Below are positions 1 to 64,000 of a DNA stretch of 64,000 nt, one piece after another. This DNA is from Ensifer sp. IC3342. GTDB taxonomy: Bacteria; Pseudomonadota; Alphaproteobacteria; Rhizobiales; Rhizobiaceae. A model generated the notes under the pieces. The model saw only the letters and a list, made by a program, of their open reading frames with translations, made no database searches and had not been told where the DNA came from. Location of the stretch: positions 806,001 to 870,000 of the forward strand of contig NZ_JADYVE010000001.1 in NCBI RefSeq assembly GCF_020193655.1. The letters are read 5' to 3'. Each line of letters opens with the position of its first letter. The first letter of the stretch is position 1. The position numbers and the translations under genes are program-made.

Positions 1-140
1 CTTCTTGGTTACGTTCTTGAAGGAAATGAATGGTTTGGAGGCCGGATCCGCCCATGGGGCGAAGGACCGCCGGATACTGCCGAGAGACTTCATCATCTAT
101 CCCCGAATGACACAGCCGATGGACGCGCACCGCCCTGATT

Positions 141-235
141 CTACACGCCGCGCGTCTTATCAGACGCGCAAAGGACGCTGTAGCACTTTGGATTGCTGCA
201 TGTTTAAATCGGATACGATTTGAGGAAACATGCAG
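141..235. repeat. RIME-like intergenic palindromic element
   Basis: Two palindromes lie side by side. The first has arms GCGCGTCT (150-157) and AGACGCGC (162-169) inside outer arms CTACA (141-145) and TGTAG (179-183). The second has arms CTGCATGTTT (196-205) and AAACATGCAG (226-235). This two-palindrome layout and wording match the Rhizobium-specific intergenic mosaic element family as I remember it. The short ORF that crosses it (5-223) is therefore not credible. I see no gene in bases 1-310. Confidence 0.75.
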
Positions 236-310
236 TAGCGCCCCTTTCAATCTTACGCCGAGCAGGAGACGGGTTAAAACAACGACACGTTTTTCCTCGC
301 CGCCCGCTCC

Positions 311-342
311 AAAAAAATTGCCCGGATCTTGGAGCCGGGCAA
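311..342 (-). terminator. Rho-independent terminator of potF
   Basis: On the minus strand, just after the potF stop codon, ATTGCCCGG (342-334) pairs with CCGGGCAAT (325-317), followed by a run of seven T (317-311). This is a textbook intrinsic terminator and ends the potF transcript 14 bases after the coding region. Confidence 0.9.
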
Positions 343-355
343 TTCATTTCCGCTC

Positions 356-1450
356 TTACTGGCCAGTGACGACCTTGGTCCAAAGCCGGGTCAACGCCCG
401 TTGCTCCTTGGGCTCGAACGGCGTGACGGTGAACAGCTTCTGCATCACCTCGTCTGACGGATAGATAGCCGTGTCTTCCAAGACTTCCTTGTCCAGGAAC
501 TGCTGCGAGGCCTTGTTGCCATTGGCGTAGAAGACATAGTTCGAGGCCTTGGCAATGACCTCCGGTTTCATCAAGTAGTTGATGAACTCATGCGCTTCGG
601 CGACATGCGGCGCGTCGGCGGGAATCGCCAGCATGTCGAACCACATCTGCGCGCCTTGCGAGGGAATCGAATAATCGACCGTCACACCGGCTTTCGCCTC
701 GGCAGCACGGTCCCGCGCCTGGAAGATATCGCCGGAGAAGCCGACGGCGAGGCAGATGTCGCCGTTTGCGAGCGCATTGATGTATTCGGAGGAATGGAAC
801 TTGCGCACATAGGGGCGGATGCTCGTCAGCAACTCGGCGGCCTTTTCAAGATCGGCCGCCTCGTGGCTGTCGGGATTGATGCCCAGATAGGCAAGCGCGG
901 AAGGAACGATGTCGGTCGGGGAGTCGAGGAGATGGATGCCGCAATCCTTGAACTTCGCGGCCAATTCGGGGTTGAAAATGACGTCCCAGTTCGGCTTCGC
1001 GTCGGTGCCCAGGATCTCCTTCATCTTGTCGACATTGTAGCCGATGCCGGTCGTGCCCCACATGTAGTCGACGGCATATTCGTTGCCGGGATCGTACTGC
1101 GCCGTACGCTCCATGATGACGTTCCACATGTTCGGCAGGTTCGGGAGCTTCGACTTGTCAAGCTTCTGGAAGACGCCGGCCGCAATCTGGCGCTGCAGGA
1201 AATACGCCGTCGGCACAACGACGTCATAGCCGGAGCCGCCGGCCAGCAATTTTGTCTCCAGAATTTCGTTGGAATCGAAGACGTCGTAGACCACCTTGAT
1301 ACCGGTCTCTTTGGTAAAGTCCTCGAGAATGCTGCTGTCGATATAATCCGACCAGTTATAAACGTTGACGACCCGCTCCTGCGCGGATGCGAGCATGGCC
1401 GATCCCGCGAGCGTCGCGGCCGCCAGTGTTGCGATTATGATTTTGGACAT
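356..1450 (-). CDS. potF: Polyamine (putrescine-type) ABC transporter substrate-binding protein
   Basis: Periplasmic binding protein that captures polyamines, probably putrescine, for an ABC importer. The 364-aa product begins MSKIIIATL with a signal peptide ending near ASA|QE (residue 23), followed by the family's VYNWSDYI motif (about 30-37). PotD/PotF-like sequence runs to the C-terminus and the length is normal. I chose the ATG at 1450 because GGGAAC lies just upstream and the signal peptide begins there; an in-frame longer start is unlikely. No permease or ATPase gene follows: a terminator sits directly downstream, so this is a lone binding-protein gene here. The PuuA/PuuB-like pair at 12-15 kb suggests polyamine use. 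The exact ligand is inferred. Confidence 0.9.
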   Translation of the reverse strand: MSKIIIATLAAATLAGSAMLASAQERVVNVYNWSDYIDSSILEDFTKETGIKVVYDVFDSNEILETKLLAGGSGYDVVVPTAYFLQRQIAAGVFQKLDKSKLPNLPNMWNVIMERTAQYDPGNEYAVDYMWGTTGIGYNVDKMKEILGTDAKPNWDVIFNPELAAKFKDCGIHLLDSPTDIVPSALAYLGINPDSHEAADLEKAAELLTSIRPYVRKFHSSEYINALANGDICLAVGFSGDIFQARDRAAEAKAGVTVDYSIPSQGAQMWFDMLAIPADAPHVAEAHEFINYLMKPEVIAKASNYVFYANGNKASQQFLDKEVLEDTAIYPSDEVMQKLFTVTPFEPKEQRALTRLWTKVVTGQ

Positions 1451-1789
1451 AAGTTCCCTCATTATTATCGGTTCTCGACAAGAGCCGCTGACCCCTGCGG
1501 TCCAGCGCAATCCGATCGGCCCGGAGCCGAGGTTAGGCATCTTTCTCGCTAACCTCAAGCGCTTTCGCTCGGGTTTCAGGCACGATCCCCGTGTCTAGTG
1601 CATTTTGGCAAGCGCAAGCAAAAACGGGCACTTATGACATGGAGCTCGGCGCTCCTGTATCAATTGGAAACAGCCACCCTTGTTAACCATGGTGCAAACA
1701 TGCCGGCTCACGAGCCGCGTTTACGATTGATTAACCTTAGCGGAAGTGTCAGTTTGCTGGCGGTTGTGTATCAGCGTCCGGACCACGTC
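1451..1789. other. Divergent intergenic region potF / desaturase
   Basis: This 339-bp spacer must hold the promoters of two diverging genes. I see A/T-rich stretches around 1680-1740 (several GTTAAC and ATTAACC-like words) but cannot assign -35/-10 boxes. An AAGCGCTTT word near 1556 resembles half of a LacI-family operator but lacks the flanking symmetry of the agl sites. Confidence 0.4.
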
Positions 1790-2743
1790 ATGAGCGAGCG
1801 AAACCGCAGGATCGACCCGAGGGAACTGAAGCGCCTCTCGGTTCTGCAGCCGAGAAAATCACTAACGGCAATCGCCACGGACTGGGCCATCATCGCGGCA
1901 GCGATCGCCGTGAGCGAATACGTCGGCAATATCCTCGTCTACGTGATCGCCATCGCCGTGATCGCTGGACGAATGCACGCCTTCGGCTGCATGGTGCACG
2001 AGGCTGCCCATTACCGCATTATTCGCGATCGCAAGCTCAGCGACTGGATGAGCGACATTCTGCTGGCCTGGCCGGTGCTGGCGACCGTCGACGGCTATCG
2101 CCAGAACCACCTTGCCCACCACCAGCACGCCAATACCGATGACGACCCGGACTGGATCGCCAAGCGCGACCTGGCACAGTTTACCTTCCCGCAGAAACTG
2201 GCACGCGGCATTGCGCAACTGCTCGGTTATCTCGTCGCGGTGAATTCGATCCGCGACCTTATTCACATGGCCAAGAGGATCTCGAAGACGGATCGCTCGA
2301 CTCCAAGCTATAAGGCGCTACGGCTTGGCTTCTACCTTTCGGCAGCGGTCGTTTTCACGTTCTTCGATATCTGGCGCGCATTCGTGCTCTACTGGCTCGT
2401 GCCCTTCTTCACCTTCTTCTGCCTCTTTCTTTACGTGCGCAGTGTGGCCGAACATTTCGGCAGCATGGATTACAGCGACGAGCTGACGAGCTCACGCACC
2501 GTTTATCCGCATGCCTGGGAGAAGCTTTTCTTCGCGCCCCACAACATCAATTACCACCTCGAGCACCACCTCTATCCCGGTGTGCCCTACTACAATCTCC
2601 CGGAACTGCACGCGATCCTGATGCGAAACAAGGCCTATGCGGAGAAGGCCCACATCACCCGCGGCTATACCACCGGGCTCGCCGCGGAATGCTTCGCGCC
2701 CGGGGCGCCGCTGCTACCCAATCAGCACCCGGCCAGTTACTGA
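1790..2743 (+). CDS. Membrane fatty acid desaturase
   Basis: Membrane di-iron desaturase/hydroxylase family protein (317 aa from this start). The three histidine boxes are intact: HEAAH at about 70-74, HLAHHQH at about 107-113, and HNINYHLEHH at about 251-260. Hydrophobic segments lie between them (about 25-60 and 180-220). The enzyme should act in the cytoplasmic membrane on a fatty acyl or related lipid substrate, which cannot be told from sequence. The start is uncertain: no clear ribosome-binding site precedes the ATG at 1790, and the frame stays open upstream to 1598. It converges with the regulator gene at 2751, leaving only 7 bp between stops. Confidence 0.88.
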   Translation: MSERNRRIDPRELKRLSVLQPRKSLTAIATDWAIIAAAIAVSEYVGNILVYVIAIAVIAGRMHAFGCMVHEAAHYRIIRDRKLSDWMSDILLAWPVLATVDGYRQNHLAHHQHANTDDDPDWIAKRDLAQFTFPQKLARGIAQLLGYLVAVNSIRDLIHMAKRISKTDRSTPSYKALRLGFYLSAAVVFTFFDIWRAFVLYWLVPFFTFFCLFLYVRSVAEHFGSMDYSDELTSSRTVYPHAWEKLFFAPHNINYHLEHHLYPGVPYYNLPELHAILMRNKAYAEKAHITRGYTTGLAAECFAPGAPLLPNQHPASY

Positions 2744-2750
2744 AACCCGA

Positions 2751-4160
2751 CTACTGAAAATCGAACACGCTGAGGCCAGTCGCCATCTCGTCGAGGCCGA
2801 GCGGGCGGGTGACGGGCGGTTCGGCGCGCGCCAGACAGCCTTGCCGCTCGCAGAGGCGGCAGGCCGCACCGACGGGTATTGGCGGCATCTTCGAAGCACC
2901 ATAGACGACTTCCTCCGCAAAGCCGGCATCACAGCCAATAAGCAGCGCCGTGCGTCTCACCCTCTCCTGAAAGCCCGCTTGCGGTCCGTCGAGTGTCCGC
3001 GACACGACAAGGTACTCGCTGCCCTCGGGCATTTCGACGCGGTCAACGAGAACCTGGCCCGGCACGGCGAAGGCGGCATGGATGTTGAGCTTGGGACAGG
3101 AGCCGCCGAAACGCGCACCGGGAAAGCCAAGCGCGCCCGCGCGGCGCAGCCGGTGGCCGGCATTGTCGATCTCCATCAGGAAAAACGGGATGCCCGCGGC
3201 GCCGGGACGCTGCAACATCGTCACTCGATTGGCGGCCTGTTCGAAGGACACCTGAAAGCGGGATCGCAGAAGATCGATGTCGTATTTCGCGCGCTGCGCC
3301 GCGGCTAGAAACGCTTGATAGGGCATCATCAAGGCATGGGCGGCATACCGCGCGAGTTCGAAACGACCGATGCGTCGCGCCTCGGCAGTCGAGAAGCGGA
3401 ATTGCTCAAGCTCGGCGTCGATCGCTTCGTGGCAGGCGATCGACGCCACTTCCATGGCGATTTCCCGCGTCTGGTCGAAGGGTGACAGGCGTTCGGAAAT
3501 GAAGAGCCGCATCGAGTGCCGATCGAAACGGCGACGCAGGTTCGGCATGGCGTGCACCGGCAGCGTTCTGACGACGAGGCCATGCTCCTTCTTGAGCCAG
3601 GCCTTCAGCCCTCCGGCAAGGTCGTCGCCGGGCGAAAGCGCGGCATGGAACGCCTCCATTGCCTCCTCGATCCGCGCGAAATGATTGGGCCGCGCCTCGA
3701 ACGCCTCGCGCACCTCATCGATCGGCAGCCGCGTGCCCGAAAGCGCCGCCATGTGCCCCTGTCCCGCCAGCAGATCGGCGAGATCCTTGAGGCGTGACGC
3801 CTGCTCGCGATAGGCGCGATAAAGCTTGACGATGCCGCCGGAGGCATTGGGCGCCGCCTCGGTGATTTCGATCAGTTCCTGGTCGCCGGGCAGTTCGCCG
3901 GCCAAGAGCGGATCGGCGAAGACCTCGCGCAACTGCGCCAGACCGCCACCGTTTTCACCCTGCAGTTCGTCGAGGTCCACCTTGTAGACCGAGGAGAGCT
4001 TGAGGAGAAGCTGCACAGTCAGCGGCCGCTGATTGCGCTCGATAAGGTTCAGGTAGGAGGGGGAGATGCCGAGCGCCTCCGCCATCGCCGTCTGCGTCAA
4101 CTGAAGACCATTGCGGATACGCCTGACACGCGGTCCGGCGAAGATCTTGTTTTCGGCCAT
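2751..4160 (-). CDS. XRE-family short-chain fatty acid regulator (ScfR/RamB type)
   Basis: Transcription factor of 469 aa. An N-terminal helix-turn-helix of the Xre type covers about residues 7-66. A central region follows with a degenerate ImmA/IrrE-like helix (CHEAIDAE), then the long C-terminal domain of the ScfR/RamB family ending in a cysteine cluster (C434, C437, C442). Relatives such as RamB of Corynebacterium control glyoxylate-cycle and acetate genes. Here the gene is divergent from aceA, which strongly suggests it regulates isocitrate lyase. An inverted repeat covers its own start codon and ribosome-binding site, which suggests autoregulation. Activator or repressor role is not visible. 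Confidence 0.9.
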   Translation of the reverse strand: MAENKIFAGPRVRRIRNGLQLTQTAMAEALGISPSYLNLIERNQRPLTVQLLLKLSSVYKVDLDELQGENGGGLAQLREVFADPLLAGELPGDQELIEITEAAPNASGGIVKLYRAYREQASRLKDLADLLAGQGHMAALSGTRLPIDEVREAFEARPNHFARIEEAMEAFHAALSPGDDLAGGLKAWLKKEHGLVVRTLPVHAMPNLRRRFDRHSMRLFISERLSPFDQTREIAMEVASIACHEAIDAELEQFRFSTAEARRIGRFELARYAAHALMMPYQAFLAAAQRAKYDIDLLRSRFQVSFEQAANRVTMLQRPGAAGIPFFLMEIDNAGHRLRRAGALGFPGARFGGSCPKLNIHAAFAVPGQVLVDRVEMPEGSEYLVVSRTLDGPQAGFQERVRRTALLIGCDAGFAEEVVYGASKMPPIPVGAACRLCERQGCLARAEPPVTRPLGLDEMATGLSVFDFQ

Positions 4161-4181
4161 TTGTAACTCCCTTTACAAATC
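4160..4181. promoter_or_regulatory. Inverted repeat, likely operator of the ScfR/RamB-type regulator
   Basis: ATTTGTAA (4160-4167) and TTACAAAT (4174-4181) form a perfect 8-bp inverted repeat with a 6-bp spacer. It overlaps the start codon and Shine-Dalgarno sequence of the regulator gene. The half-site TTACAAAT occurs again at 4209-4216, in the space facing aceA. The words resemble the TTTGCAAA-type sites reported for RamB, but binding here is inference. Confidence 0.6.
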
Positions 4182-4208
4182 CGGCGCGGCAACCACTTTT
4201 GACAGATT

Positions 4209-4216
4209 TTACAAAT
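4209..4216. promoter_or_regulatory. Second TTACAAAT half-site between regulator and aceA
   Basis: TTACAAAT lies within TTTTACAAATTTA (4207-4219), repeating exactly the right arm of the operator at 4160-4181, 35 bp away. It sits about 175 bp before the aceA start and may be part of aceA control. Confidence 0.4.
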
Positions 4217-4389
4217 TTACCGACTTCCACTGTCAAACACAAGACAAGATAACCCTTTTGGATCGGCCATTTCTGCGATTCCCATGGCGTTCTCGTGCAC
4301 TGCAATGTAAAAAATGTCACATGAGCTTACGGCCAATACGGGCGTAAGACCAAAGTCGAAGAGCTATCGGTTTTTACGAGGAGGCAAGA

Positions 4390-5679
<1,290 letters not shown>

Positions 5680-5808
5680 AAGACGTAGAATGAAAGCCGG
5701 AGCGCGCGGCATCCCTGCCCGTCGCGCGCTCAGGAAACCACAGAACCTCGAATCGAAAGCGGGATCAACTGCCCGCATCCGGCTCTAACCTTTGAAGGAG
5801 CAACGCCA

Positions 5809-6048
5809 ATGACAGTACAGACACGCGTCAAGGAACGGGCCGAGGAACAGTCGTCGGCCATGACCCCGGAACAGCAGGCAGCGATCCGCATGGTCGCGAA
5901 CGACCTGCATCGGCTCAACCAGTCGGTCATGAAGGCCGTCGATGCCGGCGTTTCGGTCGAACTCGTGCGCTCGGCACGCCATCATGGCGGTGAGGGCAAC
6001 TGGGGCGACCTGCTGATCCCGGTCATCGTCACACAAGGACGGTCGTGA
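5809..6048 (+). CDS. Small conserved-looking protein downstream of aceA
   Basis: A 79-aa soluble, mostly helical protein of unknown function. It starts after a good AAGGAG site (ATG 5809). The middle is rich in N, H and R, followed by a C-terminal segment NWGDLLIPVIV. Its stop codon overlaps the start of the next small ORF (TGATG), so the two are probably translated together. Codon use is like its neighbours. I do not recognise a named domain. Confidence 0.75.
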   Translation: MTVQTRVKERAEEQSSAMTPEQQAAIRMVANDLHRLNQSVMKAVDAGVSVELVRSARHHGGEGNWGDLLIPVIVTQGRS

Positions 6049-6179
6049 TGTTAAGTCTCGCGGCTGTTGCGCTCGTGCTCACACTTTCAGGCTTGTACTG
6101 GCGCGGCGCCTTGGTCCGTGAACGGCAGATCCCCATGGCGGTCGCAGCTGACCGGACAGCCGCTCGCGTCAAAAGATAA
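6048..6179 (+). CDS. 43-aa single-pass membrane microprotein, coupled to the upstream gene
   Basis: The ORF starts MLSLAAVALVLTLSGLYWRG and ends at TAA 6179. Its ATG overlaps the TGA of the 79-aa gene (TGATG at 6046-6050), typical of translational coupling. Residues 3-18 are a hydrophobic helix; the rest is short, basic and probably cytoplasmic (RXR-rich end, ...ARVKR). A terminator hairpin begins 5 bp after the stop, so the ORF fills the space between coupled start and terminator exactly. Function unknown. Confidence 0.6.
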   Translation: MLSLAAVALVLTLSGLYWRGALVRERQIPMAVAADRTAARVKR

Positions 6180-6183
6180 ATTC

Positions 6184-6207
6184 CCGGCCGACTGCGAAAT
6201 CGGCCGG
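6184..6207. terminator. Bidirectional terminator between small genes and LysR gene
   Basis: CCGGCCGA (6184-6191) pairs with TCGGCCGG (6200-6207). On the plus strand it is followed by CCATTCTTTG. On the minus strand it is followed by GAATTTATCTTTT, the better T-rich tail. It separates the convergent 43-aa gene and LysR-family gene and probably serves both. Confidence 0.7.
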
Positions 6208-6222
6208 CCATTCTTTGCCGTT

Positions 6223-7104
6223 CTATATAGAGGCGGTTCGCCGTGGACGCTTGCCAGCAAACAGGTCCACGTGGCTGCGCAGCAGCCGTGTCATCCGGTC
6301 GACAACAGTGCGGATTTCCCGCCTGTGACGGTCCTCGTTGTTCATGACGATCCATTGCCGATGTCGAAGCGGCTCGATTTCCTCACCCGCGCGCTCGAGC
6401 AACGGATCGAGGTCGCCGACGAAGCAGGGCAACACCGCCCTTCCGGCCCCGGCGCGCGCGAGGTCGAGCAAAGACCGCGGGCGACCAACCGTCGCGACGA
6501 TGCGGCCGGCCGCCTGCTCGTGCGGCCAGCGCAGATAGGCCGAGATCGCCTCTTCCTCAGCAACCGCGACCCAGCGCTCCGGCCCGCCGCCCGGCGCATG
6601 TTTCTGCTGGTACGCGGCATAGGCCACTTCACCGATCAGCCGCGACGCCAGATAGGTCTCGTCCGGCTCGAAGGCGCGAATGCCGATATCGCTCTCCCGA
6701 TAGGCAAGGTTCGCCCTCGCCTCCCCGATTGAAAGCGATATGGCAAAGGAGTCGCGCTCTGTGCAGATCGCCGGAAAGTTCTCCGCGATCAGCCATGCAT
6801 TCCACGTTCCGGCCGCAATGCGCACGACCGGCATCCCCTCTCCTTCCTTTTGCCAGTTCTCGACCTTGCGCGCCGCGGCCTCCATTTCCTGCAATTGCTC
6901 GAACAGGAAGCGTCCGTCGGCGGTCAGCACATATCCGGTCTGGCTGCGTACGAACAGCGAGCGTCCGGTTCGCTCCTCGATCTCCAGCATCCGGCGGCCG
7001 ATGGTGGCCGGGCTCAAGCCGGTCACCTGCGCGGCACCGGTCAGACCGCCGGCGCGGGCTACGGTCATGAAACAACGGTAGATGTCCCAGTCCATGCTTT
7101 TCAT
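6223..7104 (-). CDS. LysR-family transcriptional regulator
   Basis: Regulator of 293 aa with the LysR winged helix at the N-terminus (about residues 5-65; GGLTGAAQVTGLSPATIGRRM is the recognition region) and a periplasmic-binding-protein-like effector domain after it. Its target and ligand are unknown. The gene stands alone: a terminator lies downstream and a small divergent ORF upstream. Other in-frame start codons exist (MDWDI, three residues in), so the exact start could differ slightly. Confidence 0.88.
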   Translation of the reverse strand: MKSMDWDIYRCFMTVARAGGLTGAAQVTGLSPATIGRRMLEIEERTGRSLFVRSQTGYVLTADGRFLFEQLQEMEAAARKVENWQKEGEGMPVVRIAAGTWNAWLIAENFPAICTERDSFAISLSIGEARANLAYRESDIGIRAFEPDETYLASRLIGEVAYAAYQQKHAPGGGPERWVAVAEEEAISAYLRWPHEQAAGRIVATVGRPRSLLDLARAGAGRAVLPCFVGDLDPLLERAGEEIEPLRHRQWIVMNNEDRHRREIRTVVDRMTRLLRSHVDLFAGKRPRRTASI

Positions 7105-7192
7105 AAATGAAAAACATATGGGAAATTAGGCTGTATGTAAAACAGTTTTGAGCGCATAAAAAAGGAGATGCCCGGAAACGAGGAGCATCACC

Positions 7193-7396
7193 ATGGACAT
7201 GATAGCAATGGCCGTTCTATTCGAGATGGCCTCAAGAAATCGCCGCTGGGACGAACCGTTCGAACCCCGACAGCCAAGCCGCACAAAGGACTTCGTGAAA
7301 GAGCTATTTGTTGCGCTCTTCCGCAGGCGACAGCCCGCGGAGACGCACGACTCGGCCGACACTTGGCCGGGTTTGTGCGCAAGCAGCATGAAATGA
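7193..7396 (+). CDS. Possible small protein (67 aa)
   Basis: ORF starting MDMIAMAVLFEMASRNRRWD, with a GAGGAG ribosome-binding site 7-8 bases before the ATG at 7193 and an AAGGAG further up. The N-terminus is a hydrophobic helix, followed by a basic middle with an FVKELFVALFRRR stretch. A perfect 12-bp hairpin begins 2 bases after the stop codon. Good start signal and good terminator favour a real gene, but no known family is recognised and the C-terminus looks uncommitted. Confidence 0.5.
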   Translation: MDMIAMAVLFEMASRNRRWDEPFEPRQPSRTKDFVKELFVALFRRRQPAETHDSADTWPGLCASSMK

Positions 7397-7398
7397 CG

Positions 7399-7425
7399 AC
7401 GCCGCGCATCTCTGATGCGCGGCGT
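7399..7425. terminator. Strong hairpin, probable bidirectional terminator
   Basis: ACGCCGCGCATC (7399-7410) and GATGCGCGGCGT (7414-7425) form a perfect 12-bp stem with a 3-base loop. It lies right after the 67-aa ORF and 54 bp downstream of the mcpZ stop codon. Both flanking tails are only moderately T-rich. Confidence 0.65.
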
Positions 7426-7478
7426 TCAATTCTTCGGTATCACACGGCGAGCCGCAGGACCCTTGACGTTGGTGTCCG

Positions 7479-10004
7479 CTACGCTGCGCGGTAGACCTGA
7501 CCGGAACCGGTCTCCGGCTCCAGCCGGAATTGCTCGACCAGCATCATCAGCGTATCCGCCTGGTTTGCGAGTGCGCGGCTGGTGGCCGTCGCCTCTTCGA
7601 CCATCGAAGCATTCTGCTGGGTCATCTGATCCATCTGGTTGACGGAGCCGTTGACCTCGTTCAGCGCCGCCGCCTGGTCGCGGCTTGCCGTTGCGATCAT
7701 TTCCACATGCTGGCTGACGGAAACGATCTGAGCGCTGATCGAGGCAAGCACTGCGCCGGTCTCCTTGACGAGATGGGAGCCGGAATTGACCTCCTCGGTC
7801 GACTTGTTGATGAGCCCCTTGATTTCCCGAGCCGCCTCGGCGGACCGCTGCGCCAGTTCCCGGACCTCCTGTGCCACCACGGCGAACCCCTTGCCCGCCT
7901 CTCCGGCACGTGCTGCTTCGATGCCGGCATTCAAGGCCAGAAGATTGGTCTGGAAGGCGATGTCGTCGATGACTTCGATGATCTGCTCGATCTGGCGCGA
8001 AGCCTCTTCGATGCGTCCCATCGCGGCGATGGCATTGGTGACGACGGTCGCCGAGCTGTCGGCGCTCTTCTTGGTCTGCGAAACGGCGAGGTTCGCCTCA
8101 TGGGCACGCTCTGCCGAGGAACGCACGGTCGCCGTGATCTGGTCTACCGCGGCCGCCGTCTCCTCGAGCGAGGCCGCCTGGGCTTCGGTGCGCTTGGAGA
8201 GCGAGTCGGCCGAATGATGCATGTCAGCACCGCTCTGCTGGATTGCCTGGGCGTTCATGCGGATCTGGGCGAGCGTATCCTGAAGCCGGATGAGCGATCC
8301 GTTGAAATCCGTCCGCAGCTGTTCGAGCCGACCGTGGAAGGGCACCTCGATCTGGCGCGAGAGATCGCCTTGCGCCAGGCGCCCGAGGCCGGCGGCGAGC
8401 TCGCTGACGGCAAGATCGATCTGCCGGTCCAGTTCGCGCTTCTCGGCGTCGTTGCGGCTGCGCTCTGCCTCGGCACGAGCGCGCTGCTCTTCGCTTTCCG
8501 CCTCGATGCGCACCTTGGAAAGGGCATTTTCCTTGAACACGCCGAGGGCACGCGCCATGTCGCCGATTTCGTCGCGCCGTGCGTCGCCGTCGATTGCCGT
8601 ATCGAGCATGCCGTCTGCAAGGCGGCGCATCGCGGCGGTGATCTGTCCGATCGGTTTCTTCAGCGTCAGCGTCAGCGCGATACCGGCGAGCAACGCGATG
8701 ATGACGCCGGCGACGGTCGCAGCAACGGAGATCTGGTTCGCTTCGTCTCGTTCGGTGCCGGCGGCGACTTTCTGCTGCTCGGCGAACTCGGTCAGATCGC
8801 CCCAGATCTGATTGATCGATTCACCGGCAGCATTGAACTCGGAATTGCGCTTGTCGGAGCTCGCGACCAGCGCAACACTATCTTTCTTCATCACGTTGAT
8901 GATCGGAAGAAGCGCGTCCGACGTGGTGTCGAAGAAACTCATCCCGTTCGCGACGCCGCGCAGCGTCGTCAAATTTGCCTGAACAGCAAGGAACTTATCC
9001 AGGAGCCGCTTGCGATTTTCCTCAGTCGTGCTGCCGAGGAAGGCGGCCGCGGCGATCTGTATGTCGGTGATGGACGTGGAAAGCCTGCGCGTCGCGGTCA
9101 GAACGGATTCGGTGCTTGCGATCTTTTCATCGAGTTCACTGAAGATCTGCGTGGCTTCGCGCATCTTGCCAACGGAGGCGGCTTCGAGCCGGAAGCTCGC
9201 GGTGCGGAAACGATCGACGTACTTCGATATGCTGCTGAGCGTTTCGGGTCCGACCGGTGCCTTGATCAGGGAGCCGATCTCGCTCGAGGCTGAATTCACA
9301 GTGTCGGCGAGGGATTTTTCGCCCTTCGGCAGCAAGGTGAAGATCTCGCGCTGCGTGCGGCCGATCATCGGGAAGCGATCCTTGACCTGCTTCAGCTTCT
9401 CTTCGACCGTGGTCGCCTTGGCGACCTCGGTTCCGAACTCCGCGAAGAAGCGGCTGGCGCGAAGGAGCTTTTCGGCGTTCCTGAGCATCGTCTTCGCGGC
9501 GTTCTCGTCCTTGCGCACGGCATATTGCAGCCGGTTCGTCTCTTCATTGATCTTCGACTGCTCGGCCACCAGGCGCTCCAGATTGGCCGTCGTAGCCGCG
9601 CGCAGCTCCTGTTCGCCGACATGCAGTGTCCAGAGCCCCTCGATACGCGCCTCGATATCGCTGGTCGCAGCGATCGCAGCGGTCAGCTCTTCCTGTCCGT
9701 TCTGGCCGGCGACCTGTGCGGCGGTCTCAGCGAGGATGTCCTTCTGCGAGGCGATCGTGGCGCGAACCGCATCGCGGGTTTCTTCGGTCGTCTTGTGCAG
9801 GAAATTGTTCATGCCCGCATAGACGTCCTTGAAGCCGCTCAGCGTTTGCAGGACGCTATTTGAAATCTCCATGCGCCCTTGCAGCAGGCCCGATGCGTAA
9901 AGGCCGGTGATGCCGACAGCCGAGATGCTGACGACAAACGGCAGGATGAAGAACAGAACCTTCGTCTGAATCTTGAAACGGGCAAGAATTCTATCGATGA
10001 ACAT
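7479..10004 (-). CDS. mcpZ: Methyl-accepting chemotaxis protein McpZ
   Basis: Chemoreceptor of 841 aa in the inner membrane. The first membrane helix is at about 16-38, followed by a very long, mainly helical periplasmic region of about 385 residues, and a second membrane helix at about 424-447. A HAMP domain follows (to about 500), with a second HAMP-like segment near 525-570. The signalling domain carries the hairpin tip IDDIAFQTNLLALNAGIEAA at about 681-705. The gene place (between aceA region and polyamine genes) and length fit S. meliloti McpZ, whose periplasmic domain is reported to have a novel fold. The ligand is not known from sequence. ATG 10004 was chosen because the upstream frame extension (to 10160) lacks family character. 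Confidence 0.92.
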   Translation of the reverse strand: MFIDRILARFKIQTKVLFFILPFVVSISAVGITGLYASGLLQGRMEISNSVLQTLSGFKDVYAGMNNFLHKTTEETRDAVRATIASQKDILAETAAQVAGQNGQEELTAAIAATSDIEARIEGLWTLHVGEQELRAATTANLERLVAEQSKINEETNRLQYAVRKDENAAKTMLRNAEKLLRASRFFAEFGTEVAKATTVEEKLKQVKDRFPMIGRTQREIFTLLPKGEKSLADTVNSASSEIGSLIKAPVGPETLSSISKYVDRFRTASFRLEAASVGKMREATQIFSELDEKIASTESVLTATRRLSTSITDIQIAAAAFLGSTTEENRKRLLDKFLAVQANLTTLRGVANGMSFFDTTSDALLPIINVMKKDSVALVASSDKRNSEFNAAGESINQIWGDLTEFAEQQKVAAGTERDEANQISVAATVAGVIIALLAGIALTLTLKKPIGQITAAMRRLADGMLDTAIDGDARRDEIGDMARALGVFKENALSKVRIEAESEEQRARAEAERSRNDAEKRELDRQIDLAVSELAAGLGRLAQGDLSRQIEVPFHGRLEQLRTDFNGSLIRLQDTLAQIRMNAQAIQQSGADMHHSADSLSKRTEAQAASLEETAAAVDQITATVRSSAERAHEANLAVSQTKKSADSSATVVTNAIAAMGRIEEASRQIEQIIEVIDDIAFQTNLLALNAGIEAARAGEAGKGFAVVAQEVRELAQRSAEAAREIKGLINKSTEEVNSGSHLVKETGAVLASISAQIVSVSQHVEMIATASRDQAAALNEVNGSVNQMDQMTQQNASMVEEATATSRALANQADTLMMLVEQFRLEPETGSGQVYRAA

Positions 10005-10407
10005 TGAAAACACCTTGGCTCGCAGCTCGCGTTTCGCTTCCCCCGATGGCGCGACGTACCGCCCCAAGCGATTGCTTGCGGAGGAACACGCCACCCGATG
10101 CGCAAACAGGCTGATGTTTTTCGGGAAATCATGCGGCGCACGCCGCCAGTCCGCCGGCAATCATTGCGGGGCCCGCGCCACCTCTCCAGGCGGCGAGGCC
10201 CTGACGGAACTCACTTGAGCGCAAGTGTCGATTTGAACGATTAAGATTTGTATAAGCGGCCGGCGGTTTTAGAGCGGTGATGGCGGCCAGGACGATTTTG
10301 CGACAACGGCCATGCGGTTTCGGCCGGATCACAGGCACCGCAATTCAAGTCAGGTGAAATCGGCTTCACCTGGAAGGCGCTTTCGTCTTCCTGATTTGCA
10401 CGCAGAT
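10005..10407. other. Intergenic region upstream of mcpZ
   Basis: About 400 bp between the mcpZ start and the stop of a minus-strand microprotein gene. The ORFs crossing it lack start signals or family resemblance. It should contain the mcpZ promoter; an A/T-rich patch at about 10230-10255 is the only candidate noticed. Confidence 0.35.
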
Positions 10408-10548
10408 TCAGAAAGTGGCGAACGTCGCGAATGTCACAACGAAAAAGAGAGCGATAACCGCACCGAAAGCAATCAGCTCGTGGTGCAAGTGGCTCTGCCC
10501 GGTGCGGGCAATCGCAACAGCGCGGGGACGGCGGCGTAAGTGGATCAT
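10408..10548 (-). CDS. 46-aa membrane microprotein
   Basis: ATG 10548 to TGA 10408 encodes 46 aa: a basic N-terminus (MIHLRRRPRAVAIAR), a short HLHHE linker, then one membrane helix at about residues 25-44 (LIAFGAVIALFFVVTFATF) running almost to the end. It follows the positive-inside rule as an N-in single-pass protein. Upstream is an AGGATAGGAT stretch that could act as ribosome-binding site. It lies in an otherwise empty 760-bp gap. Function unknown; the call rests on composition and start context only. Confidence 0.5.
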   Translation of the reverse strand: MIHLRRRPRAVAIARTGQSHLHHELIAFGAVIALFFVVTFATFATF

Positions 10549-10639
10549 GGCATCCTATCCTAGTCCTGGCTGGCAGCCGACCCGGCTACCCTGCACGTCA
10601 TGCTGCCTTCATCCTGCGGCCAGGGAAAGTCCATGAAAT

Positions 10640-10657
10640 GGAAACAGTGTGGTTTCC
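10640..10657 (-). terminator. Weak hairpin downstream of the flavoprotein gene
   Basis: GGAAAC (10640-10645) and GTTTCC (10652-10657) form a 6-bp stem. On the minus strand it is followed by ATTTC. It is about 110 bp after the stop of the HI0933-family gene and may end that transcript; the stem is short, so confidence is low. Confidence 0.3.
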
Positions 10658-10765
10658 GTTTAGGGACCGCCCCCAGTCCGGTGCAGGCCGTGCAGCCATA
10701 AATTCAGGTTCAGTCATTTCCGTTAACAATGGCTGAAAAGGCAAATCACCAATTTTTCCGCATGG

Positions 10766-11950
10766 TCACACCTCTTGACCGGCGGCGAAACCGGAAGCCC
10801 AGGCCCATTGAAAATTATAGCCGCCGAGCCACCCGGTGACATCGACGCACTCGCCGATGAAGTAGAGCCCCGGAGCTTCCCTCGCCTGCATAGAGCGGGA
10901 ATCGAGCGCACGGGTGTCGACCCCGCCGAGCGTGACTTCGGCGGTCCTGTAACCCTCTGACCCGGCGGGCTTCAGCGTCCAGTTCTGGATGGAAGCCGAC
11001 AGCGCATCGATGGCCTTGTCGGAAAGGTCGGCGAGCATCCGCCCCGCCAGCTTTGCTTCATCGGTAAAGAACTGCGCCAGCCGTCGCGGCAGTATGTCGG
11101 CCAGGGCCGTGTGCGCAGCCTGTCGACCGTTCGTTCGGCGCATTCCCTTGAGAATAGACGCGATATCGATATCCGGCATCAGCCGCAGGACAATCTCCGC
11201 GCCTTCACGCCAATAGGAGGAGACCTGCAGGATGGCGGGTCCGCTCAAGCCGCGGTGGGTGAGCAACACGGCTTCGCGAAAGGCGGCCTTGCCGCAGCGA
11301 GTCTCGGCATCGGCCGCGACGCCCGCCAGTTGGCCGATCTTTTCAAGTTGCGCCGGATCGAGCGTCAACGGAACCAGTGCCGGCCGCGTTTCGACGATCG
11401 GCAGACCAAACTGTTCCGCGACCCGATAGGCAAAACCCGTGGCCCCCATTTTCGGGATCGACTTGCCGCCGCTCGCAACGACCAGTGACATGGCCTCGAC
11501 GGGACCCCCATCCGTCGTCACGCGGAATCCAGATGCGACTTTCTCGATCGCCGAGATCGCCGTTGCCAGCCGGAGCATGACGCCCGCCTCCTGCATCTCG
11601 GCAATCAGCATGCGGATGATGTCCTTCGCCGAATGATCGCAGAAGAGCTGGCCAAGCGTCTTCTCGTGCCATGTGATGCCGTGCCGCTCGATGAGTGCCA
11701 CGAAGTCCTGCGGACGGTAGCGCGCCAGCGCCGACTTGCAGAAATGCGGATTTTCGGAGAGGAAGTTCTTCGGGCCGGCGTGGATATTGGTGAAGTTGCA
11801 GCGTCCGCCGCCGGATATGCGGATCTTCTCGCCGGGCGCCTTGGCGTGGTCGAGCACGAGCACACGGCGTCCGCGTTTTCCCGCCTCAATCGCGCACATC
11901 ATTCCGGCCGCACCTGCGCCGATGACCACCACATCGTATTTCTCTGCCAC
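10766..11950 (-). CDS. NAD(P)/FAD-dependent oxidoreductase, BaiN/HI0933 family
   Basis: Flavoprotein of 394 aa. The FAD-binding dinucleotide fold is at the N-terminus (GAGAAG at 11-16), followed by the family motif GEKIRISGGGRCNFTN (about 40-55). The C-terminal end ...GECVDVTGWLGGYNFQWAWA is also diagnostic (GE near the FAD, GGYN). The physiological substrate of these proteins in proteobacteria is unknown. I prefer the GTG at 11950: it is preceded by GAGGG and starts the fold at the right place; upstream codons extend the frame to 12115 without homology. Confidence 0.88.
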   Translation of the reverse strand: MAEKYDVVVIGAGAAGMMCAIEAGKRGRRVLVLDHAKAPGEKIRISGGGRCNFTNIHAGPKNFLSENPHFCKSALARYRPQDFVALIERHGITWHEKTLGQLFCDHSAKDIIRMLIAEMQEAGVMLRLATAISAIEKVASGFRVTTDGGPVEAMSLVVASGGKSIPKMGATGFAYRVAEQFGLPIVETRPALVPLTLDPAQLEKIGQLAGVAADAETRCGKAAFREAVLLTHRGLSGPAILQVSSYWREGAEIVLRLMPDIDIASILKGMRRTNGRQAAHTALADILPRRLAQFFTDEAKLAGRMLADLSDKAIDALSASIQNWTLKPAGSEGYRTAEVTLGGVDTRALDSRSMQAREAPGLYFIGECVDVTGWLGGYNFQWAWASGFAAGQEV

Positions 11951-12085
11951 GGAAGACCCTCTTTCGCGCTTCAGCCTTCCTTTCCGATGGCAGAGCCAAA
12001 AGTCAATCGTGATCCGCTGAAGCCTCTCTAGCCAATCGCCAAACTCCGGGTATGATGCGCTATCCGCAGCCAAAACCGGTGATTT

Positions 12086-13522
12086 ATGCCCTCCACGAGA
12101 AGCATCGCCCAGCAAGCAGCAAAGATCAGCAAGAGTTCAAAAATACCCGCCGCCCTGCACTCGCCCCGAGGCGTCAAGACCTGGAAGGAGGCAGTCGACT
12201 GGCTCAAGATCCGCGGTATCGAAGATATCGAATGCATCACGCCCGACCTTGCCGGCGTACCGCGCGGCAAGATGATGCCGACCTCCAAGTTCACGTCGAA
12301 CACCTCGCTTGCTCTGCCTTCGGCGATCTACCGTCATACGATTTCCGGCGAGTATCCCGACGAAACCGACCAGTTCCGCTACGATTCGCGCGACAGCGAC
12401 ATCAAGCTGATGCCCGACCTTTCGACCCTTTCCATTGTTCCCTGGGAGACCGACCCGACGGCGCAGGTGATCTGCGACATCGTCGGCTCGCAGGGCGAGC
12501 AGATAAACTATACGCCGCGCAACGTGTTGAAGCGCGTGGTCGACCTCTATCGTCAGAAGGGATGGAAGCCGGTCGTCGCGCCCGAGATCGAATTCTATCT
12601 CGTTGCCCAGAACGATGATCCGGACTACCCGCTGCGCCCGCCGAAGGGACGCTCCGGCCGCTCGATCCTCGGTGGCCAGGGCTATTCGATCGCCGGCATC
12701 AACGAGTTCGACGAACTGATCGACGACATCTATCACTTCTCTGAAAAGCAGGGCCTCGAGATCGACACCCTCATTCATGAAGAGGGACCGGCGCAGCTCG
12801 AAATCAACCTCAGGCACGGCGACCCGATCGAGCTTGCCGACCAGGTTTTCCTGTTCAAGCGCACGATCCGTGAAGCCGCACTGAAACACGGCATCTACGC
12901 GACCTTCATGGCGAAGCCGATGCAGGGCCAGCCGGGCTCCGCGATGCACATTCACCAGTCGGTCATCGAGATCAACACCGGTCGCAACCTCTTCTCGAAT
13001 TTGGACGGGTCGCCATCGAAGGAATTCTTCTCCTTTATCGGCGGCATGCAGCACTACGTGCCGAGGACGTTGGCGATGATGGCGCCGTACGTTAACTCCT
13101 ACCGGCGGCTGACGCCCGATATGTCGGCGCCGGTGAACACCGCGTGGGGTTACGACAACCGGACGACGGCGTTCCGCATCCCCGTTTCGGACGCGGCGGC
13201 GCGACGCATCGAGAACCGCTTGCCGAGTTCGGATGCCAATCCCTATCTGGCGCTCGCGGCCTCGCTCGGCTGCGGCTATCTCGGCATCATCGAGGGCCTG
13301 GAGCCCACGCCGCCGACCGAGGACACCGCCAACGAAGGCGAAATCGATCTGCCGCGCGGCCTGCTCGAGGCCGTTTCACTGCTCGAGTCGGCGCCCTCGC
13401 TCGCCGACGTCTTCACGCCCGAATTCATCGCGATCTATGCGGGCGTTAAGCGTGGCGAATTCGAGACCTTCATGCAGGTCATCAGTCCGTGGGAACGCGA
13501 ATTCCTGCTTCTGAACGTCTGA
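12086..13522 (+). CDS. Glutamine synthetase family protein, probable gamma-glutamylpolyamine synthetase
   Basis: ATP-dependent ligase of 478 aa with the GS catalytic domain (KGRSGRSILGGQGYSI region, EINLRHGDPIELADQVF, and the HIHQS metal/ATP motif). It joins glutamate to an amine; PuuA-like members use putrescine. The next gene, 15 bp downstream, encodes a PuuB-like oxidase, which supports a role in polyamine or amine breakdown rather than ammonia assimilation. The N-terminal extension (about 35 residues) is variable. The precise amine is inferred, so no gene symbol is given. Confidence 0.88.
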   Translation: MPSTRSIAQQAAKISKSSKIPAALHSPRGVKTWKEAVDWLKIRGIEDIECITPDLAGVPRGKMMPTSKFTSNTSLALPSAIYRHTISGEYPDETDQFRYDSRDSDIKLMPDLSTLSIVPWETDPTAQVICDIVGSQGEQINYTPRNVLKRVVDLYRQKGWKPVVAPEIEFYLVAQNDDPDYPLRPPKGRSGRSILGGQGYSIAGINEFDELIDDIYHFSEKQGLEIDTLIHEEGPAQLEINLRHGDPIELADQVFLFKRTIREAALKHGIYATFMAKPMQGQPGSAMHIHQSVIEINTGRNLFSNLDGSPSKEFFSFIGGMQHYVPRTLAMMAPYVNSYRRLTPDMSAPVNTAWGYDNRTTAFRIPVSDAAARRIENRLPSSDANPYLALAASLGCGYLGIIEGLEPTPPTEDTANEGEIDLPRGLLEAVSLLESAPSLADVFTPEFIAIYAGVKRGEFETFMQVISPWEREFLLLNV

Positions 13523-13537
13523 CCGAAAGGCAACTCC

Positions 13538-14824
13538 ATGCCCTGGCAAAGTCCGATCTCGCCCGGAATCTCCTGGTACGAGGCGACGATACTGGAGCGT
13601 CCGGACTATCCAGCGCTGGCAGGCTCCCGAAAGACCGGCGTCGCCATCGTCGGCGGCGGCTACACGGGTCTTCAGGCCGCGTACAATCTCGCCAAGAACG
13701 GCGTCGACGTGACACTGATCGACGCGTGCCGGTTCGGCGACGGTGCCTCCGGCCGGAACGGTGGCCAGTTCGGCACCGGACAGCGCGCGTGGGCGGAGGA
13801 TACCGAGGAAACGCTGGGCCACGAGCGCGCCAAGCTGCTGTTCGAGATGGCGGAGAACGCCAAGCACCATCTCCTGAACTTCGCCGACGAACACGGAATC
13901 GACATCGAGTTCGTGCCCGGGCAGCTTTCCGTCGGCCACAAGAAAAGCCTTGAGAAAGACTACCGCCGCCATGTCGAGTCCATGGCGGAGCGTTTCGGAT
14001 ATCCGCACCTCTCTTTCATGGAACGGGACGAGACGGCAAACCGGCTCGGATCGCATCACTATCAGTTCGGCATACGCGACACCGGCACCGGGCACATCCA
14101 CCCGATGAAACTTCTCGTCGGTCTCGCAAGGCAGGCGGCCCGTGCCGGCGCCAGCCTCCACGAGCAGACGAAGGCGCTGAAGATCGAGAAAAGGGGGACC
14201 ACGATCGCCATCGACACCGATCGCGGTGCAATCACCGCAGACCGGGTGCTGATCGCCTGCAATGCCTATATCGGCAACCTTGAGCCTGTGACCGCCAGCC
14301 ACGTCATGCCGATCCGCTCGTTCATCGGCGCGACAAAGGTCCTGTCCGACCATCCGGACGTGCTGCCCGGCGGCGAATCGGTCGACGATTCGCGTTTCGT
14401 CGTGCGCTATTTCCGCAAATCGAAAGACGGACGGCTGCTCTTCGGCGGGCGCGAAGCCTATACGGCCGACAATCCACGTGACATTTCCAGCCACATCCGC
14501 CGCCAGATCAGCGAGATCTATCCGGCGCTCGCCAATGTCGAGATCACCCACGCCTGGGGAGGTTCGGTCGGCATCACCATGCCGCGCCAGCCCTTCTGCC
14601 GAGAGGTAATGCCTGGGGTTACAAGCATCGGCGGCTATTCCGGGCACGGCGTGATGTTGTCCAACTATTGCGGCAAGCTATATGCTGACTTGGTCTTGGG
14701 CAAACAGACGGAGCTGGATCTTCTCAAGGCCTTGAAAATACCTGCTTTCCCGGGCGGAATGCGATTCCGCTCGGCGCTCCTGTTCCTCGCGCTCAGCTGG
14801 TATGCATTGCGCGACCGGTTCTAA
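13538..14824 (+). CDS. puuB: FAD-dependent amine oxidoreductase, PuuB-like
   Basis: Flavoenzyme of 428 aa in the DAO family. The FAD motif GGGYTGL begins at about 39, and the GASGRNGGQFGTGQR segment (about 69-83) is typical of gamma-glutamylputrescine oxidases. It should oxidise the gamma-glutamylated amine made by the upstream GS-like enzyme, giving an aldehyde, ammonia and hydrogen peroxide. The two genes form an operon (15-bp gap) ending in a hairpin at 14823-14847. Confidence 0.85.
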   Translation: MPWQSPISPGISWYEATILERPDYPALAGSRKTGVAIVGGGYTGLQAAYNLAKNGVDVTLIDACRFGDGASGRNGGQFGTGQRAWAEDTEETLGHERAKLLFEMAENAKHHLLNFADEHGIDIEFVPGQLSVGHKKSLEKDYRRHVESMAERFGYPHLSFMERDETANRLGSHHYQFGIRDTGTGHIHPMKLLVGLARQAARAGASLHEQTKALKIEKRGTTIAIDTDRGAITADRVLIACNAYIGNLEPVTASHVMPIRSFIGATKVLSDHPDVLPGGESVDDSRFVVRYFRKSKDGRLLFGGREAYTADNPRDISSHIRRQISEIYPALANVEITHAWGGSVGITMPRQPFCREVMPGVTSIGGYSGHGVMLSNYCGKLYADLVLGKQTELDLLKALKIPAFPGGMRFRSALLFLALSWYALRDRF

Positions 14825-14850
14825 AATGCCGCGTGCAGGCGCATTTTGTT
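14823..14850 (+). terminator. Probable terminator after puuB
   Basis: AAAATGC (14823-14829) pairs with GCATTTT (14841-14847) around the puuB stop codon, followed by GTTGC. The stem is A/T-rich and the tail short, so this is a modest candidate that would separate puuB from zwf. Confidence 0.45.
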
Positions 14851-14921
14851 GCGCCGCACCCTAGCGTTTTTAAATCGATTAGATTATACCACCCCTGACC
14901 TGAACGAGATCGAGATATCCC

Positions 14922-16397
14922 ATGAGCAGCCAGATCATTCCCGTCGACCCGTTTGACTATGTGGTGTTCGGGGGCACCGGCGATCTTGCGGAGCGTAAGC
15001 TTCTGCCCGCGCTCTATCACCGGCAGATCGAAGGTCAATTCAGCGAGCCTACGCGAATCATCGGCGCATCACGCGCGGCACTGACCCACGAGGAATACCG
15101 GACGTTCGCGACCGACGCCTTGAAGGAGCATCTGAAACAGGGCGAATTCAACGAGGCGGAAGTGGCGAAATTCACCGCCCGGCTCTACTACGTGTCGGTC
15201 GACGCCAAGTCCGACCAGGGCTGGGACGAGCTCAAGAAAATCCTCGAAGAAGGAAAGGATCGCATCCGTGCCTTCTATCTCGCCGTCGGCCCGGCGATCT
15301 TCGGCGATATTTCGGAAAGAATTCGCGACCACAAGCTTATCACCAAGAACACCCGGATAGTCGTCGAGAAACCGATCGGACGCGACCTCGCCTCGGCGAC
15401 CGAACTCAACGACACGATCGGCAAGGTGTTCCGCGAAGAACAGATCTTCCGCATCGATCACTACCTCGGCAAGGAGACGGTGCAGAACCTTATGGCCCTG
15501 CGCTTTGCCAACGCGCTTTACGAGCCGCTGTGGAACTCGGCGCATATCGACCATGTGCAGATCACCGTTTCGGAATCCGTCGGCCTCGAAAACCGCGCCG
15601 GCTACTACGACAAGGCGGGTGCGCTGCGCGACATGGTACAGAACCACATTCTGCAGCTTGTCTGTTTCGTCGCCATGGAAGCCCCGACCTCGATGGACGC
15701 GGAGGCCGTGCGCGACGAAAAGCTTAAGGTACTTCGCGCACTGAAGCCGATCACCGCGGCCAATGTCGAGCAGGTGACGGTTCGCGGCCAGTATCGTGCC
15801 GGCGCATCCGCCGGCGGTCCGGTAAAGGGCTATCTCGAGGAGCTCGAAGGCGGCGTTTCCAACACCGAAACCTTCGTCGCGATCAAGGCCGAGGTCAGCA
15901 ACTGGCGCTGGGCCGGCGTACCCTTCTATATTCGCACGGGCAAGCGCATGGCGGGTCGCATGTCGGAGATCGTCATTACCTTCAAGCAGATTCCTCACTC
16001 GATCTTCGACCACGGCGCCGGGCGCATTTCGGCCAACCAACTGATGATCCGCCTGCAGCCGAACGAAGGCGTCAAGCAGTCGCTGATGATCAAGGATCCT
16101 GGTCCGGGCGGCATGCGGCTGCGCAATGTTCCACTCGACATGAGCTTCGCCGAGGCCTTCGCCGTGCGCAACGCCGACGCCTATGAGCGGCTGCTGCTCG
16201 ATGTGGTCCGCAACAACCAGACACTGTTCGTGCGCCGCGATGAGGTGGAAGCCGCATGGCACTGGGTCGACCCGATCCTTAAGGCCTGGGAGACAACCGG
16301 CCAGCAGGTGCAGGGCTATACGGCCGGCACCTGGGGTCCGAGTCAGTCGATCGCTCTGATCGAGCGCGACGGCCGCACCTGGAACGATACAATCTAG
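14922..16397 (+). CDS. zwf: Glucose-6-phosphate 1-dehydrogenase
   Basis: Oxidises glucose-6-phosphate to 6-phosphogluconolactone with NAD(P)+, the entry to the Entner-Doudoroff and pentose phosphate routes. The 491-aa product has the nucleotide-binding GGTGDLA at 17-23 and the active-site motif RIDHYLGKE at 177-185, both intact. It is followed 9 bp later by pgl, and then edd, a complete oxidative Entner-Doudoroff set except eda, typical of rhizobia, which use this path as the main sugar route. Confidence 0.97.
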   Translation: MSSQIIPVDPFDYVVFGGTGDLAERKLLPALYHRQIEGQFSEPTRIIGASRAALTHEEYRTFATDALKEHLKQGEFNEAEVAKFTARLYYVSVDAKSDQGWDELKKILEEGKDRIRAFYLAVGPAIFGDISERIRDHKLITKNTRIVVEKPIGRDLASATELNDTIGKVFREEQIFRIDHYLGKETVQNLMALRFANALYEPLWNSAHIDHVQITVSESVGLENRAGYYDKAGALRDMVQNHILQLVCFVAMEAPTSMDAEAVRDEKLKVLRALKPITAANVEQVTVRGQYRAGASAGGPVKGYLEELEGGVSNTETFVAIKAEVSNWRWAGVPFYIRTGKRMAGRMSEIVITFKQIPHSIFDHGAGRISANQLMIRLQPNEGVKQSLMIKDPGPGGMRLRNVPLDMSFAEAFAVRNADAYERLLLDVVRNNQTLFVRRDEVEAAWHWVDPILKAWETTGQQVQGYTAGTWGPSQSIALIERDGRTWNDTI

Positions 16398-16406
16398 GAC
16401 CGACCC

Positions 16407-17105
16407 ATGAGCGCTTCCCTGCACATATTCGAGAACGGGCCTGCATTGGCGGAGGGCCTCGCGGATGCGGTCAGCGCCAAGCTCGCCGCCGCGATTGTGG
16501 CCCGCGGCGCTGCGAGCATCGCAGTCTCCGGCGGAACGACGCCGAAGGCCTTCTTCCAGGCGCTGTCGCGGCGCGAGATCGACTGGACGAAGGTGACCGT
16601 CACCCTTGTCGACGAGCGGTTTGTTCCCGCGGAAAACGAACGCTCCAACCATGGGCTGGTCGCCGCCAATCTGCTGCAGAACAAGGCGAAGGCGGCCAAG
16701 TTCCTGCCGCTCTACAACGCAGCAGCCACAGCCGAGGACGCTGCAGCGATGGCGAGCCGGTCGGTTGCGGCGGTCGGCGCGCCCTTCGACGTGGTCGTTC
16801 TCGGAATGGGAACGGATGGGCACACCGCCTCGTTCTTCCCGGGAGGGACGCGTCTTAAAGAGGCGATTGATCCGGAGACGCCACGCGGCGTGATCACGAT
16901 GGAAGCGGATGGCGCGGGCGAGACGCGCCTGACATTTACCTTTTCCAGTCTTGAGGACGCCGGGCTACTCGTCCTGCATATCGAAGGCGACGGCAAGAAG
17001 GAGGTTCTTGCCCGGGCGGAAGCGCCCGGCGATGAGACGGAGATGCCGATCCGCGCCATGTTGCGGCGCGCAACATCGCCGCTGCAGATCTACTGGGCGC
17101 CGTAA
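16407..17105 (+). CDS. pgl: 6-phosphogluconolactonase
   Basis: Hydrolyses the lactone made by Zwf to 6-phosphogluconate in the cytosol. The 232-aa product has the DevB-type motifs: AVSGGTTPKAFFQAL near 31-45, VTLVDERFVP near 63-72, and VVLGMGTDGHTASFFPG near 130-146. It starts 9 bp after zwf and is co-transcribed with it. The 246 bp that follow up to edd show no gene. Confidence 0.95.
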   Translation: MSASLHIFENGPALAEGLADAVSAKLAAAIVARGAASIAVSGGTTPKAFFQALSRREIDWTKVTVTLVDERFVPAENERSNHGLVAANLLQNKAKAAKFLPLYNAAATAEDAAAMASRSVAAVGAPFDVVVLGMGTDGHTASFFPGGTRLKEAIDPETPRGVITMEADGAGETRLTFTFSSLEDAGLLVLHIEGDGKKEVLARAEAPGDETEMPIRAMLRRATSPLQIYWAP

Positions 17106-17351
17106 CAGGGGCGAGTGTCCCTTCGGGGAACGCCCGCGAAGGTAGATAGCGCCCCGAACCAGAGCTTTCCTTGCGCGTTCTCCCGAGCGCGCAGGTCGTG
17201 TTGAGTGATTTATCCTCATTTCGCGATCGAACCGAGGCTAGATTACGCAACAATTCAAGCTGTTACAGCCACCGATGCAGTGCCGCACGGCCGCTGTAGA
17301 CCGATGACAGGATGAAGACAGGAGCCCTCAAGCTCCGGAACAGGATGTATC

Positions 17352-19172
17352 ATGTCCGCCGATTCCCGCGTTACCGCCATCACCGCTCGCATCGTCGAGC
17401 GTTCAAAACCTAAGCGCGAAGCCTATCTCGATCGCGTGCGCAGCGCCGCAGCGAACGGGCCGCATCGCAGCGTGCTCGGCTGCGGCAACCTCGCACATGG
17501 GTTTGCCGTCTGTTCCCCCGCCGAGAAGACGGCGCTCGCGGGTGACCGCGTCCCCAATCTCGGCATCATTACCTCCTACAACGATATGCTCTCGGCGCAT
17601 CAGCCCTTCGAGACCTATCCGGCACTGATCCGGGAGGCGGCTCGCGAGGCGGGCGGCGTAGCCCAAGTCGCCGGCGGCGTGCCGGCGATGTGCGACGGCG
17701 TCACCCAGGGCCAGCCCGGCATGGAGCTGTCGCTCTTCTCGCGCGACCTGATCGCGATGGCCGCGGGCGTCGGGCTGTCGCACAACATGTTCGACTCCGC
17801 TGTCTATCTCGGCGTCTGCGACAAGATCGTCCCGGGCCTCGTTATCGCAGCGCTGACCTTCGGCCACCTGCCCGCGGTATTCATTCCCGCGGGACCGATG
17901 ACCTCGGGCCTGCCGAATGACGAGAAGGCCAAGGTCCGCCAGCTCTTCGCCGAGGGCAAGGTCGGTCGCGATGAGTTGCTCGAGGCGGAATCCAAGTCCT
18001 ATCACGGCCCCGGCACCTGCACCTTCTACGGCACCGCCAACTCCAATCAGATGCTGATGGAGATCATGGGCTTCCACATGCCCGGCGCCTCCTTCATCAA
18101 CCCCGGCACGCCTCTGCGTGACGCGCTGACGAAGGAAGCAGCCAAGCGGGCACTCGCGATCACCGCGCTCGGCAACGAATTCACCCCCGCCGGCGAGATG
18201 ATCGACGAACGATCGATCGTCAACGGCGTCGTCGGCCTGCACGCAACGGGCGGCTCGACCAACCACACCATGCATCTCGTGGCCATGGCGCGCGCCGCGG
18301 GCATCCTGCTCACTTGGCAGGACATCTCCGAACTTTCCGACATCGTACCGCTTCTGGCCCGCGTCTATCCGAACGGCCTTGCGGACGTGAACCATTTCCA
18401 CGCCGCCGGCGGCATGGGCTTCCTGATCGGTCAACTGCTCAAGAATGGCCTGTTGCACGATGACGTCAGGACGGTGTTCGGCCAAGGCCTCGACGCCTAT
18501 GCGATCGACGTCAAGCTCGGCGCCAACGGCGGTGTTCACCGCGAGCCGGCGCCGCAACAGAGCGCCGATCCGAAGGTGCTGACAACGATCGATCAGCCGT
18601 TCCAGCACACGGGCGGGCTAAAGATGCTCGCCGGCAATCTTGGCAAGGCGGTGATCAAGATTTCGGCCGTCAAACCGGATCGCCATGTCATCGAAGCACC
18701 GGCGAAGATCTTTCACGATCAGGCGGAGCTCAACGCCGCTTTCAAGGCGGGCAAGCTGGAGGGCGATTTCGTCGCCGTCGTCCGCTTCCAGGGTCCGAAA
18801 GCCAATGGCATGCCGGAACTGCACAAGCTGACGACCGTGCTCGGCATCCTGCAGGACCGTGGCCAGAAGGTTGCCATCTTGACCGACGGCCGCATGTCGG
18901 GCGCGTCCGGCAAGGTTCCGGCAGCGATCCATGTCACACCGGAAGCAAAGGACGGCGGGCCGATCGCTCGCATCCAGGAAGGCGACATCGTCCGCATCGA
19001 CGCGATTGCCGGAACGATAGAGGTCCTGGTCGAAGACATTGCGCTGAAAACGCGCGTGCCGGCCCAAATCGACCTCTCCGACAACGAATTCGGCATGGGC
19101 CGCGAGCTCTTCGCGCCGTTCCGCCGCATCGCTGGCGCGGCTGATCATGGGGCAAGCGTCCTCTTCCAGTGA
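17352..19172 (+). CDS. edd: Phosphogluconate dehydratase
   Basis: Iron-sulfur dehydratase of the Entner-Doudoroff pathway; it converts 6-phosphogluconate to KDPG. The 606-aa length is standard. The IlvD/Edd motifs are present: [28 protein letters not shown] with a cluster cysteine, and [18 protein letters not shown] near the C-terminus. The ATG follows an AGGATG site. It has its own 246-bp upstream region, so it may have a promoter besides that of zwf-pgl. Confidence 0.97.
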
Positions 19173-19210
19173 GCCGTCGGACGTCCGACCACCAATCACG
19201 GCTGCTCTCG

Positions 19211-19575
19211 CTACGGGAGCGGCCCGGGAGGCATATCGTTACGACCGTCGTAACGCTCGATTTTGAGCGCGAACACGTCCACCCCCTCGATACAACGGGC
19301 GTTGAGCGAAACGCGGTCGCCCGGATAGCCGCTTCGCATGATGGCGGTGCCGCATGTGGGGCAGAAGTGATGGCCGTCGGTGATGCCGCGCCAGATGTAG
19401 GTCGACAGGCGCCGCTTTTCGGTAATCAGCCGGACAGCGGCGGCGTCTACCTTCCATGAAGGAAACCGGAACGCCGGCACGTCGAGCAATTGCATTCGAC
19501 CAATCGCGATAGCTCAGCGTCGACCTCGAGAGAGATGTCGCCACAGTGACAGGAAAGGCGATAGGGTCGCTGCAT
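19211..19575 (-). pseudogene. GFA/CENP-V family protein split by a one-base frameshift
   Basis: From ATG 19575 the first frame reads MQRPYRLSCHCGDISLEVDA, then VECNCSTCRRSGFLH, and hits TAG seven bases later. The second frame carries on exactly where the first breaks: WKVDAAAVRLITEKRR, then HFCPTCGTAIMRSG, to TGA 19211. Inserting one T after CAT (between 19455 and 19456) would join them as LHWKVDA and give a normal protein of about 120 aa with the CxC...CxxC...CxxC zinc ligands of the glutathione-dependent formaldehyde-activating family. Either a pseudogene or a sequencing error. It converges with edd. Confidence 0.85.
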
Positions 19576-19694
19576 GGCGGTTCTCTGGCCTCGATCTACA
19601 GTCGCTACAGCTTGAGTCTCGACAACGCAGGCAGCCCCGTCAAGACGGACCGCAATGCCGACACGCGCTGTAGACGCGGCGCACCTTTTCGGTT

Positions 19695-20105
19695 TCAGCG
19701 ATAGATATCGAGCGTGCGATTGCGGTGATTCGGATGGGTGCTGTAGACGAAGATCCGGTTCAGATCGCTATCTGTCAAAAGCCGCAGGAAGCGCGCTTCA
19801 ATGATATTGTTGGCATGAACGCGCTTGAGCAGGCAGCCGATCAAGGGGATGCGTGCACTCGGGATATCAAGATAGAAGTTCCGCGGCAATTGGAACTGCG
19901 TCATGATGCCTATGAGGGCGCTGCTCTTGGATAGCTTGATGATTTCGCAGCGGCGAGACGAGAGGTGCTGCATGCCCTTCTCGGTGAATTCGATGCGCGC
20001 CTCGTTGCGTGTATCCTCCATTGGGAAGTTCGCTTCCCGATCGTACATGAAGGATTCTTCCTTGTTGAGGAAGTGCTGGTGCACCACAGGGGCCGCGCCG
20101 CTCAT
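19695..20105 (-). CDS. PilZ-like domain protein
   Basis: Protein of 136 aa starting MSGAAPVVHQ after a GGCGAG site. The stretch RRCEIIKLSKSSALIGIMTQFQLP...FYLDIP...GCLLKRVHANNIIEARFLR follows the beta-barrel pattern of rhizobial PilZ-like proteins. The classical RxxxR and DxSxxG c-di-GMP motifs are degenerate (SSRRC; KSSALIG), so it may not bind c-di-GMP. It is monocistronic between the broken GFA gene and the end of the agl operon. Function unknown. Confidence 0.7.
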   Translation of the reverse strand: MSGAAPVVHQHFLNKEESFMYDREANFPMEDTRNEARIEFTEKGMQHLSSRRCEIIKLSKSSALIGIMTQFQLPRNFYLDIPSARIPLIGCLLKRVHANNIIEARFLRLLTDSDLNRIFVYSTHPNHRNRTLDIYR

Positions 20106-20190
20106 AGAACTCGCCTTTCACATTTCCGTACGCGGCGACGCTAACCCATGAAATTTAACAGAGAGTTTGGCTTGGCAAAGAGGTGTGGAA

Positions 20191-20216
20191 AACCCGCCCG
20201 ACAACGCCGGACGGGT
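20191..20216 (-). terminator. Probable terminator of the agl operon
   Basis: ACCCGCCCG (20192-20200) pairs with CGGACGGGT (20208-20216) with one mismatch. On the minus strand the stem is followed by TTTTCC. It lies about 85 bp after the aglK stop codon. Confidence 0.55.
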
Positions 20217-20300
20217 GCAATATGGTTAAATCCGTATAACTGAAGACAGAGAGACGGGGCCCACCGTTTCTCCGCTTGCGCCGACCACCGGCGACACGGA

Positions 20301-21389
20301 CTAGGGGCGATAGCTGCGTCCTTCGGCATCGAAGAGGTGAAGCTTTGCCTTGTCGGCGGTGAAGCGCACCTTGTCTCCCCGGTTGACCTGCGGGATGCCG
20401 GGGATCTTCGCGATCAGCGGCTCGTTTTCGACCAGTCCCTCGATATAGAGCAGCGTCACTTCGCCGAGCGCCTCGACGATCGAAACCGTTCCTTCGAACA
20501 GAAAGTCGTCGGACTGCGTCGCCTGGAGGTCTTCCGGCCGCACGCCGAAACTCGCCTTCTTTCCTTTCTCGGAAGGGTCCGTGGCTATGTCGAGCGTCAC
20601 CGACTTGCCGCCTGCGAGCGTCACGGTCGTCTGCCCGCCGGTGGCGGAGATCGTCGAAGGAATGATGTTCATCGCCGGCGAGCCGATGAAGCGGGCGACA
20701 AAAAGGTTCGCCGGACGCTCATAGAGTTCGAGCGGTGCACCGACCTGCTCGATATGGCCTGCAGAAAGCACGACAATGCGATCGGCAAGCGTCATCGCCT
20801 CCACCTGGTCATGGGTGACATAGATCATTGTCGTATCGGCCATCTGCTCGTTGAGCTTGGCGATCTCGATCCGCGTGGCAACGCGCAAGGCCGCATCGAG
20901 GTTGGAAAGCGGCTCGTCGAAGAGGAAGACCTTGGGGTTGCGGCAAATCGCCCGTCCGATCGCCACGCGCTGGCGCTGGCCGCCGGAGAGGGCTTTTGGC
21001 AGGCGGTCGAGATATTTGGTGAGCTGAAGGATTTCCGCCGCCGAGCGCACGCGGCGATCGATTTCCTCCTTCGACTCCTTGGCGATCCGCATGCCGAAAG
21101 CCATGTTGTCGTAGACCGTCATGTGCGGGTAGAGCGCGTAGGACTGGAACACCATGGCGATGCCGCGCTTCGATGGCGGCACGTCGTTGACCCGGTCGCC
21201 GTCGATGAACATGTCGCCGCCGGTTATCTCCTCAAGGCCGGCGATCATCCTGAGCAGCGTCGATTTCCCGCAGCCCGACGGCCCCACGAAGACGATGAAC
21301 TCACCCTGCTTGATGTCGAGGTTGATGCCGTGAATGACATCAACGGCCCCATAGGACTTGCGGATATCTTTAAGCAGCAGGCCTGTCAT
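20301..21389 (-). CDS. aglK: Alpha-glucoside ABC transporter ATP-binding protein
   Basis: ATPase of 362 aa energising alpha-glucoside import, MalK/UgpC type. Walker A GPSGCGKST lies at 36-44, the signature ALSGGQRQRVAIGRA in the middle, Walker B with VFLFDEPLSNLD after it, and the C-terminal TOBE/OB domain follows. ATG 21389 was chosen because GGGAGG precedes it and the longer frame upstream overlaps aglA without homology. Last gene of aglE-F-G-A-K, 74 bp after aglA. Confidence 0.95.
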   Translation of the reverse strand: MTGLLLKDIRKSYGAVDVIHGINLDIKQGEFIVFVGPSGCGKSTLLRMIAGLEEITGGDMFIDGDRVNDVPPSKRGIAMVFQSYALYPHMTVYDNMAFGMRIAKESKEEIDRRVRSAAEILQLTKYLDRLPKALSGGQRQRVAIGRAICRNPKVFLFDEPLSNLDAALRVATRIEIAKLNEQMADTTMIYVTHDQVEAMTLADRIVVLSAGHIEQVGAPLELYERPANLFVARFIGSPAMNIIPSTISATGGQTTVTLAGGKSVTLDIATDPSEKGKKASFGVRPEDLQATQSDDFLFEGTVSIVEALGEVTLLYIEGLVENEPLIAKIPGIPQVNRGDKVRFTADKAKLHLFDAEGRSYRP

Positions 21390-21463
21390 CGCACCCTCCC
21401 CTCGCTGTTTCTTCATAATGCATTTTCTTCGTGCGAACCGGCGTCCGCTTCGCTTGAAGATGC

Positions 21464-23119
<1,656 letters not shown>

Positions 23120-23149
23120 TCGTGTAAAAGGTCCTTGTCCTGAAATCTG

Positions 23150-24295
23150 TCAGCCGCCCTTGACCGATCCCGCAAGCAGACCGCGCACGAGATAGCGCTG
23201 CAGGGCGAAGAAGACGATCAGAGGAACGACGATGGTAATGAAGGCGGAGGCGGTCAGGATTTCCCAGTTGCCGCCGCGAGAGCCGAGCAGGTTGACCAGT
23301 CGCCCCGTTAGCACGAGTTGGTCCTGGCCGGTGCCGAGGAAGACGATCGCGACCAGGAGATCGTTCCAGGTCCAGAGGAACTGGAAGATCGCGAAGGATG
23401 CGAGCGCTGGGAAAGACAATGGCAGGATGATCTTGACGAAGATGTCAAAATCGCTGGCGCCGTCGACGCGTGCGGATTCCATGATCTCGCGCGGCAGACC
23501 CGCCATGTAGTTGCGTAAGAGATAGATCGCGAGCGGCAGGCCAAAGCCTGTGTGCGCAAGCCAGATGCCCATGTAGGTCTTGGCCGGGACGCCGAAGAAT
23601 GCCCCCACGCCGTTGTAGAGCTTCAAGAGCGGAATGAGCGACATCTGCAGCGGCACGACCAGCAGCCCGACGACCACGGCGATCAGGATTGCACGCCCGG
23701 GAAAGGGCATCCAGGCGAGAGCATAGGCTGCAAAGGCCGCGATCAGAATCGGGATCACCGTCGATGGAACGGCTACCGTCAGCGAGTTGATGAAGGACGC
23801 ACCGATGCCCTCCGCACCCAGCACCTCCCGATAGTTGTCGAGGGTGAAGCGCGGTGGTGCGGCGGCGGTGAAGAAGATGCGCTGGCCGCGCGAGCCTTCC
23901 ATCCTGGTATCGGAAACGATCTCGAAGCTGCCGTCCGCCTGCACCGTCAGCTTTTCGCCGTCGTTCAATTCCGCAGTTTCGCCGGCTTTGAAGGCTGCCG
24001 GTTCGCGGCTGGAGAAGCCGAAGGCCGAAATCTGTCCGGCTTGACCATCAAGAATGTTACCGGAGATGACAAACTTGCCGTCGCGCTCGACCTGGCTTTC
24101 GGCCGACGGAGCGCGCGCGACGTCATTGCGCGACGAAGTGGCAAGGGCGGTCCACCATCCGGAAACGGCGAGTTGGTCCTTGTCGCGCAGCGACGAGATC
24201 AACAGGCCGGCGGTCGGCATCGTCCAGAGAGCGACGATGAGAAGCACCGAGAGATGGACGGCCCACATCAGCGGGGAGCGCTTGGCTGGGGTCAT
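23150..24295 (-). CDS. aglG: Alpha-glucoside ABC transporter permease AglG
   Basis: Inner-membrane permease of 381 aa, MalG type. The first membrane helix (about 12-32) is followed by a large extra domain of about 110 residues (roughly 35-150), unusual for MalG proteins but known for AglG-like ones. Then come five helices and the EAA loop (SARVDGASDFDIFVKIILPLSFP). The stop and start of aglF/aglG are separated by only 1 bp, so they are translationally linked and form the heterodimeric channel. Confidence 0.93.
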   Translation of the reverse strand: MTPAKRSPLMWAVHLSVLLIVALWTMPTAGLLISSLRDKDQLAVSGWWTALATSSRNDVARAPSAESQVERDGKFVISGNILDGQAGQISAFGFSSREPAAFKAGETAELNDGEKLTVQADGSFEIVSDTRMEGSRGQRIFFTAAAPPRFTLDNYREVLGAEGIGASFINSLTVAVPSTVIPILIAAFAAYALAWMPFPGRAILIAVVVGLLVVPLQMSLIPLLKLYNGVGAFFGVPAKTYMGIWLAHTGFGLPLAIYLLRNYMAGLPREIMESARVDGASDFDIFVKIILPLSFPALASFAIFQFLWTWNDLLVAIVFLGTGQDQLVLTGRLVNLLGSRGGNWEILTASAFITIVVPLIVFFALQRYLVRGLLAGSVKGG

Positions 24296-24296
24296 C

Positions 24297-25307
24297 TCAG
24301 TGGCTCCTCATTTCCTTGGCCGCGTTGCGGATGTTCCAGATCATGATCGGGACGACGAGAATCATGATCACCACGGCAATCGACGCGCCGCGGCCGAAGT
24401 CTCCGCCACCGCGGAACATCCAGTCGAACATGAGGTTGGCGAGCACCTGGCTCTGCCATTGCCCATTCGTCATCGCGAGAACGATGTCGAAAACCTTGAG
24501 CACCAGGATTGTGATGGTGGTCCAGACGACGGCGATCGTACCCCAGATCTGCGGCACCATGATCTTGAAGAAGATCTGCCAGCCATTGGCGCCGTCGATC
24601 ACCGCGGCCTCGATGGTCTCCTCCGGTATGCCGCGCAGGGCCGCAGAGAGAATGACCATCGCAAATCCGGTCTGGATCCAGATAAGGATGACCATGAGGA
24701 AGAAATTGTTCCAGAAGGGCAGCGTGATCCAGGCCTGCGGCACGCCGCCGAGGGCGACGACGATGGCATTCAAGAGGCCGATCTGCTCCGCTCCCTCCGC
24801 ACGGTAGTCGTAGATGAACTTCCAGATGACGGCCGCGCCGACGAAGGAGATCGCCATCGGCATGAAGATCAGCGTCTTGGCGATGTTGCCCCACCAGATG
24901 CGGTCCGTCAGCGCCGCGATGATGAGCCCGAAGAAGGTCGAGAGTGCCGGAACGACCAGCAGCCAGAGGAAATTGTTGAAGATCGACTGACGGAATTCAC
25001 CGTCGTTAATCATCCAGAAATAATTACTCCAGCCGACGAAGTTCACTCCCCCGCGATCATGGAAGCTGAAAACGACGGACTTATAGACCGGATAGATGAG
25101 ATAGATCGTCAGCGCGAAGAGTGCGGGCGCCAGAAACAGCCAGGGCCGGATGGCGTTAGTGATGCGCAGGTTGCGGGATGCAGCCTTACCGGAGAGGCCC
25201 TTCGATGGAAAAATCCAGTCGAGAATGAAATTGGTGCCCCAGAAATAGGCTGCGCAAGCCAGGACACCGACAATCATCGTCAGAATGGCAGTGAGTAGCT
25301 GCTGCAT
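24297..25307 (-). CDS. aglF: Alpha-glucoside ABC transporter permease AglF
   Basis: Inner-membrane permease of 336 aa, MalF type, partner of AglG. Several membrane helices are evident (about 8-28, 55-75, 120-145, 155-175, 215-240, 300-325). The EAA loop AAVIDGANGWQIFFKIMVPQIW contacts AglK. It follows aglE after 161 bp that include a strong intercistronic hairpin. Confidence 0.93.
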   Translation of the reverse strand: MQQLLTAILTMIVGVLACAAYFWGTNFILDWIFPSKGLSGKAASRNLRITNAIRPWLFLAPALFALTIYLIYPVYKSVVFSFHDRGGVNFVGWSNYFWMINDGEFRQSIFNNFLWLLVVPALSTFFGLIIAALTDRIWWGNIAKTLIFMPMAISFVGAAVIWKFIYDYRAEGAEQIGLLNAIVVALGGVPQAWITLPFWNNFFLMVILIWIQTGFAMVILSAALRGIPEETIEAAVIDGANGWQIFFKIMVPQIWGTIAVVWTTITILVLKVFDIVLAMTNGQWQSQVLANLMFDWMFRGGGDFGRGASIAVVIMILVVPIMIWNIRNAAKEMRSH

Positions 25308-25426
25308 GACACATCCCTCCCCTTAAACGCGCTCCGGAGCAGGATCTCCAGACGCATCGTGTGATGGCGGCTACCGCTCTTGATTGGGATTACCCCGATT
25401 GCCGAGGCAATCCGGAAATGAAGGAG

Positions 25427-25454
25427 CGGCGGACGAGATTAGCATCGTCCGCCG
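25427..25454 (-). terminator. Intercistronic hairpin between aglE and aglF
   Basis: CGGCGGACGA (25427-25436) and TCGTCCGCCG (25445-25454) form a perfect 10-bp G/C-rich stem with an 8-base loop, 14 bp after the aglE stop. On the minus strand it is followed by CTCCTTCATTTCC. It probably acts as partial terminator or as 3' stabiliser of aglE mRNA, giving more binding protein than permease, as seen in other sugar ABC operons. Confidence 0.65.
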
Positions 25455-25468
25455 TATTTATTTGAGTC

Positions 25469-26827
25469 TTACTTGATGGCGTCCCACGCCTTCTGCACAC
25501 CGCCAGCGACGTCGGCAGACGACTTGCCGCCCACGAAATCGACCATGCCTGTCCAGAAGGCGCCTGCGCCGATCTTGCCGGGCATCAGGTCGGACCCGTC
25601 GAAACGGAAGGTCGTGGCGTTGAGCAGGATCTCGCCCTGCTTCTTCAGCGGCGGGTTGCCGTAGGTCTCGACATTGACGCTCTTGTAGGGCGTCAGGAAG
25701 CTCGTCTGGGCCATCCAGACCTCATGTGCAATCGGCGTCTTCAGGAACTCGATGAAGGCGCGGGCGGCCGGTGTATCCTTGGTGATCATCGCAAGGGTAC
25801 CAGCACCCAGAACCGGATTGCCAAGCTCCTTCTTGCTCTCATACGGAGGCATGTAGAAGAAGTCGGCATCCTCGCCGATCACCGTGCCTTCCGGGAAGAA
25901 GGACGGAATGAACGACGCCTGATGGTGCAGGTAGCACTTCGGCGGCGAGGAGAAGAGGCCCTTGGGGCTGTCGCGGAAGTCGGCGGAGGCCACGGCCGCA
26001 GCGCCACCGTCCACGAACTTGTCGTTGCGCGCGAACCAGCCGAATTCGTCCAATGCACCGGTGACCGCCGGATCGGTGAAAGGAATCTCGTTCTTGACCC
26101 ATTTGTCGTAGACGTCGGCCGGCTGCGTGCGCAGCATCAGATCCTCGACCCAGTCGGTTGCCGGCCAGCCGGTCGCGCCGCCCGAACCGAGGCCGATGCA
26201 CCATGGCTTTTCACCATCGGCGGCGATCTTTTCGGTCAGCGCCTTCAGCTCTTCCATGGTCTTCGGCACTTCGTAGCCGGCGTCCTCGAAGTTTTCCGGC
26301 ACGTACCAGACTAGTGACTTCACGTCGATCTTGTAGGGGAATGCATAGAGCGCCGCTTTGCCATCCTTGCCAGTGTAGGTGGAGAGATCGACCCAGGATT
26401 GACCGGCGGCGTAGTTGTCGAGCAACCACTGCTTTGTTTCATCGCCGAGCGGCGTCAGATGGCCCTTCGAGGCGAGGTCGGCAATGAGGCCCGGCTGCGG
26501 CAGGATCGCGATATCCGGCGGGCTGCCGGCCTGCGTGTCGATGACGATCTGCTGTTCGTAGTTTTCGGAGGACGAATATTTGAGGTCAACGCCGGTCGCT
26601 TCGACGAAGTAGGCATAGACGCTTTTGAAGAGCGCCTCGTCCTCGCCGCGCCAGGGGCCGAAGATCGTCAGCGTCTGTCCCTTGAGGTCGTGGCCCTTCT
26701 TGAACTCTTCGAAGCTCGCCCAATTGAACTTGGAGTCTTCACCGGGCTTGAACTTCAGCTCGGCGGCATCGGCAGCCCCCGCTACCAGGGCGAGCGCAGC
26801 AACGCCCATCAGGAATGATCTCTTCAC
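25469..26827 (-). CDS. aglE: Alpha-glucoside ABC transporter substrate-binding protein
   Basis: Periplasmic binding protein of 452 aa. The signal peptide covers about residues 1-21 (ending ADA|AE). The rest is a cluster-B extracellular binding protein, with GPWRGEDEALFKSV near the N-terminus. It captures alpha-glucosides and delivers them to AglFG. The GTG at 26827 was chosen because GGGAGGA lies 6-8 bases upstream and the signal peptide begins there. First gene of the operon, downstream of palindromic operators for AglR. Confidence 0.93.
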   Translation of the reverse strand: MKRSFLMGVAALALVAGAADAAELKFKPGEDSKFNWASFEEFKKGHDLKGQTLTIFGPWRGEDEALFKSVYAYFVEATGVDLKYSSSENYEQQIVIDTQAGSPPDIAILPQPGLIADLASKGHLTPLGDETKQWLLDNYAAGQSWVDLSTYTGKDGKAALYAFPYKIDVKSLVWYVPENFEDAGYEVPKTMEELKALTEKIAADGEKPWCIGLGSGGATGWPATDWVEDLMLRTQPADVYDKWVKNEIPFTDPAVTGALDEFGWFARNDKFVDGGAAAVASADFRDSPKGLFSSPPKCYLHHQASFIPSFFPEGTVIGEDADFFYMPPYESKKELGNPVLGAGTLAMITKDTPAARAFIEFLKTPIAHEVWMAQTSFLTPYKSVNVETYGNPPLKKQGEILLNATTFRFDGSDLMPGKIGAGAFWTGMVDFVGGKSSADVAGGVQKAWDAIK

Positions 26828-26888
26828 GTTATCGTCCTCCCAACATGAACCCGGACGTTGCGCCGGGCGGATCACCAACGCGCAAATT

Positions 26889-26902
26889 CAAAGCGCTTTG
26901 AG
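26889..26902. promoter_or_regulatory. AglR operator O1 (perfect palindrome)
   Basis: TCAAAGCGCTTTGA is a perfect 14-bp palindrome with the central CG step typical of LacI/GalR operators. It lies 62 bp upstream of the aglE start codon, suitable for repressing the aglE-K transcript. Confidence 0.75.
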
Positions 26903-26935
26903 TTCGCTAAGAAATCATCGCCGCTGACGAAGAGT

Positions 26936-26945
26936 CAAGCGCTTT
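26936..26945. promoter_or_regulatory. Weaker AglR-like operator O2
   Basis: CAAGCGCTTT repeats nine of the ten central positions of the other agl sites but lacks full symmetry. It lies between O1 and O3, so it may be an auxiliary site. Confidence 0.4.
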
Positions 26946-27092
26946 CCTTGCGATCGTTTGAAAGCAACGTGGATATTGCCACGCATCAACATTTTGCAGC
27001 GCGAAAGCGCGGTTTTCCGCTTTCTCCGGCGCGGAACGGGTGGTAGAGGACATTGGGGGCGCTGACCGGAACATCCTAAATGAAAGGAGCAT

Positions 27093-27106
27093 CCAAAGCG
27101 CTTTGG
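27093..27106. promoter_or_regulatory. AglR operator O3 at its own start
   Basis: CCAAAGCGCTTTGG is a perfect 14-bp palindrome sharing the core CAAAGCGCTTTG with O1. It overlaps the ribosome-binding region (GGGAGG) of aglR, 10 bp before the ATG, which suggests autorepression. O1 and O3 are 204 bp apart, a spacing that allows DNA looping. Confidence 0.75.
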
Positions 27107-27116
27107 GAGGAGGCCA

Positions 27117-28148
27117 ATGCCGGTCAAACTTAAGCAGCTAGCGGAGCTGCTCGGCCTGTCGCAGACGACGGTCAGCCGAGCGCTCAACGGCTACCCGGAA
27201 GTCAACGCCAAAACGCGGCAGCGAGTCCTGAAAGCGGTACGCGAAACCGGTTACAGGCCGAACCGCGCCGCGCAGCGGCTCGCGACGGGGAAGGCCTACT
27301 CCATCGGGCTTGTCATGCCGATCGCATCCGGCATCGGATCGGACATACATTTCGGCGAATTTCTCGCCGGCCTCGCCGAAGAGGCCGTCAAGCATGACTT
27401 TCATTTCGTACTGAACCCGAGCGCGCCCGAGGACGAGGAAGCGACGTTCCGGCGGCTGGCCGCAAGCGGCACGGTCGACGCACTCTTTATTGCTCATATG
27501 CGCGCCAATGACCCGCGCATCGCTATTCTGAAGTCGCTGTCTATCCCCTTTGTCGTCCATGGCCGATCGATCGGAGGGCCTAGAGACTATCCGTTCCTCG
27601 ACATCGACAACACGGCCGCATTCTACGAGGCGACGAGGCTTCTCATACAGCTCGGCCATCGGCGGATCGCACTCATCAACGGACAGGAACACCTGGCCTT
27701 CGCCATTCGCCGGAAAAAGGGCGTGACGCGCGCCCTCAAGGAGTGGGGTCACGATCTCGACGAGACATTGGTCCACCATTCGGTGATGACCGATGAATAC
27801 GGCTATCGCAGCATGCAGCGTTTCCTGGAGCAGCCGGAACCGCCTACCGCCGTTCTCTGCTCGAGCACGGCTCTGGCACTCGGCGCCGTGCGCGCGATCA
27901 ATCAAGCCGGGCTCACGGTCGGCACGGACATTTCGATCATCGCCCACGACGATGTCTTGCCGATGCTGAAGCCGGAGAATTTCAGCGTGCCGCTGACGAC
28001 GACGCGCTCGTCGCTGAGGGCTGCCGGCGCACGTGTCGCCACCCGGCTGATTGGCGGCATCCTGGACCGCGGCACCTACCCGGATCAGGAGCTCTGGCAT
28101 GCAGAACTGATCGTTCGTGCCTCTACGGGACCGGCACCGGGCAAATAG
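27117..28148 (+). CDS. aglR: LacI-family transcriptional regulator of the agl operon
   Basis: Repressor of 343 aa. The LacI helix-turn-helix lies at residues 3-25 (LKQLAELLGLSQTTVSRALNGY), then the hinge helix, then a periplasmic-binding-protein-like sugar-sensing domain. It is divergent from aglE; two perfect palindromes in the intergenic region fit a LacI-type dimer. Alpha-glucosides or a derivative are the likely inducers. Known AglR of S. meliloti has the same place. Confidence 0.93.
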   Translation: MPVKLKQLAELLGLSQTTVSRALNGYPEVNAKTRQRVLKAVRETGYRPNRAAQRLATGKAYSIGLVMPIASGIGSDIHFGEFLAGLAEEAVKHDFHFVLNPSAPEDEEATFRRLAASGTVDALFIAHMRANDPRIAILKSLSIPFVVHGRSIGGPRDYPFLDIDNTAAFYEATRLLIQLGHRRIALINGQEHLAFAIRRKKGVTRALKEWGHDLDETLVHHSVMTDEYGYRSMQRFLEQPEPPTAVLCSSTALALGAVRAINQAGLTVGTDISIIAHDDVLPMLKPENFSVPLTTTRSSLRAAGARVATRLIGGILDRGTYPDQELWHAELIVRASTGPAPGK

Positions 28149-28414
28149 CAATTGAAGTGTACGACGATTTTCGGTCCGAACGCTTCACGGTTTCAATGAA
28201 GCGGCGAATCGGCTGAGAGCCGCTCCCCCCATTTCCGTCTCAGAGATCGTTTGAAAACGGAGTGGCGGTTTGAGGCGGTCCATGATTCAAGCTTCTGGTG
28301 TGAATAGCAGCAAATCAGGCCCGGATGGCCGCCGGTGTAGGGGGTACCTCAAGCGTCCGTTGTTGGACTAGGCGACACCTCGTAGCTTGGAACGACACCC
28401 TGGAGATTGGAAAC

Positions 28415-28852
28415 ATGGCGCTCAAGCGGATGGACAACATAGGAATTGTCGTCGAAGACCTCGTAGGGACGATTGATTTCTTTCGCGAACTCGGCCTCGA
28501 GCTCGAAGGGCGGGCCACGATCGAAGGAGAATGGGCCGGACGTGTCACCGGCCTGGGCGATCAGCGTGTCGAGATCGCCATGATGTGCACACCGGACGGC
28601 CACAGCCGGCTCGAGCTTTCCCGCTTCCTCACGCCGCCTGTCGTAGCAGATCACCGGAACGCCCCGGTCAACGCCCTAGGCTACCTCCGCGTCATGTTCA
28701 CCGTGGACGACATCGACGAGACGCTTGAAAGGCTCCGCAGGCGCGGCGCGCACCTCGTAGGCGAAGTAGTCCAGTATAAGGACGCGTATCGGCTCTGCTA
28801 CATCCGTGGGCCTGAAGGGCTTCTCATCGGACTCGCCCAAGAACTCAGCTGA
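28415..28852 (+). CDS. VOC (glyoxalase/bleomycin resistance) family protein
   Basis: Protein of 145 aa with two beta-alpha-beta-beta-beta halves of the vicinal oxygen chelate fold: MDNIGIVVEDLVGTIDFFRELG at the start and YLRVMFTVDDIDETLERLRRRGAHLVGEV in the second half, ending YIRGPEGLLIGLAQEL. Members bind a metal and act as lyases, dioxygenases or resistance proteins; the substrate here is unknown. ATG 28415 is preceded by GGAG; the frame upstream to 28325 is not family sequence. Monocistronic. Confidence 0.85.
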   Translation: MALKRMDNIGIVVEDLVGTIDFFRELGLELEGRATIEGEWAGRVTGLGDQRVEIAMMCTPDGHSRLELSRFLTPPVVADHRNAPVNALGYLRVMFTVDDIDETLERLRRRGAHLVGEVVQYKDAYRLCYIRGPEGLLIGLAQELS

Positions 28853-28988
28853 GCGCAATAGGAAGACAAATGGCGAAGAGTGACCAACGTCAGCGAGGGC
28901 GTCCGAAGCCGTCCCGCCCTGATCGAGGTCCATCTATGGCCGCTCTTCTACTCCGACGTATCAGCCACTGACGTTTTCAAACGGACGC

Positions 28989-29888
28989 TCAGAACTTCGG
29001 CGGCTTGCGACCGGCCTTGCGGCAGGCGGCAATGATCGTGTTCGCCATCAGCATGGCGATGGTCATCGGCCCGACACCGCCGGGGACCGGCGTGATCACG
29101 CTCGCGACCTTTGCGCATTCCTCAAAGGCGACGTCGCCGACGAGCTTTGTCTTGCCCTCACCACGTTCCGGCGCCGGGACGCGATTGATGCCGACGTCGA
29201 TCACTGTTGCACCGGGCTTCACCCAATCGGCCTTGACCATTTCCGGCCGGCCGACTGCGGCAACCAGAATATCGGCATTGCGGCATACGGCAGGCAGGTC
29301 CTTCGTGCGCGAATGCGCCGTCGTTACCGTCGCGTTGGCGGCAAGAAGCAGCGCCGACATCGGCTTGCCGAAGAGGTTGGAACGACCGATGACGACGGCG
29401 TTCAATCCGGAAAGATCCTCGCCATGCGTGCGGCGCACGAACACCATGGCCCCGGCGGGCGTGCACGAGACGAGCCCGCCTTCGAGATCCCCGGTCGCAA
29501 TCTTGCCCGCATTGACGACGTGCAAACCGTCGACATCCCTCTCCGGGAGGATGGACTGGATGATCGGCTCCGACCGAAGATGCTTCGGCAGCGGCAGCTG
29601 CACGAGAATGCCGTGGATGGAGGCGTCCGCGTTGAGTTCGGCGACGAGCGCCGCCAGTTCCTCCTGCGAGGTTTCCTGCGGCAGCGTATGCTGCACCGAA
29701 AGGAAACCGCATTCCTTGGCCATCTTGCTCTTTGCCGACACATAGGTGTGGCTTGCCGGATCGTCTCCGACGATCACCACCGCGAGCCCGGCGCGCACGC
29801 CGGTTTCCGCCTCCAGCGTCTTTGTGGCGGATTTCACGGTTTCGATGACCGAAGCGGCAACAGCCTTGCCATCAATCACAGTCGTCAC
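28989..29888 (-). CDS. folD: Bifunctional methylenetetrahydrofolate dehydrogenase / cyclohydrolase
   Basis: Cytosolic one-carbon enzyme that interconverts 5,10-methylene-, methenyl- and 10-formyl-tetrahydrofolate with NADP. The 299-aa product has the catalytic YVSAKSK motif at 49-55, the conserved [21 protein letters not shown] (NADP loop) and the C-terminal signature [11 protein letters not shown] 29888 is preferred: GGGAG precedes it and it gives the usual length. Monocistronic. Confidence 0.95.
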
Positions 29889-30153
29889 GGCGTATCTCCC
29901 GGTTTGTCCTTCACGCGGCACACTCTAGTGTGCACGGCATCACGCGATTGCCTGCATGCGCCCTATGCTGTTCCAAACGCATAAATGCAAGAGCCGACGG
30001 GGCCGGAAGGGCAATCCTGCGAACGAGCGCCGCATTTCCTTGCATCGCTGAAAGATCGGGCTCCGGCCCGCCTGCAACGTCATGAGGGACCCGACCGCAC
30101 CACGAGGGCAGTTTTCGCCGCGGCAAGCGACGATCGCCCGACAATGCTCGGGA

Positions 30154-30828
30154 TCATTCATGCGAGATGCGGCGAGCGCCGCGATACGCCCGTGGTTCGA
30201 AATGTTTCGGCGGCTCGGAAGCGTTGGCGAGATCGCGATCACGCTCTATCGGCTTCCACCGAAAGGCGTGATAGGTGCGCCGCCGCCCGGCCCCTGCCAC
30301 GAGCCGATAGAGCCGCTCGAGCCAGCGTAGGAGAACGGGCACGCGGGAAAACTCCCGAGTGACAAAATCGCCAACGGTGATGACGAGCCGGCCGTGCTCG
30401 GGAGCAATATATCGATCGACCCATTTCTCCTGTTTCGAACTCTCGATCGCCACGAGAAGAATATCGGGCCTGAGCGCGCGCACTTCATCGAGGGCGGTCG
30501 CCTGGTCGGAAAAACCACCGACAACGATGAACTGGTGCCAGGGCGCGTGGCTGCGGAAATGCTCGGCAGCGTGTTCCGCAACATGACGGTGCGATCCGAC
30601 GAGCGCGACACGCATCCGCTTTTCGATATAGGTTAGGAGCGCGGGCACGAAGGCCATCGCATCCCGACTGCTCGGAAACATGCTGTCGGTCACGATCGCA
30701 TGCCACTTGGGCCGGGAGACGACTGTGTCGGCGAAAGCCAAGGCATCGGCCCAACCGAACTCATGAGGCGGCGCGCTGGAAGTGATCCGCTTGGACGCGG
30801 CGACGGCAATGCGCGAAACGACGTTCAT
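30154..30828 (-). CDS. Divergent WecG/TagA/CpsF family glycosyltransferase-like protein
   Basis: Protein of 224 aa. The second half follows the family: RMRVALVGSHRHVAEHAAEHF, then LRPDILLVAIESSKQEKWVDRY (usual form: DILLVALGxPKQExWI), then VGDFV and a C-terminal LRWLERLYRL as in TagA. In the first half the usual N-x-DG catalytic region is replaced by TDSMFPSSRDAM, so the active-site aspartate is not evident. It could be a divergent or inactive hexosaminyltransferase. Divergent from a GT2 gene, 282 bp apart. Confidence 0.7.
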   Translation of the reverse strand: MNVVSRIAVAASKRITSSAPPHEFGWADALAFADTVVSRPKWHAIVTDSMFPSSRDAMAFVPALLTYIEKRMRVALVGSHRHVAEHAAEHFRSHAPWHQFIVVGGFSDQATALDEVRALRPDILLVAIESSKQEKWVDRYIAPEHGRLVITVGDFVTREFSRVPVLLRWLERLYRLVAGAGRRRTYHAFRWKPIERDRDLANASEPPKHFEPRAYRGARRISHE

Positions 30829-31110
30829 CGTGATCCGCCTTCGGTTCTGCTGACCGCATCGGCGGCAGACCATTGCCATGTGCGTCCTGCCGTATCGATG
30901 ACCGACACGCAATTTGCCCTCGGCGCGATAGAAGAGACCGGTATCGGAAACATGTTGCCACACGGGATGAGAGATTATTTGTCTCACTTTAGTCACTTGC
31001 AGTGAAGCGGCGTTTAAGGCTCTCATTCAAAAGCCGTTTTCCGGATTCAACATCTGTTTAGGAAGTTTTGCTGTAGTGCCTTCCGACTATCTCTGCGCAC
31101 GGGTCTCAAG

Positions 31111-32097
31111 ATGACGCCGAACGGTCAGGACATCACCGTCTATTTCCAGGCCGAGCGGGAAGATGCGGCGGATATCGAACTCGTGGTCGTCGTGCTGACG
31201 TTCCGCCGGCCTGATCATATCGTCAAAACATTGAAGACCATTGTTTCGCAACGGCCTGACGTGCCTTTGGCGACCGTCGTCGTCGAAAACGACGCGGAGG
31301 GGCTGGCCGGCGCCCAGGCGGCGAAAAGCTTCTTTCTGGGGCACCCGTCCGATTCCGCCATTGTCGTCGTTCGCCGCCGCGGACACGCCTATGCGTGCAA
31401 TGCCGGATGGGCGACGGCGCTTAATCTCTATCCCAACCTCCGCGCGCTCGCCGTCATCTATGACGATGAAGTTGCCGCTCCGGAATGGCTCGATTGCCTC
31501 GTTGCCGTCCAGGAAACCCATGGGGCGGATATCGTCGGCGGGCCGCAACTCCCCGTCTTCGAGGATCCGCATGAACAGAAGTGGAAGCAACACCCGGTTT
31601 TCACGCCTCCTTATAGTGAGAGCGGACCGGTACCGATCATCTATTCGGCGGGCAACGTCCTTATAACCCGGCAGGCGCTCGACGGGATGGTCCAGCCGTT
31701 TCTGGATCCTGCGCTCAATGTCGTTGGCGTCGGCGACGCGGATTTCTTCGATCGATGCAAGGCGAAGGGTTACACGTTTGCCTGGGCAACGGAAGCCTGG
31801 GTCACGGAAACGGTTCCAGTTTATCACACCACGAGATCATGGATCCGCGCCCGCAGTCTCGAGAACGGTGCGATAGCCGCACTCCTGGAGCATCAGCGCG
31901 ATCCGACATTCTCCGGTCGGTTGAGAGCGCTCGGTAAATCCCTTGCGCTCATTGCCACCTCTCTGCCGGTCGGCCTCAAACTTTGGGCAGAGACCGGGCT
32001 TGCCGCTGCAAGCCTCTATCCGTTCTACCTGGCGGTAGGCCGGCTGACGGCGAAGATCGGCTCCGCCGAGGCGCAAGACCGGACGCCTGCTGCATGA
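31111..32097 (+). CDS. Family 2 glycosyltransferase
   Basis: GT-A fold glycosyltransferase of 328 aa. The N-terminus has the beta-strand VVVLTFRRPDHIVKTLKTI, the nucleotide-sugar binding acidic motif DDEV is at 118-121, and IVGGPQLPVF and GVGDADFFDRCKAKGY follow. The C-terminal part has a hydrophobic stretch (about 275-315) that may bind the membrane. It probably adds a sugar to a surface polysaccharide or glycolipid. The last codons (TPAA stop) run into a RIME remnant. The start codon has no strong ribosome-binding site; ATG 31111 is the best available. Confidence 0.85.
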   Translation: MTPNGQDITVYFQAEREDAADIELVVVVLTFRRPDHIVKTLKTIVSQRPDVPLATVVVENDAEGLAGAQAAKSFFLGHPSDSAIVVVRRRGHAYACNAGWATALNLYPNLRALAVIYDDEVAAPEWLDCLVAVQETHGADIVGGPQLPVFEDPHEQKWKQHPVFTPPYSESGPVPIIYSAGNVLITRQALDGMVQPFLDPALNVVGVGDADFFDRCKAKGYTFAWATEAWVTETVPVYHTTRSWIRARSLENGAIAALLEHQRDPTFSGRLRALGKSLALIATSLPVGLKLWAETGLAAASLYPFYLAVGRLTAKIGSAEAQDRTPAA

Positions 32098-32120
32098 TTC
32101 CTTAAATCGGAATCCGATTG
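32088..32120. repeat. RIME remnant
   Basis: GCTGCATGATTCC TTAAATCGGAATCCGATT repeats the second palindrome of the RIME family (compare 195-215). It supplies the stop codon of the GT2 gene (GCA TGA), so the end of that protein may have been reshaped by the element. Confidence 0.5.
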
Positions 32121-32143
32121 GGCGCGCGGTGCTGGAGGACCGG

Positions 32144-32713
32144 TCAATGGCCGCTGGAAGTGGCCTTCACGGCGCCTTCGGGAATCTTGTCCGCGGCGAC
32201 GCTACCGTTTTTGTCGACCACGGGGACCGGCTTTTGATATGGCCTGTTCTGACTGTTGGCCACGCGCTCCACATCATCCTTGGTGAGATATTCGAGCTGT
32301 TCCACCAGAACCTCGGTAATCACCTCGTTGCCGAGCTTCTTGTTCAGTCCATCCTTCACCGCGACTTTGAAGGTCGGCAGATCGAACGATCCGGTGTCGG
32401 CGAGGTCGACGAACTTCGAGCCGACGAGCATGTCGTAAAGCTCGTCCGTCACGACCTGCCGAAGCGGTGCGTGCAGCTTTGCGATGCCTTCCTTGGTGGC
32501 CGAAAAGGACAGTTTGGCAAGGAAATATCCCTGTACTGCCCCTTCCTTGATGACCGGGACCGTGATGATTTCCCCCGGTACGTAATCCTCGGACGCACGT
32601 CTGTCGGCGTCGGCCTCCGACACGACGGGCGCGGAAGCGTATTGCATCGAGAAATAGACGGATCCGAGCGTAACTGCGCAGACCCAGACCCCGGTGAGAA
32701 CGAGCTTCAGCAT
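32144..32713 (-). CDS. Uncharacterised exported protein at the end of the flagellar cluster
   Basis: Protein of 189 aa with an N-terminal signal anchor (about 3-22: KLVLTGVWVCAVTLGSVYF) and a periplasmic remainder of mixed alpha/beta character (VPGEIITVPVIKEGAVQGYFLAKLSF). The start overlaps the stop of the upstream FlgN-like gene by ATGA, so it is translationally coupled and belongs to the flagellar transcript. It is also the last gene of the cluster. I do not recognise a named family; the context suggests a motility or flagellar assembly role in the periplasm. Confidence 0.75.
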   Translation of the reverse strand: MLKLVLTGVWVCAVTLGSVYFSMQYASAPVVSEADADRRASEDYVPGEIITVPVIKEGAVQGYFLAKLSFSATKEGIAKLHAPLRQVVTDELYDMLVGSKFVDLADTGSFDLPTFKVAVKDGLNKKLGNEVITEVLVEQLEYLTKDDVERVANSQNRPYQKPVPVVDKNGSVAADKIPEGAVKATSSGH

Positions 32714-33081
32714 CAGAAATCGCTATAGCGGAACTGAGCTTCCGTGTAGATGCCATCCGCGTCAGCATCCTGGGCAGCCGTCTTGAGAAGATCGACCACG
32801 GAGCGCACTGCCTCGAGATGCGCCTCGACCTTCTGGGAATTGATCTGCAGCTTGTTGCGCAAATGGCGCGTCTGCGAAACGAAGGGCGGCGAGATTTCGC
32901 CGGGAATGGCATCCCGGTGAAGCATCGTCAGTTCATAGAGGCAGCGGCTCTTGTGCGCGTTCGACGTCTTGATATCGAAGTCAGGGTCCACGCCGATCCG
33001 GCTGTTCTCGTTGTCGATGATCATCTCCAGGCGGCCGAGAACATTCCGAATTCGTACGTCATTCGATGCCACAGCTTCCAT
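32713..33081 (-). CDS. FlgN-like flagellar chaperone (candidate)
   Basis: Helical cytoplasmic protein of 122 aa. The N-terminal half (VRIRNVLGRLEMIIDNENSRI) and the C-terminal half (LRNKLQINSQKVEAHLEAVRSVVDLLK...DGIYTEAQF) follow the layout of FlgN-type export chaperones, which escort the hook-junction proteins FlgK and FlgL. ATG 33081 was chosen because GGGAG sits 7 bases upstream. The family assignment is by pattern and context, not by a firm match. Confidence 0.6.
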   Translation of the reverse strand: MEAVASNDVRIRNVLGRLEMIIDNENSRIGVDPDFDIKTSNAHKSRCLYELTMLHRDAIPGEISPPFVSQTRHLRNKLQINSQKVEAHLEAVRSVVDLLKTAAQDADADGIYTEAQFRYSDF

Positions 33082-33144
33082 AAATAAACTCCCAAAATAA
33101 TCCAAAGCGCGATGCAGGCGAAAACCGCCGGATATGCTCGTCCG

Positions 33145-33250
33145 CTCTAGAGCAATTCCAGAAAAAGTGCGTAGCGGTTTTCCGTCCGGAATTGCGTAGT
33201 TTCAAAGGATTAGAGCTTTCACTGTTTCAATGGAAAACAGTGAAAGCTCT
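33145..33250. repeat. REP-like rhizobial palindromic element with long hairpin
   Basis: The right part is a perfect hairpin: AGAGCTTTCACTGTTT (33212-33227) and AAACAGTGAAAGCTCT (33235-33250), 7-base loop. The left part has arms AATTCC (33154-33159) and GGAATT (33188-33193) inside CTCTAGAGC. The wording resembles a repeat common in rhizobial intergenic regions. The hairpin overlaps the stop codon of the rod-binding gene (33249-33251) and could end or stabilise its transcript. Confidence 0.65.
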
Positions 33251-33791
33251 AGGCTTGCTTCTTCTTTTCATCGTTGGTCAAAAAATCGGAGAGAGCCTTG
33301 CGCTCATATTCCTGGACCATGCTCGTCGCCAGGTTGTGGCTGTTGCCGTCGACGGCTGCATTGATCGCATCGCCTCCGACCATCCGGTCGGCAATGCCGA
33401 TACCGCCGCCCGCGGCAAGAACGTCGCCGATCTGCTCAGCCATCATGCTCTTCCAGACGTCGCCGGATGTGCCCTTGCCATAGACGTTTTCGCTTTCGCT
33501 CGGCAGCATGGATTTCACGAAATTCTGCAGCACCATCGCCTCGAATTTCCGATAGGTTTCGGGAATCTTCTTCTGCTCGACACGGTTGTTGATGTCGCCC
33601 AGTCCGGTCGATCCCTCAGAGGGGCCGAGAACGGAAACTGCCGCGGCAAAACCATTGCCGTTTTCCGCAAGGCTCGTTGCCTGGAAAGCCGCGCGGTTGG
33701 CCTTGAGCCGTGCCTGAGCCTCCTGGATTTCCGCCGGATCGGCCGCACGGACGACGTCCATCACAAGGTCGCTGGGCGGGGAAATAGCCAT
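33249..33791 (-). CDS. Flagellar rod-binding protein, FlgJ N-terminal/CheL-like
   Basis: Protein of 180 aa containing the rod-binding domain of FlgJ: YRKFEAMVLQNFVKSMLP, then GDVWKSMMAEQIGDVLAAGGGIGIADRMVGG (about 80-135). It lacks the muramidase domain of enterobacterial FlgJ, which in this cluster may be supplied by the separate transglycosylase gene at 43647. It caps the growing rod in the periplasm. In alphaproteobacteria it is often annotated as CheL. Downstream of the FliJ-like gene by 149 bp. Confidence 0.85.
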   Translation of the reverse strand: MAISPPSDLVMDVVRAADPAEIQEAQARLKANRAAFQATSLAENGNGFAAAVSVLGPSEGSTGLGDINNRVEQKKIPETYRKFEAMVLQNFVKSMLPSESENVYGKGTSGDVWKSMMAEQIGDVLAAGGGIGIADRMVGGDAINAAVDGNSHNLATSMVQEYERKALSDFLTNDEKKKQA

Positions 33792-33940
33792 GTCAGATCC
33801 TCTCGAACCGAAGCGCCCGCAATCCTGCGCGGCCGCAAAATGTCGCGAACCGGGCCTGTCCTACCGTTGGAAGAGCCAACCCGATGGCGCACTATCGCCC
33901 TTGAACCTTACCGGAAGCTGGCGGACCTTTGCGCGTCTGA

Positions 33941-34333
33941 TTAGAAGCGCGGCGCCGTAGAGAGGTGCTGGTCGATCAGATCGAGGATGGCGTTGTCGGC
34001 CGCCTCGCGATCCTCGGCGAGCCGGGCATCCTTCATGTGCTCCTCGAACCTATCGCCCTTTGCGCGCTCTCTCAGCATGCGCGCTTCGTGAACCTGCTGG
34101 ATGCCAAGCAGCATCTGATCCTTCTGAACCAGGCGCCCGAGGTGGGAGGCATAATGACCCGAGAAGATGCGATGCATCGGGTGGGCCGAACCCATTGCAT
34201 CGACGACCACGTCGATCGTTTCGGCAAGAACGGCGCGTTGACGCGCGGTCTCGGTGAACTCGCTTTCCGCCATTCGCTCCAGGTGCCGCTGGACGGCGAC
34301 CAGGCGCTTTAACTTTTCCGACCGCGTCTTCAC
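33941..34333 (-). CDS. FliJ-like coiled-coil protein (candidate)
   Basis: Protein of 130 aa, nearly all charged helix, with the heptad pattern expected of a coiled coil (MKTRSEKLKRLVAVQRHLERMAESEF...). It starts 2 bp after the stop of fliR, so it belongs to the export-apparatus operon. The length and character match FliJ, the stalk protein of the FliI ATPase complex, but FliJ sequences are poorly conserved and no signature can be named. Confidence 0.6.
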   Translation of the reverse strand: MKTRSEKLKRLVAVQRHLERMAESEFTETARQRAVLAETIDVVVDAMGSAHPMHRIFSGHYASHLGRLVQKDQMLLGIQQVHEARMLRERAKGDRFEEHMKDARLAEDREAADNAILDLIDQHLSTAPRF

Positions 34334-34335
34334 GC

Positions 34336-35088
34336 CTAGCCTCCCTGCATTACCGGCGCGAAGCCGTCGGCGAAGAGCCGCAGCATTGCGGCGATCCCGA
34401 GATAGAGCAGGAACATGCCGCCCATGATCAGGTAGGGCTGGGAGATGAAATAGACGGGAATCTGCGGAGCGAGCTTGTTCACCATGCCGATCGCGACGTT
34501 GAAAAGCAGGCCATAGATCAGGAACGGGCTCGCGAGACGCAGCATGATCATGAAGGTCTGTCCCAACGAATTGGCGAGCGTGATCAGCACGCCTTGCGGA
34601 TCAAAGCCGCTGCCGATCGGCATCACCCGATAGGATTGCGCGACCGCCTCGATGATCACGTGGTGAAAGTCCAGCATGAACAGGATCATTAGGCCGGCGA
34701 AGGTGATCAAGCTGGTGAGCTGGTTTTCGGCCGTATCTTCAAGCACGTCTGCCGTCGGCGGTGGGCTGAATCCCATCAGCATGGTCGCGGCCGTGCCGGC
34801 GAACTGCAGGCCAAGCACATAGTAACGCGCGACGAGACCGATGACGGCGCCAACGATGGTCTCGGTCGCGATGAGGTAAATGTAGGTGTGGCCCTTTCCG
34901 GTGACCTGCGGGTAGATGTCGTCCCACATGATCGGCAAAATGGCCATCGAGATCGCAACGGCGATGAACAGCCGTACCTGGACGGGAACTCGCGCGGTTG
35001 AAAATCCAGGCATGATCATGACGCAGGCGCCGATCCGGCAAAAGGCGGCGAACAGCGCCAGTACCGTGCCCTCGGGGTCGGCGATCAT
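34336..35088 (-). CDS. fliR: Flagellar export protein FliR
   Basis: Integral membrane core of the flagellar type III export gate, 250 aa with about six helices. The start overlaps the flhA stop by 4 bp. Conserved phrases include [36 protein letters not shown] near the N-terminus and [24 protein letters not shown] further on, typical of FliR. It forms a spiral complex with FliP and FliQ. Confidence 0.95.
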
Positions 35089-37172
35089 GAAATCGAGCCG
35101 ATGATCTTGATCTCAAGGCCCTTGGCAAGCTCGACGTGGGAGAGCACGGGCAGCGTGGCGAAGAGGCGTTCGATGATCATGCGCACATAAGAGCGGGATT
35201 CGGGCGAACTTACCAGCACGAAGGGCATGCCGCGATCGAGATGTTCACGGATAACTTTGGTTGCCTGTTCGCTGAATTCCTCCAGGTGCCGGGGATCGAT
35301 GTCGAATTCGACGATCTCGCCCTTGGCGTCGCGTTTGAGCGCCTGATGGAAGACCATGTCCCATTTGTTGCCGAGCCGAAGAACACGGAGAATGCCGTTG
35401 TCGGCGAGGTCGCCGCAGAGCTGTTGCGACATGCGAACGCGCACATGCTCGACGATCTGCTCGGTCTTGCGCACGTGCGGCGCAAGCTCGGCTACGGCTT
35501 CGAGGATGAGGTGCAGGTTGCGGATCGACACGCGCTCTGCAAGCAGCAGCTTCAACACCGCCTGCAAACCCGAATAGGACATGTGCGACGTGCAGATCTC
35601 GTCGGCGAGCTTTCGATATTCCGGATCAAGGCGCTCGATCAGCACCTTCACGTCCTTGTAGGAGAGAAGATGCGGAAGATTGTTGCGGATGACCTCGCTC
35701 AAATGGGTCAGCACGACCGAGACGTTGTCGATCGGGTGGAAGCCCTCGCGCTTCAGGTCTTCCGTGAAGGTCTCCAGGATCGAGACGGCCGGCATACCGA
35801 AGGCTGGTTCCCTGATCTCGTCACCGGGCACGCTTGGTCGGCGGCCGCCGCCCGTCACGACCAGCACTTCGCCGACCCGCACCGTGTTGGACGCGATCGT
35901 CGTGCCGTGAATGCGAATATGATAGGCCTTGTCCGGGATCGCGATATCGTCGGAGACCTTGATTTCCGGAACGACGAGGCCGTACTGGCCGGCAAATTTG
36001 CGGCGCATCTTGCCAACGCGGAAAGCGAGTTCCTGATGCGCGCCGAGCAGCCTTGTCGAGACCTGCTTGCCGAGCAGAAGTTCGATCTCCGCCGTCTTCA
36101 GCACCGACTTGACGGAATCTTTGTCGCTCTCCTTCGTCTGCTGCGCCTTCATCGCCTCCTCAGCCCGCTTCTCCGCCTTGGCTGCCTCGAGCTGCCTCGG
36201 AATGAGCCAGCCGAGGAAGGCCATGCCGCCGCCGAGAGTCGCGAAGGGCAGGAAGGGCAGGCCCGGCATCACCGACAGCAGGATGATGAGGCCGGCGGCG
36301 ACCATCAGCGCCCGCGGGTAACCGCTGAGCTGACCGACAACCGCTTGGTCGGTAGAGCCGGCAGTCCCGCCGCGCGAGACGAGCAGGCCGGCGGCGAGCG
36401 AGACGATCAGCGCCGGGATCTGCGAGACCAGACCGTCGCCGACGGAGAGCTTGACGAAGACGTCGGCCGCCTCGCCGATCGGCATGCCGTGGCGGAGATA
36501 GCCGATGATGATGCCGCCAAAAATGTTGATCGCGGTAATGATCAGGCCGGCGATCGCGTCACCGCGGACGAATTTCGACGCACCGTCCATCGCGCCGTAG
36601 AAGGAGCTTTCCTCTTCGAGCTCGCGGCGGCGGCGCTGCGCCTCCTTCTCGTCGATCAGACCGGCCGAAAGGTCGGCGTCGATCGACATCTGCTTGCCGG
36701 GGATCGCGTCGAGGGTGAAGCGGGCGCCGACTTCGGCGATACGGGTCGCACCCTTGGTGATGACGATGAAGTTCACCGTGATCAGGATCAAGAAGACGAT
36801 CAGACCGATGACGAAATCACCGGACATGACGAGGCTGGCGAAGCCGGAGATGACGCCGCCCGCGGCCCCGTGACCTTCATGCCCGTGCGAAAGGATGACG
36901 CGCGTCGTCGCGATATTCAGCGACAGGCGCGTCATCGTCGAAATCAGCAGGATGGTCGGAAAGGACGAGAACTCCAGCGGCCGCTGGATCCACAGCGCGA
37001 CCATCAGGATCAGCACAGAGAAGGCTATCGAGAACGCTAGCCCCAAATCGATCAGGAACGGCGGAATCGGCAGGAAGAGAATCGACAGGATCATTACGAT
37101 CCCGAGCGCAAAGCCGATGTCCCTGCTCTTGGGTGCGAGTTTCGGGATGGTCAGCGTCGCCTGTTGTGCCAT
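35085..37172 (-). CDS. flhA: Flagellar biosynthesis protein FlhA
   Basis: Export-gate protein of 695 aa. About eight membrane helices occupy residues 20-330, with the FHIPEP-type segment ([39 protein letters not shown]). The C-terminal half forms the cytoplasmic ring that binds chaperone-substrate complexes. Length and order are normal. fliQ lies 158 bp upstream, fliR overlaps downstream. Confidence 0.96.
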
Positions 37173-37330
37173 GTCTCTTCCGTCTCTTCATGAGAGGCGG
37201 GCAGCAGTCCGCGACAAGCTGCCCAAGCTATCGCCGGAGATCTACAGGCCCAAGCTTGCGCGAGGGTGGCACCACAGCGTAGGCGTCTTTTCAGAGTACG
37301 AGTTAAGGAAGCACGCAGTAGGGGCGATCA

Positions 37331-37597
37331 TCAGAACCCGGACTGGATCCGGGAAAAGATGATGTCGGTGAAGATGGAGATCTGCGCACCGACGAATGGT
37401 GCGGAAACTGCGACGGTGATCATGACGGCGAGGATCTTCGGGACGAAGGTCAGCGTCATTTCCTGGACCTGGGTGAGGGCCTGGATGAACGCAATGACGA
37501 CGCCGACCACCATGGCGGCGAGGACGGCGGGACCAGAGGCCACGATCACCGTCCAGATCGCAGCCTGCACAATATCAAGGGCGTCCGCCTCGTTCAT
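37331..37597 (-). CDS. fliQ: Flagellar export protein FliQ
   Basis: Small membrane protein of 88 aa with two helices (IVQAAIWTVIVASGPAVLAAMVVGVVIAFI and PKILAVMITVAVSAPFV) joined by QALTQVQEMTLTF, the FliQ/SpaQ signature. Part of the export gate with FliP and FliR. It starts 7 bp after flgD. Confidence 0.95.
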   Translation of the reverse strand: MNEADALDIVQAAIWTVIVASGPAVLAAMVVGVVIAFIQALTQVQEMTLTFVPKILAVMITVAVSAPFVGAQISIFTDIIFSRIQSGF

Positions 37598-37604
37598 ACG
37601 GAAA

Positions 37605-38805
<1,201 letters not shown>

Positions 38806-38840
38806 TCAGACATCCTTCATGTTTGTCCGGTCCCTCTCGA

Positions 38841-39899
38841 TCAGAGGAAATTGAGCAAGCTCAACTGCTGAATCCGCGATGTGAGCGTATAAGATGTCTC
38901 AAGTTGCGTTTTCAGAAGGTTTATCCGCGTCGACGTCGCCTCCTCGTCGATGCCTTCGACGTCGCCGATATGCGTGGTGACGAGTTTGATCTGAGCCGCC
39001 AGGGAATCGTTTGCCTTCTTCACGCGGGCCTCGGCCACGCCGAGCGCGCTGCGCTCCGCGTCGATGCCGGTAATCCCCTGTTCGACGTAATCAAGGGCTG
39101 CTTCGCCGATTGCGCTGCGCACTTCCGAAGTGACGCCCTTGTCCATCAGCTCCGAGGCGATAACACTCGCGAGCGCGAACATCCGGACTCCGGTCGTGTT
39201 GACATTCGTCGAGCTTTCGATGACCTCAGACGTGCTGATGCGGCTGGTCATGTTCTGGTTCGACGCGTCGGACCAATTGGCATCCCATTGGGCGCCAGTG
39301 TACATCGGCTCCACCACCGTGGTGATGAAATCCTGCATCTGCGTGACAGAGAACTGGTCCATCGCCGTCAGCGGCGGAACCTGGGCGGCCATGTATGTCG
39401 ACAGCGCCGAGTTGAAGGCAGCCTTGGCAGCCGAGGTCGCCGCGGAATTATAATCCGCAAGCGGCTTCGCGTCGGAATTGATGCCGGAAAACAGGAACTC
39501 GCCGTTGAACGAGGTATTCGCCGCCGACGTGAAAAGCGAAAGAGCGCTGTCGATTTCGGTCTTCTGAATCGCCAGCTTATCGGCCGAATCGTTGCCCTTG
39601 AACGTCACCAGGGTGTCGCGGACCTTTTGCGCGGCGCTCGCCATCGTCTCGAGCGCCTCCTGGGAGGCAGAAAGGCGCTGATTGACGATCGAGTTGGTGC
39701 TTGTCAGCGCGTTCATGCGCGCCAGCTCGCGTTGCAGGTTGAGCGAGCGTGAGGTCGTTGCCCCGAGCGTGAGGCCGACATCGGCATGGCGGCCCGTCGT
39801 CAGTTCCTTTTGAAGATTAAGCATCTCTGCCTGCTGCTGCTGAATCGTCAGCCGCATGGCGTTTTGTATCGCCAGATTCGAAACGAAGGACGTCTTCAT
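38841..39899 (-). CDS. flgL: Hook-filament junction protein FlgL
   Basis: Junction protein of 352 aa with flagellin-like ends (N-terminus QNAMRLTIQQQQAEMLNLQKELTTGRHADVG; C-terminus LKTQLETSYTLTSRIQQLSLLNFL). It is laid down after FlgK and before the flagellin filament. It starts 2 bp after flgK. A FlgN-like chaperone gene is at the end of the same cluster. Confidence 0.93.
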   Translation of the reverse strand: MKTSFVSNLAIQNAMRLTIQQQQAEMLNLQKELTTGRHADVGLTLGATTSRSLNLQRELARMNALTSTNSIVNQRLSASQEALETMASAAQKVRDTLVTFKGNDSADKLAIQKTEIDSALSLFTSAANTSFNGEFLFSGINSDAKPLADYNSAATSAAKAAFNSALSTYMAAQVPPLTAMDQFSVTQMQDFITTVVEPMYTGAQWDANWSDASNQNMTSRISTSEVIESSTNVNTTGVRMFALASVIASELMDKGVTSEVRSAIGEAALDYVEQGITGIDAERSALGVAEARVKKANDSLAAQIKLVTTHIGDVEGIDEEATSTRINLLKTQLETSYTLTSRIQQLSLLNFL

Positions 39900-39901
39900 A
39901 A

Positions 39902-41359
39902 TTACCTCACGGCTTCGAGTAGGGCCGCCATCATGGCGTCCACGGTACTGACCAGCTTGGCCGATGCTTTGTAGGATTGCTCCAGGTCGAGCAGCAGGGA
40001 CAATTCCTCGTCGATGCTGACGCCCGTTTCCTTGCTGAGCGCCTCCTGCGTGCGGGCGAGAAGTGCCGATTTGTTGTCGCTGGCGGTTGAAGCGGTACTG
40101 CGCAGCTGCTCCAGCCAGCCGATCGACGATGTGGCGAAATCGAGGATCGAGCTGCTTCCGTCGAGACCGGTTGCAGGGTCGAAAGCCATGTCCTCACCCA
40201 TGGCGTCGATGAAGCCTTCGAGCAGGGCGGTGTAGCCCGCATCGGGTGTTGCAGCGCCGCCCGGATTGGACACGACGCCGTTGAAGCCACCATCGCGCAG
40301 CAGCATCGGATTGGCTTTCGCCAAGGGATTGACGGCAAGCGTCGCCGCAAGGCCGGGAACGACCGTGCCCACCGGCGGGACCGCGCCGCCTGCCCAGGTG
40401 AAGAGCCCGGGTGCATAGGGGATCGGCGGCACGCCGGACGGATTGCCCTCCTGGAAGAGTGTCACCAGACCACGGGCGATTTCGTCGAGCTGCGACTGAA
40501 ATTTTGGCGCGACGTCGTCGCGCAATTGAAGCAGGCTCGCCAGCTTGCCTTCGGCCGTCGTGTTGGCCCCGGAACCCGCGGCAACCGGTACACCGTCGAC
40601 ATAGATCTTGTTGCCGGTGATCGTCGCATCATAGGCTGCCTTCGGAGCAAAGGTGACGGACCGCGGCATGGTCTCGAACAGCACCGTGCCATCTGCCGTG
40701 TAGATCACCGTGTCGTTATTGGCCCTCGTGACCGTCGAGATGCCGATGATCTCCGACACCTGCTTCAGGATCTTGTCGCGTTGGTCGAGGGCTTCGCTCG
40801 CGTCCTGCCCCTGGGCGGTGGCCGATTTGACGGCATTGTTCGCCTTTTCGAAATCGGCGAGAAGGCTGTTCAGCTTCTCGACCTCGATCGCGATCTCCTT
40901 GTCGGCGTCGGCGCGCAGGCTCTGAACGGCATTCGCCGTCGTGCTGATTGCGTTGGCCAGATCGCCAGCGTCCGACACCGCGGAAGCGGCCATCGAGGGG
41001 TTTCCGGGCGTCGACGCGAAAGTCTGCAGGCTATCCCGGAACGTCGCCAGGTATGTCGCCGGCGACGTTTCGTAGTCGTTGCCGCCGAGTGACGATTTCA
41101 GGAGCTCCAAACCGGAAAGCAGACGAGCCTGGCCGGACGACTGGCCGATGCTCGATATGGTCTGCTTAAGCAGCGCCTCGTTCTGCGCCCGATAGATCGA
41201 GACGACCTGCGCTCCGTTCGGCGTCGAGCCCAGCAGCGCCATGCGGCGCGAATAATCCGCGTTGCCCGCGTTTGCGACGTTCTTCGATACGATGGCCGTC
41301 TGAGCCGCCGTGTTGTTGAAAGCCGATTGCGCGATTGTGATTGCGGTGGACAGCGACAT
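39902..41359 (-). CDS. flgK: Hook-filament junction protein FlgK
   Basis: Junction protein of 485 aa. The N-terminal helix (MSLSTAITIAQSAFNNTAAQTAIVSKNVANAGNADYSRR) and the C-terminal DEELSLLLDLEQSYKASAKLVSTVDAMM are the axial-family ends. It connects the hook to FlgL. It follows flgE after 24 bp. Confidence 0.94.
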   Translation of the reverse strand: MSLSTAITIAQSAFNNTAAQTAIVSKNVANAGNADYSRRMALLGSTPNGAQVVSIYRAQNEALLKQTISSIGQSSGQARLLSGLELLKSSLGGNDYETSPATYLATFRDSLQTFASTPGNPSMAASAVSDAGDLANAISTTANAVQSLRADADKEIAIEVEKLNSLLADFEKANNAVKSATAQGQDASEALDQRDKILKQVSEIIGISTVTRANNDTVIYTADGTVLFETMPRSVTFAPKAAYDATITGNKIYVDGVPVAAGSGANTTAEGKLASLLQLRDDVAPKFQSQLDEIARGLVTLFQEGNPSGVPPIPYAPGLFTWAGGAVPPVGTVVPGLAATLAVNPLAKANPMLLRDGGFNGVVSNPGGAATPDAGYTALLEGFIDAMGEDMAFDPATGLDGSSSILDFATSSIGWLEQLRSTASTASDNKSALLARTQEALSKETGVSIDEELSLLLDLEQSYKASAKLVSTVDAMMAALLEAVR

Positions 41360-41383
41360 AACGCGGACCGTCTCTCTTTTCGA

Positions 41384-42613
41384 TTACCGTTTCAGGTTGA
41401 CCAGCACGTCGAGCAGTTCGGCACCGGTCTGGAAGACCTTGGAGTTGGCCGTGTAGTTGCGCTGGGATTCGATCATCGCCGTCAGTTCTTCAGCGATGTC
41501 GACATTGGAGCTTTCGAGCGCCCCGGAAAGGATTTCGCCGAAGTTACCGGCACCGGCGAAGCCGGTGATGATGACGCCGGAGTCGACGCCCTGCGAATAG
41601 ACGTTGCCGGACTCGGGCAGCAGCTTGTCTGGGCTCTGCACGTTGGCAAGAGCGATGCGATAACGTGGGTCGAGCTTGCCGTTTTCGTACTTGACGTAGA
41701 CGATGCCGTCGGAGTCGATCTGGAAACCGGCGACCTTGCTCGGCGCGTTGCCGTCGATCGTACCGCCGTCGGAGTTGAAGGCGTAGCCGAGTTGGGTGGT
41801 CTTGGTGAGGTCGATCGTGATCGCGGCAAGGTTCGCGCCAGTCCCGGGCAGACCGGTCATCGCCGTGGTCGTGAGCGTTGCCGGAGAAGTTGTGAGCGCC
41901 CCGCTTGCATCAAAGGCCAAGGCCGCGGTGCCGAGTACACCGGTGGCCGGCGGACCGGCGGTATAGGTCGCACGATCGCGGATTTCGACTGACCAATTGT
42001 TTGCTGCGGTTTTCGTGTACACAAAATCGAGAATGCGTGTGTTGCCCTGGCTGTCATAGACGACGAGCGACGTGGTGGACGCATCGCCTACGGCCGCGCC
42101 TGAAGGAAGATTGGCGCCCATGGAACCCGTCGTCGATCCCTGGGCGACCAATCCTTCGGAGCTAAGATTTACTTTGGTCAGACCGTCGAAGCCGTTGACG
42201 ACAACTGTTGGATCGGCGCCAGCCTGGTACTCGTAGCCCATTAGCGTGAAGCCGGCGGCATTGACGAGATTGCCTTCCTTGTCCGGGACGAAGGCGCCGG
42301 CGCGCGTCAGATATTCCTGACCGTTTGCACCTTCAACGATGAAGAAGCCACCGCCGTCGATGGCGAGATCGCTGCCGGAAGTGGTGTAAGTCGTCGCACC
42401 CTGCTCGGAGATGCTGTAGCGAACCTGGGTCTGCACGCCGCCGGAGTTGTAGGCACCGTTGCTCGACGGCAGGATCATCGAGGAGAATTCGGTCGAGGCG
42501 CGTTTGTAGCCGGTCGTGTTGGCGTTCGCGATGTTCTCGGCGACTGTGCTGAGCCGGTTCGATTGGGCGTTCATGCCGGACACGCCGGTTCTCATGGTAC
42601 CGTAGAGACTCAT
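41384..42613 (-). CDS. flgE: Flagellar hook protein FlgE
   Basis: Hook subunit of 409 aa. N-terminal [39 protein letters not shown] and C-terminal TAMIESQRNYTANSKVFQTGAELLDVLVNLKR are diagnostic for the rod/hook family, and DLAIDGGGFFIV follows the N-terminal part. Hook length is set by MotD/FliK in this group. The gene stands 90 bp after rem. Confidence 0.96.
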   Translation of the reverse strand: MSLYGTMRTGVSGMNAQSNRLSTVAENIANANTTGYKRASTEFSSMILPSSNGAYNSGGVQTQVRYSISEQGATTYTTSGSDLAIDGGGFFIVEGANGQEYLTRAGAFVPDKEGNLVNAAGFTLMGYEYQAGADPTVVVNGFDGLTKVNLSSEGLVAQGSTTGSMGANLPSGAAVGDASTTSLVVYDSQGNTRILDFVYTKTAANNWSVEIRDRATYTAGPPATGVLGTAALAFDASGALTTSPATLTTTAMTGLPGTGANLAAITIDLTKTTQLGYAFNSDGGTIDGNAPSKVAGFQIDSDGIVYVKYENGKLDPRYRIALANVQSPDKLLPESGNVYSQGVDSGVIITGFAGAGNFGEILSGALESSNVDIAEELTAMIESQRNYTANSKVFQTGAELLDVLVNLKR

Positions 42614-42703
42614 ATCGGATCCTCAATTCCTTGTTGCGGCGACACTAGGAGCCGGGCCTTGCGTGAACCTGTCTTGAGCCGGCCCCGACCCGCTGCCGCG
42701 CGC

Positions 42704-43375
42704 TCAATTCCAGTCGATGCAGTAGCCAAGGAAGCGCTTGGAATCGATCGGGTCGAAGCCGAGCTTCTTGCGCAATTTCTTGCGCAGCTTGCTGATGTGG
42801 CTTTCGACGACGTTCTCCTCGACGTCCTCGTCGAAGATGCCGTAGATCGCGTTGAAGATCTGGGACTTCGACACACGGCGGCCGCGGTTGGCGACCAGGT
42901 ATTCGAGAATGCGCCGCTCGCGCCGCGGCAGGGCGAAGACCTCGCCATTGATTTCCGGATCGCGGCCGTCGGCGAAAACGCGGATCGGTCCGATATCGGT
43001 ATAGTTGGTGATGGCCTTGAGGCGCCGGCGGATCGCTGCAACCCGAGCGAGGATCTCCCGTGGGTGCACCGGCTTGCGCACAACGTCGTCGACCCCGCAG
43101 TCGAACAGCGCCAGGGTGTTTTCGAGCGAAGGTGTGTCGCTCATCGCGATGACCGGCGCCATCGAGCGATCACGAATCGCGCGCGGCAGGCTGAATGCGC
43201 TGTCGCCCTGCCCGATCAGAAACGCCTCGACCGCATCGATATCCGAGTCAGCAGCCGTGTTTACCCACTCGCCGAATTCCCTCGGATCAAAACCCGTCGA
43301 GGGAATACCTTCGCGCCCGAACAAGGACGTGTAGCCATCCTTTACGAGCTCTCTATCATCAACCACCACGATCAT
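42704..43375 (-). CDS. rem: OmpR-type regulator of motility Rem
   Basis: Regulator of 223 aa: N-terminal receiver-like domain (about 1-115) and C-terminal OmpR-type winged helix ([28 protein letters not shown]...[12 protein letters not shown]). In S. meliloti Rem switches on flagellar and motility genes in exponential growth, under VisNR control. In the receiver the acid pair D6/D7 and K101 are present, but no aspartate stands at the phosphorylation site (the beta-3 strand reads AFLIG). Phosphorylation-independent activity is therefore likely. Its place inside the flagellar cluster, with 271 bp upstream, allows its own promoter. Confidence 0.93.
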
Positions 43376-43646
43376 TCGTCCGCCTCCGAATCAATATGGG
43401 TGCCTCGTTGATAAAGAGGTACGAATCGAGGGATTCACGAACAACTAGAGGAAGTTAATGGGCGATTTTAATAATTGATTAGGGATTGCGTGCCGATTTG
43501 ATCTACATCTAGTGGGTATTCGTTAATCATGACACTAAAATCGTGTGGAAAAGTTAACAGCATGCAGCAAATCCGCTTGCCATCATAATCCGCCCGCATT
43601 GTCGCCACAATGTGGCCACCAACCGGGAAATGCAATTTCAAGTTGA

Positions 43647-44213
43647 TTATTGGCAGAACTGCGCGGCGTTCGGCGTCCACTTGCCGTAGCCTGTCGCGAC
43701 GAGATTCGCGATCACCCGGCAGACGTATTTCTTCTGCGCCGGATCGTTGTTCGGACCGGCATGATAACGCGCGACAGCCATCGTCCAGCTCTCGTGCTTC
43801 GCGCGCAGATCGGACAGGAAGCGCGCGGCATATTCGACGTTCTTGCGCGGATCAAGCATTTCCTCCGGCGAACGGAAATTCTCGCCGTGAAAGTAGTAAT
43901 TGATCTGCATGCAACCGAGGTCGATGAGCTTCGCCCCTTGCGCGCGGGCCGTGCCGAAGCGGACCAAAACGTCTTGCACGCTGGTGCCGAAATAGGCCTT
44001 GCCCTCGATGTTCATAGCGTAAGGCTGGAGAGATCCCTTGCGGCCGGTCTCGGTCAAGCCCACGGAATAGAGAATTCCCGTCGGGATGCCGTATTTCGAA
44101 GCAGCAGAAACGATCTCGCGCTCGCAGACGCCGGCGCTTGCCCAGGCGCTACATATAGACGTAGCTAGCACGATTGCGCTCAGCGTCAACCGGCGCATCA
44201 TCCAGTCCGTCAT
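43647..44213 (-). CDS. Lytic transglycosylase of the flagellar cluster
   Basis: Exported SLT-fold enzyme of 188 aa. Signal peptide at about 5-27. The catalytic region has YSVGLTETG (glutamate), GCMQINYYFHG and VARYHAGPN, the standard transglycosylase motifs. It probably opens peptidoglycan for the rod, standing in for the muramidase domain absent from the FlgJ-like protein. ATG 44213 was chosen by the GGCGGG upstream and by the signal peptide. It overlaps the end of motD by 65 bp. Confidence 0.88.
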   Translation of the reverse strand: MTDWMMRRLTLSAIVLATSICSAWASAGVCEREIVSAASKYGIPTGILYSVGLTETGRKGSLQPYAMNIEGKAYFGTSVQDVLVRFGTARAQGAKLIDLGCMQINYYFHGENFRSPEEMLDPRKNVEYAARFLSDLRAKHESWTMAVARYHAGPNNDPAQKKYVCRVIANLVATGYGKWTPNAAQFCQ

Positions 44214-45660
44214 TGCCCGCCCACCTTTCCGCCGATGCTTGCGCACCATCCTGTCTCTGGCGCTCCTGCCCGCTCCCCTCGCCGCCGTGTTCACGCCCCT
44301 GCTGACCGGCCGCGGTTTGCGCCTGCTGCTGTGCACCGCCGCCAGAAGAAGCGTCGCTGCCGGCATTGAAAACGATATTCACTTGGTCGACCGCGAAGCC
44401 TTGTGCGCGCAGCGCTTTCACCATCTCACCCTGATCGTCACGCAACTGGCGGAACGCCTCGCCGGACTCCACCTTCAGATCGACCTGCAGTTCGTCGTCC
44501 TTCAACCGCAACGTCGCCGTCACCGTGCCGAGCTCGATCGGATGCATCTGGATCTTGAGTGTGTTGAGCGTCTTGCCGACTTGGCCCGAAGGGTCGGATT
44601 GCGCCAAAGCCGTGCTCGATTGCATCAACTGCGCCCATCCGCTATCGCCCGCAATCGCGCCGGCCACAGAGGCCGCGTTGGTGTTCATGGCCAAGCCGAG
44701 ATAACGGCGCGCTTCCAGAACAGTGACGTTTTCCGCCTTGGACGTGGTGGCCGGCTTGGCGTTATCGACGACGGCCTTCTCTCCGTCCTTCGAAATGGTC
44801 ATCGTCACGGCTTGGCCTTTGCCATCAGCACGCGCAAACCGGAAGAGTTGATCGGACTCGGACGCATCATTCTCGACGGCCAAGCCTTCATTCGGAACAA
44901 TGTCGGCCACACCCTCGCCTTTAATTCGGACCGCATTGCCCGCAACGTCGCGTTGGCCGGGCGCGCGGTCCGCCTTGCCTTCCGGCTGCTGCAGAGCAGC
45001 GGTTACCACGGCTGCCGCACCGAGCATCGTCAGCAAGTCGTCGACGGTTCCTTTCGGGGAGTCGGCCGAGCGAGATGCACCCTCTTGTCCGGCGGCCGCC
45101 AATGCCTCGTCTACGGCCGCGCCTTCCGCCATTGTCTGCCCATGTGTGAGGGCAGCAATCTTTTGCGCGAGCGCATCCGTGTCCTGCTCTCCGCCAGCGG
45201 CTCGATCACTACCCGACGGCGCCCGTTCCCTCTCCGCGAGGCCCAGGCGCTGAAGCCGCTCTATTGCGTGCTCGCGAACGGAGAGGGTATTGGACGACCG
45301 TCGATTGCCCGCCGCGATCATATCTTCCGCTGCAGCGTTGCCGGGATCCTGCAACGATCTCGCTTCCCACCGGCCCTTTATTCCGTCGCGTCCGATCGTG
45401 GCGCGACTTTCGCTGTCGCCGGCTGCGGTGACTTCAGCGGACTGCCGCTGCGAACCATTCGCTGATGAACCGACTGTCGGTTTACTGGCATCGCCGGGGG
45501 CCGCGCTTTGTCCCTGCGTCTTCTGGCGGCCCGCGTCGGCAACGACGTCTTCGAAAGCGCGAGGCGCATCCCCGATCTGCTCTCTTCCGCCCTGTCGCGA
45601 TCCCGCCTTGCCTGATGCCGCAGGGACTGCGCTACGCAAAGTCTCTTCGAGAGGCCTCAT
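44149..45660 (-). CDS. motD: Hook-length control protein MotD (FliK)
   Basis: Protein of 503 aa. A long low-complexity, Q/G/A/S-rich N-terminal region is followed by the conserved C-terminal FliK domain: LNTLKIQMHPIELGTVTATLRLKDDELQVDLKVESGEAFRQLRDDQGEMVKALRAQG at about 360-420. MotD of S. meliloti was shown to be the FliK hook-length regulator. Its ATG overlaps the motC stop by 4 bp; its end overlaps the transglycosylase gene in another frame. Confidence 0.92.
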   Translation of the reverse strand: MRPLEETLRSAVPAASGKAGSRQGGREQIGDAPRAFEDVVADAGRQKTQGQSAAPGDASKPTVGSSANGSQRQSAEVTAAGDSESRATIGRDGIKGRWEARSLQDPGNAAAEDMIAAGNRRSSNTLSVREHAIERLQRLGLAERERAPSGSDRAAGGEQDTDALAQKIAALTHGQTMAEGAAVDEALAAAGQEGASRSADSPKGTVDDLLTMLGAAAVVTAALQQPEGKADRAPGQRDVAGNAVRIKGEGVADIVPNEGLAVENDASESDQLFRFARADGKGQAVTMTISKDGEKAVVDNAKPATTSKAENVTVLEARRYLGLAMNTNAASVAGAIAGDSGWAQLMQSSTALAQSDPSGQVGKTLNTLKIQMHPIELGTVTATLRLKDDELQVDLKVESGEAFRQLRDDQGEMVKALRAQGFAVDQVNIVFNAGSDASSGGGAQQQAQTAAGQQGREHGGEGSGQERQRQDGAQASAERWAGNDGLDDAPVDAERNRASYVYM

Positions 45661-46955
45661 GGTCCTTCCTCCTTCAGGAGCGCATCGATCTCAGCGATCT
45701 TCGAGCGACTGTTGGTGAGGAACCCGTCAAACGCGGGGTCCGTAGCCGTTCCCGCCCCCGTCTTGCCACCGTCGCTCGAATGCCCCGATGCCTCAGCCGT
45801 CTCGCCGAATGGGCTCATCCCGCTTCCCGTCTCCACGGACACAGCCTGGCCCTTTTCCGCGGGGATTCCATCCTGTGTAGGCGCTGACGCTTGCGTGGAG
45901 CTTTCATCCTGCGGTAGTTGCACGACCGCGTCAGCAATCGCCCTGGCCGCATCGCGGAGCGCACGGTCGCGCGGGGACAGTGATTCATCGGGAATTGCAT
46001 TGATGGTCTCGGCGGCCGCGAACACGTCCTCCGAGGGCACTGCTGCGAGTCCCTCATAAAAGCTCGCAAGGACCTGCGACTGCGAAGTGCCTCCGTCGGC
46101 GAGACCTTCGGCCCGTTTCGAGGCGAGCCGTGCAAGAGCCTGGTTGCCGCCGATCGCCGCACGACGGGCGACGCGAAGATAGACCTCGCGCTGGCGCGGT
46201 TGATCCATGAAGGCTAGGACCTCGGAGATCTTCTGCTCGGCGACCTCGTCGAAATGTGCAACCGCAAGTTCGACGAACACGTCCGCGAACTGACTTGCAT
46301 AAGGCGACGTCAGGTAACGGCGCGCATAGCTCAAAGCGTAGCGAAACCCTTTATCGGGATCGTTCGCCTTCGCGGCCAGAAAGACTGAACGGCGCAGCGC
46401 CGCCTCCTCGATGATCGTGCCCGGCGCAGTCAGACGGGCCCAGTCGTAATATTTCATCGCAGCCAATGGGTCCTGCTGCGAGATCGCGTTGCCGAGAATC
46501 AGGAAAAGATAGGGGCCGATGCGGGCGTTCTTGTATTCCGGCGCAGCGTTGGAAAGGTTTTCGACGACAAGCGCGCCCTTGCCGCTCAGATATTGCCGCA
46601 ACGCTTCCGTTACCCTGCTATCGAAATTGCCCTCGATGTCGCGGTCCGCCAGATAGTCGAGCGTGTCGGGGTTGCCGCCGCTCATAACGTAGACGAGCGC
46701 CGCATCGACGTTGCGCGGATCGCGGAAGGCCGACTGCTCGACGGCCCTCAGCCGTTTGTCAATCGCCCCCAGCATGAAGCGCTGCATTTCGATTGCGGAA
46801 TGATCGCCGAGAACCACCGAATCCTGAACATATTGCAGCGACCTGATCATCTTGAAGGGCGCGAGTTCTTCGGTGTCGCTCGCCCGGGCAAGGCCGGCGG
46901 CAAGCGGGAGGACCAGAACCGATGTCAGGAGAATGGCGTGCAGCCGCTTCAGCAT
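45657..46955 (-). CDS. motC: Periplasmic motility protein MotC
   Basis: Periplasmic protein of 432 aa with a signal peptide at 1-25 (MLKRLHAILLTSVLVLPLAAGLARA). The rest is a repetitive helical (TPR-like) region, followed by a proline/alanine-rich tail. In S. meliloti MotC binds the periplasmic part of MotB and is required for flagellar rotation. ATG 46955 is preferred because the signal peptide starts there; it lies 4 bp after motB. Confidence 0.92.
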   Translation of the reverse strand: MLKRLHAILLTSVLVLPLAAGLARASDTEELAPFKMIRSLQYVQDSVVLGDHSAIEMQRFMLGAIDKRLRAVEQSAFRDPRNVDAALVYVMSGGNPDTLDYLADRDIEGNFDSRVTEALRQYLSGKGALVVENLSNAAPEYKNARIGPYLFLILGNAISQQDPLAAMKYYDWARLTAPGTIIEEAALRRSVFLAAKANDPDKGFRYALSYARRYLTSPYASQFADVFVELAVAHFDEVAEQKISEVLAFMDQPRQREVYLRVARRAAIGGNQALARLASKRAEGLADGGTSQSQVLASFYEGLAAVPSEDVFAAAETINAIPDESLSPRDRALRDAARAIADAVVQLPQDESSTQASAPTQDGIPAEKGQAVSVETGSGMSPFGETAEASGHSSDGGKTGAGTATDPAFDGFLTNSRSKIAEIDALLKEEGP

Positions 46956-46959
46956 CCGA

Positions 46960-48165
46960 TCAACCCTGTCCCGACTGCAACAGGATTTCGATGCGCCGGT
47001 TACCGGGCGCGTACGGATCGCTCGGCACCTGCAGGCGGCGATCCGCGAAGCCACTGATCTGGCTGACGCGATCTTCCGTCAAGCCGCCGCGGACGAGCAT
47101 GTAATAGGCGCTCTGCGCGCGCGCCGCCGAGAGGCGCCAATTGTCATAGGTTCCGTCCTTGAACGGTCGGCCGTCCGTGTGGCCGCGGATCGCCACTGCA
47201 CCCTTGCGCTCTGCGAGCAACCGGCCGATCTTTTCCATGGCGAGCACGAGTTCCTTCTGTGGCACGGCGGAGCCGACCGCGAACATCGGTGCGTCCGTCT
47301 GCTCGCTGATCGTCACCAGAAGGCCGCCCTCGGCAGGGGTCACCATCAGTCCCTCGATGAGCCGCCCGGCATTTCCGCCGAGTTCCTTCTCGATTTCGGC
47401 TTTCAGCGCGTCTGCCTCTTTCTGCTGATCTGTCTCCGCGGTTTCAGGCTTGGACGCGCCCGCGCTCGTCGCCGTCTGACCTTCGATCTTGGCCGGCAGC
47501 GTACCGTCGGTGGCCGGCTTTTGCTCGGCCACTCCCTGTTCAGGGTTCGACGCGGCTGCCACGTCGCTTACCGTGGCATTGCCGGCCTCCTTGATCTCGA
47601 CTTGCTTGGTCCAGAAGTCCGGGTCGAAGGGATCGCGGTAGGCTTCGCCGCCCTCGGCACCCGTCGCGGGGCCCGACTGCGCCGCGCCGCCATCGCCCTT
47701 GACGCTGATATTGGCCTGCTGGCCGACTTCCTTGGCGATCTCGGAAAGAACCGAATAGGGGTTCTCGAAGAAATCGGCGTCGGAGTACTTGGTTTCCTCG
47801 CCGGATGTCGCGGTCTGCTGATCGCCCTTCTTGGCGGTGCCGCCGGTTTTCGCTTGCTCCCCATCGGTCTTTGACCGCTGCTGCGTCTGCTCGCCCTGGG
47901 CGTCCTTGGCGGGGTCCTTGAGCCCCTTCTCCGAGGGCTTCTGGTCGGTCAGTTGCACCGGATTGAAATAGGATGCGATGGCCGCCTTCGTCTCTTCGTT
48001 CGCGGCGTTGATCAGCCACATCACCAGAAAGAAGGCCATCATCGCCGTCATGAAGTCGGCATAGGCGATCTTCCACGAGCCGCCATGATGATCGCCATGA
48101 CCGTCCGAGGAACGCTTGACGATGATGATTTCGTTCTTACCGTTATGATGGCTTTCGTCACTCAT
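46960..48165 (-). CDS. motB: Flagellar motor stator protein MotB
   Basis: Stator subunit of 401 aa. One membrane helix (about 35-55: YADFMTAMMAFFLVMWLINAAN) carries D37, the proton-binding aspartate. A long hydrophilic linker follows (about 60-270), then the C-terminal OmpA-like peptidoglycan-binding domain (HTDGRPFKDGTYDNWRLSAARAQ). The unusually long linker is typical of rhizobial MotB, which works with MotC. Its partner MotA lies outside this window. Confidence 0.96.
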   Translation of the reverse strand: MSDESHHNGKNEIIIVKRSSDGHGDHHGGSWKIAYADFMTAMMAFFLVMWLINAANEETKAAIASYFNPVQLTDQKPSEKGLKDPAKDAQGEQTQQRSKTDGEQAKTGGTAKKGDQQTATSGEETKYSDADFFENPYSVLSEIAKEVGQQANISVKGDGGAAQSGPATGAEGGEAYRDPFDPDFWTKQVEIKEAGNATVSDVAAASNPEQGVAEQKPATDGTLPAKIEGQTATSAGASKPETAETDQQKEADALKAEIEKELGGNAGRLIEGLMVTPAEGGLLVTISEQTDAPMFAVGSAVPQKELVLAMEKIGRLLAERKGAVAIRGHTDGRPFKDGTYDNWRLSAARAQSAYYMLVRGGLTEDRVSQISGFADRRLQVPSDPYAPGNRRIEILLQSGQG

Positions 48166-48815
48166 GCCAGAACTTTCCGGACTGTATCGGACCAGGCGGC
48201 CATTCTGGTCACCAGTACGGCGTCACCCATTTCGACCGCGAGATCGATGTCGTTGGTTTCGATATGGCGGAAAAGCGTTGTGTGATCCGGCATATGGCGC
48301 TTCAGCGCCTCGAAAAGAGTGAGCGGCCCCTTCACCGTGATCACGCATCCCTCGCCAGCGCCAAGTCCCTGTCTGACCATCTGCGCCAGATCTTCGATGG
48401 CGCGCTTCAGCAGCGCCTCTTCCATGACCGGCGCAAGAACGCGCGCCGTCTGGTCACCAAGGCCGAGGGCAAGCCGATCGGTCATTTCCGCGACCTTGTT
48501 TGCCAGTCTGCCGGCAAACTCGTCTTCGAGGTGCCGCGTCAATGCTTCCATTTCTTCTGCGTGGCGCGCCTTGAGTTCGGCGATCTCTCTTTCATGCTCG
48601 AAGACGAGTTCGGCGCTGGCTTCGGCGCGACCTTGGGCGAAGGCATCGCGCCGCTCGGCGTCGATGTCGATCTCCGGCATGGCGGGCCTCGCACCGGGAC
48701 GATCCGTGCCTGGAAAGTCGGTGTCGACGTCCGGAAAATATTTCGGCGGCATCCTCGACAGCTCGATCTTCGGCGCGCTGAAATCCTTGAGGTACCGGGA
48801 AAGCTGCGCGCTCAT
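48162..48815 (-). CDS. FliH-like protein next to motB (candidate)
   Basis: Cytoplasmic protein of 217 aa. A poorly conserved N-terminus (about 1-65) is followed by a long coiled coil (AFAQGRAEASAELVFEHEREIAELKARHAEEMEAL) and a C-terminal globular part ending ETNDIDLAVEMGDAVLVTRM, a layout like FliH, the regulator of the FliI ATPase. No other FliH gene is in this window, though fliI is. The assignment is inferential. ATGA overlap with motB puts it in the same operon. Confidence 0.65.
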   Translation of the reverse strand: MSAQLSRYLKDFSAPKIELSRMPPKYFPDVDTDFPGTDRPGARPAMPEIDIDAERRDAFAQGRAEASAELVFEHEREIAELKARHAEEMEALTRHLEDEFAGRLANKVAEMTDRLALGLGDQTARVLAPVMEEALLKRAIEDLAQMVRQGLGAGEGCVITVKGPLTLFEALKRHMPDHTTLFRHIETNDIDLAVEMGDAVLVTRMAAWSDTVRKVLA

Positions 48816-49093
48816 GGGCGCGCCTCCGATGGTCGCGCGGCAGGCATGGTCCGCCCGTCCCTCGCACGCGGCCTCACGGCCCGGAAATCCAAAGAGCCTG
48901 ACACGTCTTCAATGTCTCCCTCGGGTCCCGACCGCCCGAGACAGCGACAGGACCCAACATTCTCGATGTGCAACGGCTCCTTCCGAAAGCGGAGCTGGCA
49001 AAGCCGGTGCAAGCGGCGGCGCAAAACTCATCTTGGCCGACAGTCTGACAAGACTGCGATGGGAGGCTATTCGGTCAAACTTGCGCGAAAATG

Positions 49094-49128
49094 GTTGGAC
49101 CGCGCCAGGGCAAGCAGCGCGGTCCAAC
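49094..49128 (-). terminator. Strong hairpin downstream of the third flagellin
   Basis: GTTGGACCGCGC (49094-49105) and GCGCGGTCCAAC (49117-49128) form a perfect 12-bp stem with an 11-base loop. On the minus strand it is followed by CATTTTCGCG. It is about 217 bp after the flagellin stop codon, so the mRNA has a long 3' leader. Confidence 0.6.
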
Positions 49129-49207
49129 TGTTTCCGCCCGATGCCGATGACCGGCGGCACGGCGGAAGGCGACGCCGCTTGCTTTCGCGCAAGCGGGCTC
49201 GGGCGCC

Positions 49208-49227
49208 GCGCGTTCAAATGAACGCGC
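49208..49227. repeat. Perfect short hairpin GCGCGTTCA
   Basis: GCGCGTTCA (49208-49216) and TGAACGCGC (49219-49227) are perfect arms with a two-base loop, flanked by GGGCGCC and GGACGCCC. No T-rich tail on either side, so its function is open. Confidence 0.45.
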
Positions 49228-49251
49228 AAAGGACGCCCTAAAACTTTGAAT

Positions 49252-49305
49252 CTAGAGCATCTTTTTCTGCTTTCAGTGATTCCGCTTGAAAGCAGGATAC
49301 TCTAG
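49252..49305. repeat. REP-like palindromic element downstream of the third flagellin
   Basis: CTAGAG (49252-49257) and CTCTAG (49300-49305) flank an inner stem CTGCTTTCA (49267-49275) / TGAAAGCAG (49287-49295). It shares the CTAGAGC start with the element at 33145-33250 and is 39 bp after the flagellin stop. Confidence 0.5.
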
Positions 49306-49344
49306 GAGCGACAGCAATTGCGCCGTCGCGGGTGACACCAGCGC

Positions 49345-50316
49345 TTACTGCTGGAAGAGGCGCAGGATGTTCTCGGAGTTGGTGTTGGCGATCGACAGCG
49401 CCTGGATGCCGAGCTGCTGCTGCGTCTGCAGGGCCTTGAGCCGCGTCGATTCCTCGTTCATATCCGCATCGACCAAACGGCCGACGCCTTTGTCGATCAC
49501 GTCCATCAGGTTCGCGACAAAGCTCTCCTGCATGTCAATGCGGGTGGTGATCGCTCCGAGCGTGGAGGCGGAATCGGTGAGCTTGCTCAGCATCTTGTCG
49601 ACGACGCGGATCATGTCGTCCAACTGCGCGCTCGTCGTCGCAGCGGTCAGCTTGATCTCGGTGCTGCCAGCGACAGGCGTGGCTGGGGGCGCGACGATGA
49701 GGTGAAAAAGCCGCGCAGTACCCGACGGCGTCGCCTGCAATTGATCGGCGTCATAGCTGTTGGTCAGCAGACCGCGCGTGGCATCGGCCGTGTCGATCAG
49801 CATAGACTGCGCCGTATCGAAGTCGAGCGTCGTCACCGAGACATTTCCGTTGCCGCTGCGGTTGAAGGACGCGACGATCGACTTGGTCCCGACCGCAGCC
49901 GCGTTGGAATTATAAAGCCAGTTCTCGCCGGAGAACGATGCGGACTGCGCCGCGGATACGAGCTGGTTCTTGAGCTCGGTGATTTCCTTGTCGATCTTCA
50001 GCTTGTCGACGCCGGGCTCGCGCGCGGCAACGAGCTTCGCCTTGATCTCGCTGATGACGTCGATCGACGTGTCCATGGCGGCGTAAGCCGTATCGACCTT
50101 GGCGGCGCCGAGACCGAGCGCGTCCTGAACCGTCGAAAGGGCCGCATTGTCGGAGCGCATGGTCGTTGCGATCGACCAGTATGCCGCGTTGTCGCCTGCG
50201 GTCTGGACGCGGTAGCCGGACGAAATCCGGTTCTGCACGTCGGCCATGTTGCTGTTGATCGAACGCAATGTCTGGAGCGCCGCCATGGCGGCGGCATTGG
50301 TCATGATGCTGGTCAT
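49345..50316 (-). CDS. fla: Flagellin (divergent third copy)
   Basis: Flagellin of 323 aa. The N-terminal D0/D1 region (MTSIMTNAAAMAALQTLRSINSNMADVQNRISSGYRV) and C-terminal D1/D0 (LVDADMNEESTRLKALQTQQQLGIQALSIANTNSENILRLF) match the two other copies. The middle (about 165-245) differs and is longer. It ends in RLFQQ instead of SLFR. Filament subunit exported by the type III gate. The shared upstream motif at 50348-50389 suggests coordinate control. 303 bp separate it from the second copy, so it has its own promoter. Confidence 0.95.
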   Translation of the reverse strand: MTSIMTNAAAMAALQTLRSINSNMADVQNRISSGYRVQTAGDNAAYWSIATTMRSDNAALSTVQDALGLGAAKVDTAYAAMDTSIDVISEIKAKLVAAREPGVDKLKIDKEITELKNQLVSAAQSASFSGENWLYNSNAAAVGTKSIVASFNRSGNGNVSVTTLDFDTAQSMLIDTADATRGLLTNSYDADQLQATPSGTARLFHLIVAPPATPVAGSTEIKLTAATTSAQLDDMIRVVDKMLSKLTDSASTLGAITTRIDMQESFVANLMDVIDKGVGRLVDADMNEESTRLKALQTQQQLGIQALSIANTNSENILRLFQQ

Positions 50317-50347
50317 AGATCGTTTGCCCTGAATGATTTTTTCAAGA

Positions 50348-50389
50348 ACATTCCGGAGTGCACCGGCAGCGACGGGACCAGCGTCATGC
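50348..50389 (-). promoter_or_regulatory. Flagellin upstream motif, third copy
   Basis: On the minus strand GCATGACGC (50389-50381) and, 25 bp further, CCGGAATGT (50356-50348), with CCGGT in between. The same two blocks precede the other two flagellins. 32 bp from the lower block to the start codon. Confidence 0.55.
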
Positions 50390-50554
50390 GACCGCCTCTG
50401 ATTTGCCCTGAAGAGGCGGCCCCTCGCTCTTAACGAAGGTGTAACGATTTGATGGTTAACAAATAGTTAACGGGCTTTACAAGTAAGTAATAAAAATAAA
50501 CGAAAATAGACTAAGATGGATAAAACCTAACCGAATGTCCGAGGGCAAGACGGC

Positions 50555-50591
50555 AGAAAGCCGCGCTACTCGTCGAGCAGCGCGGCTTTCT
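50555..50591 (-). terminator. Terminator after the second flagellin
   Basis: AGAAAGCCGCGCT (50555-50567) pairs perfectly over 13 bp with AGCGCGGCTTTCT (50579-50591), with a loop that can form a smaller CTCG/CGAG stem. It lies 29 bp after the stop codon (minus strand), so each flagellin gene is its own transcription unit. Confidence 0.75.
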
Positions 50592-50619
50592 TGTGCGATT
50601 AAACTGTAGTCGGTCCCGA

Positions 50620-51561
50620 TTAACGGAACAGCGACAGGATGTTCTGCGAGTTGGTGTTGGCGATCGACAGCGACTGGATGCCGAGCTGCTGCTGCGTCTG
50701 CAACGCCTTTAAGCGAGTCGATTCCTCGTTCATGTCGGCATCGACCAGGCGCCCGACGCCCTTCTCGATCGAGTCCATAAGATCCGCGACGAAGTCATTC
50801 TGCATCGTGACGCGGCTGTTGAGCGCACCGAGATCGGAAGCTGCATCGGTCATGGTCAGCAGCGCTGCGTCGACGCCGGAAATGGCTTCGGCCAGATCGC
50901 CCGTCGTCATGCTGGTGATGTCGAGCTCGAGCAGGGCATAGGTGAGCGTTACGGTCGAGCCCGTTGCATCCGTGTATTCCAGATCGCTGGAGAGGAGACC
51001 CGTGCCGGTCGATACGTAGTTGCCGGACGAGTCCACTTCGATGAGCGAGCTTTTGGTCGTGTCGAACTGAAGCGTCGTGAGGCTGACATTGCCGTTCGCG
51101 TCGCGGTTGAATGAACCCACGATCGACTTGGTGCCGGCAACGTTGTTGTTGTCGTTGTAGACCCAGTTTTCGCCGGAGAACGAAGCGGACTTCGCAATGC
51201 TGATCAGCTGGTTCTGAAGTTCAGTGATTTCCTTCTGGATCTTGCCCTTGTCGACGCCCGGCTCAGAAGCGGCAACAAGCTTCGCCTTGATTTCGTCGAC
51301 GACATCGATCGAGGATTCCATCGCCGTGTAGGCGACGTCGGTCTTCGCGGCGCCGAGGCCGAGAGCATCCTGAACCGTCGAAAGCGCCTTGTTGTCCGAG
51401 CGCATCGTGGTCGCGATCGACCAGTAAGCGGCGTTGTCCGCGGCGGCGCCAACACGGTAGCCGGAGGAGACCCGGTCCTGCGTCGTTTCCATCGAGGAAT
51501 TGATCGAGCGCAGGGTTGCGAGCGCCGTCATTGCGGCGGTGTTCGTCATGATGCTTGTCAT
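50620..51561 (-). CDS. fla: Flagellin (second copy)
   Basis: Flagellin of 313 aa, about 94% identical by eye to the 51845-52786 copy; the changes lie mostly at the N-terminus (NTAAMTALATL) and a few scattered positions (DITSMTTGD, RVTMQND). Central domain NDNNNVAGTKSIVGSFNRDANGNVSLTTLQFD shared. A tandem duplicate, probably kept alike by gene conversion. Own terminator downstream and own upstream motif at 51601-51640. Confidence 0.96.
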   Translation of the reverse strand: MTSIMTNTAAMTALATLRSINSSMETTQDRVSSGYRVGAAADNAAYWSIATTMRSDNKALSTVQDALGLGAAKTDVAYTAMESSIDVVDEIKAKLVAASEPGVDKGKIQKEITELQNQLISIAKSASFSGENWVYNDNNNVAGTKSIVGSFNRDANGNVSLTTLQFDTTKSSLIEVDSSGNYVSTGTGLLSSDLEYTDATGSTVTLTYALLELDITSMTTGDLAEAISGVDAALLTMTDAASDLGALNSRVTMQNDFVADLMDSIEKGVGRLVDADMNEESTRLKALQTQQQLGIQSLSIANTNSQNILSLFR

Positions 51562-51600
51562 TGGCTGAGTGCCCCTTGGTGACAGTGGAAAATAGAAGGG

Positions 51601-51640
51601 ACATTCCGGGATTACCGGGAAACGGCGGTCAGCTTCATGC
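51601..51640 (-). promoter_or_regulatory. Flagellin upstream motif, second copy
   Basis: On the minus strand GCATGAAGC (51640-51632) and CCGGAATGT (51609-51601), with CCCGGT in between, repeating the arrangement before the other two flagellin genes. The lower block is 39 bp before the start codon. Confidence 0.55.
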
Positions 51641-51774
51641 CTGCTAACGCGTTAATCTTTTTGGTTAACCCGCCGTCTCGATGGCCACAGCAAACACGAA
51701 CATAGTTAACGAAGGCTGAAGCGGATTCCCGATTGCATCAGAATTTTGAGTGGGCGCCATCGCCAGAAAAGCAG

Positions 51775-51804
51775 GAGGCCGCGTTTCTTGCGAAACGCGG
51801 CCTC
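51775..51804 (-). terminator. Terminator after the first flagellin
   Basis: GAGGCCGCGTTTC (51775-51787) and GAAACGCGGCCTC (51792-51804) form a perfect 13-bp stem with a 4-base loop. On the minus strand it is followed by CTGCTTTTC. It lies 40 bp after the stop of the first flagellin. Confidence 0.8.
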
Positions 51805-51844
51805 GATTAGCTGCAGTCAGGTGCGGGTAATCACCCGCACTTGC

Positions 51845-52786
51845 TTAGCGGAACAGCGACAGGATGTTCTGCGAGTTGCTGTTGGCGATCGACAGCGACT
51901 GGATACCGAGCTGCTGCTGCGTCTGCAGGGCCTTCAAGCGCGTCGATTCCTCATTCATGTCGGCATCGACGAGCTTGCCGACACCCTTCTCGATCGAGTC
52001 CATCAGATCAGCCACGAAGTCCTTCTGCATATCGACGCGGCTGTTGAGCGCACCGAGATCGGATGCGGCGTCTGTCATGGTCTGCAGGGCGGCATCGACA
52101 CCAGAGATGGCCTCGGCCAGGTCGCCCTCGGTCATGCTGCTGATATCGAGCTCGAGCAGGGCATAGGTGAGCGTTACGGTCGAGCCCGTTGCATCGGTGT
52201 ATTCCAGATCGCTGGAGAGGAGGCCCGTGCCGGTGGACACGTAGTTGCCGGACGAGTCGACTTCAATGAGCGAGCTCTTGGTCGTGTCGAACTGCAGCTG
52301 GGTCAAGCTGACATTGCCGTTGGCGTCGCGGTTGAACGAGCCGACGATCGACTTGGTGCCGGCAGCGTTGTTGTTGTCGTTGTAGACCCAGTTTTCGCCA
52401 GAGAACGAAGCGGACTTCGCGATGCTGACGAGCTGGTTCTGGAGTTCCGTGATTTCCTTCTGGATCTTACCCTTGTCGACGCCCGGCTCAGAGGCGGCAA
52501 CGAGCTTCGCCTTGATTTCGTCGACGACGTCGATCGAGGACTTCATCGCCGTGTAGGCAACGTCGGTCTTGGCGGCGCCGAGGCCGAGGGCATCCTGAAC
52601 GGTCGAAAGCGCCTTGTTGTCGGAACGCATCGTGGTCGCGATCGACCAGTAGGCGGCGTTGTCAGAAGCAGAACCAACGCGATAGCCGGAGGAGATGCGG
52701 TCCTGGGTCGTTTCCATGGAGGAATTGATCGAACGCAGGGTCGCAATAGCGGCCATTGCCGAAGAGTTCGTCATGATGCTGGTCAT
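51845..52786 (-). CDS. fla: Flagellin (first copy)
   Basis: Major-type flagellin of 313 aa. N-terminus MTSIMTNSSAMAAIATLRSINSS, C-terminus ...ALQTQQQLGIQSLSIANSNSQNILSLFR. Near-identical to the second copy. By position (first after fliP) it corresponds to flaA of S. meliloti, but it is about 80 residues shorter than the S. meliloti product as I remember it. ATG 52786 was chosen because every flagellin starts MTSIMTN there and AAGGGAC lies upstream. Central Ser/Thr-rich region (DSSGNYVSTGTGLL) offers possible O-glycosylation sites. Confidence 0.96.
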   Translation of the reverse strand: MTSIMTNSSAMAAIATLRSINSSMETTQDRISSGYRVGSASDNAAYWSIATTMRSDNKALSTVQDALGLGAAKTDVAYTAMKSSIDVVDEIKAKLVAASEPGVDKGKIQKEITELQNQLVSIAKSASFSGENWVYNDNNNAAGTKSIVGSFNRDANGNVSLTQLQFDTTKSSLIEVDSSGNYVSTGTGLLSSDLEYTDATGSTVTLTYALLELDISSMTEGDLAEAISGVDAALQTMTDAASDLGALNSRVDMQKDFVADLMDSIEKGVGKLVDADMNEESTRLKALQTQQQLGIQSLSIANSNSQNILSLFR

Positions 52787-52823
52787 ATGAGTTGTCCCTT
52801 TTTTTACTAGATACGGTTGGGGG

Positions 52824-52871
52824 ACATACCGGACTGCGTACACTACCGGTGATGACGGACCGGCTTCATGC
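52824..52871 (-). promoter_or_regulatory. Flagellin upstream motif, first copy
   Basis: On the minus strand GCATGAAGC (52871-52863) and CCGGTATGT (52832-52824), with ACCGGT between them. Conserved with the two other flagellin genes; here the inner spacing is about 8 bp longer. The lower block is 37 bp before the start codon. Confidence 0.55.
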
Positions 52872-53133
52872 CTCTCGGTTCCAACAAACATCCCTTGGAA
52901 GAAACCAAACCCGTCATGTGGAGACGAATATCGAGGCCAATGCTTGCGAATTCATTAAATGCGGGGGCCTGTTCCGGATGGCTCAACTCATGCTTAATAT
53001 ACGATTAAATGATTGACCTGATGCAGCTTTTTCTTTTGTACGCCAGCTCAGCAGCCGCGGCCTGAGGGCAGACCGACCAAGTCTTGGCGTCACGCCTGAG
53101 GCAAGGTCCAAGGGCGACAATGTTGCGTGAAAC
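52872..53133. other. Divergent spacer between first flagellin and GT41 gene
   Basis: This spacer lies between the flagellin upstream motif and the start of the plus-strand glycosyltransferase gene, within a 347-bp gap. A/T-rich words occur at about 52945-53040 and are a likely place for the promoter of the glycosyltransferase gene. The flagellin motif is not repeated in the plus orientation. Confidence 0.35.
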
Positions 53134-55116
53134 ATGTCGATCGAATCAGGACCGGAGCGGCTGAACGCCGGCCGTGGTCCGACCTATCCGACGGAGCCGC
53201 ACTTGAACGCGCATGCCCTCTTCACGACCGCCTCCCGGCAATATCAGAAAGGCCAGTACACCGAGGCCCTCAATCAGCTTAACCACCTGATGAACATCAG
53301 CCGGGAGACCAAGACATATGTCCTGTTGGCAAAGGTCCTCTTGAAACTCGGATTCAAGACCGACGCGGCGCGCGCCTATCAACTGGCGGGCGAGGAAAAG
53401 GGGGCGCGTTCGGAACATTATTTGACCGAAGCGATGAAGCTGCATTTTGCGTGCGGCAACGAGGATGAAGCCCTCAGCATCGGTCTTCCGCTTCTCGAAA
53501 AGGCGAAGACCGACCCGGACATCGCATTCATCATCGCATCCATCTTCTTGAAGCGGAACCAGAAGGAAATCCTCGGCCTGTTCAAGGCGCCGCTCTCCAC
53601 GAGCACCAACCTGCAGCACCAGATGCTCGCCTTCAAACTTTTGACGGCCGATGTGAACGACGCCCAGGATCGCGAGGTCGTTACCAACCTTTTCCGGAAG
53701 AATCCCAAGAGCAGCGTCCTGCGCTCAGCCTACCTCGTCTTCGCGCGCGAAGGCAATGACTACGCGGAAATCGAAAAATACGATACCGACATTCAGAGGG
53801 CGCTCAGTGCCGGCCGCTACGAGATTCTAACCCCGGAAGCCCCCTACTTCCACGTCACGTGGTGCGGAGACGAAAAGCTGAACCGGCTCGCCGGCGCTCG
53901 AAGCTGGCCAAACGCGGCGGCGATAACCGAAGCACGTCGGAACATGCCGCATACTTGGGGCGAGACGATTCGCGTCGGCTACCTGTCTTCGGATTTCTGG
54001 GACCAGCACGCGACGATGAAGCTACTGCAGGCCGTTCTGGAGCTGCATGATCGCGACCGATTCGAGATCACGCTGTTTTGCCACACGAAGGAAAGCAACT
54101 TCGCACGGGACGCGGGTGGCCGCGGAAGGTGGGGCAGAATCATACGCATTGACCAACTGTCCGACGCGCAAGCTGCCGAAGTCATACGTTCTGAGAACAT
54201 CGATGTGCTGGTGGATCTGAAGGGGCACACACTCGACCAGCGGATAGCGATCCTCAATCATCAGGCTGCGCCGATCCAGGCGTCTTGGCTGGGCTTTCCG
54301 GGCACAACGGTTAACCTGGATGCAGACTATATCATCGGCGATCCATACGTGTTGCGAGATGGAAGCGAACACAACTATTATGAGAAATTTTGCCGGCTGC
54401 CTGAAACCTACCAGCCGAACGACCCCTACAATCGTCCGCGTCCGAGGGGCATAACACGCGCGCAGCATGGGCTGCCTGCCGACGCCTTTATTTTTGCATC
54501 CTTCAACGCCAATCGAAAAATCTCACTGCAGACGATCAACCTTTGGATCGAGATCCTGCATCGCACTCCTGAAAGTCTTCTCTGGATCATGTGCGAGAGT
54601 CGGGAAGCGCGCGCCAACATTCTACGGAAGTTCCAGAGCAATGGTATCGCTTCCAACCGGATCGTATTCTGCGGCAAGGCGCTCTATCGCGATCACGTCG
54701 ATCGCTTGCCCCTCGCGAATCTCGGCCTCGACACCTACCCCTATAACGGCCACACGACCACATCGGAACAGCTCTGGGCAGGCCTTCCCGTGCTCACGTT
54801 CAAAGGTACCAACTTCGCTTCGCGTGTGAGCGAAAGCCTGCTCAACGCGATCGGGCTGCCGCAGCTTGTGACCGACGGCCCTGAGGCCTACGTCGCCGAA
54901 GCGGTCGCACTCTATGAGAACCGCGAGGAAATCGCCGAATACAGGAAGGCGCTCGAGGAAAGCCGCTTCCGCATGCCGCTGTTCGACGCGGAGCGCTTCT
55001 GCCGGCACCTCGAGCGCGCCTACGAGATGATGGTAGATCGCGCCAAGCAGAAGCTGCCGCCGGATCACATCGATGTTCCGGCGCTTCCGCCGCGCGATGG
55101 TTCCTTCGAGCGATAG
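53134..55116 (+). CDS. TPR / GT41 (O-GlcNAc transferase-like) protein, candidate flagellin glycosyltransferase
   Basis: Protein of 660 aa. The N-terminal third (about 25-230) is a helical TPR-like solenoid (ASRQYQKGQYTEALNQLNHLM, then AKVLLKLGFKTDAARAYQLAGE). The C-terminal two thirds are a complete GT41 catalytic domain: GYLSSDFWDQHATMKLL (H292, the presumed base), DVLVDLKGHTLDQRIAIL, QASWLGFPGTTVNLDADYIIGD, FASFNANRKISLQTINLWIEIL (K462) and ANLGLDTYPYNGHTTTSEQLWAG (D533). These match the catalytic His/Lys/Asp of OGT. It is the only plus-strand gene in the flagellar block, between fliP and three flagellin genes. Caulobacter FlmG (TPR plus glycosyltransferase) modifies flagellin in the same manner; this is inferred here. 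No strong ribosome-binding site was seen. Confidence 0.88.
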   Translation: MSIESGPERLNAGRGPTYPTEPHLNAHALFTTASRQYQKGQYTEALNQLNHLMNISRETKTYVLLAKVLLKLGFKTDAARAYQLAGEEKGARSEHYLTEAMKLHFACGNEDEALSIGLPLLEKAKTDPDIAFIIASIFLKRNQKEILGLFKAPLSTSTNLQHQMLAFKLLTADVNDAQDREVVTNLFRKNPKSSVLRSAYLVFAREGNDYAEIEKYDTDIQRALSAGRYEILTPEAPYFHVTWCGDEKLNRLAGARSWPNAAAITEARRNMPHTWGETIRVGYLSSDFWDQHATMKLLQAVLELHDRDRFEITLFCHTKESNFARDAGGRGRWGRIIRIDQLSDAQAAEVIRSENIDVLVDLKGHTLDQRIAILNHQAAPIQASWLGFPGTTVNLDADYIIGDPYVLRDGSEHNYYEKFCRLPETYQPNDPYNRPRPRGITRAQHGLPADAFIFASFNANRKISLQTINLWIEILHRTPESLLWIMCESREARANILRKFQSNGIASNRIVFCGKALYRDHVDRLPLANLGLDTYPYNGHTTTSEQLWAGLPVLTFKGTNFASRVSESLLNAIGLPQLVTDGPEAYVAEAVALYENREEIAEYRKALEESRFRMPLFDAERFCRHLERAYEMMVDRAKQKLPPDHIDVPALPPRDGSFER

Positions 55117-55145
55117 ATTACCGGCACCATAGAAGAACCGTTGGG

Positions 55146-55173
55146 AAAAGAGGCGTGCTTCACTGTCTCTTTT
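55146..55173 (+). terminator. Weak T-rich terminator after the GT41 gene
   Basis: AAAAGAG (55146-55152) pairs with CTCTTTT (55167-55173), followed by TCTTTTC. The stem is short and A/T-rich, but the T-rich tail is good. It would end the GT41 transcript before it runs into fliP from the other side. Confidence 0.4.
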
Positions 55174-55292
55174 TCTTTTCAACGATCGCCACGGTAGTCA
55201 GCGGTCGGCATTTCGCAAGAACTCGCGCGCAGACGGCAGGACGCAGCCGCCGCAGTCTTGCTCGATTGTCGACAGGAAGACTGCCCGATGGA

Positions 55293-56030
55293 TCAGGTGA
55301 AAGACCGCACAAGGCTGCCGACGAGGAGGTTCCAGCCGTCGATCAGCACAAAGAAGAGGATCTTGAATGGCAGCGAGATCGCAGTTGGCGGCAGCATCAT
55401 CATGCCCATCGCCATGGTAATGGTCGCGACGATCAGGTCGATCACCAGGAACGGCAGCATGATCAGGAAGCCGATTTCAAAGCCGCGACGGATCTCCGAG
55501 ATCATGAAGGCCGGCACGACGGCCCTGAGATCGACCTTGTCTTCGACCACGACGGCCTGTCCCTTCTCCGTGGCGATGTCGATGAAGAGCTGCAGGTCCT
55601 TGTCGCGCGTGTTGGCAAGCATGAACTCGCGAAAGGGCTCCGCCACCCGCTGCATCGCCTCGGTTTCCGAGATCTCGTTGTCGAGCAGCGGATCTATGCC
55701 TTCGCGCCAGGCGCGGTCGAAGGTCGGCGCCATCACGTAGAAGGTCATGAACAGGGCGAGCGACACCATGATCATGTTGGACGGCGTGGTTGCCAGCCCC
55801 ATGCCCGACCGCAGGATTGCGAAGGCGATGACGAAGCGCGGGAAACTCGTCACCATGATCAGAATGCCTGGTGCCACCGACAGAACAGTGATGAGGCCGA
55901 AGGTGCGGATAATCCACGATGCAACGGAACCGTCGACCGGCGTGTTCAGAATATCGGCGGGAAAACTCTGCGCCCCGGCAATTCCCGACATCGCCATCAT
56001 GGCGATTATGAATGCAGCAATCCGGAGCAT
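55293..56030 (-). CDS. fliP: Flagellar export protein FliP
   Basis: Export-gate protein of 245 aa. Signal peptide about 1-20, then helices near 40-80, 185-215 and 215-240. The FliP signature is present: LSVAPGILIMVTSFPRFVIAFAILR and FMISEIRRGFEIGFLIMLPFLVIDLIVATITMAMGMMMLPP. It is the last gene of the flgF-to-fliP run and 49 bp after fliL; the export operon fliQ-flhA-fliR lies 18 kb away. Confidence 0.96.
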   Translation of the reverse strand: MLRIAAFIIAMMAMSGIAGAQSFPADILNTPVDGSVASWIIRTFGLITVLSVAPGILIMVTSFPRFVIAFAILRSGMGLATTPSNMIMVSLALFMTFYVMAPTFDRAWREGIDPLLDNEISETEAMQRVAEPFREFMLANTRDKDLQLFIDIATEKGQAVVVEDKVDLRAVVPAFMISEIRRGFEIGFLIMLPFLVIDLIVATITMAMGMMMLPPTAISLPFKILFFVLIDGWNLLVGSLVRSFT

Positions 56031-56079
56031 TGAGGGCCTGAACAGAATGGATGAATTACGGAGTCCTGACCCTGCCGAA

Positions 56080-56571
56080 TCATTGGATGACGAAGGTTCG
56101 GAACATCACATTCGTTACGCGTCCGTCGGAGCGCAGGTCAACCCGCTCCTGGATATCATCCCGGAGATATTGAAAGCCGCGCGGCCCCTGGATTTGCTGC
56201 AGCGACACGGTCTTGAGATAGGCTGCAATGTCCTGGTGTATCTGCTCGGCCAAGGCAACGTCCGGGAGGCCATTGAACTGCAGCGCGACTTCCAGGCGGA
56301 CCCAGTTTTCGGATGGGTAAGCGAGGTTCGTCGTGATCGGCTCCAGCTGCACGACACCATTGGCCTCCGTGGCGATTTTCGGAACCCCCTCCGCACCGGT
56401 GGCGTTCGGCGCGACTTCGGCGACGGTCTCGATCTTCTCCGGTGCGGGCGGCGGCGCCAGCAGCTGGCCGACGAGCCACCCGCCGCCGCCGGCGATGACT
56501 GTCAGCACGGCCAGGGCGACGATCGTCATCACCTTAGACTTGGAGGACTGCGCGCTATCGATTTCTTCCAT
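56080..56571 (-). CDS. fliL: Flagellar basal body protein FliL
   Basis: Inner-membrane protein of 163 aa with one membrane helix at about 15-38 (VMTIVALAVLTVIAGGGGWLVGQLL) and a periplasmic domain that contacts the stator (LEVALQFNGLP, VMFRTFVIQ end). ATG 56571 was chosen for length and typical start MEEIDS; the frame remains open upstream to 56607. Confidence 0.92.
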   Translation of the reverse strand: MEEIDSAQSSKSKVMTIVALAVLTVIAGGGGWLVGQLLAPPPAPEKIETVAEVAPNATGAEGVPKIATEANGVVQLEPITTNLAYPSENWVRLEVALQFNGLPDVALAEQIHQDIAAYLKTVSLQQIQGPRGFQYLRDDIQERVDLRSDGRVTNVMFRTFVIQ

Positions 56572-56661
56572 CGTGCCATTCCGTGCCGGTCGGCCACGGC
56601 GCCACACCTTGTCGAGGAGACAGGCGACGTCGTGGCACTTTGATTTGCAATCTGCTCCCGA

Positions 56662-57372
56662 TCAGATCGGCGAGAGCAGGTCTATGACTTGCTGTCCCCA
56701 AGGCGGCTGCTGCACTTCGGTCAGGCGGCCACGGCCGCCATAGGAGATGCGGGCCTCTGCGATACGGTCGTAGGCGATGATGTTGTCGGCGTCGACATCC
56801 CGCGGCCGGACGATGCCTGCGACATTGAGGATGCGCAGTTCCTGATTGACGCGAACTTCCTGCGAACCGCTAATCAAGAGGTTGCCGTTCTCGAGCACCC
56901 CGGTCACGACGGCTGCGACGAGCAGGCGCAGCTTTTCGGACCGCTCGGTCTTGCCATCGCCCTCCGTCTTGGTGTTGGAGCCGTATTCGAGATCGCCCGA
57001 CCATTCGAAATCGCTTGTCTGCGATGCCCCGCTGGCACCGAGGTTGAAGCCGCTCGAATTCTTGCGGCTGCGGTCCGTCTTGTTGTCGAAAGACGCCTTG
57101 TCGTCGATCCTGATATCGACCGTCAGGATGTCGCCGACATTGATCGCGCGCGCGTCCTTGAAGAGAGCGGCCTGCTGATCATGCCAGAGCGAATATCCGT
57201 TCGTGATCTGGTGCGGCTGCTTTGGATATGCAGCGAGCTGCGGCGCCTGCGTGTATTGCAGACCGCTGCCGATCGGGCTCATCGACGGGGCCTGTCCGAT
57301 CTCTCTCAACGCCTGGCTCTGACATCCCGCAAGGAGGCCCGCGGCCAGGACGGCCGTAAAATGCTTTCTCAT
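56662..57372 (-). CDS. flgH: Flagellar L-ring lipoprotein FlgH
   Basis: Outer-membrane lipoprotein of 236 aa. The lipobox LAGC places the lipidated cysteine at residue 17. The conserved SLWHDQQAALFKDARAINVGDILTVDIRIDDKASFDNKTDR and ISGSQEVRVNQELRILNVAGIVRPRDVDADN follow. Forms the L ring with the P ring of FlgI. Overlaps motE by 4 bp. Confidence 0.95.
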   Translation of the reverse strand: MRKHFTAVLAAGLLAGCQSQALREIGQAPSMSPIGSGLQYTQAPQLAAYPKQPHQITNGYSLWHDQQAALFKDARAINVGDILTVDIRIDDKASFDNKTDRSRKNSSGFNLGASGASQTSDFEWSGDLEYGSNTKTEGDGKTERSEKLRLLVAAVVTGVLENGNLLISGSQEVRVNQELRILNVAGIVRPRDVDADNIIAYDRIAEARISYGGRGRLTEVQQPPWGQQVIDLLSPI

Positions 57373-57908
57373 GATGGCTCCTTCGAGGTGTTGGGGTCGC
57401 TCGCGCTCGAAATGATGTTGGTCAGCACCGCTGCCTTGTCGTCGCTCATTTCGCTGAGGATCAGCGACGACTGGCGCGGCGGCAGCTTCATCACGATCGC
57501 AGCGGCGATCTCCGGGCGCACCATTTCGAGCTTGCCGGCGGCGGCATCGGGTTTCATCGTCTTGTAGATATCGACGAGCCCGAGCTCCGCCTGCTTGAGG
57601 AAATCGTTGCGGCGCTTCAGCCAGTCCTCGTATTCGGCGCGCCGCTTCTCGAGCGTCGCGATGCGCTCGTCGACGCTGGCCTGAAGATTCTCCAGTTCCT
57701 TGCGTTGCAGGAGGTAACGCTGGTCACGCGCGGCATCGGCGATATTTGTGCAGAACTGCTGGATCTCGTTGGCGCTGCCGCCTTCGGCCGGCGGAGCCGT
57801 TACGTCCTGCGCGAAAGCGCCCGGCAATGCCAGCATCAATGCGCCGGCGGCCGACATCAGGAGCATGCGCGGCGATTTTCCGAGAAGTTCGTCCAAGTGT
57901 CCGGTCAT
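57369..57908 (-). CDS. motE: Motility protein MotE
   Basis: Exported protein of 179 aa with a signal peptide (cleaved about residue 33, AFA|QD). The middle is a long coiled coil (ELENLQASVDERIATLEKRRAEYEDWL) and the C-terminus has MgtE-N-like sequence (LEMVRPEIAAAIVMKLPPRQSSLILSEMSDDKAAVLTNII). In S. meliloti MotE is a periplasmic chaperone for MotC. Overlaps both neighbours by 4 bp. Confidence 0.92.
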   Translation of the reverse strand: MTGHLDELLGKSPRMLLMSAAGALMLALPGAFAQDVTAPPAEGGSANEIQQFCTNIADAARDQRYLLQRKELENLQASVDERIATLEKRRAEYEDWLKRRNDFLKQAELGLVDIYKTMKPDAAAGKLEMVRPEIAAAIVMKLPPRQSSLILSEMSDDKAAVLTNIISSASDPNTSKEPS

Positions 57909-59020
57909 TGCAGAACAAGCTCCGCCTGAAGGGCTCCTGCCGTTTTGATGCTCTGGAGGATGGCGATGATCCCATCCGGCTTGACGCCGATGCTGTTGAG
58001 GCCGGCGACCAGGGAGCGCAGGCTCGAGCCATTCAGGATCGCCACCGTGCCGCCATCCGATATTGCCTCGATCGTGGTGTTCGGTTCCATGGCGGTCACG
58101 CCGCGCGAGAACGGCGCCGGCTGCACGACCGTTGGCGTCTCTGTCACCTGCACGGTGAGCGTGCCGTAGCTGACCGCGACCTCGGCGACACGCACGTCCT
58201 GGCCAATGACGATCGTGCCGGTCCTTTCGTTGATGACGACGCGCGCCGGCACATCGGTTTCGATCACCAGGTTTTCAACATCGGCCATCAAGCGCGCGAG
58301 ATCGGCCATCTTGGGCTTTTCGACCAGCACCGATTGAGAATCCCTGGCTTCGGCGATGCGACCGCCGAACTGTGCGGCGGCATATTTGTTGATTGCCGCG
58401 GCCATGCCGACGGCCGTGGAGAAATCCGGGTTGCGCAGTTGCAGCACGAGATTGACGCCGTCCTTGAATCGGGCCGGCAGTTCCCGCTCGATAATGGCAC
58501 CGTTCGGCACGCGTCCGGCCGTCGTCACGCCTTGATTGAGGGTGGCTGCATCGCCTTGGGCATTGAAGCCGGTCACGACGACCGAGCCTTGCGCCACCGC
58601 GTAGATCTGGCCGTCAGCGCCGGAGAGCGAGGTCATGACCAGCGTGCCGCCGCGCAGCGACGTCGCATCGCCGAGAGAGCCGACCGTCACATCGATGCGG
58701 CTGCCCGGGCTCGCGAAAGGCGGCAGCGTTGCGGTCACCAGCACGGCCGCGACGTTGCGCGTGCGCGACCCGCCGCCCTGGGTGGAGATCCCGAGATTCT
58801 CCAACATGGCCCGGATCGATTGTTCGGTGAAGGGCGAGGAGCGCAGGCTATCGCCGGTTCCCTGCAGGCCGACGACGAGACCATAGCCGATCAGCTGGTT
58901 GTCCCGCCCGGCCTGCAGCGATGCCACGTCCTTGATACGGGAGGCACCATGGGCAAGCGTCAGCGTCGCGGCGAAGGCCGCAACGAGCGTCAGGAACCAC
59001 TTACAGACATGCCGCTTCAT
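57905..59020 (-). CDS. flgI: Flagellar P-ring protein FlgI
   Basis: Periplasmic P-ring subunit of 371 aa. Signal peptide about 1-26 (ending AHG|AS), then SRIKDVASLQAGRDNQLIGYGLVVGLQGTGDSL, typical FlgI. Well conserved throughout. Overlaps flgA and motE by 4 bp, so production is coupled to FlgA, its assembly chaperone. Confidence 0.96.
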   Translation of the reverse strand: MKRHVCKWFLTLVAAFAATLTLAHGASRIKDVASLQAGRDNQLIGYGLVVGLQGTGDSLRSSPFTEQSIRAMLENLGISTQGGGSRTRNVAAVLVTATLPPFASPGSRIDVTVGSLGDATSLRGGTLVMTSLSGADGQIYAVAQGSVVVTGFNAQGDAATLNQGVTTAGRVPNGAIIERELPARFKDGVNLVLQLRNPDFSTAVGMAAAINKYAAAQFGGRIAEARDSQSVLVEKPKMADLARLMADVENLVIETDVPARVVINERTGTIVIGQDVRVAEVAVSYGTLTVQVTETPTVVQPAPFSRGVTAMEPNTTIEAISDGGTVAILNGSSLRSLVAGLNSIGVKPDGIIAILQSIKTAGALQAELVLQ

Positions 59021-59523
59021 TTCGCCACCACATGGATTGTGCCATCAGCCATGACCGTGCCGGACACGATGACGCCGGTATCGACGTTGCGCGCGCGGAT
59101 CAGTTCGCCGACCGCGGCATCCTGCAACGGTGAACCGGCCGCCGTGATCGTCAGGCCGCCATTGTTGAAGACGAGACGAACCGTCGAACCACGCTCGACC
59201 GCGTATTGGTCACGCAATGCCGAAGCGAGGATCACTCGTCCGGGAAGCAGCGTCCGTTTCGTAACCTTACCCTCGATCTCCTCGATGGAACGGACATAAC
59301 CGTCCGTGAGATTGGGATTGGTGACGTCGACGATCTCGACAAGGCTCTCGTCGAGGGTCTCGCCGGGATAGATCGTCTGCTTGGGGATGACAGCGGTCGG
59401 CCGTTCCGCGAAAACAGTAGCCGGCGACAGAAGGGCTGCGAGAGCCGCGGCGAACGCTACGGATCGCAACCGCAGCGGGGAACAATTTGTCGATTTGTTT
59501 GCGGCGGATCGGCGAAACATCAT
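59017..59523 (-). CDS. flgA: P-ring assembly chaperone FlgA
   Basis: Periplasmic protein of 168 aa. A signal peptide with a rather long n-region ends near ATVFA|ER (about 39). The SAF domain (VIPKQTIYPGETLDESLVEIVDVTNPN...LPGRVILASALRDQYAVERGSTVRLVFNNGGLTIT) is intact. The shorter start at MFRRS is equally possible. It is 18 bp after flgG. Confidence 0.93.
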   Translation of the reverse strand: MMFRRSAANKSTNCSPLRLRSVAFAAALAALLSPATVFAERPTAVIPKQTIYPGETLDESLVEIVDVTNPNLTDGYVRSIEEIEGKVTKRTLLPGRVILASALRDQYAVERGSTVRLVFNNGGLTITAAGSPLQDAAVGELIRARNVDTGVIVSGTVMADGTIHVVAK

Positions 59524-59541
59524 GTTTGCCCCTGTTTCACG

Positions 59542-60330
59542 TTACCTGAGATTCTTGCTGACCGTCGCCGCCATCTCGTCCGCGGCCTGAATGATCTTGG
59601 AGTTCATCTCGTAGGCGCGCTGGGCCGAGATCAGGTCGGTGATTTCCTTGACCGGATCGACGTTCGACGCCTCGAGATAGTTCTGCTTGATCTGGGCAAA
59701 GCCGGGATCCGCCGGCGTCCCGATGATCGGCTCGCCGGAAGCCGGCGTCTGCTTGAAGAGGTTCTCGCCCTGCGGCTCGAGCCCGGCCTCGTTGACGAAG
59801 TTTGCGATCGTCAGCTGGCCGATTTCCTGCAGTTCCGTGTTGTTGCCGATGCGCACAAGCACCTGCCCCGAAGAGGTGAAGGTGATTTCGCTCGCGTCCT
59901 GCGGTACCGTGATGCCGGGAACGACGGTGTAGCCGTCAATGGTAACGAGCTGGCCGGTGGCATTGGTGTTGAAGGCGCCCGAACGGGTATAGGCCGTCTC
60001 TCCGTCCGGCGTCTCGATCTGGAACCAGCCGCGGCCGACGAGCGCCAGATCGTAGTCGTTTCCGGTGTTGACGAGGCTGCCCTGGATATGAAGGTTGCGC
60101 ACGGCGGAGGTCTGCACGCCGAGACCAATGATCGCACCCTCCGGGACAATCGCCTGGTTGGCGCGGTTGGGTACGCCCTGGGCGCGTTCGGTCTGATAGA
60201 GCAGATCGGAAAACTCGGCGCGCGCCCGCTTGTAGCCCGTCGTGTTGATGTTCGCGATGTTGTTCGCGATGACTTCCAGGTTGAGCTGTTGGGCGTTCAT
60301 GCCCGTGGCGGCGATGGAAAGGGCCTTCAT
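59542..60330 (-). CDS. flgG: Distal rod protein FlgG
   Basis: Axial protein of 262 aa. N-terminal [37 protein letters not shown] and C-terminal [34 protein letters not shown] are textbook FlgG, and its length is standard. Starts 11 bp after fliE. Confidence 0.97.
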
Positions 60331-60341
60331 GTCTCGTTCCT

Positions 60342-60677
60342 TCAGATCTGCATGCGCGCGATTTCGAGATAGGCGCTCACCACCTTGTCGCGAATGGCGA
60401 GTGCGGTCTGCAGCGACTGTTCCGCATTCATCACTGCGTCGATCACTTCACGGGTGTTGGCTTCGCCACGGACGGCCTGGAGCGATGCCCCTTCGGCGGA
60501 TTTCATTGACCGAATGGCATCAGTCGTCATGTTACCGAGGACCTCGGCGAAGCTCTGCGATTGCGGAACGGCGGCGCCGGCGCCCGGCGCGATAAGGGAG
60601 CTGGAAGCCGTCAGGCTCGTGCCTTCCGTCTCCTTCATAGCCGAAAATGCGCCGACGGACTGGATTGCATCGATCAT
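60342..60677 (-). CDS. fliE: Hook-basal body protein FliE
   Basis: Small protein of 111 aa linking the MS ring to the rod. The C-terminal [39 protein letters not shown] is the FliE signature. Its ATG overlaps the flgC stop. Confidence 0.95.
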
Positions 60678-61096
60678 TATTGCGAAGCCCTCAACAGGTC
60701 GATTGTCTGGGAGATAAGATCGCGAGACTGCTTGATGGTCTGCAGGTTGGCCTCATAGGCGCGGTTGGCTTCGCGCATGTCGGCCATTTCGATCAGGACG
60801 TTCACGTTCGGCATCTTGACCATGCCCTTTTCGTCGGCTGCCGGATTGCCGGGATCGAACTCGATGTCGAAATTCGAATCGTCCGTGCCAAGACGCTGGA
60901 TCTCGACGAGCGATGCGCCGCTCGCCCGGTCGACCTCCGCCGCAAAGCTGATGGTCTTGCGGCGATACGGATCGGCACCGGGCGTATCGCCGGTCGAGCG
61001 GGCGTTGGCGATGTTTTCGGAAACGATGCGCAGGCGGGTCGATTCCGCCTGCAGGCCGGAGGCCGAAACCTTGAGCGCCGAAGTCAAAGGATCCAT
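60677..61096 (-). CDS. flgC: Proximal rod protein FlgC
   Basis: Rod protein of 139 aa. [36 protein letters not shown] at the N-terminus and [33 protein letters not shown] at the end are typical. Starts 5 bp after flgB. Confidence 0.96.
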
Positions 61097-61101
61097 GATT
61101 C

Positions 61102-61482
61102 TTATTTCCGTACCGTCATGAGCATCATCCGGTGAAAGGCCTTCACGAGCCCGGCATTGAGCTCGTAGTCGCGCTTGATCTCACCGGTCTTCATCATTTC
61201 CTGCTCGATCGCCACCGTGTTGCCAGACTGCTGCACCTGCACGTCGTCGATCATGCTGACTTCTGTCACCTGGGCGGCGTCCGGGCTTTCGGTGAAATGC
61301 GCGCGATGCGTCGCCGCCATCTGGATACCGGTGTTCTGCAGCACGCTTTCAAAGGGCTCGACGTCTTTCGCCCGGTAGTGCGGCGTGTTGGCGTTGGCGA
61401 TGTTGCCGGCCACGACGTTCTGGCGAACCGTCAGCCATTGGGCCTGGCGCGACGCAAGTTCGAAAAGCTGAATCGGTTCCAT
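61102..61482 (-). CDS. flgB: Proximal rod protein FlgB
   Basis: Rod protein of 126 aa ([45 protein letters not shown]). The C-terminal [24 protein letters not shown] is FlgB-like. A second in-frame ATG three bases upstream (61485) is equally usable. The 200 bp upstream may carry a promoter for flgB-flgC-fliE-flgG. Confidence 0.95.
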
Positions 61483-61688
61483 CAAAAGCTCCTGCCTGAT
61501 GGTGACGAACCTAGGCAGGTAATCTTGCGTGGGACTTGTCGGAAGCGCAGATTTCCGGCTGCATCGCGATCCGTCTCCACAACGGCTCCAATGGAAACAT
61601 GCCGTACCGTCTCACGGAACGGAAATGGAGCTGCCAGTAGCCAAAGCGGCGGCGCTACTGCCCCCCGCGGCGCACGTTGACGGCCGGC

Positions 61689-62234
61689 CTACTGCTCTTC
61701 GTAGATCTCGCCCCTGGAGGTAATCATCACCCAGCGGCCACCCCGCTCCTGAAACGTCGCAAGGCGACTGTTGTCAGGCAGGATCGACCCTACGCGTACA
61801 ATGTACATGCCGCTTGCGTCCTCGATCAGGGCGCGGCCGTTGACGACATGCCGCAACTTGAAGCCCGATTGCTCGGGGAACGGCTGATCCATCCCTGCTT
61901 CCGCCTGCCCGCTTCCCGGTACCTCGCCAAGCCCAGGCACGGTCGCCGTCGTCAGACGATCCACGGCGGCCGCCGTGTCGCTGTCCATATCCTTCATCGC
62001 CTGGGGCGAAACGGAAACCACATCGGGCCCAGGGCGCTCCGGCAAGTCACGCGTCGTTCCCTGCCACAGCCGCGGCATCGAGAATTCGCCTTGATGGACG
62101 AAGGCATACCAGGGAAAAAAGGTCGCGAATGCCGCCATCGCCAGTCCGATGGCAGCCAGGAACTTGTCGATCAGCGGCATCTTTGCCTCGCGACGGCGCT
62201 GCTTGACGATCTCGTCTGCGTCGTAGTCGGTCAC
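61689..62234 (-). CDS. Uncharacterised flagellar-cluster membrane protein between fliI and flgB
   Basis: Protein of 181 aa with one membrane helix at about 23-47 (KFLAAIGLAMAAFATFFPWYAFVHQ). A disordered proline/acidic stretch follows (about 60-115), then a compact C-terminal beta-rich domain (FKLRHVVNGRALIEDASGMYIVRVGSILPDNSRLATFQERGGRWVMITSRGEIYEEQ). It starts 2 bp after fliI, so it is part of the flagellar operon. The same gene is found at this place in S. meliloti as I remember it. No function is known to me; the tail looks like a periplasmic contact domain. Confidence 0.8.
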   Translation of the reverse strand: MTDYDADEIVKQRRREAKMPLIDKFLAAIGLAMAAFATFFPWYAFVHQGEFSMPRLWQGTTRDLPERPGPDVVSVSPQAMKDMDSDTAAAVDRLTTATVPGLGEVPGSGQAEAGMDQPFPEQSGFKLRHVVNGRALIEDASGMYIVRVGSILPDNSRLATFQERGGRWVMITSRGEIYEEQ

Positions 62235-62236
62235 CC

Positions 62237-63652
62237 CTACCCCCTCGGTCGCGTGCCGGCGGCACCCGGCTGATTTCCCATCGCGGCCGCCTTCAACGCA
62301 TTGGCAAGATCGGTGAAGGCGTCGAACGCAGCCCGTTCTCCGGGCGTCTGCTTGAGTACCTCATAGATGACCGGCACCTGCTTGATCGCCATGTCGAGAT
62401 CGGCGTCGCCCCCCGGCCGGTAACCGCCGATCAGGCGAAGATCGCGCGTTTCCTCGAAGCGATGGATAAGCGCCTTCAGACGCGCCACCAGTTTCTCCTG
62501 ATCCGGAGTCCACGCCTTCCGCGCCAGCCGCGAGATCGAGGCGAGCGGATTGATCGGCGGATAGCGTCCCTCCTCCGCCAGGCTGCGCTCCAGCACGATA
62601 TGCCCGTCCAGAATGCCGCGCGTCGAGTCGGCGACCGGGTCGTTGTGGTTGTCGCCATCCACGAGAATCGAGATAATAGCCGTGATCGTCCCGCTTCCTT
62701 CGACGCCGGGGCCGGCGCGTTCGAGCAGCCGGGGCAGTTCAGTGAAGACGGAAGCCGGATATCCGCGCGCGATCGGAGGCTCGCCCGCCGCCGTCGCCAC
62801 CTCGCGGATCGCATGGGCGAAGCGCGTCACGCTGTCGACAATGAGGAGCACGTTGTCGCCCTTGTCGCGGTAATGCTCGGCAACCGTGACGGCCGTCATC
62901 GGCGCCATCTTCCTCAGCATCGGGCTTTCGTCGCTGGTAGCAACGACGGCGACCGATTTGGAAAGATTGTCGCCGAGCGTGTCCTCGATGAATTCACGTA
63001 CTTCGCGGCCGCGTTCACCGACCAGCGCGATCACGACCTTGTCGAAAGCATCCGCACGCGCCAGCATCGAAAGCAGCGTCGACTTGCCGACACCCGAGCC
63101 GGCAAAGATGCCGAGACGCTGCCCGAGGCAAAGCGGCGAGAAAATGTCGATGGCACGCACGCCGGTTCTGAAACCATGCTCGACGCGCTTGCGCGTCATG
63201 GACGGCGGCGCGGTGTTGGAGATCGAGCGGCGAACATCGCCCTGTAGCAACGGTCCGAGGCCGTCGATCGGCTCCGCCAGTGCGTTGATCGTACGGCCGC
63301 ACCAATTGTCAGTGGGAGCTATCCGGAAAGCGCCCTTGCGGATGACGGTATCGTGAATGCCGATTGGATCGCCGGGTTCGATCGGACAGACGACGACCTG
63401 CTCTGGCTCGACGCGGACGACTTCGCCGAGACGGGTGCCCGTCGCGCTCTTATGGGCGACGAAATCGCCGAGCCGAACATGGCGCGAAAGACCGCTAACG
63501 GTGTAATGCCCGGGCGCAATCGTCTGCACGTGCCCACCCGGCGCGATCGAAAACTCCCGCTTCGCGTAGCGCTCGACCAGCCCGGCAAGCGCCGCCAGCG
63601 ATGTGGATGCGGCAAGGGTCTCGGGGCCGTCGCGTCTCATGGTTTCCATCAT
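62237..63652 (-). CDS. fliI: Flagellum-specific ATPase FliI
   Basis: Export ATPase of 471 aa, related to F1 beta. Walker A AGSGVGKST lies at about 184-192, Walker B with VLLIVDSVTRFAHA near 265-280, and the ERGREVREFIEDTLG region between them. It starts 3 bp after flgF. Works with FliH and FliJ; candidates for both are in this window. Confidence 0.96.
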   Translation of the reverse strand: MMETMRRDGPETLAASTSLAALAGLVERYAKREFSIAPGGHVQTIAPGHYTVSGLSRHVRLGDFVAHKSATGTRLGEVVRVEPEQVVVCPIEPGDPIGIHDTVIRKGAFRIAPTDNWCGRTINALAEPIDGLGPLLQGDVRRSISNTAPPSMTRKRVEHGFRTGVRAIDIFSPLCLGQRLGIFAGSGVGKSTLLSMLARADAFDKVVIALVGERGREVREFIEDTLGDNLSKSVAVVATSDESPMLRKMAPMTAVTVAEHYRDKGDNVLLIVDSVTRFAHAIREVATAAGEPPIARGYPASVFTELPRLLERAGPGVEGSGTITAIISILVDGDNHNDPVADSTRGILDGHIVLERSLAEEGRYPPINPLASISRLARKAWTPDQEKLVARLKALIHRFEETRDLRLIGGYRPGGDADLDMAIKQVPVIYEVLKQTPGERAAFDAFTDLANALKAAAMGNQPGAAGTRPRG

Positions 63653-63655
63653 CTA

Positions 63656-64000
63656 TCAGCTGCCGCCCAGCGTCTTGATCGCTTCTTCCAGCGATCCCTC
63701 GCTGTCGCGCATTAGGGCCGTGATATTGTCGAAGGCACGGGTGACCATAATCAGCTGAGACATTTCCTGAATGGCGTTGACGTTCGACTCTTCGAGGAAT
63801 CCCTGCATCACGCCGACATCGAAACGGTCGACGACTGGCTCCGGCTGAATTGCCGGCATGACAGAGCTGTTGTCGTAGCGCATAAAGCCGTTGCTGAAGT
63901 CCGCCTCGTAGAGGCCGAGCAGAGCGACCCGATTGCCGTTCTGGTGGATGGCACCATCGGCGCCGACGGTGATTTCGCCTGCTCCGCCGTTCAGCTGGAT
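63656..64000 (-). CDS. flgF: Flagellar rod protein FlgF (partial, N-terminus outside window)
   Basis: Only the C-terminal 114 residues are present; the reading frame stays open to the window edge. The end VMQGFLEESNVNAIQEMSQLIMVTRAFDNITALMRDSEGSLEEAIKTLG is the C-terminal signature of proximal rod protein FlgF, and ITVGADGAIHQNG further up is also conserved. fliI follows after 3 bp. Confidence 0.92.
   Translation of the reverse strand: MQLNGGAGEITVGADGAIHQNGNRVALLGLYEADFSNGFMRYDNSSVMPAIQPEPVVDRFDVGVMQGFLEESNVNAIQEMSQLIMVTRAFDNITALMRDSEGSLEEAIKTLGGS

Follow-up and report, generated by a model that had tools for sequence, protein, structure and literature searches.

The window analysed here, a stretch of 64,000 nucleotides from Ensifer sp. 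IC3342, contains a flagellar gene block in which all genes matched to a protein family (bacterial export family 1, FHIPEP, FlgK, FlgE, a response regulator, FliK, MotB, flagellins, FliP, FliL, FlgH, FlgI, FliE and FliI) lie on the minus strand. We confirmed the observation of the first-pass annotation that a plus-strand gene is placed within this block, divergent from three flagellin genes. This gene (53134..55116, plus strand) encodes a TPR-like/GT41 glycosyltransferase of 660 aa, and is located between flagellin 1 and fliP. A divergent intergenic region of 347 bp (52787..53133), defined by locus comparison, separates it from flagellin 1 (313 aa; 51845..52786, minus strand; start set by homology), beyond which lie flagellin 2 (313 aa; 50620..51561, minus strand) and flagellin 3 (323 aa; 49345..50316, minus strand). 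All three flagellins were identified by profile match and are the presumed acceptors of the enzyme. The far-side neighbour is fliP (55293..56030, minus strand), also identified by profile match, and the glycosyltransferase gene stands alone between flagellin 1 and fliP, with no modification island.

For the encoded protein, we identified a match of 217 bits (cut-off 25) to PF13844, the GT41 catalytic-domain model, and the profile search found no other PF13844 gene in the 7.42-Mb window genome. The GT41 catalytic domain, recognised by profile match and predicted fold, occupies aa 278-649 (53965..55080, plus strand), behind an alpha-helical TPR-like solenoid at aa 21-232 (53194..53829, plus strand). 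In a structure search with the AlphaFold model, OGT-type enzymes matched along the entire chain, and both the TPR part and the C-terminal GT-B part are visible by fold; by sequence, the TPR part gave only a sub-threshold ANAPC3 match. The TPR-like front half that had been proposed is borne out by the helices of the AlphaFold model, and by analogy with FlmG it is presumed to be the acceptor-binding part. No match to a methyltransferase domain was found in the protein by profile search. The open reading frame is intact and the gene is under purifying selection, with dN/dS of ~0.07-0.14 (NG86, five comparisons with relatives).

We investigated the distribution of the gene within the genus. An 80-100% copy was present in 12 of 33 genomes (window genome included), while 14 genomes contained only a 35-38% catalytic-domain match elsewhere and seven contained none. 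The window GT41 and the second GT41 of the genus were mutually exclusive, occurring in 12 and 14 of the 33 genomes respectively, with none containing both. FliP was located in 32 of the 33 genomes, and a comparison of these loci (the window and L055-L085) found the glycosyltransferase gene at 12 of them, in each case between flagellin 1 and fliP. It was absent at the other 20, two of which (L060 and L077) are cut by contig ends yet have flagellin sequence next to fliP. At one locus (L058, genome G004) more than 4 kb of extra DNA was noted between the flagellin genes at 5178 and 10690.

Beyond the genus, we searched GTDB contigs for exact peptide patterns, an approach that reached close relatives only, and recovered 28 homologous loci. 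Eighteen of these matched at 52% or above over at least 630 residues; a flagellin adjoined the gene in all 18, with fliP on the opposite side in 17. No adjacent flagellin was seen at the other ten loci (best segment 43-52%), of which nine were matched over part of the query and two were cut near the gene by contig ends. Across the Rhizobiaceae, 50 of 297 genomes gave a match at E 1e-90, sister copies included. We examined 60 regions from this family, mostly the strongest matches, with some weaker places (e.g. G274) left out and with some genomes common to the GTDB set. Among the first 40 regions, 18 had adjacent flagellins, one (L094) was cut on the flagellin side, and L100 and 20 more had none; among the last 20, none had an adjacent flagellin. 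At seven loci (L042 and L103-L108) the flagellin neighbour was kept without fliP beside the gene. The persisting link of the glycosyltransferase gene is to flagellins, and not to fliP. Named carriers of the gene include Sinorhizobium terangae, Ensifer adhaerens and Ensifer sesbaniae. A separate rearrangement was noted at L106 (11415-13474), where two opposite-strand flagellin genes lie inside the flagellin array and the GT41 neighbour is retained.

We additionally recorded the surroundings of the GT41 copies away from flagellins. Several were found beside zinc-uptake genes (ZnuA, ABC-3; L111, L116, L121, L127, L129 and others), with no evident substrate, and other recurrent neighbours were sugar ABC transporters together with a phosphodiester glycosidase. 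Tandem arrays of two to four copies of the Rhizobiaceae family were also identified (L050, L136, L141, L147 and L151). Sinorhizobium genomes lacking the window gene have another GT41 gene (L088, 8781-10883) flanked by two giant proteins matching PF20080 (3080-8143, minus strand, and 13819-18998, plus strand) that contain 49 and 51 ALTTAQ repeats, and at L086 ORFs of similar size, judged by ORF size, surround the GT41. Should this GT41 act on the Thr-containing repeat protein next to it, the two would make up a second candidate pair of enzyme and substrate.

The origin of the flagellin link was explored in a FastTree phylogeny of 124 proteins, from which near-copies (L013-L017, L019-L024, L037, L039, L040, L092, L095, L102, L145, L146, L177 and L086-L089), the class-level rows L159, L246-L249, L251, L254 and L256, and ORFs of 480 aa or less were left out. 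The Rhizobiaceae copies resolved as one group (87 sequences, support 100), with L018 and L025, 36% copies of the genus, outside. Within it, a flagellin-linked clade of 33 sequences, including the window protein (support 100), contained all flagellin-linked Rhizobiaceae sequences in the tree, and its ORFs were 636-710 aa throughout. It has two exceptions, L100, with no flagellin within its 13.3-kb region, and L094, whose contig ends before the flagellin side and whose label comes from the fliP side alone. Flagellin-linked members came from at least eight Rhizobiaceae genus codes (g1, g18, g30, g47, g54, g71, g92 and g97). Thus, the link most simply arose once in the Rhizobiaceae and predates Sinorhizobium, and the suggestion that the gene is a lineage-specific acquisition is not supported, since the clade is not restricted to this genus. 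Homologues lying away from flagellins with another partner, which had been anticipated as evidence against a flagellin role, were found only in sister clades (33-52% identity); in the orthologous clade, one of 33 sequences is unlinked and one is cut by a contig end.

Other alphaproteobacterial families likewise have GT41 genes with flagellin or FlbT neighbours (L177/L245, L191/L257, L188/L244 and L193/L243). In three of the four cases the donor-pocket motif has Glu, as in SPINDLY, and lacks His. Mapped on the tree, the flagellin label required six changes, of which at least five are forced by well-supported branches (in a FastTree phylogeny with long branches). Linkage at the class level was judged mostly from 1.5-kb flanks, so flagellins farther away would be missed there. 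L244, L243 and L257 have Gly at position 540 and Glu at position 545, as in SPINDLY, which is also the best PDB match of L257, and it is possible that they are flagellin O-fucosyltransferases.

The inheritance of the gene relative to its flagellins was compared across all 12 carriers, 18 of the 20 non-carriers (the two loci cut by contig ends being left out), seven Ensifer-type loci and eight chosen others, one of which had too few flanking genes. In a tree of six flanking proteins, carrier and non-carrier Sinorhizobium formed one group (support 87, not strong), separate from Ensifer (99); the grouping of carriers with Ensifer was not rejected for these genes (AU p 0.296). In a tree of 153 flagellins, carrier flagellins grouped with Ensifer flagellins (support 96 and 97). 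For flagellins 1 and 2, carriers joined Ensifer with support of 100 and a grouping with their gene-less congeners was rejected (AU p 3.9e-11, 66 chosen of the 153 sequences), a rejection helped by the non-carrier flagellins themselves being of several types. For flagellin 3, grouping with non-carrier congeners was not rejected (AU p 0.134). The gene and its flagellins have apparently been inherited as a unit, although hidden paralogy among the flagellins is possible, and the absence of the gene at 20 of the 32 genus loci may reflect loss, replacement together with the flagellins, or transfer of the cassette.

H292, K462, R524, D533, H540, T541 and T542 were invariant in 33 of 33 clade sequences, which, with the PF13844 match, substantiates the OGT-type catalytic domain with H292, K462 and D533 described from the sequence. 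H292 and K462, the conserved catalytic and UDP-binding His and Lys, align with those of human OGT. The donor-pocket motif YPYNGHTTTSE (aa 535-545; 54736..54768, plus strand), delimited in the clade alignment, reads LDTYPYNGHTTTSE in the window protein, LDTPLCNGHTTGMD in human OGT and LDTFPYAGTTTTCE in SPINDLY. It ends in E545, a residue diagnostic of the flagellin-linked clade: all 33 clade sequences have Glu here, whereas outside the clade Asp takes its place in 52 of the 54 Rhizobiaceae sequences and in 27 of the 30 other GT41 sequences from Alphaproteobacteria. The pocket is of mixed character, with H540 and R524 as in OGT, and Y537 and E545 as in SPINDLY. The uracil-contacting Arg of OGT is retained here as R524, whereas counting without gaps from the LDT motif gives Ala at this place in SPINDLY; the retention of the Arg favours a UDP-sugar. 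Within the clade, position 537 is Tyr in 18 sequences, Val in 12 and Cys in three; in the SPINDLY paper, Tyr at this position is argued to narrow the donor pocket, and bacterial OGTs with this Tyr are described as having poor or no O-GlcNAc activity (PMC9715652). The donor is probably an ordinary, UDP-linked nucleotide sugar, and we make no commitment to GlcNAc.

Flagellin ORFs at gene-carrying loci range from ~290 to more than 420 aa (391-437 aa, with mechanical starts, in the carriers L101, L109 and L110), and flagellins of 298-338 aa and of 389-401 aa both occur among non-carriers, one group, of 395-401 aa, presumably being S. meliloti-like. A division into short-flagellin carriers and long-flagellin non-carriers was therefore dropped, as length does not track the gene, and the proposal that the enzyme came with a replaced filament architecture loses its footing for the same reason. 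The enrichment of Ser/Thr in flagellin centres was weak for short flagellins (0.28 versus 0.23-0.24), near nil for flagellin 3 (0.24 versus 0.22) and reversed in long flagellins (0.21). An acceptor-site signature from Ser/Thr and sequon counts was rejected, the differences between groups being inconsistent (with relatedness uncorrected), and alignment positions at which carriers from two groups have Ser/Thr but non-carriers rarely do, scored with no reverse control, were not taken as proof. A shortened flagellin was noted in the array of Ensifer adhaerens L18 (L033, 4664-5479), with an ORF of 271 aa, or 256 aa from an MTS-type start.

The functional parallel drawn in the first-pass annotation was FlmG of Caulobacter crescentus, in which the TPR part binds flagellins and which requires pseudaminic acid (PMC7591256). 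The window protein has in common with FlmG the N-terminal TPR-type part, the C-terminal GT-B part and the flagellin neighbourhood, and flagellin modification before export, demonstrated for FlmG, is predicted here. Dependence on pseudaminic acid leads to the expectation of NeuB in the genome; a profile search for NeuB (PF03102) found no match in the window genome (115 contigs, 100% complete). NeuB was present in 11 of the 33 genus genomes, but in only two of the 12 carriers, being absent from the other ten. A survey of 36 further genomes identified it in four of 20 other Rhizobiaceae genomes of the flagellin-linked clade (one copy 93 kb from the gene, three on other contigs) and not in the remaining 16, in one of four genomes with other flagellin- or FlbT-linked genes, in four of eight with non-flagellar copies, and in four of four with FlmG-like genes. 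The last were weakly matching PF13844 proteins with flagellin and/or FlbT within ~8 kb (L241, L250, L253 and L255; FlbT only at L250, and L241 below the PF13844 cut-off on Pfam's own scan), named from what we take to be the synteny of Caulobacter flmG and standing in for it by synteny alone; as a control in the profile search, Caulobacter vibrioides gave a PF13844 match. NeuB lay ~3-11 kb from the FlmG-like gene at all four loci. The FlmG-like proteins formed a separate distant group in the 124-protein tree (on long branches, and with authentic Caulobacter FlmG not included), together with L242, a second weak GT41 of genome G417 without flagellin or FlbT beside it, and in a loose alignment they lack equivalents of K462 and H540. 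With FlmG needing pseudaminic acid and NeuB unmatched here, and with the FlmG-like proteins distant in a tree with long branches, the parallel is unsupported as either chemistry or homology. The flagellum is probably not decorated by the known Caulobacter route. An FlmG orthologue that puts pseudaminic acid or any other nonulosonic acid on the flagellins is extremely unlikely, despite the NeuB genes of the few carriers and clade genomes that have them.

An HMW1C-like enzyme that would put hexose on the Asn of flagellin N-X-S/T sequons is very unlikely: O-transferases are closer in both structure and sequence (21-28% versus 15-16% identity among the matches listed), and sequons in long flagellins number 2.5 in non-carriers and 1.8 in carriers. 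As context alone does not name a substrate, the enzyme might instead modify another flagellar or regulatory protein, or regulate flagellin synthesis, for which Listeria GmaR, described as a bifunctional enzyme and anti-repressor, offers a precedent. We consider this unlikely, given that the flagellin link persists where the fliP link does not, and that the gene follows flagellin type. The absence of the gene from 20 of 32 fliP loci of the genus would also fit a gene that is hitchhiking or in decay and has no function in the flagellum; this is highly improbable in view of the full-length ORFs in all clade sequences, the low dN/dS and the invariant active-site residues.

A GT41 gene beside flagellin genes is already known from enterobacteria, and the window gene is a variant of that arrangement. 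Eleven GT41 (SPINDLY-domain) transferases are reported from enterobacterial flagellin glycosylation islands, and by that description, in which islands encode enzymes mostly with methyltransferase domains, they are set apart from the lone gene with a helical solenoid found here (PMC4875605). The TPR plus GT41 design, with its conserved His and Lys, is also that of human OGT and Arabidopsis SPINDLY, from both of which the window protein differs in its mixed donor pocket. XcOGT (2vsn/2jlb) and TtOGT (5djs) have ~25% identity to the window protein; we know of no flagellar link for either. Rhizobium leguminosarum flagellins are reported to stain as glycoproteins (PMC2936354), and filaments of Agrobacterium sp. 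H13-3 are said to be glycosylated, with data not shown in that source (PMC8310070). In the open-access literature searched, to which subscription papers mostly do not belong, we found no named enzyme for rhizobial flagellin glycosylation, no paper on this gene and no glycosylation measurement in a known gene carrier.

We conclude that the gene quite probably encodes a soluble cytoplasmic TPR-GT41 flagellin O-glycosyltransferase, which would transfer sugar from a common nucleotide sugar to Ser/Thr before export and tends to be inherited with its flagellins. Flagellin modification, the role claimed for it from the outset, is its most likely role by context, since a GT41 enzyme with a TPR-like half, strong and old flagellin linkage and purifying selection are combined in one gene; the conserved linkage in a single clade and the lack of a NeuB match were observed directly, and flagellin as substrate is the part of that claim still deduced. 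Lying beside the flagellins and seemingly inherited with them, the gene most likely adds sugar to the flagellum. The N-terminal solenoid would bind the flagellins encoded next door. The GT-B domain would then attach a single sugar to Ser/Thr in the exposed flagellin middle before export, with a presumed effect on motility; its donor would be a common nucleotide sugar that is most likely UDP-linked, for instance UDP-GlcNAc or a related compound. The gene would tend to pass on with its flagellins as one cassette.

More tentatively, and with rather less confidence than doubt, the recruitment of TPR-GT41 enzymes to alphaproteobacterial flagellin loci may have happened independently on several occasions and may involve two or more donor chemistries (FlmG-like and NeuB-linked, or OGT-like and NeuB-independent). 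In the Rhizobiaceae, the enzyme and its matched flagellins might then move between species as a surface-antigen cassette, such that close symbionts would show plants and phages differently glycosylated or unglycosylated flagella. The window gene, which some of the Rhizobiaceae have conserved, is a well-supported candidate to encode a TPR-GT41 flagellin O-glycosyltransferase independent of NeuB. As a single gene it makes a concrete candidate: carriers and non-carriers occur naturally within the same genus, NeuB is absent in most carriers, and there is a diagnostic residue. It would open OGT-type transfer to bacterial flagellin to a direct test, with relevance to how plants recognise flagella and to phages that bind them.
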